Shown here: positions 1-54,154 of the stretch, in pieces
Layout: each line of letters starts with the position of its first letter
Numbering within the stretch: the first letter of the stretch is position 1
Source of the DNA: a virus
IMG/VR virus record: IMGVR_UViG_3300042889_000421
Location: 1 to 54,154 of that record
Length of the DNA stretch: 54,154 bases
Strand: one strand, 5' to 3'
Translations under genes and position numbers: made by a program
The notes under the pieces: generated by a model
Told to the model about the DNA's origin: nothing
Database searches by the model: none
What the model saw: only the letters and a program-made list of their open reading frames with translations

Positions 1-4
1 TGTT

Positions 5-196
5 ATGAAGATGTCCGTATTGACAGAATTCAAAGAAAGCAATCCTATGTTAGAACTGGTTATATCTGGAGGTGCACTTTGTCGTTCTATCAATCTCGGA
101 AATGGTATTAACAAAGATGGAGGATTTAAAGACGTTTTAAAACGCATACATCAGAGAACTCCTGGGTCGGTCTTAGATAAGACGACTGTTATTTAA
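5..196 (+). CDS. Hypothetical protein, possibly cut by the window edge
   Basis: A 63-residue reading frame ends 19 bases before PhoH. There is no stop codon between the window start and the first ATG, so the gene may begin further upstream and this may be only its C-terminal part. The C-terminal half, with a GINKDGGFKDVLKRIHQRTP segment, looks like real protein. I see no recognisable domain. A competing frame beginning at base 1 stays open to about base 111, so the exact 5' structure is unresolved. It probably shares a transcript with PhoH. Confidence 0.45.
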   Translation: MKMSVLTEFKESNPMLELVISGGALCRSINLGNGINKDGGFKDVLKRIHQRTPGSVLDKTTVI

Positions 197-215
197 TCCT
201 TATAAGGAAATATAA

Positions 216-989
216 ATGGCTCGCAAACCAAAAATAGTTGATACACACTTTGAAGATTTATCGAAATATAACCAAGCAGCTAATGATAAAATCATTCAAG
301 GTGTCCAATCAAATAGACTAAAAATGCGTATTGAAGACCTAAAAACATTCGCACCACTAACTGAGAATCAAGGACTGTTCTTTAATTCTTATAAAGTGGG
401 TGAATATTTTATGATGCTGTCTGGCAGTGCAGGAACAGGTAAATCGTTTATTGCACTTTACAAAAGTTTGGAAGAAGTAATGGACAAAGGTAATTCCTTT
501 AATCAAGTTTTGATTGTCCGTTCTGCTGTCCAAACAAGGGATGTTGGATTCCTCAAGGGTTCTCTTGAAGAAAAAACATCTTTGTACGAAGAACCTTATG
601 TTCAAATTTGTGCTACTCTGTTTGGTAAGAAAGATGCTTACCAACGCCTAAAAGAACAAGGTTATATTGAGTTTACAACAACAACTGCTATGAGGGGAAT
701 GAGTTTTGACAATTGCGTAGTTATACTAGACGAGTGCCAAAATTGTACGTTCCAGGAGTTGGACACTGTAATAACTAGAATAGGTCATCAATCAAAGATT
801 ATGTTTGTTGGTGATACTGGACAAAATGATTTACAAAAGAAATCTTCAGAAGTCTCTGGAATGCCAGACTTTATTAAAATTGCAACTTCAATGAATGAGT
901 TCTGCCGTATCCATTTTACCAGTGCTGATATTGTTAGGTCGAGTTTGGTCAAACAATATATTATAGCAAAAGAAACTTTAGGTTATTAA
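216..989 (+). CDS. phoH: PhoH-like ATPase
   Basis: A 257-residue P-loop ATPase of the PhoH family. The Walker A motif GSAGTGKS lies at about residues 70-77 and the Walker B segment VVILDECQN at about 168-176, followed by the GDTGQ segment typical of the family. PhoH-like proteins are common in T4-like phages of aquatic bacteria; they are predicted nucleotide-binding enzymes with suggested RNA or phosphate-starvation roles, and the phage function is not established. The start is supported by an AAGGA ribosome site upstream. A strong hairpin terminator follows at 997. The length fits the short phage form of the family. Confidence 0.93.
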   Translation: MARKPKIVDTHFEDLSKYNQAANDKIIQGVQSNRLKMRIEDLKTFAPLTENQGLFFNSYKVGEYFMMLSGSAGTGKSFIALYKSLEEVMDKGNSFNQVLIVRSAVQTRDVGFLKGSLEEKTSLYEEPYVQICATLFGKKDAYQRLKEQGYIEFTTTTAMRGMSFDNCVVILDECQNCTFQELDTVITRIGHQSKIMFVGDTGQNDLQKKSSEVSGMPDFIKIATSMNEFCRIHFTSADIVRSSLVKQYIIAKETLGY

Positions 990-996
990 TCTCAAC

Positions 997-1029
997 AAAC
1001 CCATCTTAATCGGTGGGTTTACTTTTTTT
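997..1029 (+). terminator. Rho-independent terminator after phoH
   Basis: AAACCCA (997-1003) pairs with TGGGTTT (1014-1020) around a 10-nt loop, followed by a run of seven T. It lies directly after the PhoH stop codon and separates it from the next promoter. Confidence 0.8.
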
Positions 1030-1046
1030 ACTTTCAAAAGTAAATC

Positions 1047-1075
1047 TTTACAATTCTATAAATCTATAGTACAAT
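1047..1075 (+). promoter_or_regulatory. Predicted sigma70-type promoter
   Basis: TTTACA at 1047-1052 and TACAAT at 1070-1075 are separated by 17 bp and lie about 45 bases before the next ATG. Each box differs by one base from the consensus. It sits directly after the PhoH terminator, which supports a new transcript start. Confidence 0.5.
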
Positions 1076-1120
1076 ACATAATAGTGAATCAATACAATAA
1101 TAAGATAAAGGGGAGGTGTT

Positions 1121-1456
1121 ATGAGTTCAAGATTTATGTCAGCATACGAAAAGGTTTTAAATTATAGAGATGATTTAGGTTTAGCGATAGTTACAGATGT
1201 CAATTATGCTATTGATGATTTGATATTTTCACACAAATGGTTAAACCATCAGTTCACACATCTAATGAAGTTTGTAGGTAGACTTCAGGAACAAAATGTA
1301 TTAGAAATTATGGATGCAGGTAGTTTTGATATATTTGAATTGTTCAAATCAATAGATAAAGTCTTACTACACAGAGAAGCAATGTTAAGAGTTATCAAGA
1401 ACTTCAAACTTGAAGAAGAATATGAAAAGGAACTTAAAGAACTATTAGAAGAATAA
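1121..1456 (+). CDS. Hypothetical protein
   Basis: A 111-residue protein of unknown function preceded by a strong GGGGAGG ribosome site. The C-terminal third is highly charged (runs of E and K with spaced leucines) and is probably helical or coiled coil. No signal peptide, membrane segment or metal-binding motif is visible. It has its own promoter and lies in the early-type gene block. A regulatory or host-interaction role would be typical for such a gene, but that is inference from position only. Confidence 0.75.
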   Translation: MSSRFMSAYEKVLNYRDDLGLAIVTDVNYAIDDLIFSHKWLNHQFTHLMKFVGRLQEQNVLEIMDAGSFDIFELFKSIDKVLLHREAMLRVIKNFKLEEEYEKELKELLEE

Positions 1457-1463
1457 AAAAGTA

Positions 1464-1491
1464 TTGACAAGGATGTCAAATCAAGTATAAT
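1464..1491 (+). promoter_or_regulatory. Sigma70-type promoter with palindrome over the -35 box
   Basis: TTGACA (1464-1469), a 16-bp spacer and TATAAT (1486-1491) are perfect consensus boxes. The -35 box is the left arm of an inverted repeat, TTGACA-AGGA-TGTCAA (1464-1479). The same 15-base string recurs at the promoter at 3549. This arrangement looks like an operator that would let a repressor cover the -35 region. Confidence 0.85.
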
Positions 1492-1500
1492 ACTTACATC

Positions 1501-1517
1501 GGTTCAACTTCTGAACC
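1501..1517 (+). other. 5' leader hairpin
   Basis: GGTTCA (1501-1506) pairs with TGAACC (1512-1517) across a 5-nt loop at the predicted 5' end of the transcript, just ahead of the TTAGGAATT ribosome-site region. Such 5' hairpins can stabilise phage messages; that role is inference here. Confidence 0.5.
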
Positions 1518-1533
1518 ATTTAGGAATTATATC

Positions 1534-1980
1534 ATGACTACAATATCAAACCCAATGATCCAAAAACTTTTGACCAAGAAAGGTCAAATTGCCACTATGA
1601 CTACTGAAAGACCTATGAAGGTTCGTAAGGGTCAATCATCAATAATCAAAACATCTACATTCCAAACTAGAATTGGTGTTGATTACAACAACTTGAAATC
1701 TGTTAAAGAGAAACGTGAAACTGGTGTTCTATCTGCCATACCTAAAGAACTTCCTTATGGTAAATGGTTGGTGTTTCCTTACATCATTGAAACAGAAACT
1801 GATTTTCAAGTTAGATGTTCAAAATTCTCCAGTAATTTCAAATCCAGAACTGTTTATAAAAGAGCTGGTGTAGAGATTTCAAAAGATGAAGCAGAGATTG
1901 CATGTTTAGCATCTGAGTTCAAAGAGAATACTTCAGAAGTGTTCAATATCAAAATCAGTTCAATATTGGATGTGAAATAG
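1534..1980 (+). CDS. Hypothetical protein
   Basis: A 148-residue protein with no domain I can name with confidence. The basic N-terminal half is followed by a segment beginning ELPYGKWLVFPYIIE, a type of sequence seen in unannotated phage proteins. There is no signal peptide or membrane helix. It is the first gene behind the palindromic promoter at 1464, with an AGGA ribosome site, and is followed closely by the HNH gene, which shares its transcript. Confidence 0.75.
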   Translation: MTTISNPMIQKLLTKKGQIATMTTERPMKVRKGQSSIIKTSTFQTRIGVDYNNLKSVKEKRETGVLSAIPKELPYGKWLVFPYIIETETDFQVRCSKFSSNFKSRTVYKRAGVEISKDEAEIACLASEFKENTSEVFNIKISSILDVK

Positions 1981-1988
1981 GGGGGAGT

Positions 1989-2699
1989 ATGACTAAAGAA
2001 GAGAAACAGAAATATAATAAGGCATACCAAGAATCTAATGCTGTTAAGTTAAAAGAATATCGTGAAGCTAATAAGGACAACAAGAGGCTTCAGAATAAGG
2101 AATATCGTGAAGCTAATAAGGATAAAATAAAGGAATATCGTGAAGCTAATAGGGAATATCAAAAGGGATATCGTGAAGCTAATAAGGATTATCAAAAGGA
2201 ATATTATGAGGCTAATAAGGATAAGATATTAGCATATAAAAAGAAATATTGTGAAGCTAATAAGGTCAAAATAAAGGATTATAAAAAGGCATACCGAGAA
2301 TCTAATGCTGATAAGTTAACTTATCAGCAAAAAGAATATTGTAAAAACAGGAGAGCTACCGACTACTTATTCAAGATAAAGGGCAATATTCGTACATTGA
2401 TAGCAAATGGAATGCGTAATAAAGGGTATAAAAAAACATCAAGAACTGCAGAAATTTTGGGTTGTTCTTTTGAAGAGTTTAAAGTACACATAGAACAGCA
2501 ATTCCCAAGGGATATGACTTGGGATAATGCTGGACTATGGCATTATGATCATATTAAACCATTAGCTTCTGCATCTAATTTGGAAGAATTATTAGAGCTA
2601 AATCATTACACTAATTTTCAACCACTTTGGGGTGAGGACAACCTAGAAAAGTCTGATAATCCTAACTGGATAAAATGTCCGATAAAATATGCAAAATAA
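1989..2699 (+). CDS. HNH endonuclease with lysine-rich repeat N-terminus
   Basis: A 236-residue protein in two parts. Residues about 5-115 are tandem copies of a charged unit around YREANKD, rich in K, E, Y and N, probably helical. The C-terminal part carries an HNH nuclease signature: WHYDHIKP at about residues 181-188, then NHYTNFQPLW and a final NLEKSDNP segment, which match the H, H and N metal and catalytic positions of free-standing phage HNH enzymes. These enzymes cut DNA and often act as homing endonucleases. The gene starts 8 bases after the previous stop with a GGGGGAG ribosome site. The nucleotide repeats make the N-terminal part prone to length changes. Confidence 0.85.
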   Translation: MTKEEKQKYNKAYQESNAVKLKEYREANKDNKRLQNKEYREANKDKIKEYREANREYQKGYREANKDYQKEYYEANKDKILAYKKKYCEANKVKIKDYKKAYRESNADKLTYQQKEYCKNRRATDYLFKIKGNIRTLIANGMRNKGYKKTSRTAEILGCSFEEFKVHIEQQFPRDMTWDNAGLWHYDHIKPLASASNLEELLELNHYTNFQPLWGEDNLEKSDNPNWIKCPIKYAK

Positions 2700-2700
2700 G

Positions 2701-2728
2701 TTGACATTAAATTTCACTTCTGTATAAT
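2701..2728 (+). promoter_or_regulatory. Sigma70-type promoter
   Basis: TTGACA (2701-2706) and TATAAT (2723-2728) with a 16-bp spacer begin one base after the stop codon of the HNH gene. The transcript leader contains a short AGCAA/TTGCT hairpin before a TTAGGAATTT ribosome-site region, similar to the leader at 1501. Confidence 0.85.
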
Positions 2729-2772
2729 TATTTCATCGGAGCAATTTTGCTTCATCTGATTAGGAATTTAAC

Positions 2773-3537
2773 ATGTTTTCAGCTAAATTAATTATCTCAA
2801 CTGGTCGTACTAATGCTATGTTCACATTGCGTGAAACATATCAATCATACAAACATAAAGAAGTTTCTATTAGTTCGGTACATTTGGTTAATCTTTCTAC
2901 AAACCCAGATGAAGCATTTGAAAAAGCTACAGCATGGTCTAAAGCTTCGGGTATGGAACTACACACAACTAGACATGATATAGATGATCAACTGCGTGAA
3001 ATTGAACGTATGTTGGGCGGTATGTCAATGGCAGAAAAGAAAGCATTAGCAAACGCTGAACGTCAAGCAGTGAAAGATGCTCAATGGGATGAATACTTAC
3101 ATGAATGTTTAGCAAAGGGTGTATATCCATTTGGTCCACATAAAGCAATGAAATTTGCTGATGCTCCACGCTCTTATATCACATGGGTTCTTACTACAGA
3201 ATATGAAGTAGACTCAAGAATGTGGCATGTCCAAGAAGCTGTTAAACCAGTTTGTTCAAATTTAGTATTACCAACACCAGATCCGGATATGATTGCTGGT
3301 ACTGTTGGTAAAAGAGAAGCATTTCAAGTTCAAATAATCAGAGTTGCTGGGTATTCATCACAATTTGGTTGGGTTAATGTAATCACTATGATCAATGAGT
3401 TTGGAGCGTGTTTAGTCTCTAAGGGTGCATTTTGTGCAGAAGTTGGGGAGTTCTTAAACATTAAAGGAACTGTTAAGGAACACACAATGTATAAACAACA
3501 AGTCCAAACAGTAGTTCAAAGAATTGCTGTAATTTAA
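2773..3537 (+). CDS. Hypothetical protein, possible DUF3820-like and OB-like segments
   Basis: A 254-residue protein. The middle region, with YPFGPHKAMKFADAPRSYI near residues 117-135, resembles the short DUF3820-type motif (a glycine-lysine segment followed by a P-x-SYI-x-W pattern) found next to phage nucleases. The last 70 residues, with the ending IKGTVKEHTMYKQQVQTVVQ, resemble the C-terminal OB-like modules of phage DNA-metabolism proteins. Both assignments are by eye and tentative. A role in nucleic-acid binding is a reasonable inference. It has its own promoter and is a monocistronic unit, ending 11 bases before the next promoter. Confidence 0.75.
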   Translation: MFSAKLIISTGRTNAMFTLRETYQSYKHKEVSISSVHLVNLSTNPDEAFEKATAWSKASGMELHTTRHDIDDQLREIERMLGGMSMAEKKALANAERQAVKDAQWDEYLHECLAKGVYPFGPHKAMKFADAPRSYITWVLTTEYEVDSRMWHVQEAVKPVCSNLVLPTPDPDMIAGTVGKREAFQVQIIRVAGYSSQFGWVNVITMINEFGACLVSKGAFCAEVGEFLNIKGTVKEHTMYKQQVQTVVQRIAVI

Positions 3538-3548
3538 TAAAAAAAGTG

Positions 3549-3576
3549 TTGACAAGGATGTCAGTTGCTTTATAAT
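3549..3576 (+). promoter_or_regulatory. Sigma70-type promoter sharing the 1464 palindrome
   Basis: TTGACA (3549-3554) and TATAAT (3571-3576) with a 16-bp spacer. The string TTGACAAGGATGTCA (3549-3563) is identical to the one at 1464, giving the inverted repeat TGACA-AGGA-TGTCA over the -35 box. The rest of the spacers differ, so this conserved block is more likely a shared operator than a recent duplication. Confidence 0.85.
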
Positions 3577-3606
3577 AGAACCATCTTAACCAAACCGAGA
3601 AATAAA

Positions 3607-3855
3607 ATGAAATATTCAACTGCTACTAAAATCATTGAAAGAATGAGAGCTGGAGAACAAGTCAAACTGAGAAAATCTAGAAATGGTGGAATATCTTCTA
3701 CCACTTGGTGCTTTCTGTGTGATGTTTTATTTTATGAAGGCATTCTTCAAGTTGGTTATGATTATTTACAATCATTTAGTAACAAGATCACTGTTTATTA
3801 TTATGATGATCGTGGTAACAAAATAATTTTAAGCAATACCGTTAGTTTATATTAA
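3607..3855 (+). CDS. Hypothetical small protein
   Basis: An 82-residue protein of unknown function, basic at the N-terminus and aromatic towards the C-terminus. I chose the ATG at 3607 because the upstream in-frame ATG at 3565 lies before the -10 box of the promoter and could not be in the message. It is first in a run of small genes (3607-5165) that appear co-transcribed. No motif or membrane segment is visible. Confidence 0.7.
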   Translation: MKYSTATKIIERMRAGEQVKLRKSRNGGISSTTWCFLCDVLFYEGILQVGYDYLQSFSNKITVYYYDDRGNKIILSNTVSLY

Positions 3856-3868
3856 GAGGATTTATATT

Positions 3869-4192
3869 ATGACATGTTCAATCGGTTCAATAGGTACTTA
3901 CCAGTTCAATTCAAACTTACCATTATTGGAAGAAACATTAGGTTATCCAGAAGATAGCATAGTTGATGTTTGGTTCAATGTTGAAGTCTTTACATCAGGT
4001 GAAAACAGACCATCATGGGGTTATGAGCCACCAGAATTTGAAGATCTTGAGGATGTTAATCTTTTATCAATAGATGTTGAACTAGCAGATAAAACAGTTC
4101 ATATTGCCGATCAAAGTGTCATTGATATGATGCGAGGTTTTCTTCCAGAAGAAGATCAATACTATTGGGATATCGTTGAGGAGGCATCATGA
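3869..4192 (+). CDS. Hypothetical acidic protein
   Basis: A 107-residue, strongly acidic protein rich in D and E throughout. A small acidic protein in an early-type phage block might be a DNA mimic or inhibitor of a host nucleic-acid protein, but nothing specific supports that. The start has an AGAGGA ribosome site, and the end overlaps the next gene by ATGA, so the two are translationally coupled. Confidence 0.7.
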   Translation: MTCSIGSIGTYQFNSNLPLLEETLGYPEDSIVDVWFNVEVFTSGENRPSWGYEPPEFEDLEDVNLLSIDVELADKTVHIADQSVIDMMRGFLPEEDQYYWDIVEEAS

Positions 4193-4452
4193 AAGTTTAT
4201 ACAATAATGGATGCAGATAATTTTGACCATGAGCCTCTAGCAATATTTACAGATTTAGAAGAAGCTATTAAATCTGTGACTATACCAAATAAAACATGGA
4301 AAAGTTTTGAATATATAGATACTTCAACCTACATAGAAATATGGGAACATTCCTGCAACACCTATTTTACTAAAAGCAAAATGGTCTGGTCATGTACCTT
4401 TGAAGATATAGCAGACTATCCAGAAATAACTTGGGTAAAAACTATTCTCTGA
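4189..4452 (+). CDS. Hypothetical small protein
   Basis: An 87-residue protein whose ATG overlaps the preceding stop. The N-terminus (MKVYTIMDADNFDHEPLAIF) followed by a DLEEAIK segment resembles small phage proteins that start with a beta strand and a helix. There is no recognised domain. It is part of the small-gene transcript from the promoter at 3549. Confidence 0.65.
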   Translation: MKVYTIMDADNFDHEPLAIFTDLEEAIKSVTIPNKTWKSFEYIDTSTYIEIWEHSCNTYFTKSKMVWSCTFEDIADYPEITWVKTIL

Positions 4453-4461
4453 GGTGTTAAT

Positions 4462-4926
4462 ATGGCAGAAAAATTATTAAAACAACGGATAATTGAAAGA
4501 TCAATATCTAATAATTGGGAAGATGCAGTTAAAGAATGGGTAGTACATAAGATGTACATGGGTGTTGAAACTTGTACATGTGGTAAAAAAAATATTAATC
4601 GTGTTTGTATTATACGAAACTCTGGCACAAAACGGGCAGTTAAAGTAGGTAGTTCGTGTGTGCATAAGTTCATGTACATACCTACACAAACAGTATTTAA
4701 TAATATTATTAAATTACAATCAGATAAGTTGTTTTTAGTTAAAGAATGTACCTTACAGATTGCGCTTGATTCAAAGGCAATAACACAATGGGATTTTGAC
4801 TTCTACTTATCTGCCTATAAATTTAAGAGGAAATCACCAAAACAAGAAGCATTACTACTAAAGATTAATCATAAACTGGAAACTTTAGTCGGACTGTCAA
4901 AGGTTTCAATAGAGGAGGCAGCATGA
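4462..4926 (+). CDS. Hypothetical zinc-binding-like protein
   Basis: A 154-residue protein. Residues about 36-75 contain CTCGK, then VC, and then VGSSCVHKFM. This C-x-C-G ... V-G-S-x-C-V pattern is common in small phage proteins and looks like a zinc site. The rest is basic and probably helical. Function is unknown; nucleic-acid or protein binding is inference. The stop overlaps the following ATG (ATGA), and a GAGG ribosome site precedes the start. Confidence 0.7.
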   Translation: MAEKLLKQRIIERSISNNWEDAVKEWVVHKMYMGVETCTCGKKNINRVCIIRNSGTKRAVKVGSSCVHKFMYIPTQTVFNNIIKLQSDKLFLVKECTLQIALDSKAITQWDFDFYLSAYKFKRKSPKQEALLLKINHKLETLVGLSKVSIEEAA

Positions 4927-5165
4927 ATCGGGAACCTATATCGGAAGTAACAATAGTAAAGCTAACCACAAGAGAACTATCAAACAATTATATTAGAGCA
5001 AACTTTACTGGTCGTAGTGTGTCTTCGTGTATCGCAAAAAAGGTATGTATTAGTTGTCATAAAGGATTTAATAAAAAAAAGGGTAGAATGCGAGAAGAAT
5101 TATCTAGTGTTATGTTGGAGGGCGGCATTCCTTGTTATGAGTGTACAAAATGTTTTAGTAAATAA
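4923..5165 (+). CDS. Hypothetical zinc-ribbon-like protein
   Basis: An 80-residue protein with CISC at about residues 43-46 and CYECTKC near the C-terminus, two paired-cysteine knuckles that suggest a small zinc ribbon. It overlaps the previous gene by ATGA and is the last of this small-gene run, just before a new promoter. The role is unknown; zinc ribbons of this size often contact nucleic acid or RNA polymerase. Confidence 0.65.
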   Translation: MNREPISEVTIVKLTTRELSNNYIRANFTGRSVSSCIAKKVCISCHKGFNKKKGRMREELSSVMLEGGIPCYECTKCFSK

Positions 5166-5168
5166 GAA

Positions 5169-5196
5169 TTGACATCTCAAACCAGTTTTGTATAAT
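5169..5196 (+). promoter_or_regulatory. Sigma70-type promoter
   Basis: TTGACA (5169-5174), a 16-bp spacer and TATAAT (5191-5196), starting immediately after the preceding stop codon. It drives the two small genes at 5226 and 5429. Confidence 0.85.
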
Positions 5197-5225
5197 AGCT
5201 ACACATTAACCCATTAGGATTTATC

Positions 5226-5432
5226 ATGTACAAACAAAACTGGTTTCCAACTCTTAACGCAGCTTTAGAATCAGAAGATTTGATTGGTTTCTGGGAGTTG
5301 GGTTCAAATGTTTCATATGGACAGAATGTTAGATTCACTACCGAATGTGGTAAACATATCTCTGTATACCGAGAAAATGATGGTAGATATGAAAGACCAA
5401 TTCACTATCAAACTAAACAGGTAAAAAAATGA
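5226..5432 (+). CDS. Hypothetical small protein
   Basis: A 68-residue protein of unknown function, with an AGGA ribosome site. Its residue mix suggests a small mixed alpha/beta fold, and no motif is recognisable. It ends in an ATGA overlap with a further small gene. Confidence 0.65.
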   Translation: MYKQNWFPTLNAALESEDLIGFWELGSNVSYGQNVRFTTECGKHISVYRENDGRYERPIHYQTKQVKK

Positions 5433-5581
5433 AAAGATATAAGTTTTACTACTTTGAGCTTGCTAATCGTAAGAAATTCCATATTGCAGAAATCGTTTAT
5501 ACAAATAAAGAAACTGCTACAAAGATGTTCTTTGATAAGTATCCCGAAACAGAATATCTTATGTTTGCGGTGGAGGGTTGA
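5429..5581 (+). CDS. Hypothetical 50-residue protein
   Basis: A short frame of 50 codons starts with ATG overlapping the previous stop (ATGA) and ends with TGA at 5579-5581. The product begins MKRYKFYYFELANRKKFHIA and reads as an ordinary small beta/alpha protein, with ETATKMFFDKYPE as a likely helix. The overlap and coding-like composition support it although it is short. Function is unknown. Confidence 0.55.
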   Translation: MKRYKFYYFELANRKKFHIAEIVYTNKETATKMFFDKYPETEYLMFAVEG

Positions 5582-5605
5582 TGTGTGAGGTGATATGTTA
5601 ATTAT

Positions 5606-5613
5606 GATAAATA
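5606..5613 (+). promoter_or_regulatory. T4-like late promoter
   Basis: GATAAATA, seven of eight bases of the T4 late -10 element TATAAATA, lies 27 bases before the first ATG of the eight-gene block. There is no -35 box, as expected for gp55/gp33-dependent late promoters. An AAGGA ribosome site follows. Confidence 0.6.
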
Positions 5614-5640
5614 GTATGATACTATACAAAAGGATTAATC

Positions 5641-7674
5641 ATGAAATCATTCAAACAATTTTTACTAGATTCTCTAAATGACAAACAAAAAGAAAAGTTA
5701 GGTATATATTGGGATAATACCCCTAGAACAGCTGCCAAAGAATTATCTAAGCATGTCCTTCCTAATGATGGTGGGGGTAGTATTAATGTACCTCTTTCTG
5801 TAGATACTAAAGAAGATGTTAAACATCATTTAGAAAAGCATGGATTTGAACTTTCTAATTATTCGGAAGGTAAAGCAAAAGACAAACATGGAAGAGAAGT
5901 TTCTATTGGTTCTGTTTTAAAGTCCCCCAAAACTGCAGCACCAGATACCTTAGTTAAGGGTTTTGAGAATGATGACAGAAGTTCAAATATAACAAAAGAT
6001 ACACATCATATTTTATTCTCTAATATACCCGTACATATTGGGGAAGTTTCAACCAACAAAAAATGGAACTCTTGTGCTGGTTTAACACCCGCAGGAAGAT
6101 TCACTCCATTCGGTGGCGGTGCTGCTGCTAAACAAATTCCTGATGCAATTAAAGCTGGTTCTCATGTTGCATATCTAATGCCAAAAGACAAGCATGATGC
6201 TAATGATGCTGCTGCTAGAATTCTGCTACATCCCTATCATTCATATGGTAAAAATGGTGCTATTGAACATTCTGTTCTGATGCCAGAAAGAAAAGTATAT
6301 TCTGCTTCTGGTGGTAAGAATTCAGACTTTCATAATTCTCTAGAGAAGTTTGCACGAGAAAAATATCCAATGCAAGAAGGTAAGATATACAAAAAAGATC
6401 CTTCTGTTTATGATGATGATGGTCAAAGAATTAGATTCAATACCTCTCCAAATTCTGTAAAGAAAATCTTAACAGGTGGATGGAAAGAGGGTATGACACA
6501 TCTATCAAAAGAGGCGGCAATGCAAGCAGTTCAATTACCAGCTGCAAGTATAACTGCTGTATTAAATCATCCTAGAACACAAGAAAATTGGGAAGGGGTT
6601 GAAGAAGGTCATCAAGCAATTGCTAGTCATCAAAAATTAACAGATGCACATGTGGACAAACTGTTAGAATTAGGTAGAGGCACACATCTTGCAGGTAATA
6701 AAAAATTAACCAAAACTCAAGTTGGGAAAATTGCTAATTATAGACCTGAAAGATTTACGGGAGAATCTGATTCTGAAAAAGAAGTTTCTGATATGGCAAA
6801 TGATGCACAAGACAGAGAAACAATCAAAACACATGTGACATTAATTAGAACTCATGCTGATAAGATTAAACCAGAACACGTTAAAACGATGATTAGTCAT
6901 CCTGCTATAACTGCTTCTAATTTGGAAACGGTAGCTAGAAATACCAGTAACCCAGAAGTGCAAAAAGCAATCTTAGAGCACCCAAAAACTGATTCTGGTG
7001 CTCTTTGGAATATTGCTAGAGCTACTAAAAATCCAGAATTTCATAAAGCAATTTTGAATCATCCTAAAGTAGATGCTGATGCTATCGGAGAAGTTGCTAG
7101 AAATTCTACTGATCCTGAGAACCAAAAGGAAATTTTAACTAAAAAGGATGAAGATGGGCGGATTCGTTCAGCAGACAGGAGTGCTCTTAGGGCTATTGCT
7201 GAAAACACTACTGATTCTGAGATGCATAAAGCAGTTTTGAAACATCCTAATGCAGATGACTCTACACTTAGAGCTGTTGCTGAACATACTACTGATCCTG
7301 AGATTCATAAAGCAATTTTAAATCACCATCTTGATGTGGGTTCTAATGTTCTTCATACAATTGCAACACATAGTACTGATCCAGAAATCCATAAAGCTAT
7401 CGTGAAACTACCACAAACAATGAATTCTACTCTTGATACTGTTGCTAGATATTCCAATGATCCTGAAGTTCATAAAGCAATTGTGAATCACCCCATCGTA
7501 AGTAGTGCCGTTCTTGATACTGTTGCAAATCGTTCTAAAAATCCAGAAGTTCATAAAGCAATTATGAACCACCCTAAAGTTTCAGCAGATGTTCTTCATA
7601 CAATTTATAAAAGCACTGATAACCCAGAAATAGATAAGGCAGTACATGACCACCCCAAATGGAAATCATTATGA
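5641..7674 (+). CDS. Candidate internal head protein with 27-residue repeats
   Basis: A 677-residue protein. Its start, MKSFKQFLLDSLN, resembles the capsid-targeting leader of T4 internal proteins (MKTYQEFIAE type), though here the cleavage-like site is LLD rather than L-x-E. Residues about 125-270 form a domain with W-N-S-C-A (Cys about 145) and LLHPYHSYGK, shared with the protein at 11459. From about residue 415 to the end there are roughly nine helical repeats of about 27 residues around NPEVHKAIxNHPKVxxxxL, resembling leucine-rich-variant repeats. It is first in a late, tightly overlapping operon. I infer a virion-packaged protein, possibly delivered to the host; no catalytic function is shown. 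Confidence 0.8.
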   Translation: MKSFKQFLLDSLNDKQKEKLGIYWDNTPRTAAKELSKHVLPNDGGGSINVPLSVDTKEDVKHHLEKHGFELSNYSEGKAKDKHGREVSIGSVLKSPKTAAPDTLVKGFENDDRSSNITKDTHHILFSNIPVHIGEVSTNKKWNSCAGLTPAGRFTPFGGGAAAKQIPDAIKAGSHVAYLMPKDKHDANDAAARILLHPYHSYGKNGAIEHSVLMPERKVYSASGGKNSDFHNSLEKFAREKYPMQEGKIYKKDPSVYDDDGQRIRFNTSPNSVKKILTGGWKEGMTHLSKEAAMQAVQLPAASITAVLNHPRTQENWEGVEEGHQAIASHQKLTDAHVDKLLELGRGTHLAGNKKLTKTQVGKIANYRPERFTGESDSEKEVSDMANDAQDRETIKTHVTLIRTHADKIKPEHVKTMISHPAITASNLETVARNTSNPEVQKAILEHPKTDSGALWNIARATKNPEFHKAILNHPKVDADAIGEVARNSTDPENQKEILTKKDEDGRIRSADRSALRAIAENTTDSEMHKAVLKHPNADDSTLRAVAEHTTDPEIHKAILNHHLDVGSNVLHTIATHSTDPEIHKAIVKLPQTMNSTLDTVARYSNDPEVHKAIVNHPIVSSAVLDTVANRSKNPEVHKAIMNHPKVSADVLHTIYKSTDNPEIDKAVHDHPKWKSL

Positions 7675-8387
7675 AAACATTCAAAGAATTTAACGCATTA
7701 ACAGAAGAGATATTAATAGAACAAATTTTATCTATTGATGAAGACCTATTAACAGAAGCAGTTGGTAATATCATTGATGCTAAAGACCATCATCTGTATC
7801 AAAAAAGAAGTGTTGAGGACTTAGGGTTACGTTCACCAGATGAAGTACAAAATGCTTTAGCAGGTGATGCTACTTCTGTAAAGATTATGAACAAAGGACA
7901 TATTCCCAAAAGTGGTGATTTGGTTGGAGCAAGATTGAATATTAATGTATTAAATAATACTGGTATACCAGTTTTAACTATGCATAAAGCAACTAATAAA
8001 TCTAACTACAAACGTGGTCAAGGATTCTATAAAGGCGAAGCACAATCCTATCAACAAGTTGCTACTCTTAAAGATGCACAATTTAATGTACATCAAGCAG
8101 GAAGAGAAGCTATTGCATCTGGAAAGATGAACAAGCATCCAATGGCATCAGTTGATGGAAATTTTGTACCAACCGATAAACCAAATTTTGATGGTGTTGA
8201 AGTTAGATTTAATCCTAAAGCACATCATCTATTTGTTGATGCTAATAATAATGCTATTAAATCAGCAGAAGATGTAACTTTATATGGACATCGTGCATAT
8301 TTAAGAGGTAAGATAGAATATCACACACCAGAAACGGCTCCAAAGAAAGTTGGGGGTGCTCCTTCTCAAACTAAATTTTTAGGTTAA
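7671..8387 (+). CDS. Candidate internal head protein
   Basis: A 238-residue protein. I chose ATG 7671 because it overlaps the previous stop as ATGA and starts the MKTFKEF leader shared by its neighbours; an ATG four codons earlier is the alternative. L-x-E sites (ALTEE, LLTEA) follow within 30 residues and would suit a prohead protease. The middle contains GREAIASGKMNKHPMASVDG and a conserved-looking VRFNPKAHHLFVDA segment. I recognise no enzyme family. The leader and position suggest a packaged protein. Confidence 0.75.
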   Translation: MKTFKEFNALTEEILIEQILSIDEDLLTEAVGNIIDAKDHHLYQKRSVEDLGLRSPDEVQNALAGDATSVKIMNKGHIPKSGDLVGARLNINVLNNTGIPVLTMHKATNKSNYKRGQGFYKGEAQSYQQVATLKDAQFNVHQAGREAIASGKMNKHPMASVDGNFVPTDKPNFDGVEVRFNPKAHHLFVDANNNAIKSAEDVTLYGHRAYLRGKIEYHTPETAPKKVGGAPSQTKFLG

Positions 8388-8388
8388 C

Positions 8389-8676
8389 ATGAAATCATTT
8401 AAAGAACTATTAGAAGAGATTGGTACCGGAAAGTATATGCATTGTAACATATCATTACTAACTAATAAAACTTGGCATAAAAATCAAGATAGTGGACATG
8501 AGTGGTCAACAGAAACTCCACAAACTAGTAAATATGGCTCTACAACATATCAAGTAACTGGTGGTAAATTAGGTCAACGTATTTTTAAAACTATTGATAA
8601 TGCAAAGAAAGCAATTGAATTTGATCATGAAGTTCAATTTGGTAAATTTGCTAATCTAAAACCAAGTAAAGATTGA
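8389..8676 (+). CDS. Small candidate internal head protein
   Basis: A 95-residue basic protein beginning MKSFKELLEEIGTG, with LEE as a possible cleavage site by the prohead protease. The remainder has a cysteine and many H, K and T residues, and no recognised domain. The size and charge resemble T4 internal proteins, which are small basic proteins packed with the DNA. It starts one base after the previous stop and is followed after one base by the next gene. Confidence 0.7.
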   Translation: MKSFKELLEEIGTGKYMHCNISLLTNKTWHKNQDSGHEWSTETPQTSKYGSTTYQVTGGKLGQRIFKTIDNAKKAIEFDHEVQFGKFANLKPSKD

Positions 8677-8677
8677 T

Positions 8678-10786
8678 ATGAAATCATTTAAAGAATATAT
8701 TGCTCTAGAAGAAGCAAAGATAGATGATTATAAAGCACAAGAATCTTCTATATCTACTGAACATGATCCTGACGCAACTATTAAAGAACCTTCTGATATA
8801 GTAGATCATTTTCATGCCCATAATCCCACTGGTGACATTAATCACACTAAATGGGTAGTTGGACAGTATAAGAAAGGTTTAATCAAACAGGAAGATGCTC
8901 CTGCCATGAAAGATCTTCTAACAAACTTCAACAAGTTTAAGGATAAACTCCTAAAGAAGAAGATTGAGCAATATAAGACTCACGCAGAACTTCAACATGC
9001 TATTGCACCACATATAGGAACCTCTACTTCCGAGAAACAATCTGCACAGATTGAAAAGGATATGGATGAAGGTACCACACTTGTGCATTCAACACCTAAT
9101 ATGACATTAAGACATATTCATACTAAAGAAGGATCTATTGCTGCTTCTAAATATCCTGATGGTAAAAGACCATCTTGGTGTACTGCAAGAGAAGATTCAC
9201 AGAATATGTTTGACCATTATAATAGTAGAACTGGTGGAAAATTCTTTGTAGCACATTTGCCTAATGAGAAACCACCATTTCATAAAATTGGTATTGCAGT
9301 TGGTGCAAATGAATTTCAAGATGCAGACAACACAAAATTAGAAGATCGTAGATTAAAGACTTTAGTAGATAGAAATCCAGAAATGAAAGAAATACCAGAA
9401 CTTCAAGGTGCTTCTATTCATACTACTAAACCGGAAAATGTTGAGAAACATATTCATGATTTGATGGACAATGATCCAGAAGATACCAGAGATGAAATAT
9501 TTAACAATTCAGAAAAATATACAAAGCACTTAAAACTATTTCATCTTAAAAAAGTACACGACACAATTAATCAATATGATGATGAAATGGAAAAGGCAGA
9601 AGATGAAGATGATTCTGTTAAGAATTCTAAGTTCAAAAGTGTATTAAAAGAACTAGCTCGTGGTACTGGTAATCCAGAAACATTAGAACATCTCTCCAAG
9701 CATCCTGATGATGGTGTAAAAGCTGCAGTTGCTAGAAACTATTCAACACCAAAGATTGTTAGAAAGCAATTCCTAGATCATCCTAATCCAATTGTTAGGG
9801 GTTCAGTAGAACTTAGAGATTTTCCTGAAAGAATAAGAGCAGAAACAGTTGCTAAAGAAACTAATCCTAGTGTAATAGCTAAACATGTTACTGGTGATGA
9901 TTCTCTTGATGTTCAGAAAGCAGCATTAGCAAATACTAATACTGGTTCAGATGCTCTTGGTAATATTGGAGCAATTTCTCATCATCCAGAAATCCACAAA
10001 GCAATTTTAGAACACCCAAAAACTGATGCTCCTGCATTAGAACTTTTGGTTAGAAATAATGTAGCTTTACATAATCATGCAAAGGAAATTTTAAATCACC
10101 CCAAAGCATCTTCAGATACTTTATCATATCTTGGTAGGAATGTGATGAATAAAGACATTATGCATGATATTATTAAACACCCCAATACTGATGCAGAAAC
10201 CTTATCATCAATGTCTAGAAATACCGGACAGCCAGATATTCATCAAGCAATTCTTAAACACCCTAAAGTTGATAGAAGAGCAATTGATCAAATTGCAGAG
10301 TCTACACATGATGAAGGTGTGATTAAATCTATTGTAAAACATCCTGAAACGCAAGGAAATGCTTTGCACCAAATTTCTATGAAAAAGGATGATCCAGAGA
10401 TTCAAAAAGCAATTATAAAACACCCAAATGTGGATAAGTATGCTCTTGGTTCTATTGCTAGAAGAAGAGCCGATATAGAAGTTCAAAAGGCAGTAATTGA
10501 ACACCCAAAATCAACTCTTGGTGTTATCAATGATATTGTTGATAAGAATCCTTCACATGATATTCTGCACCATATACTAAATAATCATCATGGTAGATTG
10601 ACACATGCTACTTTGAATGGTATAAAACGTGGATTGGGAAGTAAAGTCCCAGAGATATATGATAATTCTCATGCTACCCAAGAACATATAGATGCTGTTA
10701 GAAATGAAGGAAAACCTGTAGTCACACCAAAGAAAGCACCAGCAAAAAAACTAGATTTATATTCAGACGATTGGTTCAAAGAATGA
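8678..10786 (+). CDS. Candidate internal head protein with Trp-Cys motif and helical repeats
   Basis: A 702-residue protein. It starts MKSFKEYIALEEA, giving an L-E-E/A site that fits T4 prohead-protease specificity. Residues about 130-220 include PSWCTARED (Cys about 168) and an F-DHYN-x-RTGGKFFVAHLP segment, a pattern seen in uncharacterised phage proteins. A charged helical stretch follows, then from about residue 325 to 650 come 27-residue repeats like those of the protein at 5641, more diverged at the N-terminal end. The C-terminus is basic (KKAPAKK). Binding of host macromolecules through the repeat solenoid is inference. Confidence 0.8.
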   Translation: MKSFKEYIALEEAKIDDYKAQESSISTEHDPDATIKEPSDIVDHFHAHNPTGDINHTKWVVGQYKKGLIKQEDAPAMKDLLTNFNKFKDKLLKKKIEQYKTHAELQHAIAPHIGTSTSEKQSAQIEKDMDEGTTLVHSTPNMTLRHIHTKEGSIAASKYPDGKRPSWCTAREDSQNMFDHYNSRTGGKFFVAHLPNEKPPFHKIGIAVGANEFQDADNTKLEDRRLKTLVDRNPEMKEIPELQGASIHTTKPENVEKHIHDLMDNDPEDTRDEIFNNSEKYTKHLKLFHLKKVHDTINQYDDEMEKAEDEDDSVKNSKFKSVLKELARGTGNPETLEHLSKHPDDGVKAAVARNYSTPKIVRKQFLDHPNPIVRGSVELRDFPERIRAETVAKETNPSVIAKHVTGDDSLDVQKAALANTNTGSDALGNIGAISHHPEIHKAILEHPKTDAPALELLVRNNVALHNHAKEILNHPKASSDTLSYLGRNVMNKDIMHDIIKHPNTDAETLSSMSRNTGQPDIHQAILKHPKVDRRAIDQIAESTHDEGVIKSIVKHPETQGNALHQISMKKDDPEIQKAIIKHPNVDKYALGSIARRRADIEVQKAVIEHPKSTLGVINDIVDKNPSHDILHHILNNHHGRLTHATLNGIKRGLGSKVPEIYDNSHATQEHIDAVRNEGKPVVTPKKAPAKKLDLYSDDWFKE

Positions 10787-11331
10787 AAACTTTTAAAGAA
10801 TTCATATCTGAGAGTAGTAAACAACTTATTCATAGAATAGACAACACTCAGATAGATAATTTCAACCATAAACTGAATACATATCACCATACTGCTGATT
10901 GGACTGAATCTGGACAAGCACACCCTAAAGATATTCCAGAAGAAGGCTTTGTTAAGTCTAGGGGTTTATTTGGTGGAGATCTCCATGCTATTGCACCATA
11001 TACTACACCGAGAGGTACTAGATTCATACAACATTATGATGATAAGGGTAAGTCAAATATTATGTTTCATGATAAAGATAAACATCTTATAATTGCTCAC
11101 CAACCCATACTATCATCTTTTCCAAAGAGTAGATTCAAATATCTTGAAAACTCTGGAGAACATTTCAGTATTAATCCAGGTATACCTATACAGCAAATTG
11201 TTATTAAGAATCCTATCAATTTCATGAAACGGCAAGGACATAAGGTAATCTTTGTTCCTAATCTAGATCATGCTAAGAAAAAATTAGAACAATCTGGAAT
11301 AAACCACAATGTAGAAGGAGAGTTTGAATGA
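10783..11331 (+). CDS. Candidate internal head protein
   Basis: A 182-residue protein starting MKTFKEFISESS, the closest match in the cluster to the T4 leader MKTYQEFIAE, with I-S-E as the cleavage-like site. ATG 10783 is preferred over an ATG four codons earlier because it overlaps the previous stop as ATGA and starts the leader. The body contains SRGLFGGDLHAIAPYTTPRG and FMKRQGHKVIFVPNLDHAKK. No family is recognised. It overlaps the next small gene. Confidence 0.75.
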   Translation: MKTFKEFISESSKQLIHRIDNTQIDNFNHKLNTYHHTADWTESGQAHPKDIPEEGFVKSRGLFGGDLHAIAPYTTPRGTRFIQHYDDKGKSNIMFHDKDKHLIIAHQPILSSFPKSRFKYLENSGEHFSINPGIPIQQIVIKNPINFMKRQGHKVIFVPNLDHAKKKLEQSGINHNVEGEFE

Positions 11332-11459
11332 AAACTTTTAAAGATATCACAATGGGGTTGAATGTTCGTTCAGATAAAAATGCTGGATCTAGAACAATTA
11401 AAGCTGAAGTAGTACCAGAAAAACATATTACAACAATAGACACCAAATGGGAAGGGTAA
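11328..11459 (+). CDS. 43-residue protein with the shared leader
   Basis: A short frame begins at ATG 11328, overlapping the previous stop (ATGA), and ends at TAA 11457-11459, which overlaps the next ATG (TAATG). The product starts MKTFKDITMG and is basic in the middle. The two exact overlaps and the shared leader make it a real gene despite its length. It may be a small packaged peptide like the shortest T4 internal proteins, or a truncated paralogue. Confidence 0.65.
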   Translation: MKTFKDITMGLNVRSDKNAGSRTIKAEVVPEKHITTIDTKWEG

Positions 11460-13210
11460 TGATATCATTTAAACAATTTATAAACGAACACTTATCTTCA
11501 TCTGAGCAAGAAGTTGTAGATGAAATGAAATTAGATTCATCTGCAGGTAAAGAGAACTTCAAAGGAATTATCCCAGAAGGACATTCACACACAGAAATTC
11601 CTATTAGAAACCCATTAGATTTAAAAATCAATGAACATTTAAAGGCTAATCCTGTTACAGATAGAGCAGGTAATCATCTTGGTTATTACAAGAGAGATGA
11701 AGAAGATCATAAAACAGTAGTTCACCCTGATGGAAGAAAGGTTAAGTTATCGGGAGTATTAAAAAGCAATCCTGTATTAGCTAAAGAATTTGCAGAAGTT
11801 GGTTCAAGAGCATCCGCTGAACGTACTAATACTAGATGGACTGCTCCTGCTATTGATACAACTCAAAAAAAGATTTACATATCTAATCACCCTCATGCAT
11901 GTTTTGGTAAATCTCAAGGAAAGCCTTGGAGAAGTTGTGCGGATTGGGGTTCTGGATATGCAGCAAATCATCTTGAATCTGATGTTGAACAAGGTGGTGG
12001 TGCAGCATTCTTAACTCATAAAGATGAACCAACACCAGATAATCCCAGAATGGCATTAGGAAGAGTTGCTATACACCCTTATCATGCTATAGATGAAGCG
12101 GGAAAAATCATTAGAGATGAAAATGGAGGTTCTGCACATACAATTTTAAGAGCATCTTCTAAAAGATATGGTGAAGATGATGCACATGAGAGTTTTCATA
12201 AGAATGTTGCCCAACATCTAGAAGAAAAACACCCAATGATATACTCAAGGTATAAACTTAATTCGCAGGTTTATCAAGGTGATGATGAGGATAACAAGAT
12301 TATTGAAAGACCTCTATCAGAAGAAGAAAAGAAACCTCATATTGAAAATCTTGACTTTGGTGTTAAGATGGGTTATTCATCTCCTGATGATGTTGTTCAT
12401 GCTATTAAACATAATTATTTAACTCAATCACATATTGATACTATAACAAAAACAAAAACTCAGAGTCCATCCCATCTTGAACTAGCAATAGCACATAAGA
12501 ATGGAAAGGTTAAATTATCAAATGATAATATTAATAATATTACAAAACATGGTAATGCTTTAGCATCAGATGAATTATCATTAGCACATAAGACAAAAAG
12601 ACTTCCCGATGAAGCACTTAATAATATTGCTAAGAATCCAACTGCGATTGCTGCACATGAACATTTAACTCAGGCATTTTTGGATAATAAACATCTTCCC
12701 GATTCTGCTATTAATGCTATTGCCAGTAATCCAAAATCACATTGGGCTCATTATAATCTAGCATCTGCTCATGCAAATGGTACTAAAATACCGGATGAAG
12801 CGATTCATTCAATAGTTCAAAACCCAATATCTGCTAATGCTCGTAAAGAATTAATTTCTGGTCATTTGCATGGTAAAAGTATTCCTGATGAAGCTATTGA
12901 TTATATGGCTAAAAATGGGTTTGAGGCAGAACATCATGGTATAGTCCAAGCACATTTAGCTGGTAAGAAAGTATCCGATGAAGCTATTGATCATATAGTA
13001 AAAAGTCCTTTCTCAACAATAGCTCATTCATTGTTAGCTGGTGCTCATGCTGATGGCAGAATAAAATTATCAGATGACCATTTAAATACTATAACAAGTA
13101 ACGACCATTCAAGAGCTGCCCACGATAAGTTAGAATTAGCACACAAAGTTGGTAAAACTCTTCCTGATCAGGCTGTATTCAATCTTAATAAGCGTGGATA
13201 TATGCTGTGA
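11459..13210 (+). CDS. Candidate internal head protein with 31-residue repeats
   Basis: A 583-residue protein starting MISFKQFINEH, with I-N-E as a cleavage-like site. I chose ATG 11459 because it forms TAATG with the previous stop and starts the leader. Residues about 145-280 match the Trp/Cys domain of the 5641 protein: PWRSCADW (Cys about 160), a GGGAAFLTHKD segment, VAIHPYHAID and EEKHPM. From about residue 365 to the end lie helical repeats of 30-31 residues around IPDEAIxxIxxNP...H..L..AHxxGK, like tetratricopeptide or Sel1-type hairpins and unlike the 27-residue repeats of the other two large proteins. Confidence 0.8.
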   Translation: MISFKQFINEHLSSSEQEVVDEMKLDSSAGKENFKGIIPEGHSHTEIPIRNPLDLKINEHLKANPVTDRAGNHLGYYKRDEEDHKTVVHPDGRKVKLSGVLKSNPVLAKEFAEVGSRASAERTNTRWTAPAIDTTQKKIYISNHPHACFGKSQGKPWRSCADWGSGYAANHLESDVEQGGGAAFLTHKDEPTPDNPRMALGRVAIHPYHAIDEAGKIIRDENGGSAHTILRASSKRYGEDDAHESFHKNVAQHLEEKHPMIYSRYKLNSQVYQGDDEDNKIIERPLSEEEKKPHIENLDFGVKMGYSSPDDVVHAIKHNYLTQSHIDTITKTKTQSPSHLELAIAHKNGKVKLSNDNINNITKHGNALASDELSLAHKTKRLPDEALNNIAKNPTAIAAHEHLTQAFLDNKHLPDSAINAIASNPKSHWAHYNLASAHANGTKIPDEAIHSIVQNPISANARKELISGHLHGKSIPDEAIDYMAKNGFEAEHHGIVQAHLAGKKVSDEAIDHIVKSPFSTIAHSLLAGAHADGRIKLSDDHLNTITSNDHSRAAHDKLELAHKVGKTLPDQAVFNLNKRGYML

Positions 13211-13605
13211 AGACTTTCAAACAATATTTAAATGAGAATATCATTGTTGGACAACATAAGTTCATTGTAGATCCTGGGTATGATAATCATGAGGCATCTT
13301 TACATCTGTTTAATGTTAATAAAGTAGAGAAATCATTCTCACAGGATAAAGATAAGTATATTGGAAAAGGTGGTACTGGTGCTGGTATAATTAAAGATAG
13401 GTATCCAAGAGTACAAGACTTTATAAAACAAAATAAAGTTATACATTCTTCTTCTGTTGGTGTTGATGATGAAGGGAAGTTAACTTTTAATAATGGTAGA
13501 CATAGATATTCAGCATTTAGAGATATGGGTGTTAAACATATACCAATGTCTTTACATTCTGATGAAGATAGAACAAATGCAAAAAAGTTTGGTTATATTA
13601 ATTGA
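13207..13605 (+). CDS. Candidate internal head protein, ParB/Srx-like hint
   Basis: A 132-residue protein read from GTG 13207, which overlaps the previous stop (GTGA). The N-terminus MKTFKQYLNEN carries the shared leader with an L-N-E site. The C-terminal part, with LTFNNGRHRYSAFRDMGVKH at about residues 91-110, looks like the G-R-H-R segment of ParB/sulfiredoxin-type nuclease or nucleotide-binding folds. That resemblance is short and tentative. It is the last gene of the operon; a new promoter overlaps its stop codon. Confidence 0.7.
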   Translation: MKTFKQYLNENIIVGQHKFIVDPGYDNHEASLHLFNVNKVEKSFSQDKDKYIGKGGTGAGIIKDRYPRVQDFIKQNKVIHSSSVGVDDEGKLTFNNGRHRYSAFRDMGVKHIPMSLHSDEDRTNAKKFGYIN

Positions 13606-13629
13606 CATTCTCACTTGATGGTTTATAAT
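13602..13629 (+). promoter_or_regulatory. Sigma70-type promoter flanked by an inverted repeat
   Basis: TTGACA (13602-13607) and TATAAT (13624-13629) with a 16-bp spacer. The -10 box sits in the loop of an inverted repeat, ACTTGATG (13613-13620) and CATCAAGT (13634-13641), followed by TTTTT. The repeat could be an operator, or a weak terminator for the upstream operon overlapping the promoter. Confidence 0.8.
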
Positions 13630-13635
13630 GAATCA

Positions 13636-13785
13636 TCAAGTTTTTCTACAACTAAAGGAGTCGCTTATAAGATAAACTGAAGTACCATTCCGTTATAAAA
13701 CTTCAATAAGGCAATGAGTCACCGAAGAATAGGAAAACAATATTAGGATTCTTCTGATATTGTAACTAAAGAATAGGAGAAATAC
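13636..13785 (+). other. Long structured 5' leader of the wall-hydrolase gene
   Basis: About 150 bases lie between the predicted transcript start and the hydrolase ATG, with no reading frame of note. Several stems are possible: TGAAGT with ACTTCA near 13678-13705, GAAGAAT with ATTCTTC near 13724-13757, and ACAATAT with ATATTGT near 13737-13763. The last two overlap and would be mutually exclusive, as in a switching leader. Regulation of lysis timing is inference. Confidence 0.4.
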
Positions 13786-14241
13786 ATGCGATCAATTACA
13801 ATGATCTTATGTCTGTGCTTTATGTCTGCATCTGTTGATGCTCAGACTTTATCACATAAAAAGAATATTATTTCAAAATCAAAGACTGTTATCATTAATG
13901 GTCATATTTCAAAAAGGGATATATTATGCGCTGCTGAGACTTTGTACTCAGAAGCAAGAGGTGAATCATTGACTGGACAACTTGCAGTGGGCGCAACAAT
14001 TGTCAATCGGTCTAAATTATTAAATAAAACCGCATGTAAAGTAGTAAAGCAACAATATACACAAAAACGTATACCTGTTGATGATAAAAAAGAGTTCCAC
14101 AAACTAGCAACAAATATTCTATATGGGAATGTTAAAAACCCAATAGGAAAATTAGATTCTTTTGATTCCTTTAAACATAAACGTCACCCAAGACATAGTG
14201 TTCATATAGGAAATCACTGGTTTTATAAATCTATGTCTTAA
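13786..14241 (+). CDS. SleB-type cell wall hydrolase, secreted endolysin candidate
   Basis: A 151-residue protein. Residues 1-20 form a signal peptide (hydrophobic ILCLCFMSASVDAQ after a short basic start). The rest matches the Hydrolase_2/SleB family: AAETLYSEARGE with the conserved glutamates at about residues 47-56, GQLAVGATIVNRSK, and a C-terminal HWFY segment. These enzymes cleave peptidoglycan and are used as endolysins by several T4-like aquatic phages. The signal peptide suggests export through the host Sec system rather than a holin-only route. It has its own host-type promoter, a long leader and a strong terminator, so it forms a separate unit. Confidence 0.85.
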   Translation: MRSITMILCLCFMSASVDAQTLSHKKNIISKSKTVIINGHISKRDILCAAETLYSEARGESLTGQLAVGATIVNRSKLLNKTACKVVKQQYTQKRIPVDDKKEFHKLATNILYGNVKNPIGKLDSFDSFKHKRHPRHSVHIGNHWFYKSMS

Positions 14242-14248
14242 TCATATT

Positions 14249-14286
14249 GAAGAGCTATCAGAAAAATATGATAGTTCTTCTTTTTC
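14249..14286 (+). terminator. Rho-independent terminator after the hydrolase
   Basis: GAAGAGCTATCA (14249-14260) pairs over 12 bp (one G-U pair) with TGATAGTTCTTC (14269-14280) across an 8-nt loop, followed by TTTTT. Confidence 0.9.
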
Positions 14287-14362
14287 AATTAGTTACAACA
14301 CTTTTATTCATTTTAAATCATTACACCACAAATTAATCGTGTCAATATACACATTATGTGTT

Positions 14363-14587
14363 TTAAAATGATGTTTTATCATAAGTCTTTGATTTATAAA
14401 CAAAATCATAAAAGTGAAATTCATCCAATAATTTCTTATAAATCAATAGTTTATCAGCATATTGATAAAATTCTGAAAATAAATATATTTTTCTAGAATC
14501 TTTTTTAAATGTATCAGTTTGTGCTACATTTCTGGGGTTTTGGGATTTGAATTCTTCTCTTAGAACTGCACCAACAAATGAAACCCC
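14363..14587 (-). pseudogene. Possible decayed reading frame without a start codon
   Basis: On the minus strand 74 codons stay open between stops at 14588-14590 and 14363-14365, with no ATG, GTG or TTG in frame. The peptide includes GAVLREEFKSQNPR and DSRKIYLFSEFYQYADKLL and has coding-like composition. It may be the remnant of a gene disrupted by the TCTGGGGTTTTG repeat, or chance in A+T-rich DNA. Confidence 0.2.
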
Positions 14588-14617
14588 TTATATTCAAGAA
14601 ACAGCATCTGCTGTAGA

Positions 14618-14676
14618 TTCTGGGGTTTTGGTTACGAAATACATTAATAATGAAATATGTAATCAAAACCCCAGAA
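14618..14676. repeat. 17-bp inverted repeat with a further direct copy
   Basis: The arm at 14618-14634 (containing TCTGGGGTTTTG) pairs with 14660-14676 over 17 bp with one G-T pair and a 25-base loop. A direct copy of TCTGGGGTTTTG lies at 14531-14542 and can itself pair with AAACCCC at 14581-14587. The G-rich core stands out against the A+T-rich surroundings. The arm is not followed directly by a T run, so a terminator is not the best explanation. Confidence 0.75.
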
Positions 14677-14703
14677 AAGATTCTTTTATTTTCATCCAAA
14701 AGC

Positions 14704-14732
14704 TTGACAAGCTTGCTTTTCCGTGTTAACAT
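14704..14732 (+). promoter_or_regulatory. Promoter-like site overlapping a palindrome
   Basis: TTGACA (14704-14709) lies inside the perfect inverted repeat AAGCTTG-A-CAAGCTT (14700-14714). A weak -10 candidate, TAACAT, follows at 14727-14732 with 17 bp spacing. It is correctly placed to transcribe the structured element at 14781-14877. Confidence 0.45.
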
Positions 14733-14780
14733 ATATCTGTAGTCCCGTCATGAGATAGCTTGTTCAATATCTTTAAAAGC

Positions 14781-14877
14781 ATATTTAACAGCTTGAACAA
14801 AAAACAACAAATCTTTGAACGGAGCAAAGCGTAGTGAACCCCGAAGGGGACAGAAGCTTGTACAAGTTGTTAAATAT
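14781..14877 (+). ncRNA. Candidate structured non-coding RNA
   Basis: A 15-bp stem closes the element: ATATTTAACAGCTTG (14781-14795) with CAAGTTGTTAAATAT (14863-14877), one G-U pair. Inside are two small hairpins, CTTTG/CAAAG (14813-14817/14825-14829) and CCCC-GAA-GGGG (14839-14849). TTGTTCAA (14760-14767) could alternatively pair with TTGAACAA (14793-14800), giving a second fold. The strand is inferred from the promoter-like site upstream; a stem is symmetrical. I do not recognise a known RNA family. Confidence 0.5.
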
Positions 14878-15103
14878 CTATAGATCTAAAATATTTAAAT
14901 CTACAGTATCTGCTACAACTTTCTTGGTTCCTCACGATGTTCGGAACTTCCTTCCCGTTGGTCAGTCAGAAATTTCAATTTTTGTTACAACAGTTATCTA
15001 ACAAATTACACCAAATGGTTACTTTTTCTTATATAGTCTTATAAGGTTTAGTAACAGATTTATGTAAAATTTACCAGTTATTGGTTGATGTTAATATATT
15101 ATA

Positions 15104-15111
15104 GATAAGTA
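15104..15111 (+). promoter_or_regulatory. Weak T4-like late promoter
   Basis: GATAAGTA matches six of eight bases of TATAAATA and lies 27 bases before the ClpP-like start, the same spacing as the late promoter at 5606. No -35 box is present. Confidence 0.4.
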
Positions 15112-15138
15112 GTTTCTTTATATTACAAGGAAATTTAT

Positions 15139-15708
15139 ATGTCTGCAGCCATGTTTTCTCAAATCAATAAATCATTTAAAGGTAATAAAGAGCAACAAGC
15201 ATTTTACCTCTTGATGGATAATATAGACAACGAATCTATTAGAAGCGTTATTGAATGGATTATAGATGCAAATTTTTCTGAAGAGAAACCAGAAATATTA
15301 AACTTAATGATTTGTTCAGGAGGAGGATCTTTATCTGCTGGATTTGCTCTTATAGATGTTATGAGGGGTTCTGGTATTCCTGTAAGAACTATTGGTATTG
15401 GAGAGATTGCTTCTGCTGGTTTAATGATCTTTATGGCAGGTATGAAAGGTGAGCGAGTATTAACACCCAACACTAGTATATTAAGTCATCAATACTCATG
15501 GGGTAGTTCTGGAAAACACCACGAGTTAATTAGTACAACAAAAGCATTTGATCTTACCAGTGATATGTTATTGAGACATTATAAGAAATTCTCTTCATTA
15601 TCAGAAGATAAAATTAAGAAGATACTACTTCCTGCTCATGATGTCTGGTTGAGTTCTGACGAGGCATTGAAATATGGATTGTGTGATATGATCAAAGACC
15701 TTTCATAA
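15139..15708 (+). CDS. clpP: ClpP-like serine protease
   Basis: A 189-residue ClpP/crotonase-fold protease. The triad is visible: Ser about 92 in EIASAG, His about 117 in LSHQYSWG, and Asp about 168 in HDVWLSSDEALKYGLCD. The oxyanion-type segment CSGGGSLSAG is at about residues 56-65. ClpP-like genes occur in T4-like aquatic phages; roles in prohead processing or in altering host proteolysis have been suggested, and neither can be decided here. A plausible late promoter and an AAGGA ribosome site precede it. A host-type promoter follows three bases after its stop. Confidence 0.9.
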   Translation: MSAAMFSQINKSFKGNKEQQAFYLLMDNIDNESIRSVIEWIIDANFSEEKPEILNLMICSGGGSLSAGFALIDVMRGSGIPVRTIGIGEIASAGLMIFMAGMKGERVLTPNTSILSHQYSWGSSGKHHELISTTKAFDLTSDMLLRHYKKFSSLSEDKIKKILLPAHDVWLSSDEALKYGLCDMIKDLS

Positions 15709-15710
15709 GG

Positions 15711-15738
15711 TTGACAGATCATATAATTGTGTTATAAT
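15711..15738 (+). promoter_or_regulatory. Sigma70-type promoter
   Basis: TTGACA (15711-15716), a 16-bp spacer and TATAAT (15733-15738), directly after the ClpP-like gene. Confidence 0.85.
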
Positions 15739-15768
15739 AAGTTATTATTAATTGATGGAGTATATGAA

Positions 15769-15990
15769 GTGAGTTTAAAAATGACACCAATAGCTGTTTC
15801 TATTCATAGAGAACAAGAACATCCTTTATTTGGAGAAGGAGTAATTCATCTTAAATTAGAAGATGAGGCAGGTGGTTTCTTCTTCACAGTCAGTCAAGAT
15901 GGTGTGGGATTTAAGATTGATGGTGATGAAATTAACCAATTAGCAATTGCAGCAAAGTTTCTATTAGAAGGTGCAGGTGAGATGATTTAA
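15769..15990 (+). CDS. Hypothetical protein
   Basis: A 73-residue protein. I chose GTG 15769 because GGAG at 15757-15760 is well spaced before it and the upstream in-frame ATG at 15727 lies ahead of the -10 box. ATG 15781 is a possible shorter start. The sequence alternates short beta-like stretches (VIHLKLEDEAGGFFFTVSQD) with a helical C-terminus. No domain is recognised. It stands alone between two host-type promoters. Confidence 0.65.
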   Translation: MSLKMTPIAVSIHREQEHPLFGEGVIHLKLEDEAGGFFFTVSQDGVGFKIDGDEINQLAIAAKFLLEGAGEMI

Positions 15991-15993
15991 AGT

Positions 15994-16021
15994 TTGACAA
16001 TCTACTAATCCATGTTATAAT
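15994..16021 (+). promoter_or_regulatory. Sigma70-type promoter ahead of the 33-59-32 group
   Basis: TTGACA (15994-15999), a 16-bp spacer and TATAAT (16016-16021), with the first start codon 20 bases downstream. Confidence 0.85.
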
Positions 16022-16041
16022 CTAGTTTTTATGGAGATGAT

Positions 16042-16302
16042 ATGGATTATAAAATTGTGTTAGCATATAGAATGAAAGAATATAAAAATCTGAGAAATAT
16101 GTCAAAGGATTTAGAAAAGAAATTAGCTAAAATTAATATATGGTTTGAAAATTTTCTAATGAAGAATTCTAGATATATTGGGGAAGATTTAGTTGATTGT
16201 TCAGCCAAAATAAGATATAATAAGAAGTGGTTAGAATATGAAGAGATTTTAAAATCTTCTAGATTATGTAAATATTATTTGGAGTTATCAAGTGAGCAAT
16301 GA
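16042..16302 (+). CDS. Hypothetical protein upstream of gene 33
   Basis: An 86-residue basic, probably all-helical protein (many K, L, Y and E). In T4 the gene before 33 is dsbA, a small DNA-binding late-transcription protein. This product occupies the same place but I see no sequence match, so equivalence is only positional. A GGAG ribosome site precedes the start. It overlaps gene 33 by 11 bases. Confidence 0.65.
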   Translation: MDYKIVLAYRMKEYKNLRNMSKDLEKKLAKINIWFENFLMKNSRYIGEDLVDCSAKIRYNKKWLEYEEILKSSRLCKYYLELSSEQ

Positions 16303-16507
16303 AACTGATTTTAGCATCTTTATTGAAAAGATGGCATTAGAAAGAAAAATGACTAGATGGGATGCAATGATAGAATATTGTGCTGAGAATTTTATAGATC
16401 CAATAGAAGTTCAACCAAATCTCAGTAAATCTTTAATTTTAAAAATGGAAATAGAATTGCAAGAAGAGGGTAGATTACCAAAACCTACTACTAATAAGAT
16501 AGTATGA
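16292..16507 (+). CDS. 33: Late transcription co-activator gp33
   Basis: A 71-residue protein read from GTG 16292, with GGAG well spaced upstream. It matches the core of T4 gp33: FIEKMALERKMTRWDAMIEYCAENFIDP corresponds in pattern to the gp33 helices that bind the RNA polymerase beta flap, followed by LILKMEIELQEEGRLPKP. gp33 links the sliding clamp gp45 to polymerase carrying gp55 and is needed for activated late transcription. It is shorter than the T4 protein at the N-terminus. Position directly before 59 and 32, as in T4, supports the call. Confidence 0.75.
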   Translation: MSNETDFSIFIEKMALERKMTRWDAMIEYCAENFIDPIEVQPNLSKSLILKMEIELQEEGRLPKPTTNKIV

Positions 16508-16508
16508 A

Positions 16509-17102
16509 ATGGATGGTTTTACATTATTCAAATATGATCGTGTTGTTAAATTACATTTTACCAACAGGAAATATGATATTTTTGAACAAAAAGCAAAAGC
16601 AAATGGGCTAACCTTTGAAAATTTTCTTGCCAAATCAGATTATGCAGTGTATAATGCAATATCTAGAAAATTTGATTCAACAACCCAAGCTGTACAATTC
16701 TTTGTAGCAAATTATGCTTACAAGAATAACAGTCCTATTCACAATTTAGCATCAAGTGATAGGAACTTTAATATATGGAACAAACGTAAACAAGCAATAA
16801 CACATACGTTTAAAGAAGATCTGGGTGTGATAATGTTACATCTAGAGAAGAAGAAATTAGATGTTTCAAGTCTATTTCAATCTAAGACTAGTTTGCCGGA
16901 GTTGTTTAAGGTATATCTATCTGGGTTGATAAGTATTGAAACTTTGTATTTAATTAATAAGATTGAATCTTATATAGAAGAATGGGATAAACATCATTCT
17001 TTGATCTGGGGTTCTGAGTTCTTATTGATTGAAAGACTGGACAAATTTGTTCAGTATGATGAAGAAACCATTAAGAAGATCTATGAATATTTCACAACTT
17101 AA
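16509..17102 (+). CDS. 59: Helicase loader gp59
   Basis: A 197-residue protein matching T4 gp59 (217 residues). The helical pattern FTLFKYDRVVKLHFTNRKYDIF at the start, FFVANYAYKNNSPIHNLAS in the middle and the TFKEDLG segment align with gp59 landmarks. gp59 loads the gp41 helicase onto forked DNA coated with gp32. It starts one base after the gene 33 stop and lies directly upstream of gene 32, the same order as in T4. The overall similarity is modest, so the call rests on sequence and synteny together. Confidence 0.8.
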   Translation: MDGFTLFKYDRVVKLHFTNRKYDIFEQKAKANGLTFENFLAKSDYAVYNAISRKFDSTTQAVQFFVANYAYKNNSPIHNLASSDRNFNIWNKRKQAITHTFKEDLGVIMLHLEKKKLDVSSLFQSKTSLPELFKVYLSGLISIETLYLINKIESYIEEWDKHHSLIWGSEFLLIERLDKFVQYDEETIKKIYEYFTT

Positions 17103-17159
17103 TGGATATATTATGATGTTATATTGAGATGTACCTTTATTATGATTATATTATGTGAA

Positions 17160-17192
17160 AAAACTATACTAAAACTATACTAAAACTATACT
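17160..17192 (+). promoter_or_regulatory. Three exact 11-nt repeats, candidate gp32 autoregulatory operator
   Basis: AAAACTATACT is repeated three times without interruption at 17160-17170, 17171-17181 and 17182-17192, ending next to the AGGA ribosome site and 13 bases before the gp32 ATG. The array has no G and little pairing potential. T4 gp32 represses its own translation by cooperative binding to an unstructured A+U-rich leader; this array fits that role. Confidence 0.65.
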
Positions 17193-17205
17193 AGGAAATA
17201 AAAAA

Positions 17206-18216
17206 ATGGATATGAAAGAATTACGTAAAAGAAGAAACGATACACCATCAACGCTATTAGCAAAATATGAACAAGCTAATCCATCTTCAAATAGAAAAGA
17301 TGATAGGCTTTGGAAAATGACAGAAGATAAAGCTAGAAATGCTTCTGCAATTATCAGATTCCTACCAGCTTTTGATGCTGAAAATGATCTGCCTTGGGTA
17401 AGAATCCTATCTTATGGGTTTAGTGATGAAAATAAGAAAAAATATTATATCAATAATTCATTAAGAACTTTTGGTAATGATGAAATAGATCCAGTTTATG
17501 AGTTGATTGGAAAATTGAAAGATATTGATACGATTGAAGCAAAAGTTCAACGTGAAAATATGAAACAAATTACTAGCTATTTCAGTAATATTCTTGTGGT
17601 AAGTGATCCATTAGCTAGAGAAAACGAAGGTAAAGTGTTTATCTTTAAGTTTGGCACTAAGATTCGTGACATGATTATGGAACAAATTACTCCAGACCCA
17701 TTATACCCCAATAAAGCAGTAGTTGATGTGACTATGCCACTTGATGGTGCAAATTTTAGAATAAGGCGTTATATGGCTGGTAGTGGATATCCATCATATG
17801 ACAAATCTTCTTTTGAATCCGTGTCAGAATTGTGTGATGGTGATGATGTCAAAGCGGATGCTGCATTAAAATCTAGATATGATCTTAATACATTACTAGA
17901 CCGAAAAAACTTTGGTACATATGAAGAGTTATCTATACAGTTAGCTAGATTTTATAATAAAACTTCTGTAGATATGCCAACAGCATCTTCTTTAGCAGAT
18001 AAACTGGCAAGCATCAAAACACCTGAACCAAAATCTTATTCAAAAAGTTCAGACGATGATGATGTTTTACATTACTTTAATGATCTGGTTGAAGAAAAAC
18101 CTGTTCAGAAAACAGTTGAACCAGTAGCAGATGTAGTTGTACCAAAATCTAAGCTTCAAGAACATCATGAAGATGATGAAGATATTATGAATCTGTTTGC
18201 AGATTTAGCAGAATAA
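17206..18216 (+). CDS. 32: Single-strand DNA-binding protein gp32
   Basis: A 336-residue homologue of T4 gp32 (301 residues). Landmarks: basic N-terminus, NASAIIRFLPA at about residues 44-54, WVRILSYGF, then SNILVVSDPLARENEGKVFIFKFGTKI at about 125-151, the DVTMPLDGANFRIR segment, and an acidic C-terminal tail (DDEDIMNLFADLAE) that in T4 contacts partner proteins. Where T4 has its zinc ligands (H64, C77, C87, C90) this protein reads NNSLRTFGNDEIDPVYELI, with none of them. gp32 coats single-strand DNA in replication, recombination and repair. A strong terminator follows. Confidence 0.93.
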   Translation: MDMKELRKRRNDTPSTLLAKYEQANPSSNRKDDRLWKMTEDKARNASAIIRFLPAFDAENDLPWVRILSYGFSDENKKKYYINNSLRTFGNDEIDPVYELIGKLKDIDTIEAKVQRENMKQITSYFSNILVVSDPLARENEGKVFIFKFGTKIRDMIMEQITPDPLYPNKAVVDVTMPLDGANFRIRRYMAGSGYPSYDKSSFESVSELCDGDDVKADAALKSRYDLNTLLDRKNFGTYEELSIQLARFYNKTSVDMPTASSLADKLASIKTPEPKSYSKSSDDDDVLHYFNDLVEEKPVQKTVEPVADVVVPKSKLQEHHEDDEDIMNLFADLAE

Positions 18217-18224
18217 CTATTAAA

Positions 18225-18246
18225 GAGAGGGGATTCGTTCCCTCTC
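18225..18246 (+). terminator. Hairpin terminator after gene 32
   Basis: GAGAGGGGA (18225-18233) pairs with TTCCCTCTC (18238-18246) around a TTCG tetraloop, with one G-U pair. It is the most stable hairpin in the spacer, and a second stem follows directly. Confidence 0.8.
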
Positions 18247-18292
18247 AAATATATTTCTACATTATTATTAGATAGTGTAGAAATATATTTTT
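18247..18292 (+). terminator. Second, A+T-rich terminator-like hairpin
   Basis: A stem of up to 20 bp: 18247-18266 with 18271-18290 (first 15 bp perfect, AAATATATTTCTACA with its complement, then five pairs including two G-U) around an ATTA loop, ending in TTTTT (18288-18292). It backs up the preceding terminator between converging gene blocks. Confidence 0.7.
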
Positions 18293-18299
18293 CCTAAGA

Positions 18300-18471
18300 T
18301 ATAGATGTTGTTAATGTTTTAAGTTAGTTCTGCGTATTTACGCCAATAAATGGGCAGGAGATAGATCAATATTGCAAGTATTGAGCTATCAAAAAGTGTC
18401 GGTTACAGCCTTCACTATAAAAACTCTCAAAGTTCTTAAGAGCTAATTCGTAATTGGATTAGCTCTTTTGT
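18300..18471. other. Convergent spacer with hairpins, candidate small RNA
   Basis: No gene is visible. Hairpins: GCGT-ATTT-ACGC near 18332-18343; a 12-bp stem with one mismatch, 18360-18371 with 18379-18390; and a perfect 10-bp stem AAGAGCTAAT (18438-18447) with ATTAGCTCTT (18458-18467), followed on the plus strand by TTTTGTTT. The last could end the leftward tape-measure transcript, or end a short plus-strand RNA, which the T run would fit better. Confidence 0.45.
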
Positions 18472-20646
18472 TTAACGAAATTTGTTTCTTTCTAAGAATA
18501 ATCTATTTACTGATGCTTCTAAATTCTTTACTTCATTCTTCATAACAGTGCTAGATGAGCTGTTATTCACATTTGTTGTTGGGGCAGTTATATTGTTAAT
18601 AACTGGTGCAGAATTTCCTGTTGGGGATATTTCAGCAGATTTATTATAAACAGAATCAGCTTCTGATAATGGTGCACTAGCATTGATTTTAGATGGTGTT
18701 ACAGCTTCTGATTTATCCCAACCTTCTTGATTAACAGAAACCCCTTCTTTAGTTACAACTTTTGTTGGTTCTATTCTAGTTGCTTCAGGTGTTACATCTC
18801 CTGATTTATCCCAACCCTCTTGATTAACAGAAACCCCTTCTTTAGTTACAACTTTTGTTGGTTCAGGTGTTACAGCTTCTGCTCTAGTTGGTTCAGGTGT
18901 TACAACTTTTGTTGGTTCAGGTGTTACAGCTTCTGGTTTAGTTGGTGCGTTGAGTAATTGATTTAAATGTTCTAAATCTTTTCCTTCAAACTCGTTACTT
19001 CCTATTAAAGTTTGGATTTTTTCTGGAGATAATTTTTCAATAACATCCCATTTTTCTACAGTAGGTGTGGTACCAAATACTGGATATGATATTGCATCTT
19101 TATCACGTAATTCGTTTATTAATTCTAATCCACCTTCTCCAAATGAATCACTAAACCCTTGAGCAGCACCCATTACAGCCCCAGCTCCTGCACCAATTGC
19201 ATAACCAACTGGACCTAATGCAGATCCTATCATAGCTCCTGTTCCAGCACCTTGAGCAGCAGATCCAACAGTAGATACTACATCTCCAACATCACGATTA
19301 CCACCATCTGTTATTGCTTGTCCACCAGCTTCTATTGCCATACCTGCTACAGTTGCAATTCCACCTTTAAGAAAACTACCAGCTTTTCCTGCAAATTTAC
19401 CAAATTTACTTTTTCCTTTAGGTGTTCCTTTACCTTTACCCTTTCCTTTAGGTGCTCCTGTTGCTGCATCCGCAATTGTTTCTAATGGACCACCAACCCC
19501 ATCTCCTGTAGAGGTTGGGGTAGGTGGGGTAGGTGCTTTACTGATTATATCTACCTTTTCTAATATACTCTTTTGAACGTCTAATTGTTCAGCTAATATA
19601 TTAGTTTGTTTAATATCGTTATCTATTTGTGTATCTTGATATGTTTTTGTAGCTCTTGCTGTTTCAATATCAGATTCTTTAGTAGATAAATTAGCAGTTA
19701 CCATTTGTGGAATAGATTTAGCTTTTTGTGCAACAGCTTTACCTAAATCTTTTACATTTTCTTTAATAAAATTTACAATACCAGCTTTAACTTTAGTGAT
19801 TGGATTATCTTCAGTAGTTACAGAATCTGCCTTCACTGGTATTGCAATATCTGGTTTAAATTCCTCTGCTAATTTTTCTCTTGCTATTGCTTCTCTTTTA
19901 GCAACTTTTTCATTAAGAGTATATCTTGAATCTGTTTCTTTAAGACCTGCCCCAACATCTTGCTTCTCTTTGATGTATTGTTTAGATTCTTCAGTATCAC
20001 CTTTGATAAATTCTGGTTCAGTTAAATAACCCTTTGTCTTTTGCATGAAACTTTCATTAGCAACATTTCTCTGAAGCAATTGACTTCTTTTTTCATAAGT
20101 CTCTTTTAATTTTTCATCAGAAGCTTTGTTACCTAATGCCTTTTCGGATTTGATATATTGCATACGATCTTTATATCTTGGGGATACCGAAGATGCAATT
20201 GCTTGACCAGTAGATTTTAAAACTGTTCCGCCAGTCAATGCTTTTTTAATGCCGGAGAATGTATTCTTTAAATCTCTTAGATTGTCTGACCAAGACTTAT
20301 TGATAGGCTGATCTTTAGCTCTATTAGCAATATTTCTATATTCATTATTCTGTGCTAATGTTTCTTGTATTTTTTTTAATGCTTCAAGGTGACTATTGGA
20401 AGTTTCCTCAGATAATTTCTTTACATCTAAATCTCTAGATACATCAACTATATCGTTTTTAGTGATATTAGATTCTATATTCTTAATAGTCTCATGTATA
20501 TCATCTAATTTTTTAGCAATATGATCTTCATCAGATAACATCTTATGTGTTTCTATTGTATTAGCAATGTCAATATTTCTAGTGATAGTTAATAATCTAA
20601 CTACTTGTGCTAATTGATCTGATTGTCTTTTAAGTAAATCTTCCAT
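18472..20646 (-). CDS. 29: Tape-measure / baseplate hub protein gp29-like
   Basis: A 724-residue protein in the position of T4 gp29 (590 residues), the tail-length ruler. The N-terminal about 110 residues and residues 230-380 are charged and helical. Residues about 400-520 hold a basic GKGKGKG stretch and a glycine/alanine-rich hydrophobic section (IATVAGMAIEAGG, GAMIGSALGPVGYAIGAGAG), typical of tape measures. Residues about 570-660 are proline/threonine-rich with repeats, and the C-terminus is helical. At the usual 1.5 angstrom per residue, 724 residues would set a tail of roughly 109 nm. It follows the gp26/gp51 frame directly, the usual order of chaperone then tape measure. Confidence 0.8.
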   Translation of the reverse strand: MEDLLKRQSDQLAQVVRLLTITRNIDIANTIETHKMLSDEDHIAKKLDDIHETIKNIESNITKNDIVDVSRDLDVKKLSEETSNSHLEALKKIQETLAQNNEYRNIANRAKDQPINKSWSDNLRDLKNTFSGIKKALTGGTVLKSTGQAIASSVSPRYKDRMQYIKSEKALGNKASDEKLKETYEKRSQLLQRNVANESFMQKTKGYLTEPEFIKGDTEESKQYIKEKQDVGAGLKETDSRYTLNEKVAKREAIAREKLAEEFKPDIAIPVKADSVTTEDNPITKVKAGIVNFIKENVKDLGKAVAQKAKSIPQMVTANLSTKESDIETARATKTYQDTQIDNDIKQTNILAEQLDVQKSILEKVDIISKAPTPPTPTSTGDGVGGPLETIADAATGAPKGKGKGKGTPKGKSKFGKFAGKAGSFLKGGIATVAGMAIEAGGQAITDGGNRDVGDVVSTVGSAAQGAGTGAMIGSALGPVGYAIGAGAGAVMGAAQGFSDSFGEGGLELINELRDKDAISYPVFGTTPTVEKWDVIEKLSPEKIQTLIGSNEFEGKDLEHLNQLLNAPTKPEAVTPEPTKVVTPEPTRAEAVTPEPTKVVTKEGVSVNQEGWDKSGDVTPEATRIEPTKVVTKEGVSVNQEGWDKSEAVTPSKINASAPLSEADSVYNKSAEISPTGNSAPVINNITAPTTNVNNSSSSTVMKNEVKNLEASVNRLFLERNKFR
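18703..18895 (-). repeat. 93-bp repeat inside the tape-measure gene
   Basis: The segment encoding VVTKEGVSVNQEGWDKS occurs twice, with the matching DNA starting at about 18710 and 18803 (period 93 bp, 31 codons). Shorter TPEPTKVV-type repeats lie beside it. The repeat is in frame, so copy-number change would alter the linker length without breaking the gene. Confidence 0.75.
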
Positions 20647-20648
20647 GT

Positions 20649-20828
20649 TTATCCTTGTTGCTGCCTTTGTTTCTGTTCTTCTAGATAATTAACTAACATA
20701 GATATATAAACCTCTCTTTCAAAAGGTATCATATTTTCTATGTCAGCTAATGAATATTTGTGGTATTGCATTAAAGCAAAATTCATTTTATAATAATTAA
20801 CTAAAGAATCAGAACAAAGGCTTATTAG
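20649..20828 (-). CDS. 51: gp51-like chaperone frame, probably expressed by -1 frameshift from gene 26
   Basis: This 59-codon open frame lies in the -1 frame after gp26 and ends at TAA 20649-20651, three bases before the tape-measure ATG. Its product includes YYKMNFALMQYHKYSLADIE and MIPFEREVYISML, a pattern seen downstream of tail-assembly chaperones. The only internal ATG (20786) would give 45 residues and has no ribosome site. A T TTT TTC heptamer at 20834-20828 sits exactly where a -1 slip would join gp26 to this frame, giving a 296-residue fusion. The gp51 label rests mostly on position. Confidence 0.6.
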   Translation of the reverse strand, partial: LISLCSDSLVNYYKMNFALMQYHKYSLADIENMIPFEREVYISMLVNYLEEQKQRQQQG

Positions 20829-21538
20829 AAAAAAGATTCTATTCCTTCAATATATTTATTGTGAACCTTTGAACACACTGGACATGTATATTGAATGTCG
20901 TGTCTCAATTTTGGCATAGTTTCAAAGAACTCTTTTATTTTTTGAAATTGTTGTTGTGTTAAGTTATTGATGAACTCTTCAAGATCTTCTTTTGTTTGTT
21001 CTTTGGTGTGGAATATTTCAGAACCATCGTAGATATAACTAATAGATGCTATAATCAACCCAAAGATTTCTTCAATATTATCTAAATCTTGTTTCTCAAA
21101 CTTATTAACATCAGAAATGTTTGGGTATTTCATCACAATCCCAACATCATCAAATAGACCAATCTTCTTGTTATGTTCTGGGTTTACCACAACTTTGATT
21201 TTAGTTAAGTCTACAAATACTTTTGCTTTTGCTTTAGGATCTTCACAGGTATCGCATGAAAAATAAAGTTCAGCAATTTCCCCAATAGATTTTGATCTAA
21301 TCTGTAGCAGAAGATATTCAAGATCAAATACTGCCAAGGCATTGACATCTATTTTTCCAACAACACAATCTTGTATTATTGTTTTGAGAGTATCTACCAT
21401 TACTGTACTATCTTCACTTTGTTGAGCGATTAGTAAAGCTTTTTCTTCTTTAACTAAGAATGGTCTAAATTTGATTTCTTCATCGGTTGATGGTATATTT
21501 GTGGTATAGATTGCAGTTGATGCTTTTGGTAATGCCAT
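20825..21538 (-). CDS. 26: Baseplate hub assembly protein gp26-like
   Basis: A 237-residue protein of the T4 gp26 type (T4 baseplate protein family; 208 residues in T4). It starts MALPKASTAIYTTNIPSTDEEIKFRPF, has a FLVKEEKALLIAQQSED segment and C-terminal CPVCSK; with the earlier CDTC pair these could bind zinc. gp26 helps hub assembly and may serve as the tail-assembly chaperone of the tape measure. The start overlaps the gene 16 stop (TAATG on the minus strand). The end is a double TAA preceded by a slippery T TTT TTC, so part of the product is probably extended. Confidence 0.8.
   Translation of the reverse strand: MALPKASTAIYTTNIPSTDEEIKFRPFLVKEEKALLIAQQSEDSTVMVDTLKTIIQDCVVGKIDVNALAVFDLEYLLLQIRSKSIGEIAELYFSCDTCEDPKAKAKVFVDLTKIKVVVNPEHNKKIGLFDDVGIVMKYPNISDVNKFEKQDLDNIEEIFGLIIASISYIYDGSEIFHTKEQTKEDLEEFINNLTQQQFQKIKEFFETMPKLRHDIQYTCPVCSKVHNKYIEGIESFF
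20828..20834 (-). promoter_or_regulatory. -1 frameshift slippery heptamer
   Basis: Read on the minus strand the sequence is T TTT TTC in phase with gene 26 (codons TCT TTT TTC TAA TAA). This fits the canonical X XXY YYZ slippery form. A slip of one base back reads TTT TTT CTA and enters the open frame that runs to 20649. I see no strong downstream stem-loop. Confidence 0.65.
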
Positions 21539-21951
21539 TATGATTCACCTTTTGTCATTTTCTCTATCATTTTATTTAAGTCAGTTGATGTACCAACAAA
21601 TATTGCATTATTGGTAATTGAACCAGTATTCTTCTCTGGTTCTTTTGTAGTCATTTTTTGTTTCTTTAGATGAATATCTAGGAGCTGATGATTGATGTCA
21701 GCTAATTGTTTCATGAGATTACCAACTACTTCAAACGCTCTTGGGTTTTCTGAATCTTTTGCTATTTCTATAGCATAGTTCAAAGCATCTTGACCATTTT
21801 GTAATAGTGTGTGTAAATTATTTCTAGATTTTTCACAATCATATTCAATTGCTTTATCAGAAGGAGCTAGAACTTCTCCAGATTTAGTTATTAAAGTACC
21901 TTCAATTGGTTCTAAATTGAATAATGTATTTAGGTTATTATCAATGTTCAT
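21538..21951 (-). CDS. 16: Small terminase subunit gp16
   Basis: A 137-residue protein clearly like T4 gp16 (164 residues). The helical core RNNLHTLLQNGQDALNYAIE, then DSENPRAFEVVGNLMKQLADIN and LLDIHLKKQKM match the gp16 oligomerisation coiled coil, and the C-terminal NNAIFVGTSTDLNKMI matches the conserved end motif of gp16. gp16 forms a ring that regulates the large terminase gp17 in DNA packaging. Gene 17 is not in this window; here 16 lies within the tail block between a gene-54-like gene and 26. Confidence 0.88.
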   Translation of the reverse strand: MNIDNNLNTLFNLEPIEGTLITKSGEVLAPSDKAIEYDCEKSRNNLHTLLQNGQDALNYAIEIAKDSENPRAFEVVGNLMKQLADINHQLLDIHLKKQKMTTKEPEKNTGSITNNAIFVGTSTDLNKMIEKMTKGES

Positions 21952-21954
21952 TAT

Positions 21955-22605
21955 TTAAAATTTTGGGATAGGGATATTAGAGTTATGTTGAATATTATTG
22001 GTAGATAAGAAATGTTTTAAAGATTCTTCATCATCAAATTTATCTTCTACGAGATAATATTTGTATTGAAAAGTGATTTGCATTTTCATTATATCTCTTG
22101 AAGCATAACTCATATCAATTTGTTGAATAGCTTTAGGGTAACACTCAAATAATACTACTTGATATGTGATATTAAAATTCTTATCATGAACATATAATTC
22201 AACATTAGCAATATAATCTTCATAATAATATGCAGATCTAGTTTTAGGATTAATAATTATATCCATCCACGAGTCAAAAAATCTTTTGGCGTTCATTTCA
22301 TGATCTACATAGAATGTCATAGTCATGTCTGAAAAAAGTCTTTGTGTGGGCATTTGTCTTGCTTCACCATATACTGCAACATCATTTGTTATTAAACTAA
22401 GTCCTGGGATACTCACAGAGTCACATAACAAAGTTAATTTTTGTATATTTTTTTTAGATGTTGTTGCAGTATGAATATTTTGTAAATTATTTGGTAGATA
22501 AAATACAGCACTATATTGATTACTATGTGCTAATGAATCATTCTTTACTAAAGATATGAACTTATCTAAACCATAACTTACAGCATCTGGATCTTTATAT
22601 GACAT
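21955..22605 (-). CDS. 54: Tail-tube-type protein, gp54-like tube initiator
   Basis: A 216-residue protein with the T4 tail-tube fold signature: NQYSAVFYLP, LTLLCDSVSIPGLSL at about residues 57-71, then MTFYVDHEMNAKRFFDSWMD at about 95-114 and a C-terminal ISFQYKYY-like strand (MQITFQYKYYL). gp19, gp48 and gp54 share this fold. Length and position next to 4, 16 and 26, with gp48 just across the divergent promoter, favour gp54, the baseplate protein on which the tube starts. A second tube protein gp19 cannot be excluded. Confidence 0.75.
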   Translation of the reverse strand: MSYKDPDAVSYGLDKFISLVKNDSLAHSNQYSAVFYLPNNLQNIHTATTSKKNIQKLTLLCDSVSIPGLSLITNDVAVYGEARQMPTQRLFSDMTMTFYVDHEMNAKRFFDSWMDIIINPKTRSAYYYEDYIANVELYVHDKNFNITYQVVLFECYPKAIQQIDMSYASRDIMKMQITFQYKYYLVEDKFDDEESLKHFLSTNNIQHNSNIPIPKF

Positions 22606-22614
22606 GTTTATTAC

Positions 22615-23202
22615 CTATTGTTTCCATACATAAGAAGGTGATGCACCAATAAATTTATGTGTTGGTAACATCATAGCAGTAGCCCAGTCAGAAGAATGTA
22701 TAATTCTTAATCCAGTTCTCAGTTGACTATAAAGATATCTATGTACACATGCTTGTAATGGTTGATATTTAGCTACTGATGAAATTAATTCCCAAGATAA
22801 CTGTAATTTATAGTGCTTTGAAGTTGATCTTAATTTTATTCCAACTAAATCATTTAAAATTTTAATCCTATAAGCATAAGGAAGATAATGCATATTGATT
22901 CCAAGGAACCCATCTTTGACTAACTTAAAGGGGAAGGTTAAAGGATATTTATCCCAATAAGGTAAAGTTGCTTTATGTTTTGCATCATATGCATACATGT
23001 ATAACTTTCCTGGGATTGGAACCTGTGCCCAATCTCCAGATATACCAGATAATAATCTTTTAGAAGTATAACCTTGTTTACCCATCAATTTTGCTTGTTG
23101 AGCATACCATCTCATAGAATTCTGGGCGGCATCCTTTAGGTTGTATTTGTTTTTATCAAATACATCTTGTAAGTTTTCTTTAGTTCTAGATTCTATTGCC
23201 AT
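22615..23202 (-). CDS. Conserved T4-like virion protein of unknown function
   Basis: A 195-residue protein with a pattern I associate with virion proteins of aquatic T4-like phages: PGKLYMYAYDAKHKATLPYWD, YPLTFPFKLVKDGFLGINMH, YLPYAYRIKILNDL, and a C-terminal CVHRYLYSQLR. T4 itself has no clear match that I recognise. It lies between 4 and the gene-54-like gene with 9- and 13-base spacers, so it is made with head-completion and tail proteins and is probably structural. Confidence 0.7.
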   Translation of the reverse strand: MAIESRTKENLQDVFDKNKYNLKDAAQNSMRWYAQQAKLMGKQGYTSKRLLSGISGDWAQVPIPGKLYMYAYDAKHKATLPYWDKYPLTFPFKLVKDGFLGINMHYLPYAYRIKILNDLVGIKLRSTSKHYKLQLSWELISSVAKYQPLQACVHRYLYSQLRTGLRIIHSSDWATAMMLPTHKFIGASPSYVWKQ

Positions 23203-23215
23203 GTACCTATTTATC

Positions 23216-23653
23216 CTAGAATAATTGTTTTTCTGTTAATATTATAAATTCCCAACCACGATCTTTTGCCCATATTTCAGCTGCTTCCCATTTTGATTGG
23301 TTGACCATAAAGGTAGCACATTCTTTTAAATACCCTTTAGATTGTCTTTTGGGTTTCTGAGGTGGTAGGGTTTGAACAAAGGGTTTAATTTCTACTAAAT
23401 ATGTTTTAAGAATTCCATCAGCAGTTTTAACTTTAATCTTAGCGTCTAGATAATATCTATGAACTTTCTGATCAACAGGAGACCTATATGGAACAATAGT
23501 CTCTTCAGAAGAGTATGAAATAACGCTGGAATTAGAATCACACCAATTCAAAAACTTAACTTCCCATGAACTTCTAGTAATTATATTACTTACATCTCCA
23601 AGATATTTTTCTGGATGAAGAGGGTGCCATTTTTTTGGTTTTGGATATTTCAT
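23216..23653 (-). CDS. 4: Head completion protein gp4
   Basis: A 145-residue protein matching T4 gp4. The start PKPKKWHPLHPEKYLGD, the IITRSSWEVKFLNWCDSN motif, SYSSEETIVPYRSP, the YYLDAKIKV strand with an acidic residue, LVEIKPFVQT and QSKWEAAEIW make up a nuclease-like (TnsA/restriction-type) fold in which D, E-x-K residues would be catalytic. gp4 is needed for head completion before tail joining. It is first in the leftward block behind a late promoter at 23680-23687. Confidence 0.85.
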   Translation of the reverse strand: MKYPKPKKWHPLHPEKYLGDVSNIITRSSWEVKFLNWCDSNSSVISYSSEETIVPYRSPVDQKVHRYYLDAKIKVKTADGILKTYLVEIKPFVQTLPPQKPKRQSKGYLKECATFMVNQSKWEAAEIWAKDRGWEFIILTEKQLF

Positions 23654-23660
23654 ATATTTA

Positions 23661-23668
23661 TATAAATA
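23661..23668 (+). promoter_or_regulatory. T4-like late promoter for the rightward tail block
   Basis: TATAAATA, a perfect T4 late -10 element, 30 bases before the gp48 ATG, with no -35 box. It is part of a near-palindrome, so the reverse strand also contains TATAAATA at 23655-23662, too close to the gp4 start to be useful. Confidence 0.8.
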
Positions 23669-23679
23669 GTGTAATACTA

Positions 23680-23687
23680 TATTTAGA
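23680..23687 (-). promoter_or_regulatory. T4-like late promoter for the leftward tail block
   Basis: On the minus strand this reads TCTAAATA, seven of eight bases of the late element, 26 bases before the gp4 ATG. That is the spacing seen at the other late promoters here. Its transcript would pass through the rightward promoter. Confidence 0.55.
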
Positions 23688-23698
23688 AGAGAATAAAA

Positions 23699-24865
23699 AT
23701 GGCAGAACCCTTTTACAACACAGGTGCGTTAAATCCTAATGATCTTCAGATAGATGGGTTACCCTATAAAAGGTTGCTTCCTGAAGAACAATCAAAGTTA
23801 TTACTTGAAGAAGCACGAATTGATGCTATTCGTGGAGTAACACCTAATGTCTCTGAATATTCTGTTGCATCGTATACTTATCCAGAAAATCTTTTAGGAT
23901 CTGAAGAATATGGCGGAAATTATGCTATGTTCTTTATTAATGTTCAATCAGAATCTAAACTTAAGAATGGTGGTGGTGGGTATGGGTTAAATGATTTAGT
24001 AGATAAGGCTACAACTGGATTAAATAATGTTGGGGGTGCTTATTCAAAAGGGGGTCTTGTTGCTTATACAGAACTAAATCTTGCTAAGGATTTAATAGTT
24101 GCAGGTGGTGCAGCAGCGGCAGCAGGAGCTAGTGCATTCGGATCATCAAAACTAGCAGGAATAGTTGCTGCTGGTGCAATTCTCGGACCGTCACTAATAA
24201 AAGATGCTGCAATGGGTGTTATAGCATATGCTGGAGAATTTTCTAAACCAACTAAAAGATTAAAGACCGCAATTGCTCTTCATATGCCAATTGCTTTATC
24301 TGTTAGATATTCCATGAATTATGAAGAATCGGAAACTCCAATTGGATTGAAAACAACAAATGCATTAGGCGCAGATACAAATGGCACCTTAAAAAGTGCA
24401 GCAGTTGCAGGTGGATTACAACAACTAGGGGATGTTGGGAATATACTTTCTAAAATAACCAAACTGGCGGTTAATCCTACTAAAGAACAAATCTTTAAGG
24501 ATGTTGATTTTAGAACCTTCACTTTTACATATTTATTTGCCCCTAAGAGTGCTATTGAAGCTGGTAATATATTAGCATTGATACAACAATTTAAATTTCA
24601 TATGCATCCAGAATTTAAAGATCAAGATAAGTTTCTTTATATATACCCATCAGAATTTGATATTGTTTATTATACTGGTGGTAGAGAGAATGATAAAATC
24701 CATAGACACACTTCTTGTGTTTTGATAGATCTGACTTTAGATTATGCTCCTCAAGGAACTTATTCAACATTTGCTAATGGTATGCCAACACAAATTTCAA
24801 TGAATATGGTATTCAAAGAACTTGCTAAACTAGATAAAGAGAAAATAAGCATAGGTAAATTCTAA
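23699..24865 (+). CDS. 48: Baseplate tail-tube cap gp48
   Basis: A 388-residue protein matching T4 gp48 (364 residues). The start leads to SVASYTYPENLLGSEEYGGNYAMFFINVQ, the opening strand of the tube fold, followed by a hydrophobic alanine/glycine insert (about residues 130-180), MPIALSVRYSMNYEESETP, then FKDVDFRTFTFTYLFAPKS and KFHMHPEF. gp48 sits on the hub and seeds the tail tube with gp54. It is first in the rightward baseplate operon and overlaps the next gene as TAATG. Confidence 0.85.
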   Translation: MAEPFYNTGALNPNDLQIDGLPYKRLLPEEQSKLLLEEARIDAIRGVTPNVSEYSVASYTYPENLLGSEEYGGNYAMFFINVQSESKLKNGGGGYGLNDLVDKATTGLNNVGGAYSKGGLVAYTELNLAKDLIVAGGAAAAAGASAFGSSKLAGIVAAGAILGPSLIKDAAMGVIAYAGEFSKPTKRLKTAIALHMPIALSVRYSMNYEESETPIGLKTTNALGADTNGTLKSAAVAGGLQQLGDVGNILSKITKLAVNPTKEQIFKDVDFRTFTFTYLFAPKSAIEAGNILALIQQFKFHMHPEFKDQDKFLYIYPSEFDIVYYTGGRENDKIHRHTSCVLIDLTLDYAPQGTYSTFANGMPTQISMNMVFKELAKLDKEKISIGKF

Positions 24866-25365
24866 TGTATTTTGATAACTTCCCAAAAATCCCATACAGT
24901 TTTACCATCAACAATAAAGAAGAATTTAAAGTATTGACAGATATAACTAAGAATGTAAGATTGAGAAAAGAAATTCTTTCTAACATTACTTTATTTGATA
25001 TGTATATCATTTCTGATGGAGAAACTCCAGAATTTATAGCAGAAAAGATTTATGGTAATCCTGATTATTTCTGGGCAATTATGTTGGCTAATGATAGATA
25101 TGATTATCTAACAGATTTTCCTATGCGTCAAACCGCTATGGAAAAGATTATATCAGACAAATATGGTGTAGATAATATAAATGATATTCATCATTATGAA
25201 GCAGTTATAAATGGTAGTACATATATTGTTGATAGTACAATAGCGGGATCTAATCCTATTACAAACAGTGGTCATGAGTATGCTGTTAATGAGAGTAAAA
25301 GATTAATAAAGATCATCTCTCCTGCCATTATAGAAAAAGTTGCAGCTGAATTTGGGGTTATGTAA
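24865..25365 (+). CDS. 53: Baseplate wedge protein gp53
   Basis: A 166-residue protein matching T4 gp53 (196 residues) and its LysM-like core. MYFDNFPKIPYSF at the start, DMYIISDGETPEFIAEKIYG and NPDYFWAIMLANDRYDYLTDFP align closely with gp53. gp53 closes the ring of wedges around the hub. It overlaps neighbours on both sides as TAATG, so gp48, gp53 and gp27 are translationally coupled. Confidence 0.88.
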   Translation: MYFDNFPKIPYSFTINNKEEFKVLTDITKNVRLRKEILSNITLFDMYIISDGETPEFIAEKIYGNPDYFWAIMLANDRYDYLTDFPMRQTAMEKIISDKYGVDNINDIHHYEAVINGSTYIVDSTIAGSNPITNSGHEYAVNESKRLIKIISPAIIEKVAAEFGVM

Positions 25366-26633
25366 TGGGGTTAAAGAGTGCGGGTGATATAGATATTCAT
25401 CAATTAGATATAGTCTCTTCTACAGGGTTAACTCTTGATATTAGGCATCTTTGTTTGACTATCAATATCTATGAAGATATATTTTCACCATTCATAACTG
25501 GTTCATTAGTTATAAAAGATTCTTTAGATTTGGTAAACTCTTTTCCTCTTATTGGTGATGAAACTCTTCATGTAAAAATGGCAACCCCAGGTTTCACTAA
25601 AGAAGGTTCATATATTCAAAATACCTTTAGGATATACAAGTTATCAGATAGGGAATTTATGGGTGATCGTTGTGTAAGTTATATTTTACATTTCGTATCT
25701 GCTGAAGCAATGGTAGATCTTAATGTAAAGATTAGTCGTGCATATAATGATAATATTGGAGTTCTTGCAGCAAAACTTCTTGATGAATATAGTGTTAAAT
25801 CTAATGTAGAAAGATACCATGTAGAACCAACAAATAATGGGTTAGCTTATGTTTCTAATTTTTGGTCACCATTTAAAAATTTAAATTATTTAGCAGATCA
25901 TGCATTATCATTAACCAATTCTCCAACATTCTTATTCTTTGAAAATAGAAATGGATTGAATTTTATATCTTTAGAAGCTCTATACAATAATGAATCTGTG
26001 CGAGAATTTAGCAAAGACAATTTTGTTAGAGACTTTACATACAATGGTAACATAAGAAATATAGAACAAGATTATAGTGGTATTATGGATATAGTTATTC
26101 CAACAGCATTTAACTATATGGATAATATTCAGAATGGTTCTTATTCCTCTACTCTGATAACACATGATGTTACTACAAAAAACTATATGGTTAGAAAGTT
26201 TGATGTTTTGGAAAATTATACAAAAGATGTAAGACTTAATAAGTATCCTTATTTAACTAAAACATTGATGCACAATTCAAATTCTGCTATTGCAACAATT
26301 CATAAGGCAAATGCTTTAATGACTGGTAATCATGATTGGTCAAATTCTAAATATTTTCAAAGAAGAAGATCTCTTATGAATATTGCAGAGAGTTGTAAAG
26401 TAGAAATTACTGTACTTGGTAGAACTGATTATACAGTTGGACAAAAAATTAAGTTAAAGTTATATAAGAATCAGGCTATTGAAAAACAAGATAAAGATAT
26501 AGTTGATAAAGTATTTTCTGGTTATTATATCATTTCATCTATACGCCACAAAATAAATAATCAATTACATGAATGTATTTTTGAATTGATAAAAGATTCT
26601 TTTGATATAAATCTAAATATGGGAAGCATATGA
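25365..26633 (+). CDS. 27: Baseplate hub protein gp27-like
   Basis: A 422-residue protein like the gp27 hub of aquatic T4-like phages (T4 391 residues). The opening strands (LTLDIRHLCLTINIYEDIFSP, ITGSLVIKDSLDL), FRIYKLSDR, and the later YVSNFWSPFKNLNYLADHAL, FLFFENRNGLNFISLEALY and YTVGQKIKLKL segments are characteristic of tube-like hub domains. gp27 trimers hold the gp5 spike. It overlaps gene 5 as ATGA, matching that partnership. Confidence 0.82.
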   Translation: MGLKSAGDIDIHQLDIVSSTGLTLDIRHLCLTINIYEDIFSPFITGSLVIKDSLDLVNSFPLIGDETLHVKMATPGFTKEGSYIQNTFRIYKLSDREFMGDRCVSYILHFVSAEAMVDLNVKISRAYNDNIGVLAAKLLDEYSVKSNVERYHVEPTNNGLAYVSNFWSPFKNLNYLADHALSLTNSPTFLFFENRNGLNFISLEALYNNESVREFSKDNFVRDFTYNGNIRNIEQDYSGIMDIVIPTAFNYMDNIQNGSYSSTLITHDVTTKNYMVRKFDVLENYTKDVRLNKYPYLTKTLMHNSNSAIATIHKANALMTGNHDWSNSKYFQRRRSLMNIAESCKVEITVLGRTDYTVGQKIKLKLYKNQAIEKQDKDIVDKVFSGYYIISSIRHKINNQLHECIFELIKDSFDINLNMGSI

Positions 26634-27316
26634 ATCAGATATTTTACACTGGGGTAGTTGAAAATAGACTTGATCCCCTAAAACTTGGTAGATGTCAAGT
26701 TAGGATTGTTGGTTTACATACAGAAAACAAAGTGGAATTGCCAACATTTGATTTACCTTGGGCACATCCTATGATGCCTATTAATTCTGCTTCTATGAAT
26801 GGTATTGGTTGGAGTCCTACTGGAGTTGTTCAAGGTTCGTGGGTAGTTGTAATATTTCTTGATGATGCTCAACAACAACCTATAATGCTTGGGACTCTTG
26901 GTGGTATACCTCAAACAAGATCTGCCGCATATGTTTCAGAAGTTACTAATGGTGCTGTAACTACAGATGTAGATGGTGAATTAATAAGCACAACTGGAGA
27001 TGTAGTAACAGAATTAATTGATTCTATTGCTGAAGATAAGGTTGAAGGTGTTACTCAAGAAACTGCCAAGAAATATCATATCAATGCGATAACAGTTCAA
27101 TTATCAGAAGGAACACATACAACATATGATATTAAATCTAATATTGATGATACGACAATTTCAACTGTTGCTTATGATGAGAACACTAAGAAATACAACG
27201 CAACTTTATTAAACCCTGAACAATGGGAAGATTTCCAATATTTGCCATTCAAAGGAACCAGTATGTCTTTTGATACTAAAGAACAAGTATTAAACTATTT
27301 TGACAATAACTTTTAA
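26630..27316 (+). CDS. 5: Spike OB-fold subunit, N-terminal part of gp5 as a separate protein
   Basis: A 228-residue protein. Residues 1-100 match the OB-fold of gp5/VgrG: FYTGVVENRLDPLKLGRCQVRIVGLHTE, LPWAHPMMPI, GSWVVVIFLDDAQQQPIMLGTLGGIPQ. In T4 this domain, the lysozyme and the beta-helix are one polypeptide. Here the OB domain ends with its own 100-residue extension, and the other two parts are on the next gene. It should bind the gp27 trimer. It overlaps 27 and is followed by the spike enzyme after an 8-base gap. Confidence 0.85.
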   Translation: MNQIFYTGVVENRLDPLKLGRCQVRIVGLHTENKVELPTFDLPWAHPMMPINSASMNGIGWSPTGVVQGSWVVVIFLDDAQQQPIMLGTLGGIPQTRSAAYVSEVTNGAVTTDVDGELISTTGDVVTELIDSIAEDKVEGVTQETAKKYHINAITVQLSEGTHTTYDIKSNIDDTTISTVAYDENTKKYNATLLNPEQWEDFQYLPFKGTSMSFDTKEQVLNYFDNNF

Positions 27317-27324
27317 GGTATATT

Positions 27325-30231
27325 ATGGCTGATCCAATAGAAAGCATACCAATCCCAAGTACACCACCTACTAGTTCTGGTGCAACACAAGGAGCAGTCG
27401 CAGGTATAGCAGCTATTATCGCTGCCTGTGATGCTGCTGGTTTAAAATCTAAATATGCTAAATGTGCCTTGCTTGGTGTTGCTGGTGTTGAAAGCAAATG
27501 GTTATATTCGGCATTAGAAGATCATACTTATTCCACCAAGGGTATACGTGGAACTTGGCCAAGGATTAAACAACCAGACGCAGAACATTGGAATAATAAA
27601 CCAAATCAATATTCTAGGGTAGAATTCTTTGGTTTTATCTATGGCACAAGTAAAAACAAACCTGCATCTATCGGAAATTATCATGGTAGGGGGTTTATAC
27701 AAATTACTTTCCCAGAAGCATATAAGGCTATTGGGGATAAATTAGGTATTGATTTAGTTGGGAATCCTGATTTAGTGGCTTCTTCTGCTGATATTGGCGG
27801 TAAGGTTATGGTGGAATTTGTCAAGTGGAAAATGAAAGACTGGGAAACACGACAATGGAGTTCTGGATTTTTTGATTATTTACTGAGTAAAGTAGGCGGT
27901 GATGCGAATGGCTGGCCAGTAAAAAGAAAATATTATGAATACTTCTTAGGTGGTAAATCGGATTCTCCTCCAACAAATAAAGATCCATCCTCAACCTCAG
28001 TAAATAAAACTGCTAGAGAAATAGATTTATCTAATCCAAATAAACGAGAAGCATATACTGAAGATAGATCTGCAAATTTCAATACAGAAGGATTTACTGA
28101 TCCGGAAGGGAAATACCCACTTAGAGATTTTATGAATGAACCAGATACCAATAGACTTGCTCGTGGTATTATAGATGGAACTCATGTAAAATTTAAAGAT
28201 ATAACTAGAAAACTTGATATCCCTATTGCTAATATGGCAGGTGGTACGGGTGAACAGGGCACTTGGGATCAACCAGAATGTGCGTATAATACGGTATATC
28301 CATTTAACAAGGTATTTGAGTCTGAGGCTGGACATGTTTTAGAATTTGATGATAGTCCAGATGGTGAACGGGTAAATATCTACCACAGTAAAGGGACATT
28401 TATTGAAATAGATCCTAATGGTTCTCAAATTAATTATATCGTTGGTGATGGATTTTATATCACAGAAAATAATGGAAATGTTTTTATTAATGGAACATGT
28501 AATATAACAGTTGCTAGTGAATTGAATATTTTATGTCAAGGAAATGCTAATATTGAAGTGAACGGAACAGCAGATGTTGTTATTCATGATGACCTTAATA
28601 TTGGTGTTGCAAAAGATCTTAATATTGCTGTGGGTGGGGATTATAATGTTCTTGTAGAAGGAAATTATAATGTTGAAGTTGCTAAAACTTCTAATACTAG
28701 ATCAATTGGTACAATGTCTATTGAATCTACTGATGCATTAAAATTAAAAACTGCTAAGACTATGAGCATGGAAGGGGGTGATACTGCTTCTACTGCTGAA
28801 ACATTAATGAAGATGTCTAGTAGTTTCAAATTGGAAACACCTGCTGATTTTCAAATTAAAGCAAAAACTTTCACGCTGGATATAGAAGATTCAACTGAGA
28901 TAAAAACTAAAACCTTTTTGCTTCAAACAGAAGAAACTACTAAGATTAAAACAGATATGTTTCAATTAGATGGAACAACATCTACAGATATTCTTACAGG
29001 AATGTTTAATACTACTACAACTATGGGTATTCTTCAACTAAATTCTACTGGAACTGCTATTATAAACGCTAATGCCACATTATCTGCAACAGCAGGTTTT
29101 ATAGATTTGAATGGAACTGCTATACCACCAACCCCAATAACTGCAATATCCGATAAAGTAGAACCATTAGTATTATTAGGTGCCCCAAAAGTTCCAGTAG
29201 ATTTTGCTGGAGATCCTGTTAAAGATAGAAAAGAAGAGCAAGTATTAGTTGATACTGTATTAAATCCTGCTGGTGAATATAACCCAAACACATTATCAAA
29301 ATCTATTATTGAATATGCGTTAACTGGTATACCATTTGTTGGTGGTATTGCTCCAGATATATATGATGTTAAATATACTGGTGCACCAATTGAGAATAAG
29401 ACATCATTAACTTCATCTGGAGCAAGTGTTAGTCCTTATTCTAAATTACAAGTACCACCAAGTGTAGGTTCAAATAAACCACCACAAAATAATTTAAAAA
29501 CTCCAGAAAGACATTCTGAATCAACATCAAAATATGAAACTGAAGCGGATTGGGCAAGTTCGGGTGGTCAGAAATTAGAACATAAAATATCATCAACAAG
29601 TGATTATGAACACAATCATGTTGATCCAACTGCTGAAGATTCTACTACTCCTTCTGGAGGAAAATCTGGGGGGACTGATATTTCTCAAGATAAACTTAAT
29701 GATATAAATGGAAGAGGTGATTTCCCTTTAAGTTATCCATTATCTAAACATTTTACTTTAGGTATGTTATGTAAAGATGGTAATCTACAGGAACAAACTA
29801 TAGCAGGAACTCTATACACAAAAGCCAATATAGTTGCTAATTTATCTGAGTTGTGCGAAAATTTATTAGAAAAAATATATGATGAACTTGGTCCTTGTCA
29901 AGGTGGAGGAAATGGTGCTACTTGGAGAATTTCTGATGGATTTAGACCTAATAATAGAGCAAATTCTAAAGGTTCTAAAACTTCACACCATCTAAAAGGT
30001 AGGGCTGCAGATATTCAATTAGTAACACCAAATAAAATATCTGATCTGTATGATCTATGTGTAAAGTTAGAAAAGATATTACCATATCAAGAATGCTTTA
30101 TGGAATATGCTAATGGTGGAAAATCTAGATGGATTCATTTAGCATATGATAAAAATAATTCATCTAAAGAAGTTACTACTCAGGTAGAGTGGAAAAAGAA
30201 ATCTAATAAAATAGAAAAACTATTTTCATAA
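27325..30231 (+). CDS. Tail spike with GH19-type lysozyme, beta-helix and M15-type peptidase
   Basis: A 968-residue multidomain protein. Residues about 25-210: GH19 chitinase/lysozyme-type domain, with GVAGVESKW supplying the likely catalytic Glu and NYHGRGFIQITFPEAYKAIG the family motif. Residues about 290-590: a gp5C-like spike, beginning YNTVYPFNKVFESEAGHVLEFDD and continuing as a triple-stranded beta-helix with many short alternating V/I/N/G repeats. Residues about 800-968: M15/DUF882-like peptidase, with SHHLKGRAADIQL (His and Asp zinc ligands near residues 887-895) and WIHLAY (His near 936). It punctures and digests the wall during injection. Two wall-cutting enzymes on one spike are unusual. 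Confidence 0.85.
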   Translation: MADPIESIPIPSTPPTSSGATQGAVAGIAAIIAACDAAGLKSKYAKCALLGVAGVESKWLYSALEDHTYSTKGIRGTWPRIKQPDAEHWNNKPNQYSRVEFFGFIYGTSKNKPASIGNYHGRGFIQITFPEAYKAIGDKLGIDLVGNPDLVASSADIGGKVMVEFVKWKMKDWETRQWSSGFFDYLLSKVGGDANGWPVKRKYYEYFLGGKSDSPPTNKDPSSTSVNKTAREIDLSNPNKREAYTEDRSANFNTEGFTDPEGKYPLRDFMNEPDTNRLARGIIDGTHVKFKDITRKLDIPIANMAGGTGEQGTWDQPECAYNTVYPFNKVFESEAGHVLEFDDSPDGERVNIYHSKGTFIEIDPNGSQINYIVGDGFYITENNGNVFINGTCNITVASELNILCQGNANIEVNGTADVVIHDDLNIGVAKDLNIAVGGDYNVLVEGNYNVEVAKTSNTRSIGTMSIESTDALKLKTAKTMSMEGGDTASTAETLMKMSSSFKLETPADFQIKAKTFTLDIEDSTEIKTKTFLLQTEETTKIKTDMFQLDGTTSTDILTGMFNTTTTMGILQLNSTGTAIINANATLSATAGFIDLNGTAIPPTPITAISDKVEPLVLLGAPKVPVDFAGDPVKDRKEEQVLVDTVLNPAGEYNPNTLSKSIIEYALTGIPFVGGIAPDIYDVKYTGAPIENKTSLTSSGASVSPYSKLQVPPSVGSNKPPQNNLKTPERHSESTSKYETEADWASSGGQKLEHKISSTSDYEHNHVDPTAEDSTTPSGGKSGGTDISQDKLNDINGRGDFPLSYPLSKHFTLGMLCKDGNLQEQTIAGTLYTKANIVANLSELCENLLEKIYDELGPCQGGGNGATWRISDGFRPNNRANSKGSKTSHHLKGRAADIQLVTPNKISDLYDLCVKLEKILPYQECFMEYANGGKSRWIHLAYDKNNSSKEVTTQVEWKKKSNKIEKLFS

Positions 30232-30240
30232 GGAATTGAT

Positions 30241-30621
30241 ATGCCAGCAGTAGCGAGAAGAGGAGGACAGGATACAGTAAATACTGGTCATACTTGTGAT
30301 GCTACTACTGTAACTGATGTTGGTTCGTCTAATGTGTTTGTGAATGGTTATGGTGTTTGTAGACAAGGTGATGCAATTCAAATACATAACATTAAAGTTG
30401 GACAATACTGTGTCCCACATACAGCTGTTATCAATACAGGTTCTAATAGTGTTTATGTTAATGGAAAACCTATTGCTAGAAATGGGGATTCTACTGATCT
30501 TGGAACTTTAACATCTGGTTCTTCAAACGTATTTGCAGGAACAGGAACTTTCCTGTTAGTAACAGAAGATGGTTTTCAAATAATCACAGAAGATGGATTT
30601 ATATATGAAGGAGGGTATTAA
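30241..30621 (+). CDS. PAAR spike-tip protein (gp5.4-like)
   Basis: A 126-residue PAAR-repeat protein. MPAVARRGGQD, TGHTCDATTV and VNGYGVCRQGD, then VPHTAVINTGSNSVYVNGKP and IARNGDS are typical PAAR segments, with His and Cys as likely metal ligands. PAAR proteins sharpen the tip of phage and type VI spikes. The last 25 residues (VTEDGFQIITEDGFIYEGGY) are a short repeated extension. It lies next to the spike gene and overlaps the fibre gene as TAATG. Confidence 0.85.
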   Translation: MPAVARRGGQDTVNTGHTCDATTVTDVGSSNVFVNGYGVCRQGDAIQIHNIKVGQYCVPHTAVINTGSNSVYVNGKPIARNGDSTDLGTLTSGSSNVFAGTGTFLLVTEDGFQIITEDGFIYEGGY

Positions 30622-33386
30622 TGGCAACAAAAAAATTATCTGATTTACCAGTAGCTTCAACAATAGTTGGAACTGAAACTATTTTTGGTTTACAAAGTGG
30701 GGTTTCTGTTCAGATACCTTATGGTAGTTTTAATGGTATTACCTCGACTGGCAGCGTTGGGATTGGGACGAGTAGTCCTAATAACAGATTAGATGTACTT
30801 AATGGAGTAGCCAATAGTGCGGGAGATTCTATAGCAAGTGCTGTTGCTTCATTTACTGGACTAAATTATAACTTTAACACAGGAAGTAATCCTGCAACAT
30901 TTCAAATACAATCAAATTCAACTTTAGGTATTGATGTTGGTGCAACCATAGGTTTAGGTGGCAGGTATACAGGGACATCATTTGCTCAATTTGCAATAAT
31001 TAAGGGGGCTAAAGAAAACGCAACTGATGGTAATTTTGCCTCATATCTTGCATTTGGAACAAGGTTAAGTGGAAATCAAGTAACAGAAAAAATGCGCATC
31101 ACCTCCGCAGGAGGCATATCTTTTGGTTCATCGGGTACAGCGTATGGTACATCTGGACAAGTATTAACATCGGCAGGTAACGCAGCACCAACTTGGACAA
31201 CTCCTACAACAGGCACGGTAACTTCTGTCGGTGGTACAGGAACTGTTTCAGGACTGACATTAACTGGTACTGTCACTTCTACTGGTTCTTTAACTTTAGG
31301 TGGAACTCTTGCTTTAGGTAGTTTGAACACATCAGGTACAGCTGCTGGATTATCTGCTACTTTAATTGTCGGTTCTGGTGGTACAGGTGTAACAACTTTA
31401 ACTGGTATTCCATACGGTAATGCAACTTCTGCCTTTACTGTTGCAACTGCTGCCCAATTAGTAACTGCAATAGGCGCATCAACAACATCAGTCGCTGGTA
31501 GTATGAGTGCCGCAGACAAGACTAAACTGGACGGTATCACGGGAACATTGGACTTAAAAGCACCACTGGCTTCACCGACATTAAGTAACCCAACCTACAC
31601 AGGCACACTCACAGGCTCAACGGACATACTGAACATTGGTTCAGGTCAAGTCTATAAAGATGCTTCCGGCAACGTGGGGATTGGGTGTACACCTACTTCA
31701 ATTCCAGCAACAGGAAACCCAGTTGTAGGGGCAAGTAATTTAATAATGTATAACGCTGGTGATTTAGGTTTAACATTACTAACTGATAACGCAGCTACTA
31801 GAACGCAACAAATAGGGTTCGGTTCAGCGGGTATATCACTATTTGATGCGGGGCTTAAATACGATAATAGCTCAAGAAGCTTGCAGTTATGGACAGGGGC
31901 ATCTGTAAAAACGACCATAGACGTCTTCGGCAACGTGGGGATTGGGGCGAGTATTCCAGGTGCAAAACTTCATGTTTTTGGAAATAATGGAATATTTGGG
32001 CTAAATTCTTTTTTTGGTCTTAATAGTTCCACTGCTGGTATTGGCATCGGTAATAACGCAAGTATTGGCCTTATCCAAGGGATGGCAACTGCCACTTCTT
32101 CAACAACTGCTGATATTGCAATTAACCCTAATGGCGGCAACGTGGGGATTGGGACTGCTAGTCCTACATCAAAATTGGATGTTTATGGTGGTTATATAAC
32201 CACAGCAAACAGTCAACTATCTTTTGGGGATATACTCAGTACAACAGCATCTTTAGTGGCAGGAAATTGGTATCGAATAGCGACATTTCCTGCCTCTAAC
32301 CAAGGACAAGATGTTGAGATTCATATTCGACACGGACACACACATAATAATACTGTAATAAAAGTTGCCAAAGGTACTGGTCAATGGCGTGCCGAAGTTT
32401 ATCGTGCTGGATATTATGTAAATCCAACAGATAATGCTGGGTATCCTGCAATTAACAAAGTTCGAGTTTATGATATTGGTGTTAATAGTGCTACGCATAT
32501 TGACGTACAAATCTTAGGGAATACTGGTTCCCTTACTTATAATGTTATTGTCAAAAATGATATTGCTGATGTAACAGGAAATAGAATAACTCTTGTTGGA
32601 TTTACAGATCAAGGAACAACCCCTGCAGGCATTGAATTTCAAGCAATAGGTACAATGGCGAGTTGGGGTAATAATGGGGGTCAGCGTGTAACATTCAATG
32701 AAAACGGCAACATATCAGGCACAAACATAACTACTGGCGGTGACGTAACAGGTTCTTCAACTTCTTGCACAGGCAACGCTGCTACTGCTACAAATCAATC
32801 AGGGGGTACTGTTAGCGCAACCACTGGAGCGTTTAGTGGTACTACTTCATTTCCATGTGCGACTGGAGCATTTAATATACAGAATGGCACGGGCGATGGA
32901 GCTTCATTCACTGTTTATAACACAGCTATTCATAGCCATTGGGGTATTGGGTTTAGAGATTATCAAGATTTAACTACGGTTAAAGCATATATTGATTGTA
33001 GGTCTGGAGATATTGGAACAAGTGGGTCTTTTGTAGGCGCAAACGTCCCAGTAATATCCGGAACCGCCCCAGTCTACGCATGCAGAGCGTGGGTAAACTT
33101 CAACGGTACTGGTGCTCCTATGGGTATTCGTGCAAGTGGGAACGTGTCGAGTATTACGGATAACGGGACTGGGTCTTACACAGTCAACTTTATAACTGCT
33201 ATGCCTGATATTAATTATGCGGCAGTAGTGAGTGGTACTACGACAACAGGGACTGATACGGCATCTACTGGTACTATTGCCGCAGTAGATTTTACTTCTT
33301 CTAACTTTAGAATTGATTGCGAAACTGGGAATGGCACTCCAGTCCAATCTGATTTTGCAATAGTGTGTGCTGCCATATTCCGCTAA
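30621..33386 (+). CDS. Tail fibre protein with Gly-Asn-Val-Gly-Ile-Gly repeats
   Basis: A 921-residue fibre-type protein. The N-terminus MATKKLSDLPVASTIVGTE is an attachment segment common to aquatic phage fibres. The body is low-complexity T/S/G sequence with repeated NVGIGxxSP and SVGIGTSSP units (DNA at 30750, 31668, 31929 and 32136). The C-terminal part (from about residue 800) ends with a compact domain beginning VPVISGTAPVYACRAWVNFNG, a receptor-tip type ending seen in phage fibres. No S74 autoprotease domain is present. Codon use shifts sharply between segments, indicating a mosaic assembled by recombination. Confidence 0.8.
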   Translation: MATKKLSDLPVASTIVGTETIFGLQSGVSVQIPYGSFNGITSTGSVGIGTSSPNNRLDVLNGVANSAGDSIASAVASFTGLNYNFNTGSNPATFQIQSNSTLGIDVGATIGLGGRYTGTSFAQFAIIKGAKENATDGNFASYLAFGTRLSGNQVTEKMRITSAGGISFGSSGTAYGTSGQVLTSAGNAAPTWTTPTTGTVTSVGGTGTVSGLTLTGTVTSTGSLTLGGTLALGSLNTSGTAAGLSATLIVGSGGTGVTTLTGIPYGNATSAFTVATAAQLVTAIGASTTSVAGSMSAADKTKLDGITGTLDLKAPLASPTLSNPTYTGTLTGSTDILNIGSGQVYKDASGNVGIGCTPTSIPATGNPVVGASNLIMYNAGDLGLTLLTDNAATRTQQIGFGSAGISLFDAGLKYDNSSRSLQLWTGASVKTTIDVFGNVGIGASIPGAKLHVFGNNGIFGLNSFFGLNSSTAGIGIGNNASIGLIQGMATATSSTTADIAINPNGGNVGIGTASPTSKLDVYGGYITTANSQLSFGDILSTTASLVAGNWYRIATFPASNQGQDVEIHIRHGHTHNNTVIKVAKGTGQWRAEVYRAGYYVNPTDNAGYPAINKVRVYDIGVNSATHIDVQILGNTGSLTYNVIVKNDIADVTGNRITLVGFTDQGTTPAGIEFQAIGTMASWGNNGGQRVTFNENGNISGTNITTGGDVTGSSTSCTGNAATATNQSGGTVSATTGAFSGTTSFPCATGAFNIQNGTGDGASFTVYNTAIHSHWGIGFRDYQDLTTVKAYIDCRSGDIGTSGSFVGANVPVISGTAPVYACRAWVNFNGTGAPMGIRASGNVSSITDNGTGSYTVNFITAMPDINYAAVVSGTTTTGTDTASTGTIAAVDFTSSNFRIDCETGNGTPVQSDFAIVCAAIFR
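31668..32153 (+). repeat. Three exact copies of an 18-bp fibre sequence
   Basis: GGCAACGTGGGGATTGGG occurs exactly at 31668-31685, 31929-31946 and 32136-32153, always in the same frame (G-N-V-G-I-G). A variant lies at 30750. A fourth exact copy is in another fibre gene at 48716. It is more G+C-rich than the flanking DNA. Confidence 0.9.
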
Positions 33387-33398
33387 GAGGACATCAAA

Positions 33399-33596
33399 AT
33401 GAATCAACGAATTATTTACCCTAACGATGATGGTGGCGTTGCTATTGTTATCCCGACCCCAGAGGCGTTGGAAACCATGACTATTGAAGATATTGCCGAA
33501 AAAACTGTGCCTGTCGGTAAACCGTTCAAGATTGTGGATGTGTCAGATATCCCAGAAGACAGGACTTTCCGTAACGCATGGGAGTACCAAGAATGA
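33399..33596 (+). CDS. Small fibre-associated protein
   Basis: A 65-residue protein starting MNQRIIYPNDDGGVAIVIPT, a pattern found in small genes just after fibre genes in many phages. It also contains GKPFKIVDVSDIP and ends FRNAWEY. It may help fibre folding or attach to it; that is inference from location. An AGAGGA ribosome site precedes it and it overlaps the next gene as ATGA. Confidence 0.7.
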   Translation: MNQRIIYPNDDGGVAIVIPTPEALETMTIEDIAEKTVPVGKPFKIVDVSDIPEDRTFRNAWEYQE

Positions 33597-33871
33597 TTGT
33601 CATTAACTTAGACAAAGCTAAAGCGATTACTAAAGACCGCCTACGCCAAGAACGCACACCATTGCTTCAAGCATTAGATGTGGCTCAACTTAGAAATCTA
33701 GCTGATCCTGTAGCTTTAGCGGATATTGAAGCTAAGAAACAAGTGCTACGAGATGCAACTAAACAGGTTGACAGCTTGACTACGCTTGATGAACTTAAAG
33801 CAGCCCAACTCCCCAATGGATCACAAATAATAAAATTTGAAACCAAGATTCCTACTCAAATATCTATATAA
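33593..33871 (+). CDS. Small fibre-associated protein
   Basis: A 92-residue protein. I chose ATG 33593 because it overlaps the previous stop as ATGA and gives MIVINLDKAKAITKDRLRQE, the usual start of this small family found beside phage fibre genes. The sequence is helical and charged. With its neighbour it is probably a fibre chaperone or adaptor pair. Its 3' end overlaps the late promoter at 33867. Confidence 0.7.
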   Translation: MIVINLDKAKAITKDRLRQERTPLLQALDVAQLRNLADPVALADIEAKKQVLRDATKQVDSLTTLDELKAAQLPNGSQIIKFETKIPTQISI

Positions 33872-33874
33872 ATA
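33867..33874 (+). promoter_or_regulatory. T4-like late promoter
   Basis: TATAAATA, a perfect late element, 23 bases before the gp25-like ATG and without a -35 box. Confidence 0.8.
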
Positions 33875-33897
33875 CTATATAAAATTAGGTAGTTGAT

Positions 33898-34515
33898 ATG
33901 AAAAACACAAGAACATTTACAGATTTAGATCTTAACTTTACACCAGCACCATCTTCACAGGATAGATATGTTGGAACGGGAACAATTTCCTTTACTAATC
34001 TGAATTCTATAGTGTCTGGAATAAATGCTATTTTTCTAACATTCTTAGAAGTAAATAATAATCTCTATGTCGATAATGTATTCTTGGGTAAAATTAAAAC
34101 TATTATTTCAGATTCATCATTAGAACTTTATGGAGTTGTATCTCTTTCTAGTGAAATAAATAAGGCATTTACTTATTCTTTACCTGCAGATATATCAGTA
34201 AAGACTGATGCTAATGCAATAAAAGCGTCTCTTAAGCATCTAATTCTTACTATGAACTATGAAAGACATTTCAATAGTAAAGTTGGTTCGCAAGTTAATG
34301 CAATAATGTTTGAACCAGCTTCTCCTATGACTGAAATTTTGTTACGAAGATCTATAGAAGATACTATAACATCTTTTGAGCCTAGAGTTATTATATTAGA
34401 TATTGTGATAAATATGGATAAAGAAAATCATACTGCTAATATTTCCATATATTTCCAAATAGTAAATACAACACAACCACTAAGGATAGACTTAGTGTTA
34501 GAAAGAACACGTTAA
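33898..34515 (+). CDS. 25: Baseplate wedge gp25 with an inserted domain
   Basis: A 205-residue protein. The start TFTDLDLNFTPAP and the C-terminal part (DANAIKASLKHLILTMNYER, MFEPASPMTEILLRRSIED, FEPRVIILDI) match gp25/GpW-type wedge proteins, including the conserved E-P-R. T4 gp25 is 132 residues. The extra length is a segment of about 75 residues after position 20, beginning YVGTGTISFTNLNSIVSG, which looks like a small beta-barrel. gp25 is part of the wedge core linking gp6 to the sheath start. Late promoter directly upstream. Confidence 0.82.
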   Translation: MKNTRTFTDLDLNFTPAPSSQDRYVGTGTISFTNLNSIVSGINAIFLTFLEVNNNLYVDNVFLGKIKTIISDSSLELYGVVSLSSEINKAFTYSLPADISVKTDANAIKASLKHLILTMNYERHFNSKVGSQVNAIMFEPASPMTEILLRRSIEDTITSFEPRVIILDIVINMDKENHTANISIYFQIVNTTQPLRIDLVLERTR

Positions 34516-34527
34516 AGGGATAGATTA

Positions 34528-36327
34528 GTGGCAACAAATAATAAAATTTCTACCACTGAATTGGGTTTTGATAATATCAAATCTAATATCAAACAATTCT
34601 TTCAAGGTCAAGAAGAATTTTCAGATTACGATTTTGAGGGTTCAGGACTTTCGATTCTTTTAGATGTGTTATCATATAATACACATTACAATTCCTTATA
34701 CACTAATCTTGCTGTAAATGAATCATTCCTTGATTCTGCTGTTAAAAGAGAAAGTGTTGTTTCTAAAGCATTTGAACTGGGTTATCTACCTAGATCTGCT
34801 TCTACAGCTAAAGCAAAAGTTAACATTAAACTTACTAATGTTAGTGGTACGCCAGATACAATAGTTCTAAATGCTTTAACTCCTTTTAATACCTCAGTTA
34901 ATGGTACTCCTTACACATTCTATAACGATGTTCCTTATACTGCTGTTAATTCATCTGGAACATATAACTTTAGTAATGTATTTTTGCTTGAAGGAACTCC
35001 TTTAACACAATCTTATGTGGTATCTGATAGTTCAAGATATATCATTTCAAACAATAATTGTGATATCTCTACATTAACTGTTGGTATATTCAATAACATC
35101 AATTCTAGTATTGTGACCAATTTCAGAAAAGTAGATGATATCTTATCTATAACTGCGACTGATACTATTTACTTCTTAAAAGAAATAGAAAATGGTTTAT
35201 ATGAAATACAATTTGGTAATGATAGAATAGGTAAATCTGTTAATACAGGTAATGTTGTTAGGTTATCTTATTTTGTTACTAACAAAGGTTCTGCTAATGG
35301 AGCAAGAACATTTAGTTGTGGTTCTCTTAGCAATGCTATTATTACAACAGTTAGTTCATCAAGAGGTGGCGCAGAAGCTGAAACTGTAGATGAAATAAAA
35401 CACAATGCTCCTAGATTGTTTAGTGCTGCCCATAGAGCAGTTACAAATGATGACTACAAAGCAATTATTACTTCAAATTTCTATAATCTTGATTCTATAC
35501 AAGTTTGGGGAGGCGATGAAAATATCCCACCAATTTATGGTAAAGTGTTTATCTCTGTTGCACCAAAAAATAATGAAGTTTTAACGATTGAAGAAAAAAT
35601 AGCAATAAAAGAACAAATTCTAAAGAATAAGAAAATTGTAACAGTTATACCAGAATTTGTTGATCCATTTTATCTGAATATTAGTTTATCCACAACAGTT
35701 TACTATAACCCAAATATCACAACACAATCTTCTTATGATCTAATTTTACAAGTAAAAAATAACATATTAAATTATAATAACACAGATTTGAAGCGGTTTG
35801 ATTCTATCTTTAGATATTCGAAGTTGATGGGCATTATTGATGCAACTGATCCAGCAATTACGAGTAATATTTCTTCATTAGTAGTGAAAAGAAAAATATA
35901 CCCTAAATTTAATATAACAGCCGATTATTCCTTTAAAATAGATAATCCAATCTATTCTGCTGGTGTTCCAGAAGAGGCTGTCACTTCTAATGGGTTTTAT
36001 GTTAGTGGGGATAGCAATATTCAGTATATTGAAGATAATGGATATAGTATTCTGCAAAGATATTATAAAGATAATAATGGAAATAAAGTCATAACTAATA
36101 AAGCACAAGGTATTGTAGATTATACAATGGGTAGTATTACACTCAAATCTATAAATATTGTAGGATTGGCAGAGGCGTATTTTTTAATTGCTTTTAAACT
36201 ACAATCTAATGATATTATTTCTATTAGGGAACATATTGTCAGAATAGATGAATTGGAGTTAAAAGTTGATGCAATAGCAGAAACTAAGGTAACAGGTTCT
36301 CAATATATATTTACACCAAGTAGATAA
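34528..36327 (+). CDS. 6: Baseplate wedge gp6
   Basis: A 599-residue protein matching gp6 (660 in T4). It reads from GTG 34528. The opening LGFDNIKSNIKQFFQGQEEF, FEGSGLSILLDVLSYNTHYN and NLAVNESFLDSAVKRESVV are strongly conserved gp6 motifs, as are EAETVDEIKHNAPRLFSAAH and AVTNDDYKAIIT. gp6 dimers form the inner ring of the baseplate and hold the wedges together. It is followed after 2 bases by the next wedge gene. Confidence 0.92.
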   Translation: MATNNKISTTELGFDNIKSNIKQFFQGQEEFSDYDFEGSGLSILLDVLSYNTHYNSLYTNLAVNESFLDSAVKRESVVSKAFELGYLPRSASTAKAKVNIKLTNVSGTPDTIVLNALTPFNTSVNGTPYTFYNDVPYTAVNSSGTYNFSNVFLLEGTPLTQSYVVSDSSRYIISNNNCDISTLTVGIFNNINSSIVTNFRKVDDILSITATDTIYFLKEIENGLYEIQFGNDRIGKSVNTGNVVRLSYFVTNKGSANGARTFSCGSLSNAIITTVSSSRGGAEAETVDEIKHNAPRLFSAAHRAVTNDDYKAIITSNFYNLDSIQVWGGDENIPPIYGKVFISVAPKNNEVLTIEEKIAIKEQILKNKKIVTVIPEFVDPFYLNISLSTTVYYNPNITTQSSYDLILQVKNNILNYNNTDLKRFDSIFRYSKLMGIIDATDPAITSNISSLVVKRKIYPKFNITADYSFKIDNPIYSAGVPEEAVTSNGFYVSGDSNIQYIEDNGYSILQRYYKDNNGNKVITNKAQGIVDYTMGSITLKSINIVGLAEAYFLIAFKLQSNDIISIREHIVRIDELELKVDAIAETKVTGSQYIFTPSR

Positions 36328-36329
36328 CA

Positions 36330-38108
36330 ATGACTTATAAAATACCAGCAGTTTCTACAGTATCACACCAGTTTCCCGAATTTGTTAAAGAAGATTATCC
36401 CAAATTTATCAGATTCGTTGAACTCTATTATGAATTTCTGAAAACATCAGAACTTGAGGGTGTTGGTGAAAGTTTTAATTCAATAAGGGATGTTGATAAT
36501 ACATTAGATAAATTTATAGATTCCCTATGGAAAGAATTTGGTATTAATGTTCCTAGAACAAATGTAGCTAATGACATACATTTTCTAAAACATATTAAAG
36601 ATTTCTATTCATCTAAAGGTAGTGAAGAATCTTTTAAAATTCTATTTAGACATCTTTTCAATATTGAAATAGATATAAAATATCCAGCTGAATATATCTT
36701 CAAACCTTCAGATGGTGAATGGCAACAAGATGTTTCTTTTTTAGTTAATGTGTCTCACGGTGATATCTACAGTATTGTAGGTAAACAAATTTATATCAAT
36801 TCTGCATCACAAACTATCTTAGTTAATGTCATAAAGATACAACAATTAGGATCATATTTTGAAGTTTTTATAGAACCAACAGTGTATAACATAATATCGG
36901 TTGGTGATAAAATATCATTAAATGACTTCGATGCAACTATCATAAATTCAATCACAAAAGTTGATGTTGTTTCTTCTGGTTCTGGGTTCTATAGAGGGCA
37001 ATTAATAACCATAACAACCCCAACAGGCACGAATGCTTTATTGAAAGTTTCTGATGTTGATTCAAGCGGTGGAATATTAAAAATTGAAGTAATAAATTTT
37101 GGTGTTGGTTATGTAAATCCTTTTTATGTATATGTTCCAAACTTTCCTTATTTAGTAGATAAAATAGGATTAAAAGAAAGTTTCCTTGTTACAAAAAATA
37201 TTGTTTCTGATTTTTTTGTTGTTAGCGGTTATGTAGATGATAGCTATTTTGGGACTCTTGTTACTCAACTATCTTCTGATACATCTACACCAGATTATTC
37301 CTTGGATGAAACTTCAGCTTATATAAAAATTAACACTGGTAGCGTTAGAAAATATAAAGGATATTACAAAAGTGAAAGGGGGTTTGTATCAAATTCTTAT
37401 AAGTTACAAGATAGTGTATATTATCAACTGTATTCTTATGTGATAAATTGCTCAGAATCTATTAATACTTATAGGGATATAGTTAAAACTCTTGTGCATC
37501 CTACAGGTATGAAATTGTTTGGAACACAGGTGCTATCTAATGAAATATTTTTGATAAATACTCTTGAAATTCTTGAAAAATTTATTAATGTATCTCCAAT
37601 TGATTTCTTATCGGTTAATGAAATTTGTAGATTTGCGGTAAGTAAAGGTTTAAGTAATGAAGTTGTAATTGATGAATTACAATCTTTCATTTTTAGGAAA
37701 GGAGCAATATCTGAAAGTGTTTCAGTTTCTGAATCAAAATCTTTTGAAATAAGTAAATTTTTTACTGAAAATATTTTAATTACTGATACTATATACAATT
37801 CGTTAAATAACTCATTACCTGAAAGTGTTCTAATTGGCGAATTACAATCTTTTATACTAAACAAAGGTTTACCTGAAAGTGTTTCGGTTTCTGAATCAAA
37901 ATCTTTTGTACTAAATAAAGGATTAACTGAAAGTGTTTCGGTTTCTGAATCAAAATCTTTTGTACTAAATAAAGGATTAATTGATGCTATATCTATTTTA
38001 GGGTTTGAGCATTGGGTTTCTGATTATAATGTGGATTATGTTAACACCGAAACTCCTGCGGTTATTACTTATTCTGGCTCTACTTTTTCTATTACATTAA
38101 ACAACTAA
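36330..38108 (+). CDS. Conserved baseplate-associated protein with 18-residue repeats
   Basis: A 592-residue protein. The N-terminal HQFPEFVKEDYPKFIRFVEL, then YYEFLKT, DVDNTLDKFID and KGSEESFKILFRHLFNI form a module found after gp6 in aquatic T4-like phages; its T4 counterpart (perhaps part of gp7) is unclear. The middle contains a beta-rich SSGSGFYRGQ / FGVGYVNPFY section. Residues about 425-550 are tandem 18-residue units around ESVSVSESKSFVLNKG. The C-terminal 40 residues are a separate short module. It is probably a wedge or fibre-connection protein. Confidence 0.75.
   Translation: MTYKIPAVSTVSHQFPEFVKEDYPKFIRFVELYYEFLKTSELEGVGESFNSIRDVDNTLDKFIDSLWKEFGINVPRTNVANDIHFLKHIKDFYSSKGSEESFKILFRHLFNIEIDIKYPAEYIFKPSDGEWQQDVSFLVNVSHGDIYSIVGKQIYINSASQTILVNVIKIQQLGSYFEVFIEPTVYNIISVGDKISLNDFDATIINSITKVDVVSSGSGFYRGQLITITTPTGTNALLKVSDVDSSGGILKIEVINFGVGYVNPFYVYVPNFPYLVDKIGLKESFLVTKNIVSDFFVVSGYVDDSYFGTLVTQLSSDTSTPDYSLDETSAYIKINTGSVRKYKGYYKSERGFVSNSYKLQDSVYYQLYSYVINCSESINTYRDIVKTLVHPTGMKLFGTQVLSNEIFLINTLEILEKFINVSPIDFLSVNEICRFAVSKGLSNEVVIDELQSFIFRKGAISESVSVSESKSFEISKFFTENILITDTIYNSLNNSLPESVLIGELQSFILNKGLPESVSVSESKSFVLNKGLTESVSVSESKSFVLNKGLIDAISILGFEHWVSDYNVDYVNTETPAVITYSGSTFSITLNN
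37711..37980 (+). repeat. 54-bp tandem repeats in the wedge-associated gene
   Basis: Five units start every 54 bp at 37711, 37765, 37819, 37873 and 37927. The last two are essentially identical over 54 bp. Two more degenerate units may precede them (about 37603 and 37657). Each encodes 18 residues, so gain or loss of units keeps the frame. Confidence 0.9.
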
Positions 38109-38126
38109 ACAACTAAGGAAATACAA

Positions 38127-38579
38127 ATGGATACAAACGAACAAATAAAAATAACTGGTGCTTTAACTATTGTTAAAACTAATGCAGATGGTGTAGTTAC
38201 TGATACGAGAAGCATTCCGAATATGGTCGTTACCGCTGGTAAGGCTCATATCATATCTAGAATGCTTGGAGTTGCTGATGCAAGTATGACACATATTGGT
38301 CTTGGGACAGATACGGTAACAGCACCAGCTCTAGGACAAACTGCATTAAGTGGTGCATTTGCTGGTAACAGAACTGCGATGGCTACACCTACACAAGCAT
38401 CAAATGTTGTTACTTATGTCGCTACATTTGCTGCTGGTGTAAATACTGGTGCTATTTCAGAGGCTGGTATTTTTAATGCTGTTACTGGAGGTACTATGTT
38501 ATGCAGAACCCAATTTGCTGTAGTCACTAAGGGTATTTCAGATAGTATTGTTATTACTTGGGTAATTACACTTTCTTAA
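38127..38579 (+). CDS. Small virion protein, fibre-type
   Basis: A 150-residue protein with the pattern of phage tail proteins that follow wedge genes: VVTAGKAHIISRMLG, MTHIGLGTDTVT, GNRTAMATPTQASNVVTYVA, and the AGINTGAISEAGIF-type segment. It is rich in A, T and G with few charged residues. I recognise it as a recurring phage structural protein but not a defined function. Confidence 0.65.
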   Translation: MDTNEQIKITGALTIVKTNADGVVTDTRSIPNMVVTAGKAHIISRMLGVADASMTHIGLGTDTVTAPALGQTALSGAFAGNRTAMATPTQASNVVTYVATFAAGVNTGAISEAGIFNAVTGGTMLCRTQFAVVTKGISDSIVITWVITLS

Positions 38580-38591
38580 TTGGATTAACCT

Positions 38592-40436
38592 ATGTCAATT
38601 TCAATCAATCCATTAATGCATACTACTATAGCTCAATCGATCTATAATAATGTGTTATCGAAATCTTCTAAATATTTTTATTTTTTAGGTAAAACTACAC
38701 CTTATGCTCTTGTTAATGGGATTGAAGAAATAGAGGAAGCTGTTCCTACTTACAAATATGAATTGTCAACAAGAAAAGATATTATATCATTCAAGGAAAT
38801 AACAAACAATGATATTAGTTTTGTTATTCCTAGAATAAATTGGGTGACTAATGAAGTATATGATCATTATGATGATAATTATTCAGTTAATTATCTATCA
38901 CATTCTGGTGCGTCATCTATAAGTGAATCAAAATTTTATGTATTTGTAGATGAAACTAATTTATATATTTGTTTAGATAATAATAACAATTCTGTATCTA
39001 CAGTAAAGCCTACTGGGAATAGTGAATTACCATTTTCTACAGGGGATGGTTATAAATGGAAATTTATAATGACTGTTCCTCCTGCTCTAAAAGTAAAATT
39101 CCTGACATCATTTTATATACCAGTAACAACTGCGGTAAATAATATTTTCTATAACAATGGTGCTTTAGATTCAATTGTTATCAATAATTCTGGAACAGGT
39201 TATCCAAGTGCCTCAGTAGCAACAACAATAACAGTTACTGGTGCTGGAACAGGTGCTTTATTATCTCCTAGAGTTTCTACCAGTGGAGAAATAACAAGGG
39301 TTGATATAATTTCAGGGGGAACTGGTTATGTTTTAGGAACAACTACATTAACTGTAACAAGTGATACAGGAACTGGTAAATTTACTCCTAATATCAGAGC
39401 GATGCTAACACCTGTTATTGTAGGTGGTGTTATTTCTTTTGTTTCTATTGATGATCCAGGAAAGAGTTATAGTACACCAACAACTACATTAATTGTAACA
39501 AGTGATACAGGAACTGGTGCAACTTTAACTCCTATTGTCCAAGGTGGTCAAATTGTTGATGTTATTATAGATCAACCAGGAGTAGGTTATAAAGCTGCAA
39601 AAATTACTGCCTCTGGAACTGGTGGTTCTGGAGCGACATTTACTGCATCTACATCTGGTGGTCAATTAAATACCACACAAGCGAATGTAGAATTATTGAG
39701 TGTTGATGGCACAATAGATTATATCCAAGTAGAAAATAATGGATCTGGTTATACTTCTATAACTATTACAATAAGTGGTGATGGGCAGGGAGCAACAGCT
39801 TCTGCTGTTATAAGTAGTGGTCAATTAGTAAAAATAAATATAACCAATAGAGGAAGTGGATATACATACGCAACCGTGTCTGTGGTTGCAGTAGGAACAG
39901 CACCAACTTCAGTTGCTTCTGCTAGGGCAATTATGTCACCTAGATATGGTCATGGAAAAAATGCAATTTCTCAACTATTTTCTGATACATTAATGTTATA
40001 TAGCACAATCAGCAATTCTAACACCTCTGGGTTTATATTCAATAATGATTATCGTCAGTTTGGGATAATTAGAAATCCTACTAAATTTGATTCAACACAA
40101 TTTTATAATGATATTTTAGGAACTGCTTGTTATGTTACGACTGGAACTACTACTGGTACGTTAGTCAATGATCTAATTCTATCAGACACTTCCGGTAATT
40201 CATATACAGTTATATCGGTTACGACTAATACAAAAATTCTATTACAGCCAAATACAAATTCTACTCCAGTAATAGGGCAAGTATTAACTAATGGAGCCAT
40301 TACTTTCACTATAGGAACAGTCATTAATCCAACTGTCGATAAGTATAGTGGCGATTTGCTGTATATTAATAATAGAACATCGTTCTATCAAACAGAAGAT
40401 CAAACAGTTACTCTACAAACTATTCTAAAGTTCTAA
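38592..40436 (+). CDS. 8: Baseplate wedge gp8 with a repeat insertion
   Basis: A 614-residue protein; T4 gp8 has 334. The N-terminal about 190 residues (YNNVLSKSSKYFYFLGKT, FVIPRINWVTNEVYD, FSTGDGYKWKFIMTVPPALK) and the last 130 (YRQFGIIRNPTKFD, YSGDLLYINNRTSFYQTEDQ) match gp8, including the IPRxxW and final NRTSFYQTEDQ-type motifs. Between them are about 270 extra residues made of repeated glycine-rich beta units (SGGTGYVLGTTTLTVTSDTG, with G-x-GY turns). gp8 is a wedge protein binding gp10 and gp7. The inserted repeats may form an extra beta-structure on the baseplate surface. Confidence 0.85.
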   Translation: MSISINPLMHTTIAQSIYNNVLSKSSKYFYFLGKTTPYALVNGIEEIEEAVPTYKYELSTRKDIISFKEITNNDISFVIPRINWVTNEVYDHYDDNYSVNYLSHSGASSISESKFYVFVDETNLYICLDNNNNSVSTVKPTGNSELPFSTGDGYKWKFIMTVPPALKVKFLTSFYIPVTTAVNNIFYNNGALDSIVINNSGTGYPSASVATTITVTGAGTGALLSPRVSTSGEITRVDIISGGTGYVLGTTTLTVTSDTGTGKFTPNIRAMLTPVIVGGVISFVSIDDPGKSYSTPTTTLIVTSDTGTGATLTPIVQGGQIVDVIIDQPGVGYKAAKITASGTGGSGATFTASTSGGQLNTTQANVELLSVDGTIDYIQVENNGSGYTSITITISGDGQGATASAVISSGQLVKINITNRGSGYTYATVSVVAVGTAPTSVASARAIMSPRYGHGKNAISQLFSDTLMLYSTISNSNTSGFIFNNDYRQFGIIRNPTKFDSTQFYNDILGTACYVTTGTTTGTLVNDLILSDTSGNSYTVISVTTNTKILLQPNTNSTPVIGQVLTNGAITFTIGTVINPTVDKYSGDLLYINNRTSFYQTEDQTVTLQTILKF

Positions 40437-40442
40437 TAAATA
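40435..40442 (+). promoter_or_regulatory. Probable T4-like late promoter
   Basis: AATAAATA, seven of eight bases of the late element, overlaps the end of gene 8 and lies 34 bases before the next ATG. Confidence 0.45.
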
Positions 40443-40476
40443 TATTAAATTACAATGATTTAACACAGGTATACAA

Positions 40477-43400
40477 ATGGCTAATCTAGATTTTAATATT
40501 GAACCATATTTTGACGATTTTGACGACAGTAAACATTTTCATAAAATTCTGTTTAAGCCTGGATATGCAGTTCAAGCTAGGGAATTAACACAACTACAAT
40601 CTATTATACAATCTCAAATAGATAAATTTGGTTCACATATCTTTAAAGATGGATCAGTTGTTCATAATGGGGATCATTCTGCAGTATACACAAAAGCTAT
40701 TCCAATAAAATCCTTTTCTGGAACAATAGTATTAGCTGATTTTTTGGGTAAAATAGTTTACATTGGAACCACTAGAAAATTAATAGTTCATACCGAAGTT
40801 ATCAACTCTGTTAACTATATTTTTACAGTCGATAAAACTGATGGTATTATATCAGAAAATACTACTCTTACTGTTGAAGGTAATGTAACATTTACCTTGT
40901 TAGTTGAGAGTTCTGATAATTTTGCTGTCTATACAGATTATATCTTACACAAAATCCTAAAAGGTGTATATTTTATATCTGGGTACTTTACAACAGTAGA
41001 AGAACAAACTATATTAGTATCTGGCGATAACACTGCTAATATTGATGTTTACTTAGAGGCGATAGAATCTATTATAACATATAGTGAAGATGAATCACTA
41101 TTAGACAATGCTGCAGGTTCTCCAAATTATTCTGCTCCTGGAGCAGATAGATATTGTATAGAATTAACTCTTACTTCTACTCACGCTGGTGAAACTTTAG
41201 ACACTAGTAATAAACATTTTCTTTTAGCATCTTATAGAAATGGAACAATTGTTGTAGACATTGATAAACCTGCATATTCTGATTTAGAAAAACATTTAGC
41301 AGAAAGAACCTATAATGAATCGGGTGATTACACCGTAATGCCATTCATGGGTAAAGTTGTTCCTGAAACAACTTATACAACAGATTATTCGGTAAAATTA
41401 GATAAAGGTCTAGCTTATATACAAGGGTTTGAGTTTAGCACAAAAGAACAAACAACTTTAACTGCTCCAAAAGCAAGAACAACTTCATCTGTCAATAATG
41501 CTCAAATTATTTTAGATAAAGGTCCTTATGTTGTTGTCGAAAATTTGTTTGGTTTAATATTTCCATATTCCACAAGAACAACAATAGATATTCATAGTAA
41601 TCTTACTACTGCAGGCGTAGATGCAGGCGTAAATTTAACATCAGCAACAACTTATAATACTACAAAAATAGGAACAGCTACTGCCTTATATACAATCAAT
41701 TCTGGTGTTACTGGAACATACAAATTATTTTTAACAGATATAAGTATGTTTACAGGAAAGAGTTTTGCAAACGCAAAATCTTTTATTGTGAAAACAGGAA
41801 CTGGTCCGTACGCTAAACAATTTAGTGCAGATTTTAGCAATGAAGAATACACTGCTGCAGTTTCGGTGTATAATTCTCAAAACTATTCGCAATTATTTAA
41901 GTTACCTAACACACCAGTAAAAACACATCTATCTACAAATAATTTAACTGATATATCTTATCAATCTTATAAAGAATTTTTATATGTATCTTTTGCTGCT
42001 GTTAGTTCTATGAGTCAGGGTTCATTTACTTTAACTTCACCTCAATCATTTATAGGTAGTGGATTGTTGTCTGCATCTACTATTTCCCAACACTGGTATG
42101 CAAGAGTGGTTTCCGCAGGTGGTTCTGGCTATACTGTTGGACAAATTGTTCCGATTACTGATATTGCTTCTGTCAATATTTCTAGTCCTACTTCAGCTAC
42201 AGTGCGTATAAACAAAAATACTAATATGACAATAGATGTTTTTGTTGTTGTTAGTAATAGTCTTACCTCTACTAGAAATAAAACTTTAACAAATGGGTCT
42301 AAGGTTATATCTGGGGTTATATCTGGGGTTACTATTGATGATACAAGTATATCTTTGAATACAGCTGATGGATATGAATTAATATCAGTAATGGATGATC
42401 AAGGTGGTGATCAAACAGACCTATACAATTTGTATAGTGGGCAGAAAGATGCCTATTATGATCATGCTTATATAAAACTAAAAAATCCTAATATCACACC
42501 AAGGTCAACTAATCAACGAATTACATCATTAACAGTATCGTTTAAGTATTTTTCACATACTGGCGTTGGTCCGATTACAGTAGATTCGTACAGCACTGCA
42601 TTATCATATGATCAAATTCCTAGTTATAAAGTTGCATCTGGTGATATTTTTAGATTATCTGATGTGTTAGATTTTAGACCAAGAAGAACAGATAATTCTA
42701 CAACTTTTGATGCATTTCATCTGCCAATATTTGATAGTTTATTAACCACAGATTATGAGTTTTACTTACCAAGAACAGATAGAATAGTAGTTACTCCAGA
42801 TTTAAATCTGTCTATTGTCCAAGGGGTTCCAGCAAAATTTCCATTGATTCCTTCTGTTGGAGACTCATTGACTTTGTATATTGTATCAATCCCAGCTTAT
42901 ACCTTTTCGGCTGATGATATTACTATAGAGTATATAGATAACAGACGTTATACTATGAAAGATATAGCAAAAATTGATAAGAGGGTTAATCGTTTAGAAT
43001 ATTATTCAACATTATCTCTTTTAGAAAAACAAGCCTCTGATGAATCAGTTGCTTCTGATGTTCCTGGAATGGATAAATTTAAAAATGGTATTTTAGTGGA
43101 CGCTTTCGCTGGACATAGTGTTGGTGATGTATATAATCCGGATTACAATTGTGCAATCGATTTTAACACTAGAATTTTAAGACCTGCCTTTGATAGTAAT
43201 TCATATGGTTATAATGTTGTTGATAATAGCATTATAAATATAGATATATCAAGAGATCTAGCGACATTAGATTTTACTGAATCCCCTGTTGTTATACAAA
43301 TGATCGCTTCTGAAGCAGAATCCGTTCAACCCTTTGGTGTGTTCAATTGGAATGGAATTATGGCTATGGACCCTCCAACTGATGTATGGATAGATACAGT

Positions 43401-43575
43401 TACTAAGCCAGAAGTGACAGTTAATTTGAATGGTGAACATGATGCATATTCGGTATTTGCGACAGGTAATGGACAATCCTGGTCAAATTGGGAAACGACA
43501 GGTAAGGGTGTTACAGATTTAGCGTTACAATCTAATGTTTCTGTTCGATCTAATGTTACAATAATTAATCAATAA
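40477..43575 (+). CDS. Large baseplate-associated protein, DUF4815-type
   Basis: A 1032-residue protein. The N-terminal segment FNIEPYFDDFDDSKHFHKIL, FKPGYAVQARELTQLQSIIQ and SHIFKDGSVVHNGD are the hallmark of the DUF4815 family of aquatic T4-like phages, where the protein is part of the virion. Later segments, such as SGDIFRLSDVLDFRPRRTDN and VNRLEYYSTLSLLEKQA, fit the same family. Its place between gp8 and the next very large protein suggests the wedge/fibre platform occupied by gp7, gp10 and gp11 in T4. No enzymatic motif is visible. Confidence 0.75.
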   Translation: MANLDFNIEPYFDDFDDSKHFHKILFKPGYAVQARELTQLQSIIQSQIDKFGSHIFKDGSVVHNGDHSAVYTKAIPIKSFSGTIVLADFLGKIVYIGTTRKLIVHTEVINSVNYIFTVDKTDGIISENTTLTVEGNVTFTLLVESSDNFAVYTDYILHKILKGVYFISGYFTTVEEQTILVSGDNTANIDVYLEAIESIITYSEDESLLDNAAGSPNYSAPGADRYCIELTLTSTHAGETLDTSNKHFLLASYRNGTIVVDIDKPAYSDLEKHLAERTYNESGDYTVMPFMGKVVPETTYTTDYSVKLDKGLAYIQGFEFSTKEQTTLTAPKARTTSSVNNAQIILDKGPYVVVENLFGLIFPYSTRTTIDIHSNLTTAGVDAGVNLTSATTYNTTKIGTATALYTINSGVTGTYKLFLTDISMFTGKSFANAKSFIVKTGTGPYAKQFSADFSNEEYTAAVSVYNSQNYSQLFKLPNTPVKTHLSTNNLTDISYQSYKEFLYVSFAAVSSMSQGSFTLTSPQSFIGSGLLSASTISQHWYARVVSAGGSGYTVGQIVPITDIASVNISSPTSATVRINKNTNMTIDVFVVVSNSLTSTRNKTLTNGSKVISGVISGVTIDDTSISLNTADGYELISVMDDQGGDQTDLYNLYSGQKDAYYDHAYIKLKNPNITPRSTNQRITSLTVSFKYFSHTGVGPITVDSYSTALSYDQIPSYKVASGDIFRLSDVLDFRPRRTDNSTTFDAFHLPIFDSLLTTDYEFYLPRTDRIVVTPDLNLSIVQGVPAKFPLIPSVGDSLTLYIVSIPAYTFSADDITIEYIDNRRYTMKDIAKIDKRVNRLEYYSTLSLLEKQASDESVASDVPGMDKFKNGILVDAFAGHSVGDVYNPDYNCAIDFNTRILRPAFDSNSYGYNVVDNSIINIDISRDLATLDFTESPVVIQMIASEAESVQPFGVFNWNGIMAMDPPTDVWIDTVTKPEVTVNLNGEHDAYSVFATGNGQSWSNWETTGKGVTDLALQSNVSVRSNVTIINQ

Positions 43576-43589
43576 TTAAGGAATAAATG

Positions 43590-46500
43590 ATGGCAACAGT
43601 TTCAGCTAATAATCCAACTACCACCACGACACAAGGTTCGACTACACCAATAAATCCAGATCCAACTGCAGTAATTACCCTTGGTGTTGCAGCAGCAGCT
43701 TTATTAGCAGCAACACAACCACCAGTAGTTTCTATGGATGTTTCTGCTACCTATAATGCGTCTACAACTCAATCACAAGTTGGATTACAATTCGGTTCTA
43801 CTCAATCTACTAATACTGTGTCTATCGGTGAATCTGTTATTGATATATCTGTTATTAATACAATTCGGTCTAGGTCTATAAACTTTAGTGCATATCATCT
43901 AAAACCTTTAACAAATTTGTATGCATTTTTTGATAATGTTAATGTAGATAATTATGTTTTTACTTCTACAAGGTTGGTATTGGATAAAGCAATACCTGAA
44001 AAATACTCTAAAGAATTTACCTTGACGGATAGTGTTGTTACTGTTTTATTTGCGAAAGGTAAGACAGCTTTCATCAGACAGAAATTTAACGATCCTAGTC
44101 TTATAACTAATCATACATTAACTGCCGCTGATACTTTTACTTGGGGTAATGAGACATATAATGAGACATATGAAATCACCGCAATAAATCAAGATGAAAA
44201 ATTGACAACCGATAAAGATGGTTATGTTGCGGGGGTTTTCGTATTACCTAATACCGATCAAGCATCATTCAAAACAGGCACTCGTTCTTTTTTATTATGT
44301 GATAGTGTAACCAATAATTCAGCAGAAATTCATACCGCTGCAGAATTTTCGTATTATGCGAGTGGTACAACTCAAACTAAACAAGCAACAACTTTAGCGA
44401 CTAGAATTAATCAAGTTACGATAGATCCAATACTTAAATCATCTACCACTGAAGTAGCAACTACAGTTGCCGCACCTACCGCATCTTCTCCATCAAATCC
44501 AATAACAATAACTGTAGATTCATCTAATCCATATATAACTGCGTATTCACCAACTCTTGGGCAAACTGGAATTGCGGTAAACTCAAACATAGTCTTTACT
44601 TTCAGTGAAAATATTGTAAAAGGGGGCGGAAATATAGTTCTTAAAAAATCAAATGGGACTGTGGTTGAAACATTTGATATAGCAACAAGCACACGGTTAT
44701 CTTTTGTTGGCAATACATTAACTATAAATCCAACAGCAGATTTATTTAAAGATGTAACATATTATGTGGATATACCATATGATTCTATAAGAGATGCTGT
44801 GGCTAATCCTTACGCTGGTAGCAGTAATTATTCTTTCACGACAATACCAGAACCAGTTGTTGTTGGTGTTCCAACAACATTATCTGCTATAAGTTTTTTC
44901 CCTTCTGATGGGGCAACCGATATTGATATGGGCACAAATATCAAAATTGAGTTCAACAGTGGTATATTAAAAGGAACTGGGACTATAAATTTATATATAG
45001 GTGCAACAGTGTTTGAGGCTTTTGATGTTGCTACAAGCACACTGTTATCTTTTGTTGGCAATACATTAACTATAAATCCTTCACAAAATTTGTCTCCGAT
45101 CACAAAATATGTTGTTGGTATTCCAGGAACAGCGATTAAATCAGCAGAGAATAACAGCATATTTTGGGTCGGAACAACCCAATATGATTTTACCACACCT
45201 ATTGCAACTACAAATATTGTAATAGGTAAAACAGTTGAACGAAGACATTCAGTAACAGATTATGAAATAGATTTTTCTACTGGTCTTGGTATGTGTGGTA
45301 TTGATGTGACACAGTGTTTAGGTGGCGGTCCAACAGTAGAAGGTGTAGAATCGTTTCAGTTAATCTGGGATGGGAAAATAGTTGCTGGATCAGGAGGAAC
45401 TTTAGAAGAACCATCATTTGTTACTTCAGATGTATCGCCTTTCACAAAAATAGGTAAACGGTATAAAGGTATTCATAATTGGGTTACAATAATACCACCC
45501 ACTAAAACAAATCCACTTAAATACAGATTTAACAAAGATAAGTCATATCCTAAAGGTGCATTATTGAGAGTTACTTCTTGGGGTAGTAATACTTGGAATA
45601 GCGTATTACCAGCATCTACAATAGTTACTGATGGTAGAGCGAATCTTAATCTTACTCCAAATAATACTAATTTCGCTCCACCAAAATTAGATGGCATATT
45701 ATCTATGTGGCATCTAGGCGATAAAGCATTTTATTCAAATACAAAGTCACAATTTGGACTTCCTAATAATGTTGGTGGAAAATCAATTGCTACTTTACAA
45801 TATAGAGGGCAAAATAACGAAATTCTATATGCTAATCGTGGGCAATGTCTTGTTACATTCCCTGCAGGTAACAAAACAATTACTTATACTATAGCTAATA
45901 ATGGGAAAGGTCCTGGTACTATAGAATCTGTCAATGTTAATATGTCACAAGATTATTCTGGAGCCTCCGCTAAAAGTCCTGCATATAATTTACCATTTAG
46001 AGCTAATATAACAACTGCTATATCAAACATAGTTTCTGTAAGTAAAAAGGTTCGTACAAATCGCACTGCGTTTCCCATTACTCTTCAAGTTGGTGAGTCT
46101 GTTGTGTTTAATGTTACTGTGACTTGGCCATATGTTTTCTATTCACCCGCATTTGATTGGGCTGCAAAAACAGGTCTTACTCAACCTATTTCTTATAATA
46201 AATTATCTAAATTGTCAAATTATGCAGCTATAATAGCCGACTATAAAAAAACAGTTTATGAACCTGTCAAAGCTATAAATACTTTTTTACTAAATTGGGA
46301 AGTCACACCACTGTATGCAGGAGATCCTAAATTAGATGTTTCATCTAATTTAAAACTGATATCTAATGCTACGGCTATAGCAAATATTGATCCATTAGCG
46401 CAAACATTCTTTATTAATCCATCGGAACATCCTGAAGGTTATTTTGTTTCATCTATTGATTTATACTTTAAAAAGAAATCATTTACTGATGATATAACAG

Positions 46501-48038
46501 TTCAAATAAGACCAGTGGTAAATGGCATTCCTAGTGCAGTTGATATAGTTCCATTCGCTACTTCTTCTTTGTCTGCATCACAAGTGAATACAACAGTGTA
46601 TCCATCAACAGATGCTAATTCAGCAACTAAATTTAGGTTTTCATCTCCTATATATTTGTCAGCTGGAACATATTCGATTGTTATTATATCACCATCTATC
46701 GATTATGAACTATTTACTGCAACATTAGGAAATTTTAGGTTAGATAGTTTGACTTCTAGAATAGCAGAACCACCGTATTCTGGTGATCTATTTAAAAGTT
46801 CAAATTCACAAACGTGGCTTCCTTCTCCTTATCAAGATTTATGCTTTGTTATAAACAGATGTAATTTCGTTCCATCTGGGGAACTGTCTTTTATCTCTAG
46901 TAAACCAGTTTCTAATTTTGAACTGCAATATAATAAATTTATACCATCGACACGTTATAATCAAGATTCTATCATAAGAGTTGAATCTGCTGAAAATACT
47001 GATAGGGTATATATGGTCACAACTCAAGGAACAAATGGAATAAGTGGAACAACTGCTCCAACTCATACTACAGGCACTGAAACAAATGGTTCATTAAGCC
47101 TTTTATTCCTAAGAACTGAAGCAAGATGGCAAACTATTCCTGTTGCATATGATGTTATATACCAACAAGGCGAAAATTTATCCTTCAATAAAACTGATAC
47201 TAAATATTATTATAAATCAACAAATGAAGCAGGTGTTACAGATACAAATTATACTGGCATAATGAAAGATATATCATACGACTTACCTGAAAGAAAAGTT
47301 ATAGATTCTGTAAGTAAAGATTTATTCTCTAAAATTGAATTGACTACTGAAGACGATAAACTTTCACCTGTTATAGATATCTTTAGACTATCAAATATTC
47401 TGGTAAAAAACCTTGTAAATTCCGATACAATAGCACCTAATTTTATTGCTAGTACAGCTATTACTGCTGATAAATATATAAAAGTCCTATATGGCTCTAT
47501 GTATAAAATGTATTCTGTTATTGTTCCTGGGGTAACAAGTACATTGGCTCCATCTTTTGATGGTAATGATACCTTGAATGGTAGTGCATTATTGAGGTAT
47601 ATAGGAGAAACACATAATGGTGATACTGAACTATTACCTGCTGGTGGGATGGCTTTATCAAAATATATAACTAGAAAAGTTATCTTGGCAGATGGATTCG
47701 AATCTACTGATATTGTCGTTAGATTTAATGCTAATACTCCAATTGGATCTTCTATAAAGGTTTATTATAAAGCAGTATTTGTTAGCGGAAATAACACTTT
47801 AGAACAATCTCCTTATTATGAAATGAGTATGTCAGAAAGAGGTGCTTCCTTTACATCACAATATGTTGAACATAAATTTATATGTGATTACGATGATGTT
47901 GCAAGTCCAGGAGTTAGGTTCGCTTTACCAAATAAACAATTATTTAACCAATTCATTATTAAGATTGTTATGTTATCAACAGATACAGTTATTGTTCCTA
48001 AAATTAGAGACTTAAGGGTTATTGCTTTAAATGATTGA
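43590..48038 (+). CDS. Very large baseplate/fibre-platform protein with two Ig-like domains
   Basis: A 1482-residue protein starting at ATG 43590 (an ATG three bases earlier is too close to the AAGGA site). Residues about 305-415 and 420-530 are two Big_5/SbsA-type Ig-like domains, each containing FVGNTLTINP; they share an identical 35-base stretch 348 bp apart. The C-terminal half includes NIDPLAQTFFINPSEHPEGY, FVSSIDLYFKKKSFTDDITV and QIRPVVNGIPS, typical of virion proteins that follow DUF4815 proteins. It is probably a baseplate wedge or fibre-attachment component; the Ig-like domains suggest surface display or weak cell binding. Confidence 0.75.
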   Translation: MATVSANNPTTTTTQGSTTPINPDPTAVITLGVAAAALLAATQPPVVSMDVSATYNASTTQSQVGLQFGSTQSTNTVSIGESVIDISVINTIRSRSINFSAYHLKPLTNLYAFFDNVNVDNYVFTSTRLVLDKAIPEKYSKEFTLTDSVVTVLFAKGKTAFIRQKFNDPSLITNHTLTAADTFTWGNETYNETYEITAINQDEKLTTDKDGYVAGVFVLPNTDQASFKTGTRSFLLCDSVTNNSAEIHTAAEFSYYASGTTQTKQATTLATRINQVTIDPILKSSTTEVATTVAAPTASSPSNPITITVDSSNPYITAYSPTLGQTGIAVNSNIVFTFSENIVKGGGNIVLKKSNGTVVETFDIATSTRLSFVGNTLTINPTADLFKDVTYYVDIPYDSIRDAVANPYAGSSNYSFTTIPEPVVVGVPTTLSAISFFPSDGATDIDMGTNIKIEFNSGILKGTGTINLYIGATVFEAFDVATSTLLSFVGNTLTINPSQNLSPITKYVVGIPGTAIKSAENNSIFWVGTTQYDFTTPIATTNIVIGKTVERRHSVTDYEIDFSTGLGMCGIDVTQCLGGGPTVEGVESFQLIWDGKIVAGSGGTLEEPSFVTSDVSPFTKIGKRYKGIHNWVTIIPPTKTNPLKYRFNKDKSYPKGALLRVTSWGSNTWNSVLPASTIVTDGRANLNLTPNNTNFAPPKLDGILSMWHLGDKAFYSNTKSQFGLPNNVGGKSIATLQYRGQNNEILYANRGQCLVTFPAGNKTITYTIANNGKGPGTIESVNVNMSQDYSGASAKSPAYNLPFRANITTAISNIVSVSKKVRTNRTAFPITLQVGESVVFNVTVTWPYVFYSPAFDWAAKTGLTQPISYNKLSKLSNYAAIIADYKKTVYEPVKAINTFLLNWEVTPLYAGDPKLDVSSNLKLISNATAIANIDPLAQTFFINPSEHPEGYFVSSIDLYFKKKSFTDDITVQIRPVVNGIPSAVDIVPFATSSLSASQVNTTVYPSTDANSATKFRFSSPIYLSAGTYSIVIISPSIDYELFTATLGNFRLDSLTSRIAEPPYSGDLFKSSNSQTWLPSPYQDLCFVINRCNFVPSGELSFISSKPVSNFELQYNKFIPSTRYNQDSIIRVESAENTDRVYMVTTQGTNGISGTTAPTHTTGTETNGSLSLLFLRTEARWQTIPVAYDVIYQQGENLSFNKTDTKYYYKSTNEAGVTDTNYTGIMKDISYDLPERKVIDSVSKDLFSKIELTTEDDKLSPVIDIFRLSNILVKNLVNSDTIAPNFIASTAITADKYIKVLYGSMYKMYSVIVPGVTSTLAPSFDGNDTLNGSALLRYIGETHNGDTELLPAGGMALSKYITRKVILADGFESTDIVVRFNANTPIGSSIKVYYKAVFVSGNNTLEQSPYYEMSMSERGASFTSQYVEHKFICDYDDVASPGVRFALPNKQLFNQFIIKIVMLSTDTVIVPKIRDLRVIALND

Positions 48039-48243
48039 TTTGATGGAAGTGGATGATACCAAAGACCTTATGAGGGATACTCACTCTAAGGCTTTACTAT
48101 CAGTCAATCAAAATAAATTAAAAGAGCATAACTTGAAACGTGATGCTCTCAGATTAGCATATAAAAATTCTTCAGATATTCTTAAATTGAATGATGATCT
48201 AACAGAAATAAAAGAACTTCTTAAACTTTTGATAAATAAATAA
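48031..48243 (+). CDS. Small coiled-coil protein
   Basis: A 70-residue, highly charged protein with heptad-like leucines in the C-terminal half (LKLNDDLTEIKELLKLL), probably a coiled coil. Its start overlaps the previous stop by 8 bases. Small helical genes at this place in aquatic T4-like phages are unannotated. A role as an assembly helper or adaptor for the large proteins upstream is inference. Confidence 0.65.
   Translation: MIDLMEVDDTKDLMRDTHSKALLSVNQNKLKEHNLKRDALRLAYKNSSDILKLNDDLTEIKELLKLLINK
48231..48238 (+). promoter_or_regulatory. Possible T4-like late promoter
   Basis: GATAAATA, identical to the element at 5606, overlaps the end of the coiled-coil gene and lies 51 bases before the next ATG. 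Confidence 0.35.
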
Positions 48244-48289
48244 CTGATACGATTATTAGTTCAACCATGAATATAGGTAAAATAAAAAT

Positions 48290-48925
48290 ATGGCTACATT
48301 AACACTGAGATCTGTTAAGGGAACACCATTAACTGTTGCAGAACTTGATGCAAATTTCACTAGCTTAAATAATGCTTATGGGACAGGTAATATAACAACA
48401 AATGTTGCTATTGGAAATTATGCGTTAAATTCTAACTCAACAGGATCTAATAATACCTCTATAGGGGTAAATGCACTCTATGGTAATACTACTGGGAGTT
48501 ATAATTTATCAGCTGGCGCTATTGCTGGTAGATATATTGCCGATGGAATAACTTCAGCAACTATCCTAAATAATTCTACTTTTATAGGATATGGAACTAG
48601 AGCGTCTGCTAACAACATTACAAATGAAACAGTAATAGGATATAATGCTATTGGTTCTGGTAGCAATTCAGTTACGTTAGGTGGAAGTACAGTTACTAAA
48701 ACTATTATACCATTCGGCAACGTGGGGATTGGGACGAGTTCGCCAAACGCATCAGCAATATTAGACGCACAAAGTACGACTAAAGGTGTGCGTATGCCTA
48801 ATATGACTACTACACAAAAGAACGCTATAGCTAGTCCTGCCGCTGGTCTCGTAATCTTTGACACAACTCTGGCAAAACTCTGTTTATATACAGGCGTGGC
48901 TTGGCAGACTATAACATCTGTGTAA
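48290..48925 (+). CDS. Short tail fibre protein
   Basis: A 211-residue fibre-type protein. The start MATLTLRSVKGTPLTVAELDANFTSLN is an attachment module shared with the next fibre. Then come G-x-A-L-x-x-N-x-T-G-type repeats, the GNVGIGTSSPNA unit (DNA identical to copies in the 30621 gene), and the C-terminal module TTKGVRMPNMTTTQKNAIAS with GLVIFDTTLAKLCLYTGVAW, common in phage fibres. It appears to be a compact fibre assembled from the same cassettes as its larger neighbours. Confidence 0.78.
   Translation: MATLTLRSVKGTPLTVAELDANFTSLNNAYGTGNITTNVAIGNYALNSNSTGSNNTSIGVNALYGNTTGSYNLSAGAIAGRYIADGITSATILNNSTFIGYGTRASANNITNETVIGYNAIGSGSNSVTLGGSTVTKTIIPFGNVGIGTSSPNASAILDAQSTTKGVRMPNMTTTQKNAIASPAAGLVIFDTTLAKLCLYTGVAWQTITSV
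48716..48733 (+). repeat. Fourth exact copy of the 18-bp fibre sequence
   Basis: GGCAACGTGGGGATTGGG, identical to 31668, 31929 and 32136, over 16 kb away in a different fibre gene. Confidence 0.9.
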
Positions 48926-48963
48926 GTATTACCATTTATATAACCAATTAAACAAGGAACAAT

Positions 48964-51447
48964 ATGACAACAATAGTTCTTAGGAGTGTTAAAGGATCTG
49001 CATTACTATCGACAGAAGTTGATGCAAACTTTACTAACTTAAATACCAATAAAGCAGAACTTGCTAGTCCATCTTTTACTGGAACTGTCACCACTTCTGG
49101 ATCATTTGCATCAACTATTGCTACTGGAACTGCACCATTATCTGTAACTTCAACAACTAATGTTGCTAATTTAAATGCTTCTTCTTTAAGTGGTGCTACT
49201 TTTGCAAGTCCAGGTGCTATTGGTGGAACAACTGCAGCATCAGGGGCATTTACAACATTATCTGTTTCATCAGGATTATCATATTCTTCCACGCTTACAG
49301 GCGGAACAGGTGTTATTACTATTGGAACCACTCAGATAATCAAAGATGCATCAGGTAATGTTGGACTTGGTGTTTCCCCATCTGGAACATATAAACTACA
49401 AGTTTCAGGAAATATTAGTGCAACATCATTTGTTGGAGCTGGAACTGGTTTAACAGGAACAGCTTCTGTTTTTACAGTTGGATATGCTGGAAATTCCAAT
49501 ACAGTTACTACAGTTACTGCTTCAAATTTAGCTGGTGCAGTAACTCCAGGAGCATCAGGTAATCTACTTACAAGCAATGGAACATCTTGGACTTCTGGTT
49601 CTCCTCCTACACCATTGCCATCACAAACAGGTAATTCGGGAAAATATTTAACTACTAACGGAACTGCTACTAGCTGGATAAACGCTGCAGCAGTAACTGA
49701 AGAATTAACAAATAAAACCATAACTCAACCAATATTAAAAGCATATAAAGAAACAATATATTCTCTTGGTTCGGTCACTACTGCTACTGTAAATATAGAT
49801 ACCAGTTTAGCTAATATATTTGATTTGACATTGACAGCTTCTACAATAGCTACATTCACAAATGTTGTTGGGTCAGGTTACGCAAGACCTATAACATTAA
49901 TTGTTAGACAACCAGCAAGTGGTGCAGGAAAAACATTAACTGTTACTGGCGCAAATTATATAGATGGTGCTGCACCAGTATTATCTACAGGCGTTAATCA
50001 AATAGATGTATTGACTTATTGGTCGCCAGATGGTGGCACTACCTTCTTTGGCACTTTTGCTATGGCTAATGGAGTTTACACAACTGGAACTCAAACTATT
50101 GGTGGAAGCAAAACCTTTAGCAGTACGGTTTTATTGGCAGATGGTGGTGTAATGTTTGCTTCTGATGGTGCCCAAGACACAGGTTTTTCTTGGGCATCTG
50201 ATGGTGTAATGAATGTAAGATGTAATGCAAGTACCGTTGGACAGTTTACTTCTTCAGGATTTACAGGTAATTCAGCAACTGCTACAAACGCTACTAATCA
50301 GAGTGGTGGTACTGTTAATGCCACAACTATAACAGGGTCATCAGACGCAGCTATTAACGGCATGACTGTTGGTAAAGGCGGAGGCAATGGAGGCACTCTA
50401 GCGGATAACGCAGCCATTGGGCGGAACGCACTCCAAAGCAACACCACAGGCTACTACAACTCAGCTAGTGGGTCGTACGCACTCTTCAGCAACACCACAG
50501 GCTCCAGCAACACAGCCAGCGGGATGTCCGCACTCAACAGCAACACCACAGGCATCAGCAACACAGCCATTGGGCGGAACGCACTCCAAAACAACACCAC
50601 AGGCTCCAGCAACACAGCCAGCGGGATGTCCGCACTCCAAAGCAACACCACAGGCTACTACAACTCAGCTGTGGGTGTGGAGGCACTCCAGAACAACACC
50701 ACAGGCTTCCAGAACACAGCCAGTGGGGTGCAAGCACTCCAGAGCAACACCACAGGCTTCCAGAACACAGCCTGTGGTGTGAGCGCACTCTTCAGCAACA
50801 CCACAGGCTACTACAACGCAGCTAGTGGGTATCAAGCACTCAACTACAACACCACAGGCAACTGGAACACAGCCAACGGGGTGTACGCACTCTTCAGCAA
50901 CACCGAAGGCAGCAGCAACACAGCTGTGGGTGAATCAGCACTTGTCAGCACCACAGGCAATTACAACACAGGTTTGGGGCGTTATGCGGGATATAATTCA
51001 ACCACTGGTAGTGGTAATGTTTCTATAGGAGGTATAAACAGTTCAGGGACATTTGCTCCAGCATATAATATAACTACAGAAAGTAATCATGTTTATATAG
51101 GGTCAACCGCAGTTACTAAGGCGGTATGTAAAGTTGCATGGACTATTTCTTCTGATGCTAGAGATAAAACTAACTTTGCCGTAGTCCCTCACGGTTTAGA
51201 TTTTGTAACCAAACTTAAACCTACTGCATATCAATTCACAGAAGATAGAGTTAGTAATGTTGCTGTAGGGGATGTTAAATATGGGTTTTTAGCTCAAGAC
51301 ATTCTCGAATTAGAAGGAGCTTCACCAGTTCTTATTGATGCTGGAAATCCTGACAATTTGTATTACACGGAGTCAAATCTTATCCCTATATTAGTGAACG
51401 CAATCAAAGAACTTACCTCACGTCTTGAACTTTTGGAAGGTAAATAA
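48964..51447 (+). CDS. Tail fibre with C-terminal S74 autoprotease/chaperone domain
   Basis: An 827-residue fibre. The N-terminus VLRSVKGSALLSTEVDANFT matches that of the previous fibre. A T/S/G-rich shaft follows, then about eleven 17-residue units around G-x-x-ALQSNTTGxxNTAS (residues about 486-668). The C-terminal 110 residues are a Peptidase_S74 intramolecular chaperone: SSDARDK at about residues 729-735 supplies the Ser-Lys pair, then FVTKLKPTAYQF, YGFLAQDILE and NLIPILVNAIKELTSRLE. S74 domains trimerise the fibre and then cut themselves off. It is likely a receptor-binding fibre. Confidence 0.88.
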   Translation: MTTIVLRSVKGSALLSTEVDANFTNLNTNKAELASPSFTGTVTTSGSFASTIATGTAPLSVTSTTNVANLNASSLSGATFASPGAIGGTTAASGAFTTLSVSSGLSYSSTLTGGTGVITIGTTQIIKDASGNVGLGVSPSGTYKLQVSGNISATSFVGAGTGLTGTASVFTVGYAGNSNTVTTVTASNLAGAVTPGASGNLLTSNGTSWTSGSPPTPLPSQTGNSGKYLTTNGTATSWINAAAVTEELTNKTITQPILKAYKETIYSLGSVTTATVNIDTSLANIFDLTLTASTIATFTNVVGSGYARPITLIVRQPASGAGKTLTVTGANYIDGAAPVLSTGVNQIDVLTYWSPDGGTTFFGTFAMANGVYTTGTQTIGGSKTFSSTVLLADGGVMFASDGAQDTGFSWASDGVMNVRCNASTVGQFTSSGFTGNSATATNATNQSGGTVNATTITGSSDAAINGMTVGKGGGNGGTLADNAAIGRNALQSNTTGYYNSASGSYALFSNTTGSSNTASGMSALNSNTTGISNTAIGRNALQNNTTGSSNTASGMSALQSNTTGYYNSAVGVEALQNNTTGFQNTASGVQALQSNTTGFQNTACGVSALFSNTTGYYNAASGYQALNYNTTGNWNTANGVYALFSNTEGSSNTAVGESALVSTTGNYNTGLGRYAGYNSTTGSGNVSIGGINSSGTFAPAYNITTESNHVYIGSTAVTKAVCKVAWTISSDARDKTNFAVVPHGLDFVTKLKPTAYQFTEDRVSNVAVGDVKYGFLAQDILELEGASPVLIDAGNPDNLYYTESNLIPILVNAIKELTSRLELLEGK
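50419..50970 (+). repeat. 51-bp tandem repeats, G+C-rich
   Basis: Units start every 51 bp at 50419, 50470, 50521, 50572, 50623, 50674, 50725, 50776, 50827 and 50878, with a partial eleventh at 50929. Each encodes 17 residues. The block is clearly richer in G+C than the rest of the gene and uses codons such as AAC, ACC and GGC where the flanks use AAT, ACA and GGT. This looks like imported DNA. Confidence 0.95.
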
Positions 51448-51669
51448 ATGTTAGAAATCACACCTGAACAAATCGCCAAGCACTACTCAGCAGCTATGGA
51501 CTCAGTGAACCTAATCAATGGTGTTAAGCCTGCGATGATGGATGACATTGAGTGGGCAGATATAATCAAAAGAAACAAAGAACACATTGAAATTATGTTG
51601 GCTAAAGATTACTGGACAACTGAAGATTTAACACCATTCGAGAAGGAAATAAATAATGATAGAAATTAA
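51448..51669 (+). CDS. Small fibre-associated protein
   Basis: A 73-residue acidic, helical protein starting one base after the S74 fibre stop. MLEITPEQIAKHYSAAMDSV and DDIEWADIIKRNKEHIEIML follow a pattern seen in small proteins after fibre genes. A fibre-assembly role is inferred from position. A 16-codon frame (51656-51706) overlaps its end and runs through the late promoter; I do not call it. Confidence 0.7.
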   Translation: MLEITPEQIAKHYSAAMDSVNLINGVKPAMMDDIEWADIIKRNKEHIEIMLAKDYWTTEDLTPFEKEINNDRN

Positions 51670-51693
51670 TCCAGCACAGCAACCTTATATTTA

Positions 51694-51701
51694 TATAAAT
51701 A
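51694..51701 (+). promoter_or_regulatory. T4-like late promoter
   Basis: TATAAATA, a perfect late element, 18 bases before the next ATG, without a -35 box. Confidence 0.8.
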
Positions 51702-51719
51702 CATAAGAAAATAATAGAT

Positions 51720-52043
51720 ATGTCAACTAATTTAGATATAAATAAAAATACAGATTATACTAGAACTTTTACAGTTATGGACACAAATAATACTGTAATT
51801 AATTTAAATGGATTTACAATGTCATCACAATTAAGAAGAACACCATTATCGACAGCAAGTGTTTCTTTTACAATGAGTTTTATAGATGCTGCAGCTGGTA
51901 AAGTGCAAATGTTTTTACCACATAGTATCACTAATACACTTGAAGGTAAATATTTTTATGATATTTTCTTAACAGATCCAAGCTCTCTTAAATTTAAAAT
52001 TGAAGACGGTTTAATTTTCATCCACCCTAACATAACACAATAA
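51720..52043 (+). CDS. Small virion protein, BppU-like start
   Basis: A 107-residue protein. The pattern DINKNTDYTRTFTVMDTNNT, VINLNGFTMSSQLRRTP, then GKVQMFLPHSITNTLEGKYF, YDIFL and a final DGLIFIHPNIT resembles the small beta-sandwich proteins (BppU N-terminal type) used in baseplates and fibre bases. It follows a perfect late promoter. It is followed after one base by the next gene, so the two are probably translated together. Confidence 0.7.
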   Translation: MSTNLDINKNTDYTRTFTVMDTNNTVINLNGFTMSSQLRRTPLSTASVSFTMSFIDAAAGKVQMFLPHSITNTLEGKYFYDIFLTDPSSLKFKIEDGLIFIHPNITQ

Positions 52044-52044
52044 T

Positions 52045-52311
52045 ATGACTGAAATAGTATCAATACCAACAGGAGTAGATTTTTCTGCTCAAATTAACCT
52101 AACTTCATCTGAAGATTTACCTGTAATGTTCACTGCAAAGGGAAATATTCCTCTTGATGCAATGAGATATGAAACTGAATGGACTACAGATATCCATTAT
52201 ATTATGTTTAGTGAAAGGTGGTTCTTAGATGAGGAATTAGTAAAATCAAATTCACACTGTTTTGGAGCTAATCCATTAGTAGGTGAAACTTCAGCACAAC
52301 AATCTTTTTAA
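52045..52311 (+). CDS. Hypothetical virion-block protein
   Basis: An 88-residue protein of unknown function, with strand-like patterns (VDFSAQINLTSSEDLPVMFT). No motif is recognised. It is placed between two probable virion genes with one-base and 11-base spacers and is under the same late promoter, so it is likely structural. Confidence 0.6.
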   Translation: MTEIVSIPTGVDFSAQINLTSSEDLPVMFTAKGNIPLDAMRYETEWTTDIHYIMFSERWFLDEELVKSNSHCFGANPLVGETSAQQSF

Positions 52312-52322
52312 GGAAATAAACA

Positions 52323-52784
52323 ATGGCAAGTACATACGGTCTATGCAGTTCATTCAAAACTGAACTATTAAATTCATATCATAATTTTGCTGCAGCAAAT
52401 CCAGTTAGAGTAGCTTCAACAGCTGATGTGTTTAAAGGTGCATTATATTTAACTGCAGCAACACTATCTGTAGCTACTACAGCATATGCAGCTACAAATG
52501 AAGTAGCAAACTCTGGTTCTTATACTGCAGGCGGTCAAACAATTACAAATGCATCTGCACCTGCTCTTTCTGGTACAACTGCTTGTTGGACTCCATCAGG
52601 TAGTTTATCTTGGACTACTTTCAGCGCAACAGGTTTTGATACATTATTAATTTATAATTCTTCTCAAGGTAATAGAGCTGTTGGTGTTTTTGGATTTTCT
52701 CTACAAACTATTACAGCTGGAACTTTTACACTTACTATGCCAGCAACAAATACTGCAGGTGTTGCTTTATTGCAATTAGCATAA
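52323..52784 (+). CDS. Virion-type protein
   Basis: A 153-residue protein rich in A, T and S with almost no lysine after the first 40 residues. The segment FKGALYLTAATLSVATTAYA, then NEVANSGSYTAGGQTITNAS and WTTFSATGFDTLLIYN follow a pattern of phage virion proteins often found next to fibres. It may be a head-decoration or fibre-associated protein; the function is not known. A strong hairpin terminator follows. Confidence 0.7.
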   Translation: MASTYGLCSSFKTELLNSYHNFAAANPVRVASTADVFKGALYLTAATLSVATTAYAATNEVANSGSYTAGGQTITNASAPALSGTTACWTPSGSLSWTTFSATGFDTLLIYNSSQGNRAVGVFGFSLQTITAGTFTLTMPATNTAGVALLQLA

Positions 52785-52808
52785 GAGTTTTTAATTAAAC
52801 TAATTATA

Positions 52809-52834
52809 AAGTCTATGCTTCGGTATAGACTTAT
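52809..52834 (+). terminator. Hairpin terminator with a CTTCGG loop
   Basis: AAGTCTATGC (52809-52818) pairs with GTATAGACTT (52823-52832) around a TTCG tetraloop closed by C-G, with one G-U pair, followed by the A+T stretch ATTTAATAT. The 3' T run is short, so termination may be partial. Confidence 0.7.
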
Positions 52835-52857
52835 TTAATATCTATGGAGCAATAATA

Positions 52858-53790
52858 ATGGCATTGGTTTTAGCTGATAGAATAAAAGAAAGTACAACTG
52901 TCACTAGCACAGGTCCTGCTACATTATTAGGTGCTGCAACAGGATTTCAAGCCTTTAGTGTTTTAGGTAATGGAAGCACTACTTATTATTGTATTTCCGA
53001 TCAAACTGGAGCAAATTGGGAAGTAGGATTAGGAACATATTCTACAACAGGTCCAACGCTCACTCGTACCACCATAATATCATCATCAAATTCAGGTTTA
53101 GCTGTCAATTTTGGGGCAGGAACCAAAGATATTTTTGTAACAATTCCTGCAGAAAAAGGTGTTTGGACAGATACTGCTGGAACAACTGGTCAAGTATTAA
53201 CTACATCAACAACAGGAAGTGCACCTACTTGGGTGACTCCTGGCACTAATGTTGGGTTTCAAAGAACAGTATCTACAATTACTCCAACAGCAGGAACTAC
53301 AGTTTTTACAGTTACTTATACTGTTGGATATATCGATGTCTTTCAAAATGGTGTTAAATTGGTAATTGCTGATGATTTTGTTGCTACCAATGGAACTTCT
53401 GTAACTCTTTCTGTTGCAACATTAACTGGTGATTTAATAGAATTTGTCACATATCTTTCTTTTTCTGGACAACCAGGATATACAGCACCTAGATCAACAA
53501 CTATTACATCTTCAGCAACACCATCTATCAATACAGATACAACTGATATGTTTGGTATAACTGCCCAAGCAGTTACTATAACTGGGTTTACTATGACAGG
53601 AACTCCAGTTAATGGGCAAAAATTATGGATATATATAACTGGAACGGCAGCTCAATCTATTACTTGGGGAACTTCTTTTGAAAGTGCAACTGCTACGTTA
53701 CCTATAACAACAGTTCTTACAAATAGATTAGACATTGGATTTATTTGGAATATAGCCACTTCAAAATGGCGATGTATGGCAACAGGATAA
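52858..53790 (+). CDS. Virion / fibre-type protein
   Basis: A 310-residue protein. The start MALVLADRIKESTTVTSTGP, then GFQAFSVLGNGSTTYYCISD, ANWEVGLGTYSTTGPTLTRT and GTKDIFVTIPAEKGVW form an N-terminal module common to phage tail proteins. The middle VGYIDVFQNGVKLVIADDF segment is another frequently swapped module. The C-terminal domain ends in WRCMATG. It is probably a tail fibre or receptor-interaction protein. Confidence 0.75.
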   Translation: MALVLADRIKESTTVTSTGPATLLGAATGFQAFSVLGNGSTTYYCISDQTGANWEVGLGTYSTTGPTLTRTTIISSSNSGLAVNFGAGTKDIFVTIPAEKGVWTDTAGTTGQVLTTSTTGSAPTWVTPGTNVGFQRTVSTITPTAGTTVFTVTYTVGYIDVFQNGVKLVIADDFVATNGTSVTLSVATLTGDLIEFVTYLSFSGQPGYTAPRSTTITSSATPSINTDTTDMFGITAQAVTITGFTMTGTPVNGQKLWIYITGTAAQSITWGTSFESATATLPITTVLTNRLDIGFIWNIATSKWRCMATG

Positions 53791-53794
53791 TAAA

Positions 53795-54028
53795 ATGATA
53801 ACTATACCTTTTGAAAAATCAGATGATACCGGATTATATGTCCTGAGAGATGCCCTTGTGCTTCCTGATGACCACAGTTTTACAGATGATGAGTTGGAAA
53901 CGATGAAGCAAGGGCGTTTTGATGATTGGTATTTGATAGTCACTACACCACCGATTGAGTATGAGCTTGATGCCGAGGGCAATACTATCCTTGATGAGAA
54001 CGGCAATCCAATACTTTTAGGAGCGTAG
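53795..54028 (+). CDS. Small fibre-associated protein
   Basis: A 77-residue acidic protein. The end VTTPPIEYELDAEGNTILDE followed by NGNPILLGA is a pattern I associate with short phage proteins next to fibres. Its codon use (more G and C) differs from the A+T-rich gene before it, like the imported-looking fibre cassettes upstream. Function is unknown. Confidence 0.65.
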   Translation: MITIPFEKSDDTGLYVLRDALVLPDDHSFTDDELETMKQGRFDDWYLIVTTPPIEYELDAEGNTILDENGNPILLGA

Positions 54029-54029
54029 T

Positions 54030-54154
54030 GTGGCAAATCGGTACTGGGGTGGAGGCACAGGTGGTTGGAATACAACTAACACAGCTAACTGGTATAGTGA
54101 TTTAGCCCGTACCACTTTGGCTGGAGCTGTTCCAACGGCTGCTGATGATGTCTT
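54030..54154 (+). CDS. Virion-type protein, 5' part only
   Basis: The frame read from GTG 54030 stays open to the window end and gives MANRYWGGGTGGWNTTNTAN, then W and a SVPTADDV-like segment (AVPTAADDV). This N-terminal pattern (NRYW-x-GGTG-x-W ... P-x-x-DDV) is common in phage and bacterial surface or tail proteins. A GAGCG-type site lies just upstream. The rest of the gene lies outside the window. Confidence 0.65.
   Translation, partial: MANRYWGGGTGGWNTTNTANWYSDLARTTLAGAVPTAADDV

Follow-up and report, generated by a model that had tools for sequence, protein, structure and literature searches.

We analysed a window of 54,154 bases, a single IMG/VR record that gives no completeness estimate, in which eight genes lie on the + strand between positions 5641 and 13605 and all begin with M[K/I][S/T]FK (Table 1). 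Neighbouring genes in this array overlap by at most 4 nt or are separated by a 1-nt gap, and the cluster is the largest group of leader-bearing genes met in this analysis. All eight leader starts listed in an initial annotation of this DNA were found where it had placed them; its size range of 0.5 to 77 kDa was wrong, as computed masses run from 4.8 to 79.0 kDa. For P0002, we used the start at 7671, although the open reading frame list places the start 12 nt further upstream.

Table 1 Genes and putative transcription signals of the leader-bearing operon
Feature	Position	Strand	Description
Late-promoter-like octamer, T4 type	5606..5613	+	GATAAATA; 35 nt upstream of first start codon
P0001	5641..7674	+	677 aa; leader MKSFKQFLLD (D10); C-terminal LRV-type helical repeats
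P0002	7671..8387	+	238 aa; leader MKTFKEF, then several (L/I)xE sites; Phage_L5_gp82 domain
P0003	8389..8676	+	95 aa; leader MKSFKELLEE; no family match
P0004	8678..10786	+	702 aa; leader MKSFKEYIALEE; C-terminal alpha-solenoid; homologue of PA5oct EST35_0205
P0005	10783..11331	+	182 aa; leader MKTFKEFISE, exact T4 spacing (I8-S-E10)
P0006	11328..11459	+	43 aa; leader-like MKTFKDI (start MKTFKDITMG); no cleavage site
P0007	11459..13210	+	583 aa; leader MISFKQFINE, exact T4 spacing; N-terminal region akin to P0001; repetitive C-terminal part
P0008	13207..13605	+	132 aa; GTG start; leader MKTFKQYLNE, exact T4 spacing; weak ParB-like/PFIN similarity
Intrinsic terminator-like hairpin	13613..13641	+	13 pairs followed by TTTT; 8 nt past last stop

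Taken together, the tight gene spacing, the promoter-like octamer and the terminator-like hairpin lead us to regard the eight genes as one transcription unit. The initial annotation had called this unit a late operon; spacing, promoter and terminator bear out the operon, and for the word "late" the support is one promoter-like octamer, GATAAATA. A comparable placement is seen for TATAAATA, which at positions 23661, 33867 and 51694 precedes tail-region genes, at distances of 38, 31 and 26 nt. Because counts of TATAAATA over the whole window show no excess above chance, only the position of the octamer was taken as evidence.

By its gene content, the window is a fragment of a T4-like myovirus that does not include the head genes. 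Homologues of gp32, gp4, gp53, gp5, gp25, gp6 and gp8 and of a gp59-like helicase loader are present, and the nearest relatives of the gp6-like baseplate protein are those of Methylophilales phage Melnitz (38%) and of the Pelagibacter phages Mosig and HTVC008M. A homologue survey of the 54,154-base contig found none of gp20, gp21, gp22, gp23 or the large terminase; a gp21-type S77 prohead protease and core proteins are encoded in two relatives, Melnitz and G001 (a 202-kb contig). Megablast with the operon region returned no relative among phage records.

Leader residues coincide with T4 targeting and processing positions

The start pattern M[KIRL][STR]F[KRS] occurs in none of the other 52 genes of the window that encode 60 aa or more and in 1 of 386 genes of the relatives Melnitz and HTVC008M. 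Furthermore, an (L/I)-x-E site with its glutamate at residue 8–12 is carried by six of the eight operon genes, compared to 4 of those other 52 (Fisher p=1e-4); in these six the glutamate falls at residue 9–12, in agreement with the earlier claim that most of the leaders hold an early site. The exact T4 spacing, I/L8-x-E10, is found in P0003, P0005, P0007 and P0008 (residues 8–10 being LEE, ISE, INE and LNE), and P0002 and P0004 have their site two residues later, at E12. P0001 reads LLD at residues 8–10, and thus aspartate in place of E10. Of the aromatic positions, residue 4 is always F and residue 7 is F or Y in six of the eight proteins, the exceptions being P0003 (L) and P0006 (I). Both synonymous codons are used at F4, K5, F7 and E10, so conservation acts on the protein rather than the DNA.

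These conserved residues coincide with those that matter in T4, where mutants assign residues 4 and 7 to targeting and residues 8 and 10 to processing, and where the first 10 residues of IPIII are enough for packaging (PMC9026906). The initial annotation had described the T4 signal as of the MKTYQEFIAE type, which fits IpII and IpIII (both MKTYQEFIAEA; AF158101); IpI instead begins MKTFKEFTSTTTPVSTITEA, and its residues 1–7, MKTFKEF, are identical in P0002 and P0005 of the window. As aspartate at residue 10 of the T4 leader preserves targeting and blocks cleavage (PMC9026906), P0001 is predicted to be packaged yet uncleaved. P0006 is the weakest and a doubtful member of the set; it may be an expelled peptide, or it may not truly belong.

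The leader precedes unrelated cargo

Of the eight proteins, P0001, P0004 and P0007 are mutually related, and the other five cargoes gave no matches among themselves. P0001 matches Pfam LRV_2 (E=1.5e-12), its repeats resembling those of P0004 and its N-terminal region that of P0007, which itself appears repetitive in the manner of the helical-repeat proteins P0001 and P0004. P0004 also has an LRV_2-type repeat match; since its structural model was partial, being reliable for the helical repeats only (residues about 320–605), and Foldseek TM-scores were low, we describe it as an alpha-solenoid and nothing further. Residues 33–230 of P0004 are homologous to EST35_0205 of phage PA5oct (E=2e-14 when a small set was searched and 1e-4 against the full collection), a protein annotated as detected in virions by ESI-MS/MS. 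A second P0004 homologue, in environmental locus L011, begins MLRFKHFLMIEAKIDD, the matching P0004 start being MKSFKEYIALEEAKIDD.

P0002 matches Phage_L5_gp82 (PF25735; E=7.4e-11) and is homologous to proteins of L011 (67%) and G001 that retain MKSFK.F despite a different length between leader and domain; a homologue in L012 likewise starts MKSFK.F. Several (L/I)xE sites lie between leader and domain in both P0002 and its L011 homologue. When viral contigs were scanned with P0001, P0002, P0005, P0007 and the gp32 homologue, only P0002 found matches. P0005 has a homologue in a 595-kb uncultured phage (start MLNFKGW) and matched DUF6886 alone, at E=0.016; a guess that it is an ADP-ribosyltransferase was dropped, an alignment-free model having proved useless (pLDDT 34.5). 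A homologue of P0008 in L053 also bears the leader and lies next to two further leader genes.

In G001, the P0002 homologue adjoins two leader-tagged ADP-ribosyltransferases matching an Alt-like RNA polymerase ADP-ribosyltransferase profile (E=1.9e-17 and 9.6e-16), the first of which is preceded by TATAAATA. One of the two carries D10, as P0001 does.

The leader is widespread in environmental phages

To describe the leader more broadly, viral contigs were searched at the DNA level for MK[ST]FKxF.xE, using the same codons in permuted order as a control. The leader pattern matched at least 120 stretches (a lower bound), compared to 7 for the control; many of the leader loci span only a few kilobases. 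Among the matches listed, 80 loci were read and yielded 81 open reading frames headed by the leader, which in almost every case sits at the most upstream start available or close to it; 50 of these 80 loci hold a T4 core gene, as judged by homology to Melnitz or HTVC008M. Of a further 32 leaders that were not chosen on residues 8–12, 27 carry I, L or V at residue 8 and 20 carry E at residue 10, glutamate making up about 9% at other positions.

Upon removal of the leader, 121 leader proteins fell into 62 cargo clusters, which include Alt-like ADP-ribosyltransferases, an NMNAT/cytidylyltransferase type, HD hydrolases, acetyltransferases and methyltransferases. On these sequence comparisons, the leader is best described as a tag on unrelated cargo. 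Within open-access literature, which leaves most subscription journals outside the search, we found no earlier report of such tags in cyanophages.

The leader register marks virion proteins in two cyanophages

Mass-spectrometry lists of virion proteins are available for cyanophages S-SCSM1 and S-CREM2 (PMC9602691, PMC10665884). We applied to them a rule derived from T4 mutants (aromatic residues at 4 and 7; I, L, V, M or F at 8; E10). Genes in the T4 register were represented in virions in 5 of 6 cases, compared to 92 of 504 other genes (Fisher p=0.0012), with the caveat that F8 was admitted and residue 5 freed only after N-termini had been inspected, and that the count becomes 4 of 5 without ORF136. 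A narrower first pattern had missed the S-SCSM1 NMNAT because residue 5 was fixed. Patterns shifted by one residue matched zero virion proteins in the two phages. The virion-detected proteins are the S-SCSM1 NMNAT (MKSFLQFLKE), three S-CREM2 enzymes, namely a SAM hydrolase (MKDFDSFLEE), an APH/ChoK-like kinase (MKRFDAFLTE) and a cytidylyltransferase (MKNFSSFLTE), and ORF136 (MQTFSMFFSE). S-SCSM1 ORF30 (MKTFKQFMSE) is in the T4 register yet was undetected in virions and is counted against the rule; a "virion protein" label attached to ORF30, which is the S-SCSM1 homologue of a common leader protein, was set aside, as it belongs to a neighbour with a one-base overlap.

In phages with proteomics, the leader register thus predicts virion proteins. 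A putative protein kinase has also been reported in virions of S-CRM01, and the kinase of that phage starts MISFDQFLSE. The authors of the proteomes noted that contaminants are possible in CsCl-purified virions and left undecided whether the enzymes are among them. That these enzymes share a T4-type packaging leader argues for cargo rather than contaminants, and the leader would explain several virion enzymes that could not otherwise be told apart from contamination. As a sequence rule, it may help to distinguish virion-borne enzymes from other accessory genes.

Proposed role of the operon

We consider it very probable that the operon encodes internal head proteins, each bearing an N-terminal capsid-targeting sequence (CTS) like that of T4, that enter the prohead, are in most cases cut there by gp21 and reach the host with the injected DNA. 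The eight proteins would be produced together late in infection from the late-type promoter, and the leader would tie them to the prohead scaffolding core, chiefly by its aromatic residues at positions 4 and 7. A gp21-type prohead protease would then cleave most of them after (I/L)-x-E and release the cargo, DNA would be packed around the freed proteins, and at infection the cargo would pass into the host along with the DNA and act immediately. The steps of this scheme differ in strength. Packaging, which the initial annotation had also proposed, is a prediction well supported by leader evidence and relatives, given a leader that matches T4, its modular use as a tag on unrelated cargo and the register seen in cyanophage virions. 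For injection and an early effector role we reason from T4 and from what the cargo proteins are; cleavage in this phage and the targets of the cargo are likewise inferred.

Alternatively, the packaged proteins could help to build the head, by scaffolding the core, setting head size or condensing DNA, with the solenoid proteins as core or intracapsid parts rather than injected effectors. Solenoid repeats frequently act as scaffolds, and the leader is also found on small proteins adjoining gp20–gp23 in several contigs. Moreover, loss of IPIII affects T4 heads, IPIII mutants accumulating polyheads (PMC9026906). However, the operon lies apart from head genes, its cargo varies from phage to phage as core proteins do not, and many of the recognisable cargo proteins of relatives are enzymes (ADP-ribosyltransferase, NMNAT, SAM hydrolase, kinase). 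In addition, all three T4 internal proteins, IpI, IpII and IpIII, have been reported as inhibitors of the host's type IV restriction enzymes (PMC12373910). We therefore regard a head-assembly role as unlikely, if still worth keeping in mind.

Far less credible is the suggestion that the shared start is a translation-start feature or reflects descent of all eight genes from one ancestor. A/T-rich codons do follow the start, and P0001, P0004 and P0007 are kin, but F4, K5, F7 and E10 are kept as amino acids through either synonymous codon, the codon-permuted pattern is rare, residues 8 and 10 fit the needs of a protease and not of a ribosome, and the remaining five cargoes are unrelated. It is equally improbable that the leader sends proteins to the tail or another assembly site outside the head, since, although whole-virion proteomics cannot separate head from tail and tail genes abound in the window, in T4 a leader with this sequence takes proteins to the core of the prohead and the conserved (I/L)xE suits the prohead protease, which is active inside the head.

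If the operon does supply internal head proteins, its cargo is probably used for host takeover or counter-defence, the likeliest use given the inhibition of type IV restriction by T4 internal proteins and the largely enzymatic cargo of relatives. Our guess is that P0001, P0004 and P0007 bind host targets. More tentatively, in a proposal that we rate slightly less likely than not, the CTS may be a shipping tag used generally by T4-like phages in nature to preload dozens of unrelated enzymes and inhibitors into heads; cargo would be gathered in dedicated late operons, residue 10 would sort it (E10 cut free, D10 left uncut), and the three large repeat proteins would form a new class of injected, target-binding effectors. 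Were this true, sequence alone could list the proteins injected by environmental T4-like phages.

Comparison with known systems

CTS-tagged internal proteins are already established as a kind from T4, and reviewers have suggested that the CTS may let T4-like phages package varied proteins (PMC9026906). New, as far as the open literature goes, are an eight-gene operon with large solenoid cargo, the breadth of the tag and the link between the leader and cyanophage virion enzymes. Those enzymes (S-SCSM1, S-CREM2, S-CRM01) share with the operon a T4-register leader and are reported in virions, but they belong to other cargo families and their genes are scattered rather than joined in an eight-gene operon.

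More distant parallels exist. In the jumbo Pseudomonas phage PA5oct, EST35_0205 begins MKLFEVF and EST35_0202 begins MKSFRDYY, both being detected in virions by mass spectrometry; these leaders match in part, and a cleavage site is not obvious. The packaging signal of P1 DarB and the propeptides of SPN3US head proteins are likewise N-terminal and sit on proteins loaded into the head for delivery, but their sequences are different, the SPN3US motif being AxE and its propeptides mostly long.

T4 Alt is a packaged, gp21-processed RNA polymerase ADP-ribosyltransferase with a propeptide of 7 residues (PMC9026906). Its closest counterparts here are the Alt-like, leader-tagged proteins beside the P0002 homologue in G001, whereas the window operon has no recognisable ADP-ribosyltransferase, profile searches of P0001–P0008 having returned no match to that family. 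The T4 internal proteins, CTS-bearing products that gp21 trims and that counter restriction once injected, offer the nearest likeness: the same leader sequence and register, with one leader before unrelated cargo. Family searches of P0001–P0008 gave no match to them beyond the leader. T4 has three small internal proteins (about 8–20 kDa) at two separate loci, compared to eight in one unit here, so that the set is indeed larger than that of T4, as had been claimed earlier; and three of the window cargoes are repeat proteins of 64–79 kDa, a size absent among T4 internal proteins. The operon thus offers eight candidate effectors, and the large repeat proteins among them differ from the internal proteins of T4.

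Leader-tagged genes beyond the operon

Among the other viral loci compared (Table), the leader-tagged HD-domain protein of L081 resembles (p)ppGpp hydrolases and is a possible packaged enzyme that would degrade the alarmone. The three leader genes of L097 lie on a 54.5-kb contig that also carries gp21. In cyanophage S-CREM2, ORF12 contains the leader-like LRFASFMAEA ~17 residues downstream of its annotated start, and the protein had no Pfam match at E 0.001. For the L012 fusion protein, Pfam gave nothing beyond the P0002-type domain; its C-terminal extension contains the kinase-like motifs DIVGLEHDNI and AIDHGGSF.

Features in the window and in the compared loci
Feature	Location	Details
S-CREM2 ORF12	L164:7704-10313	annotated as Cas9-like; virion-detected
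P0002-type domain fused to C-terminal extension	L012:9983-11362	extension of ~200 residues
Tandem ADP-ribosyltransferase pair, both leader-tagged	L023:3028-4819 (G001 163028-164819)	Alt-like profile match
Leader-tagged HD-domain protein	L081:1223-1783	HD_4, E=4e-16
Three leader genes, two adjacent	L097:4731-10707	starts MLSFKSFLLEA, MKSFRNFITEN, MISFKQFITEA
Cell-wall hydrolase gene	window 13786-14241	Hydrolase_2
Phage-encoded ClpP-type protease gene	window 15139-15708	E=3e-27

Upstream of the operon, the N-terminal portion of the window 1989-2699 gene product consists of short KEYREANKDN-like repeats. At the operon's downstream end, a sigma-70-type promoter (perfect TTGACA-16-TATAAT, window 13602-13629) overlaps the operon's terminator hairpin and points toward the cell-wall hydrolase gene.

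The second ADP-ribosyltransferase of the pair on G001, a 202-kb contig, starts MKTFKKFVDD, with D at leader residue 10, as in P0001 of the operon.
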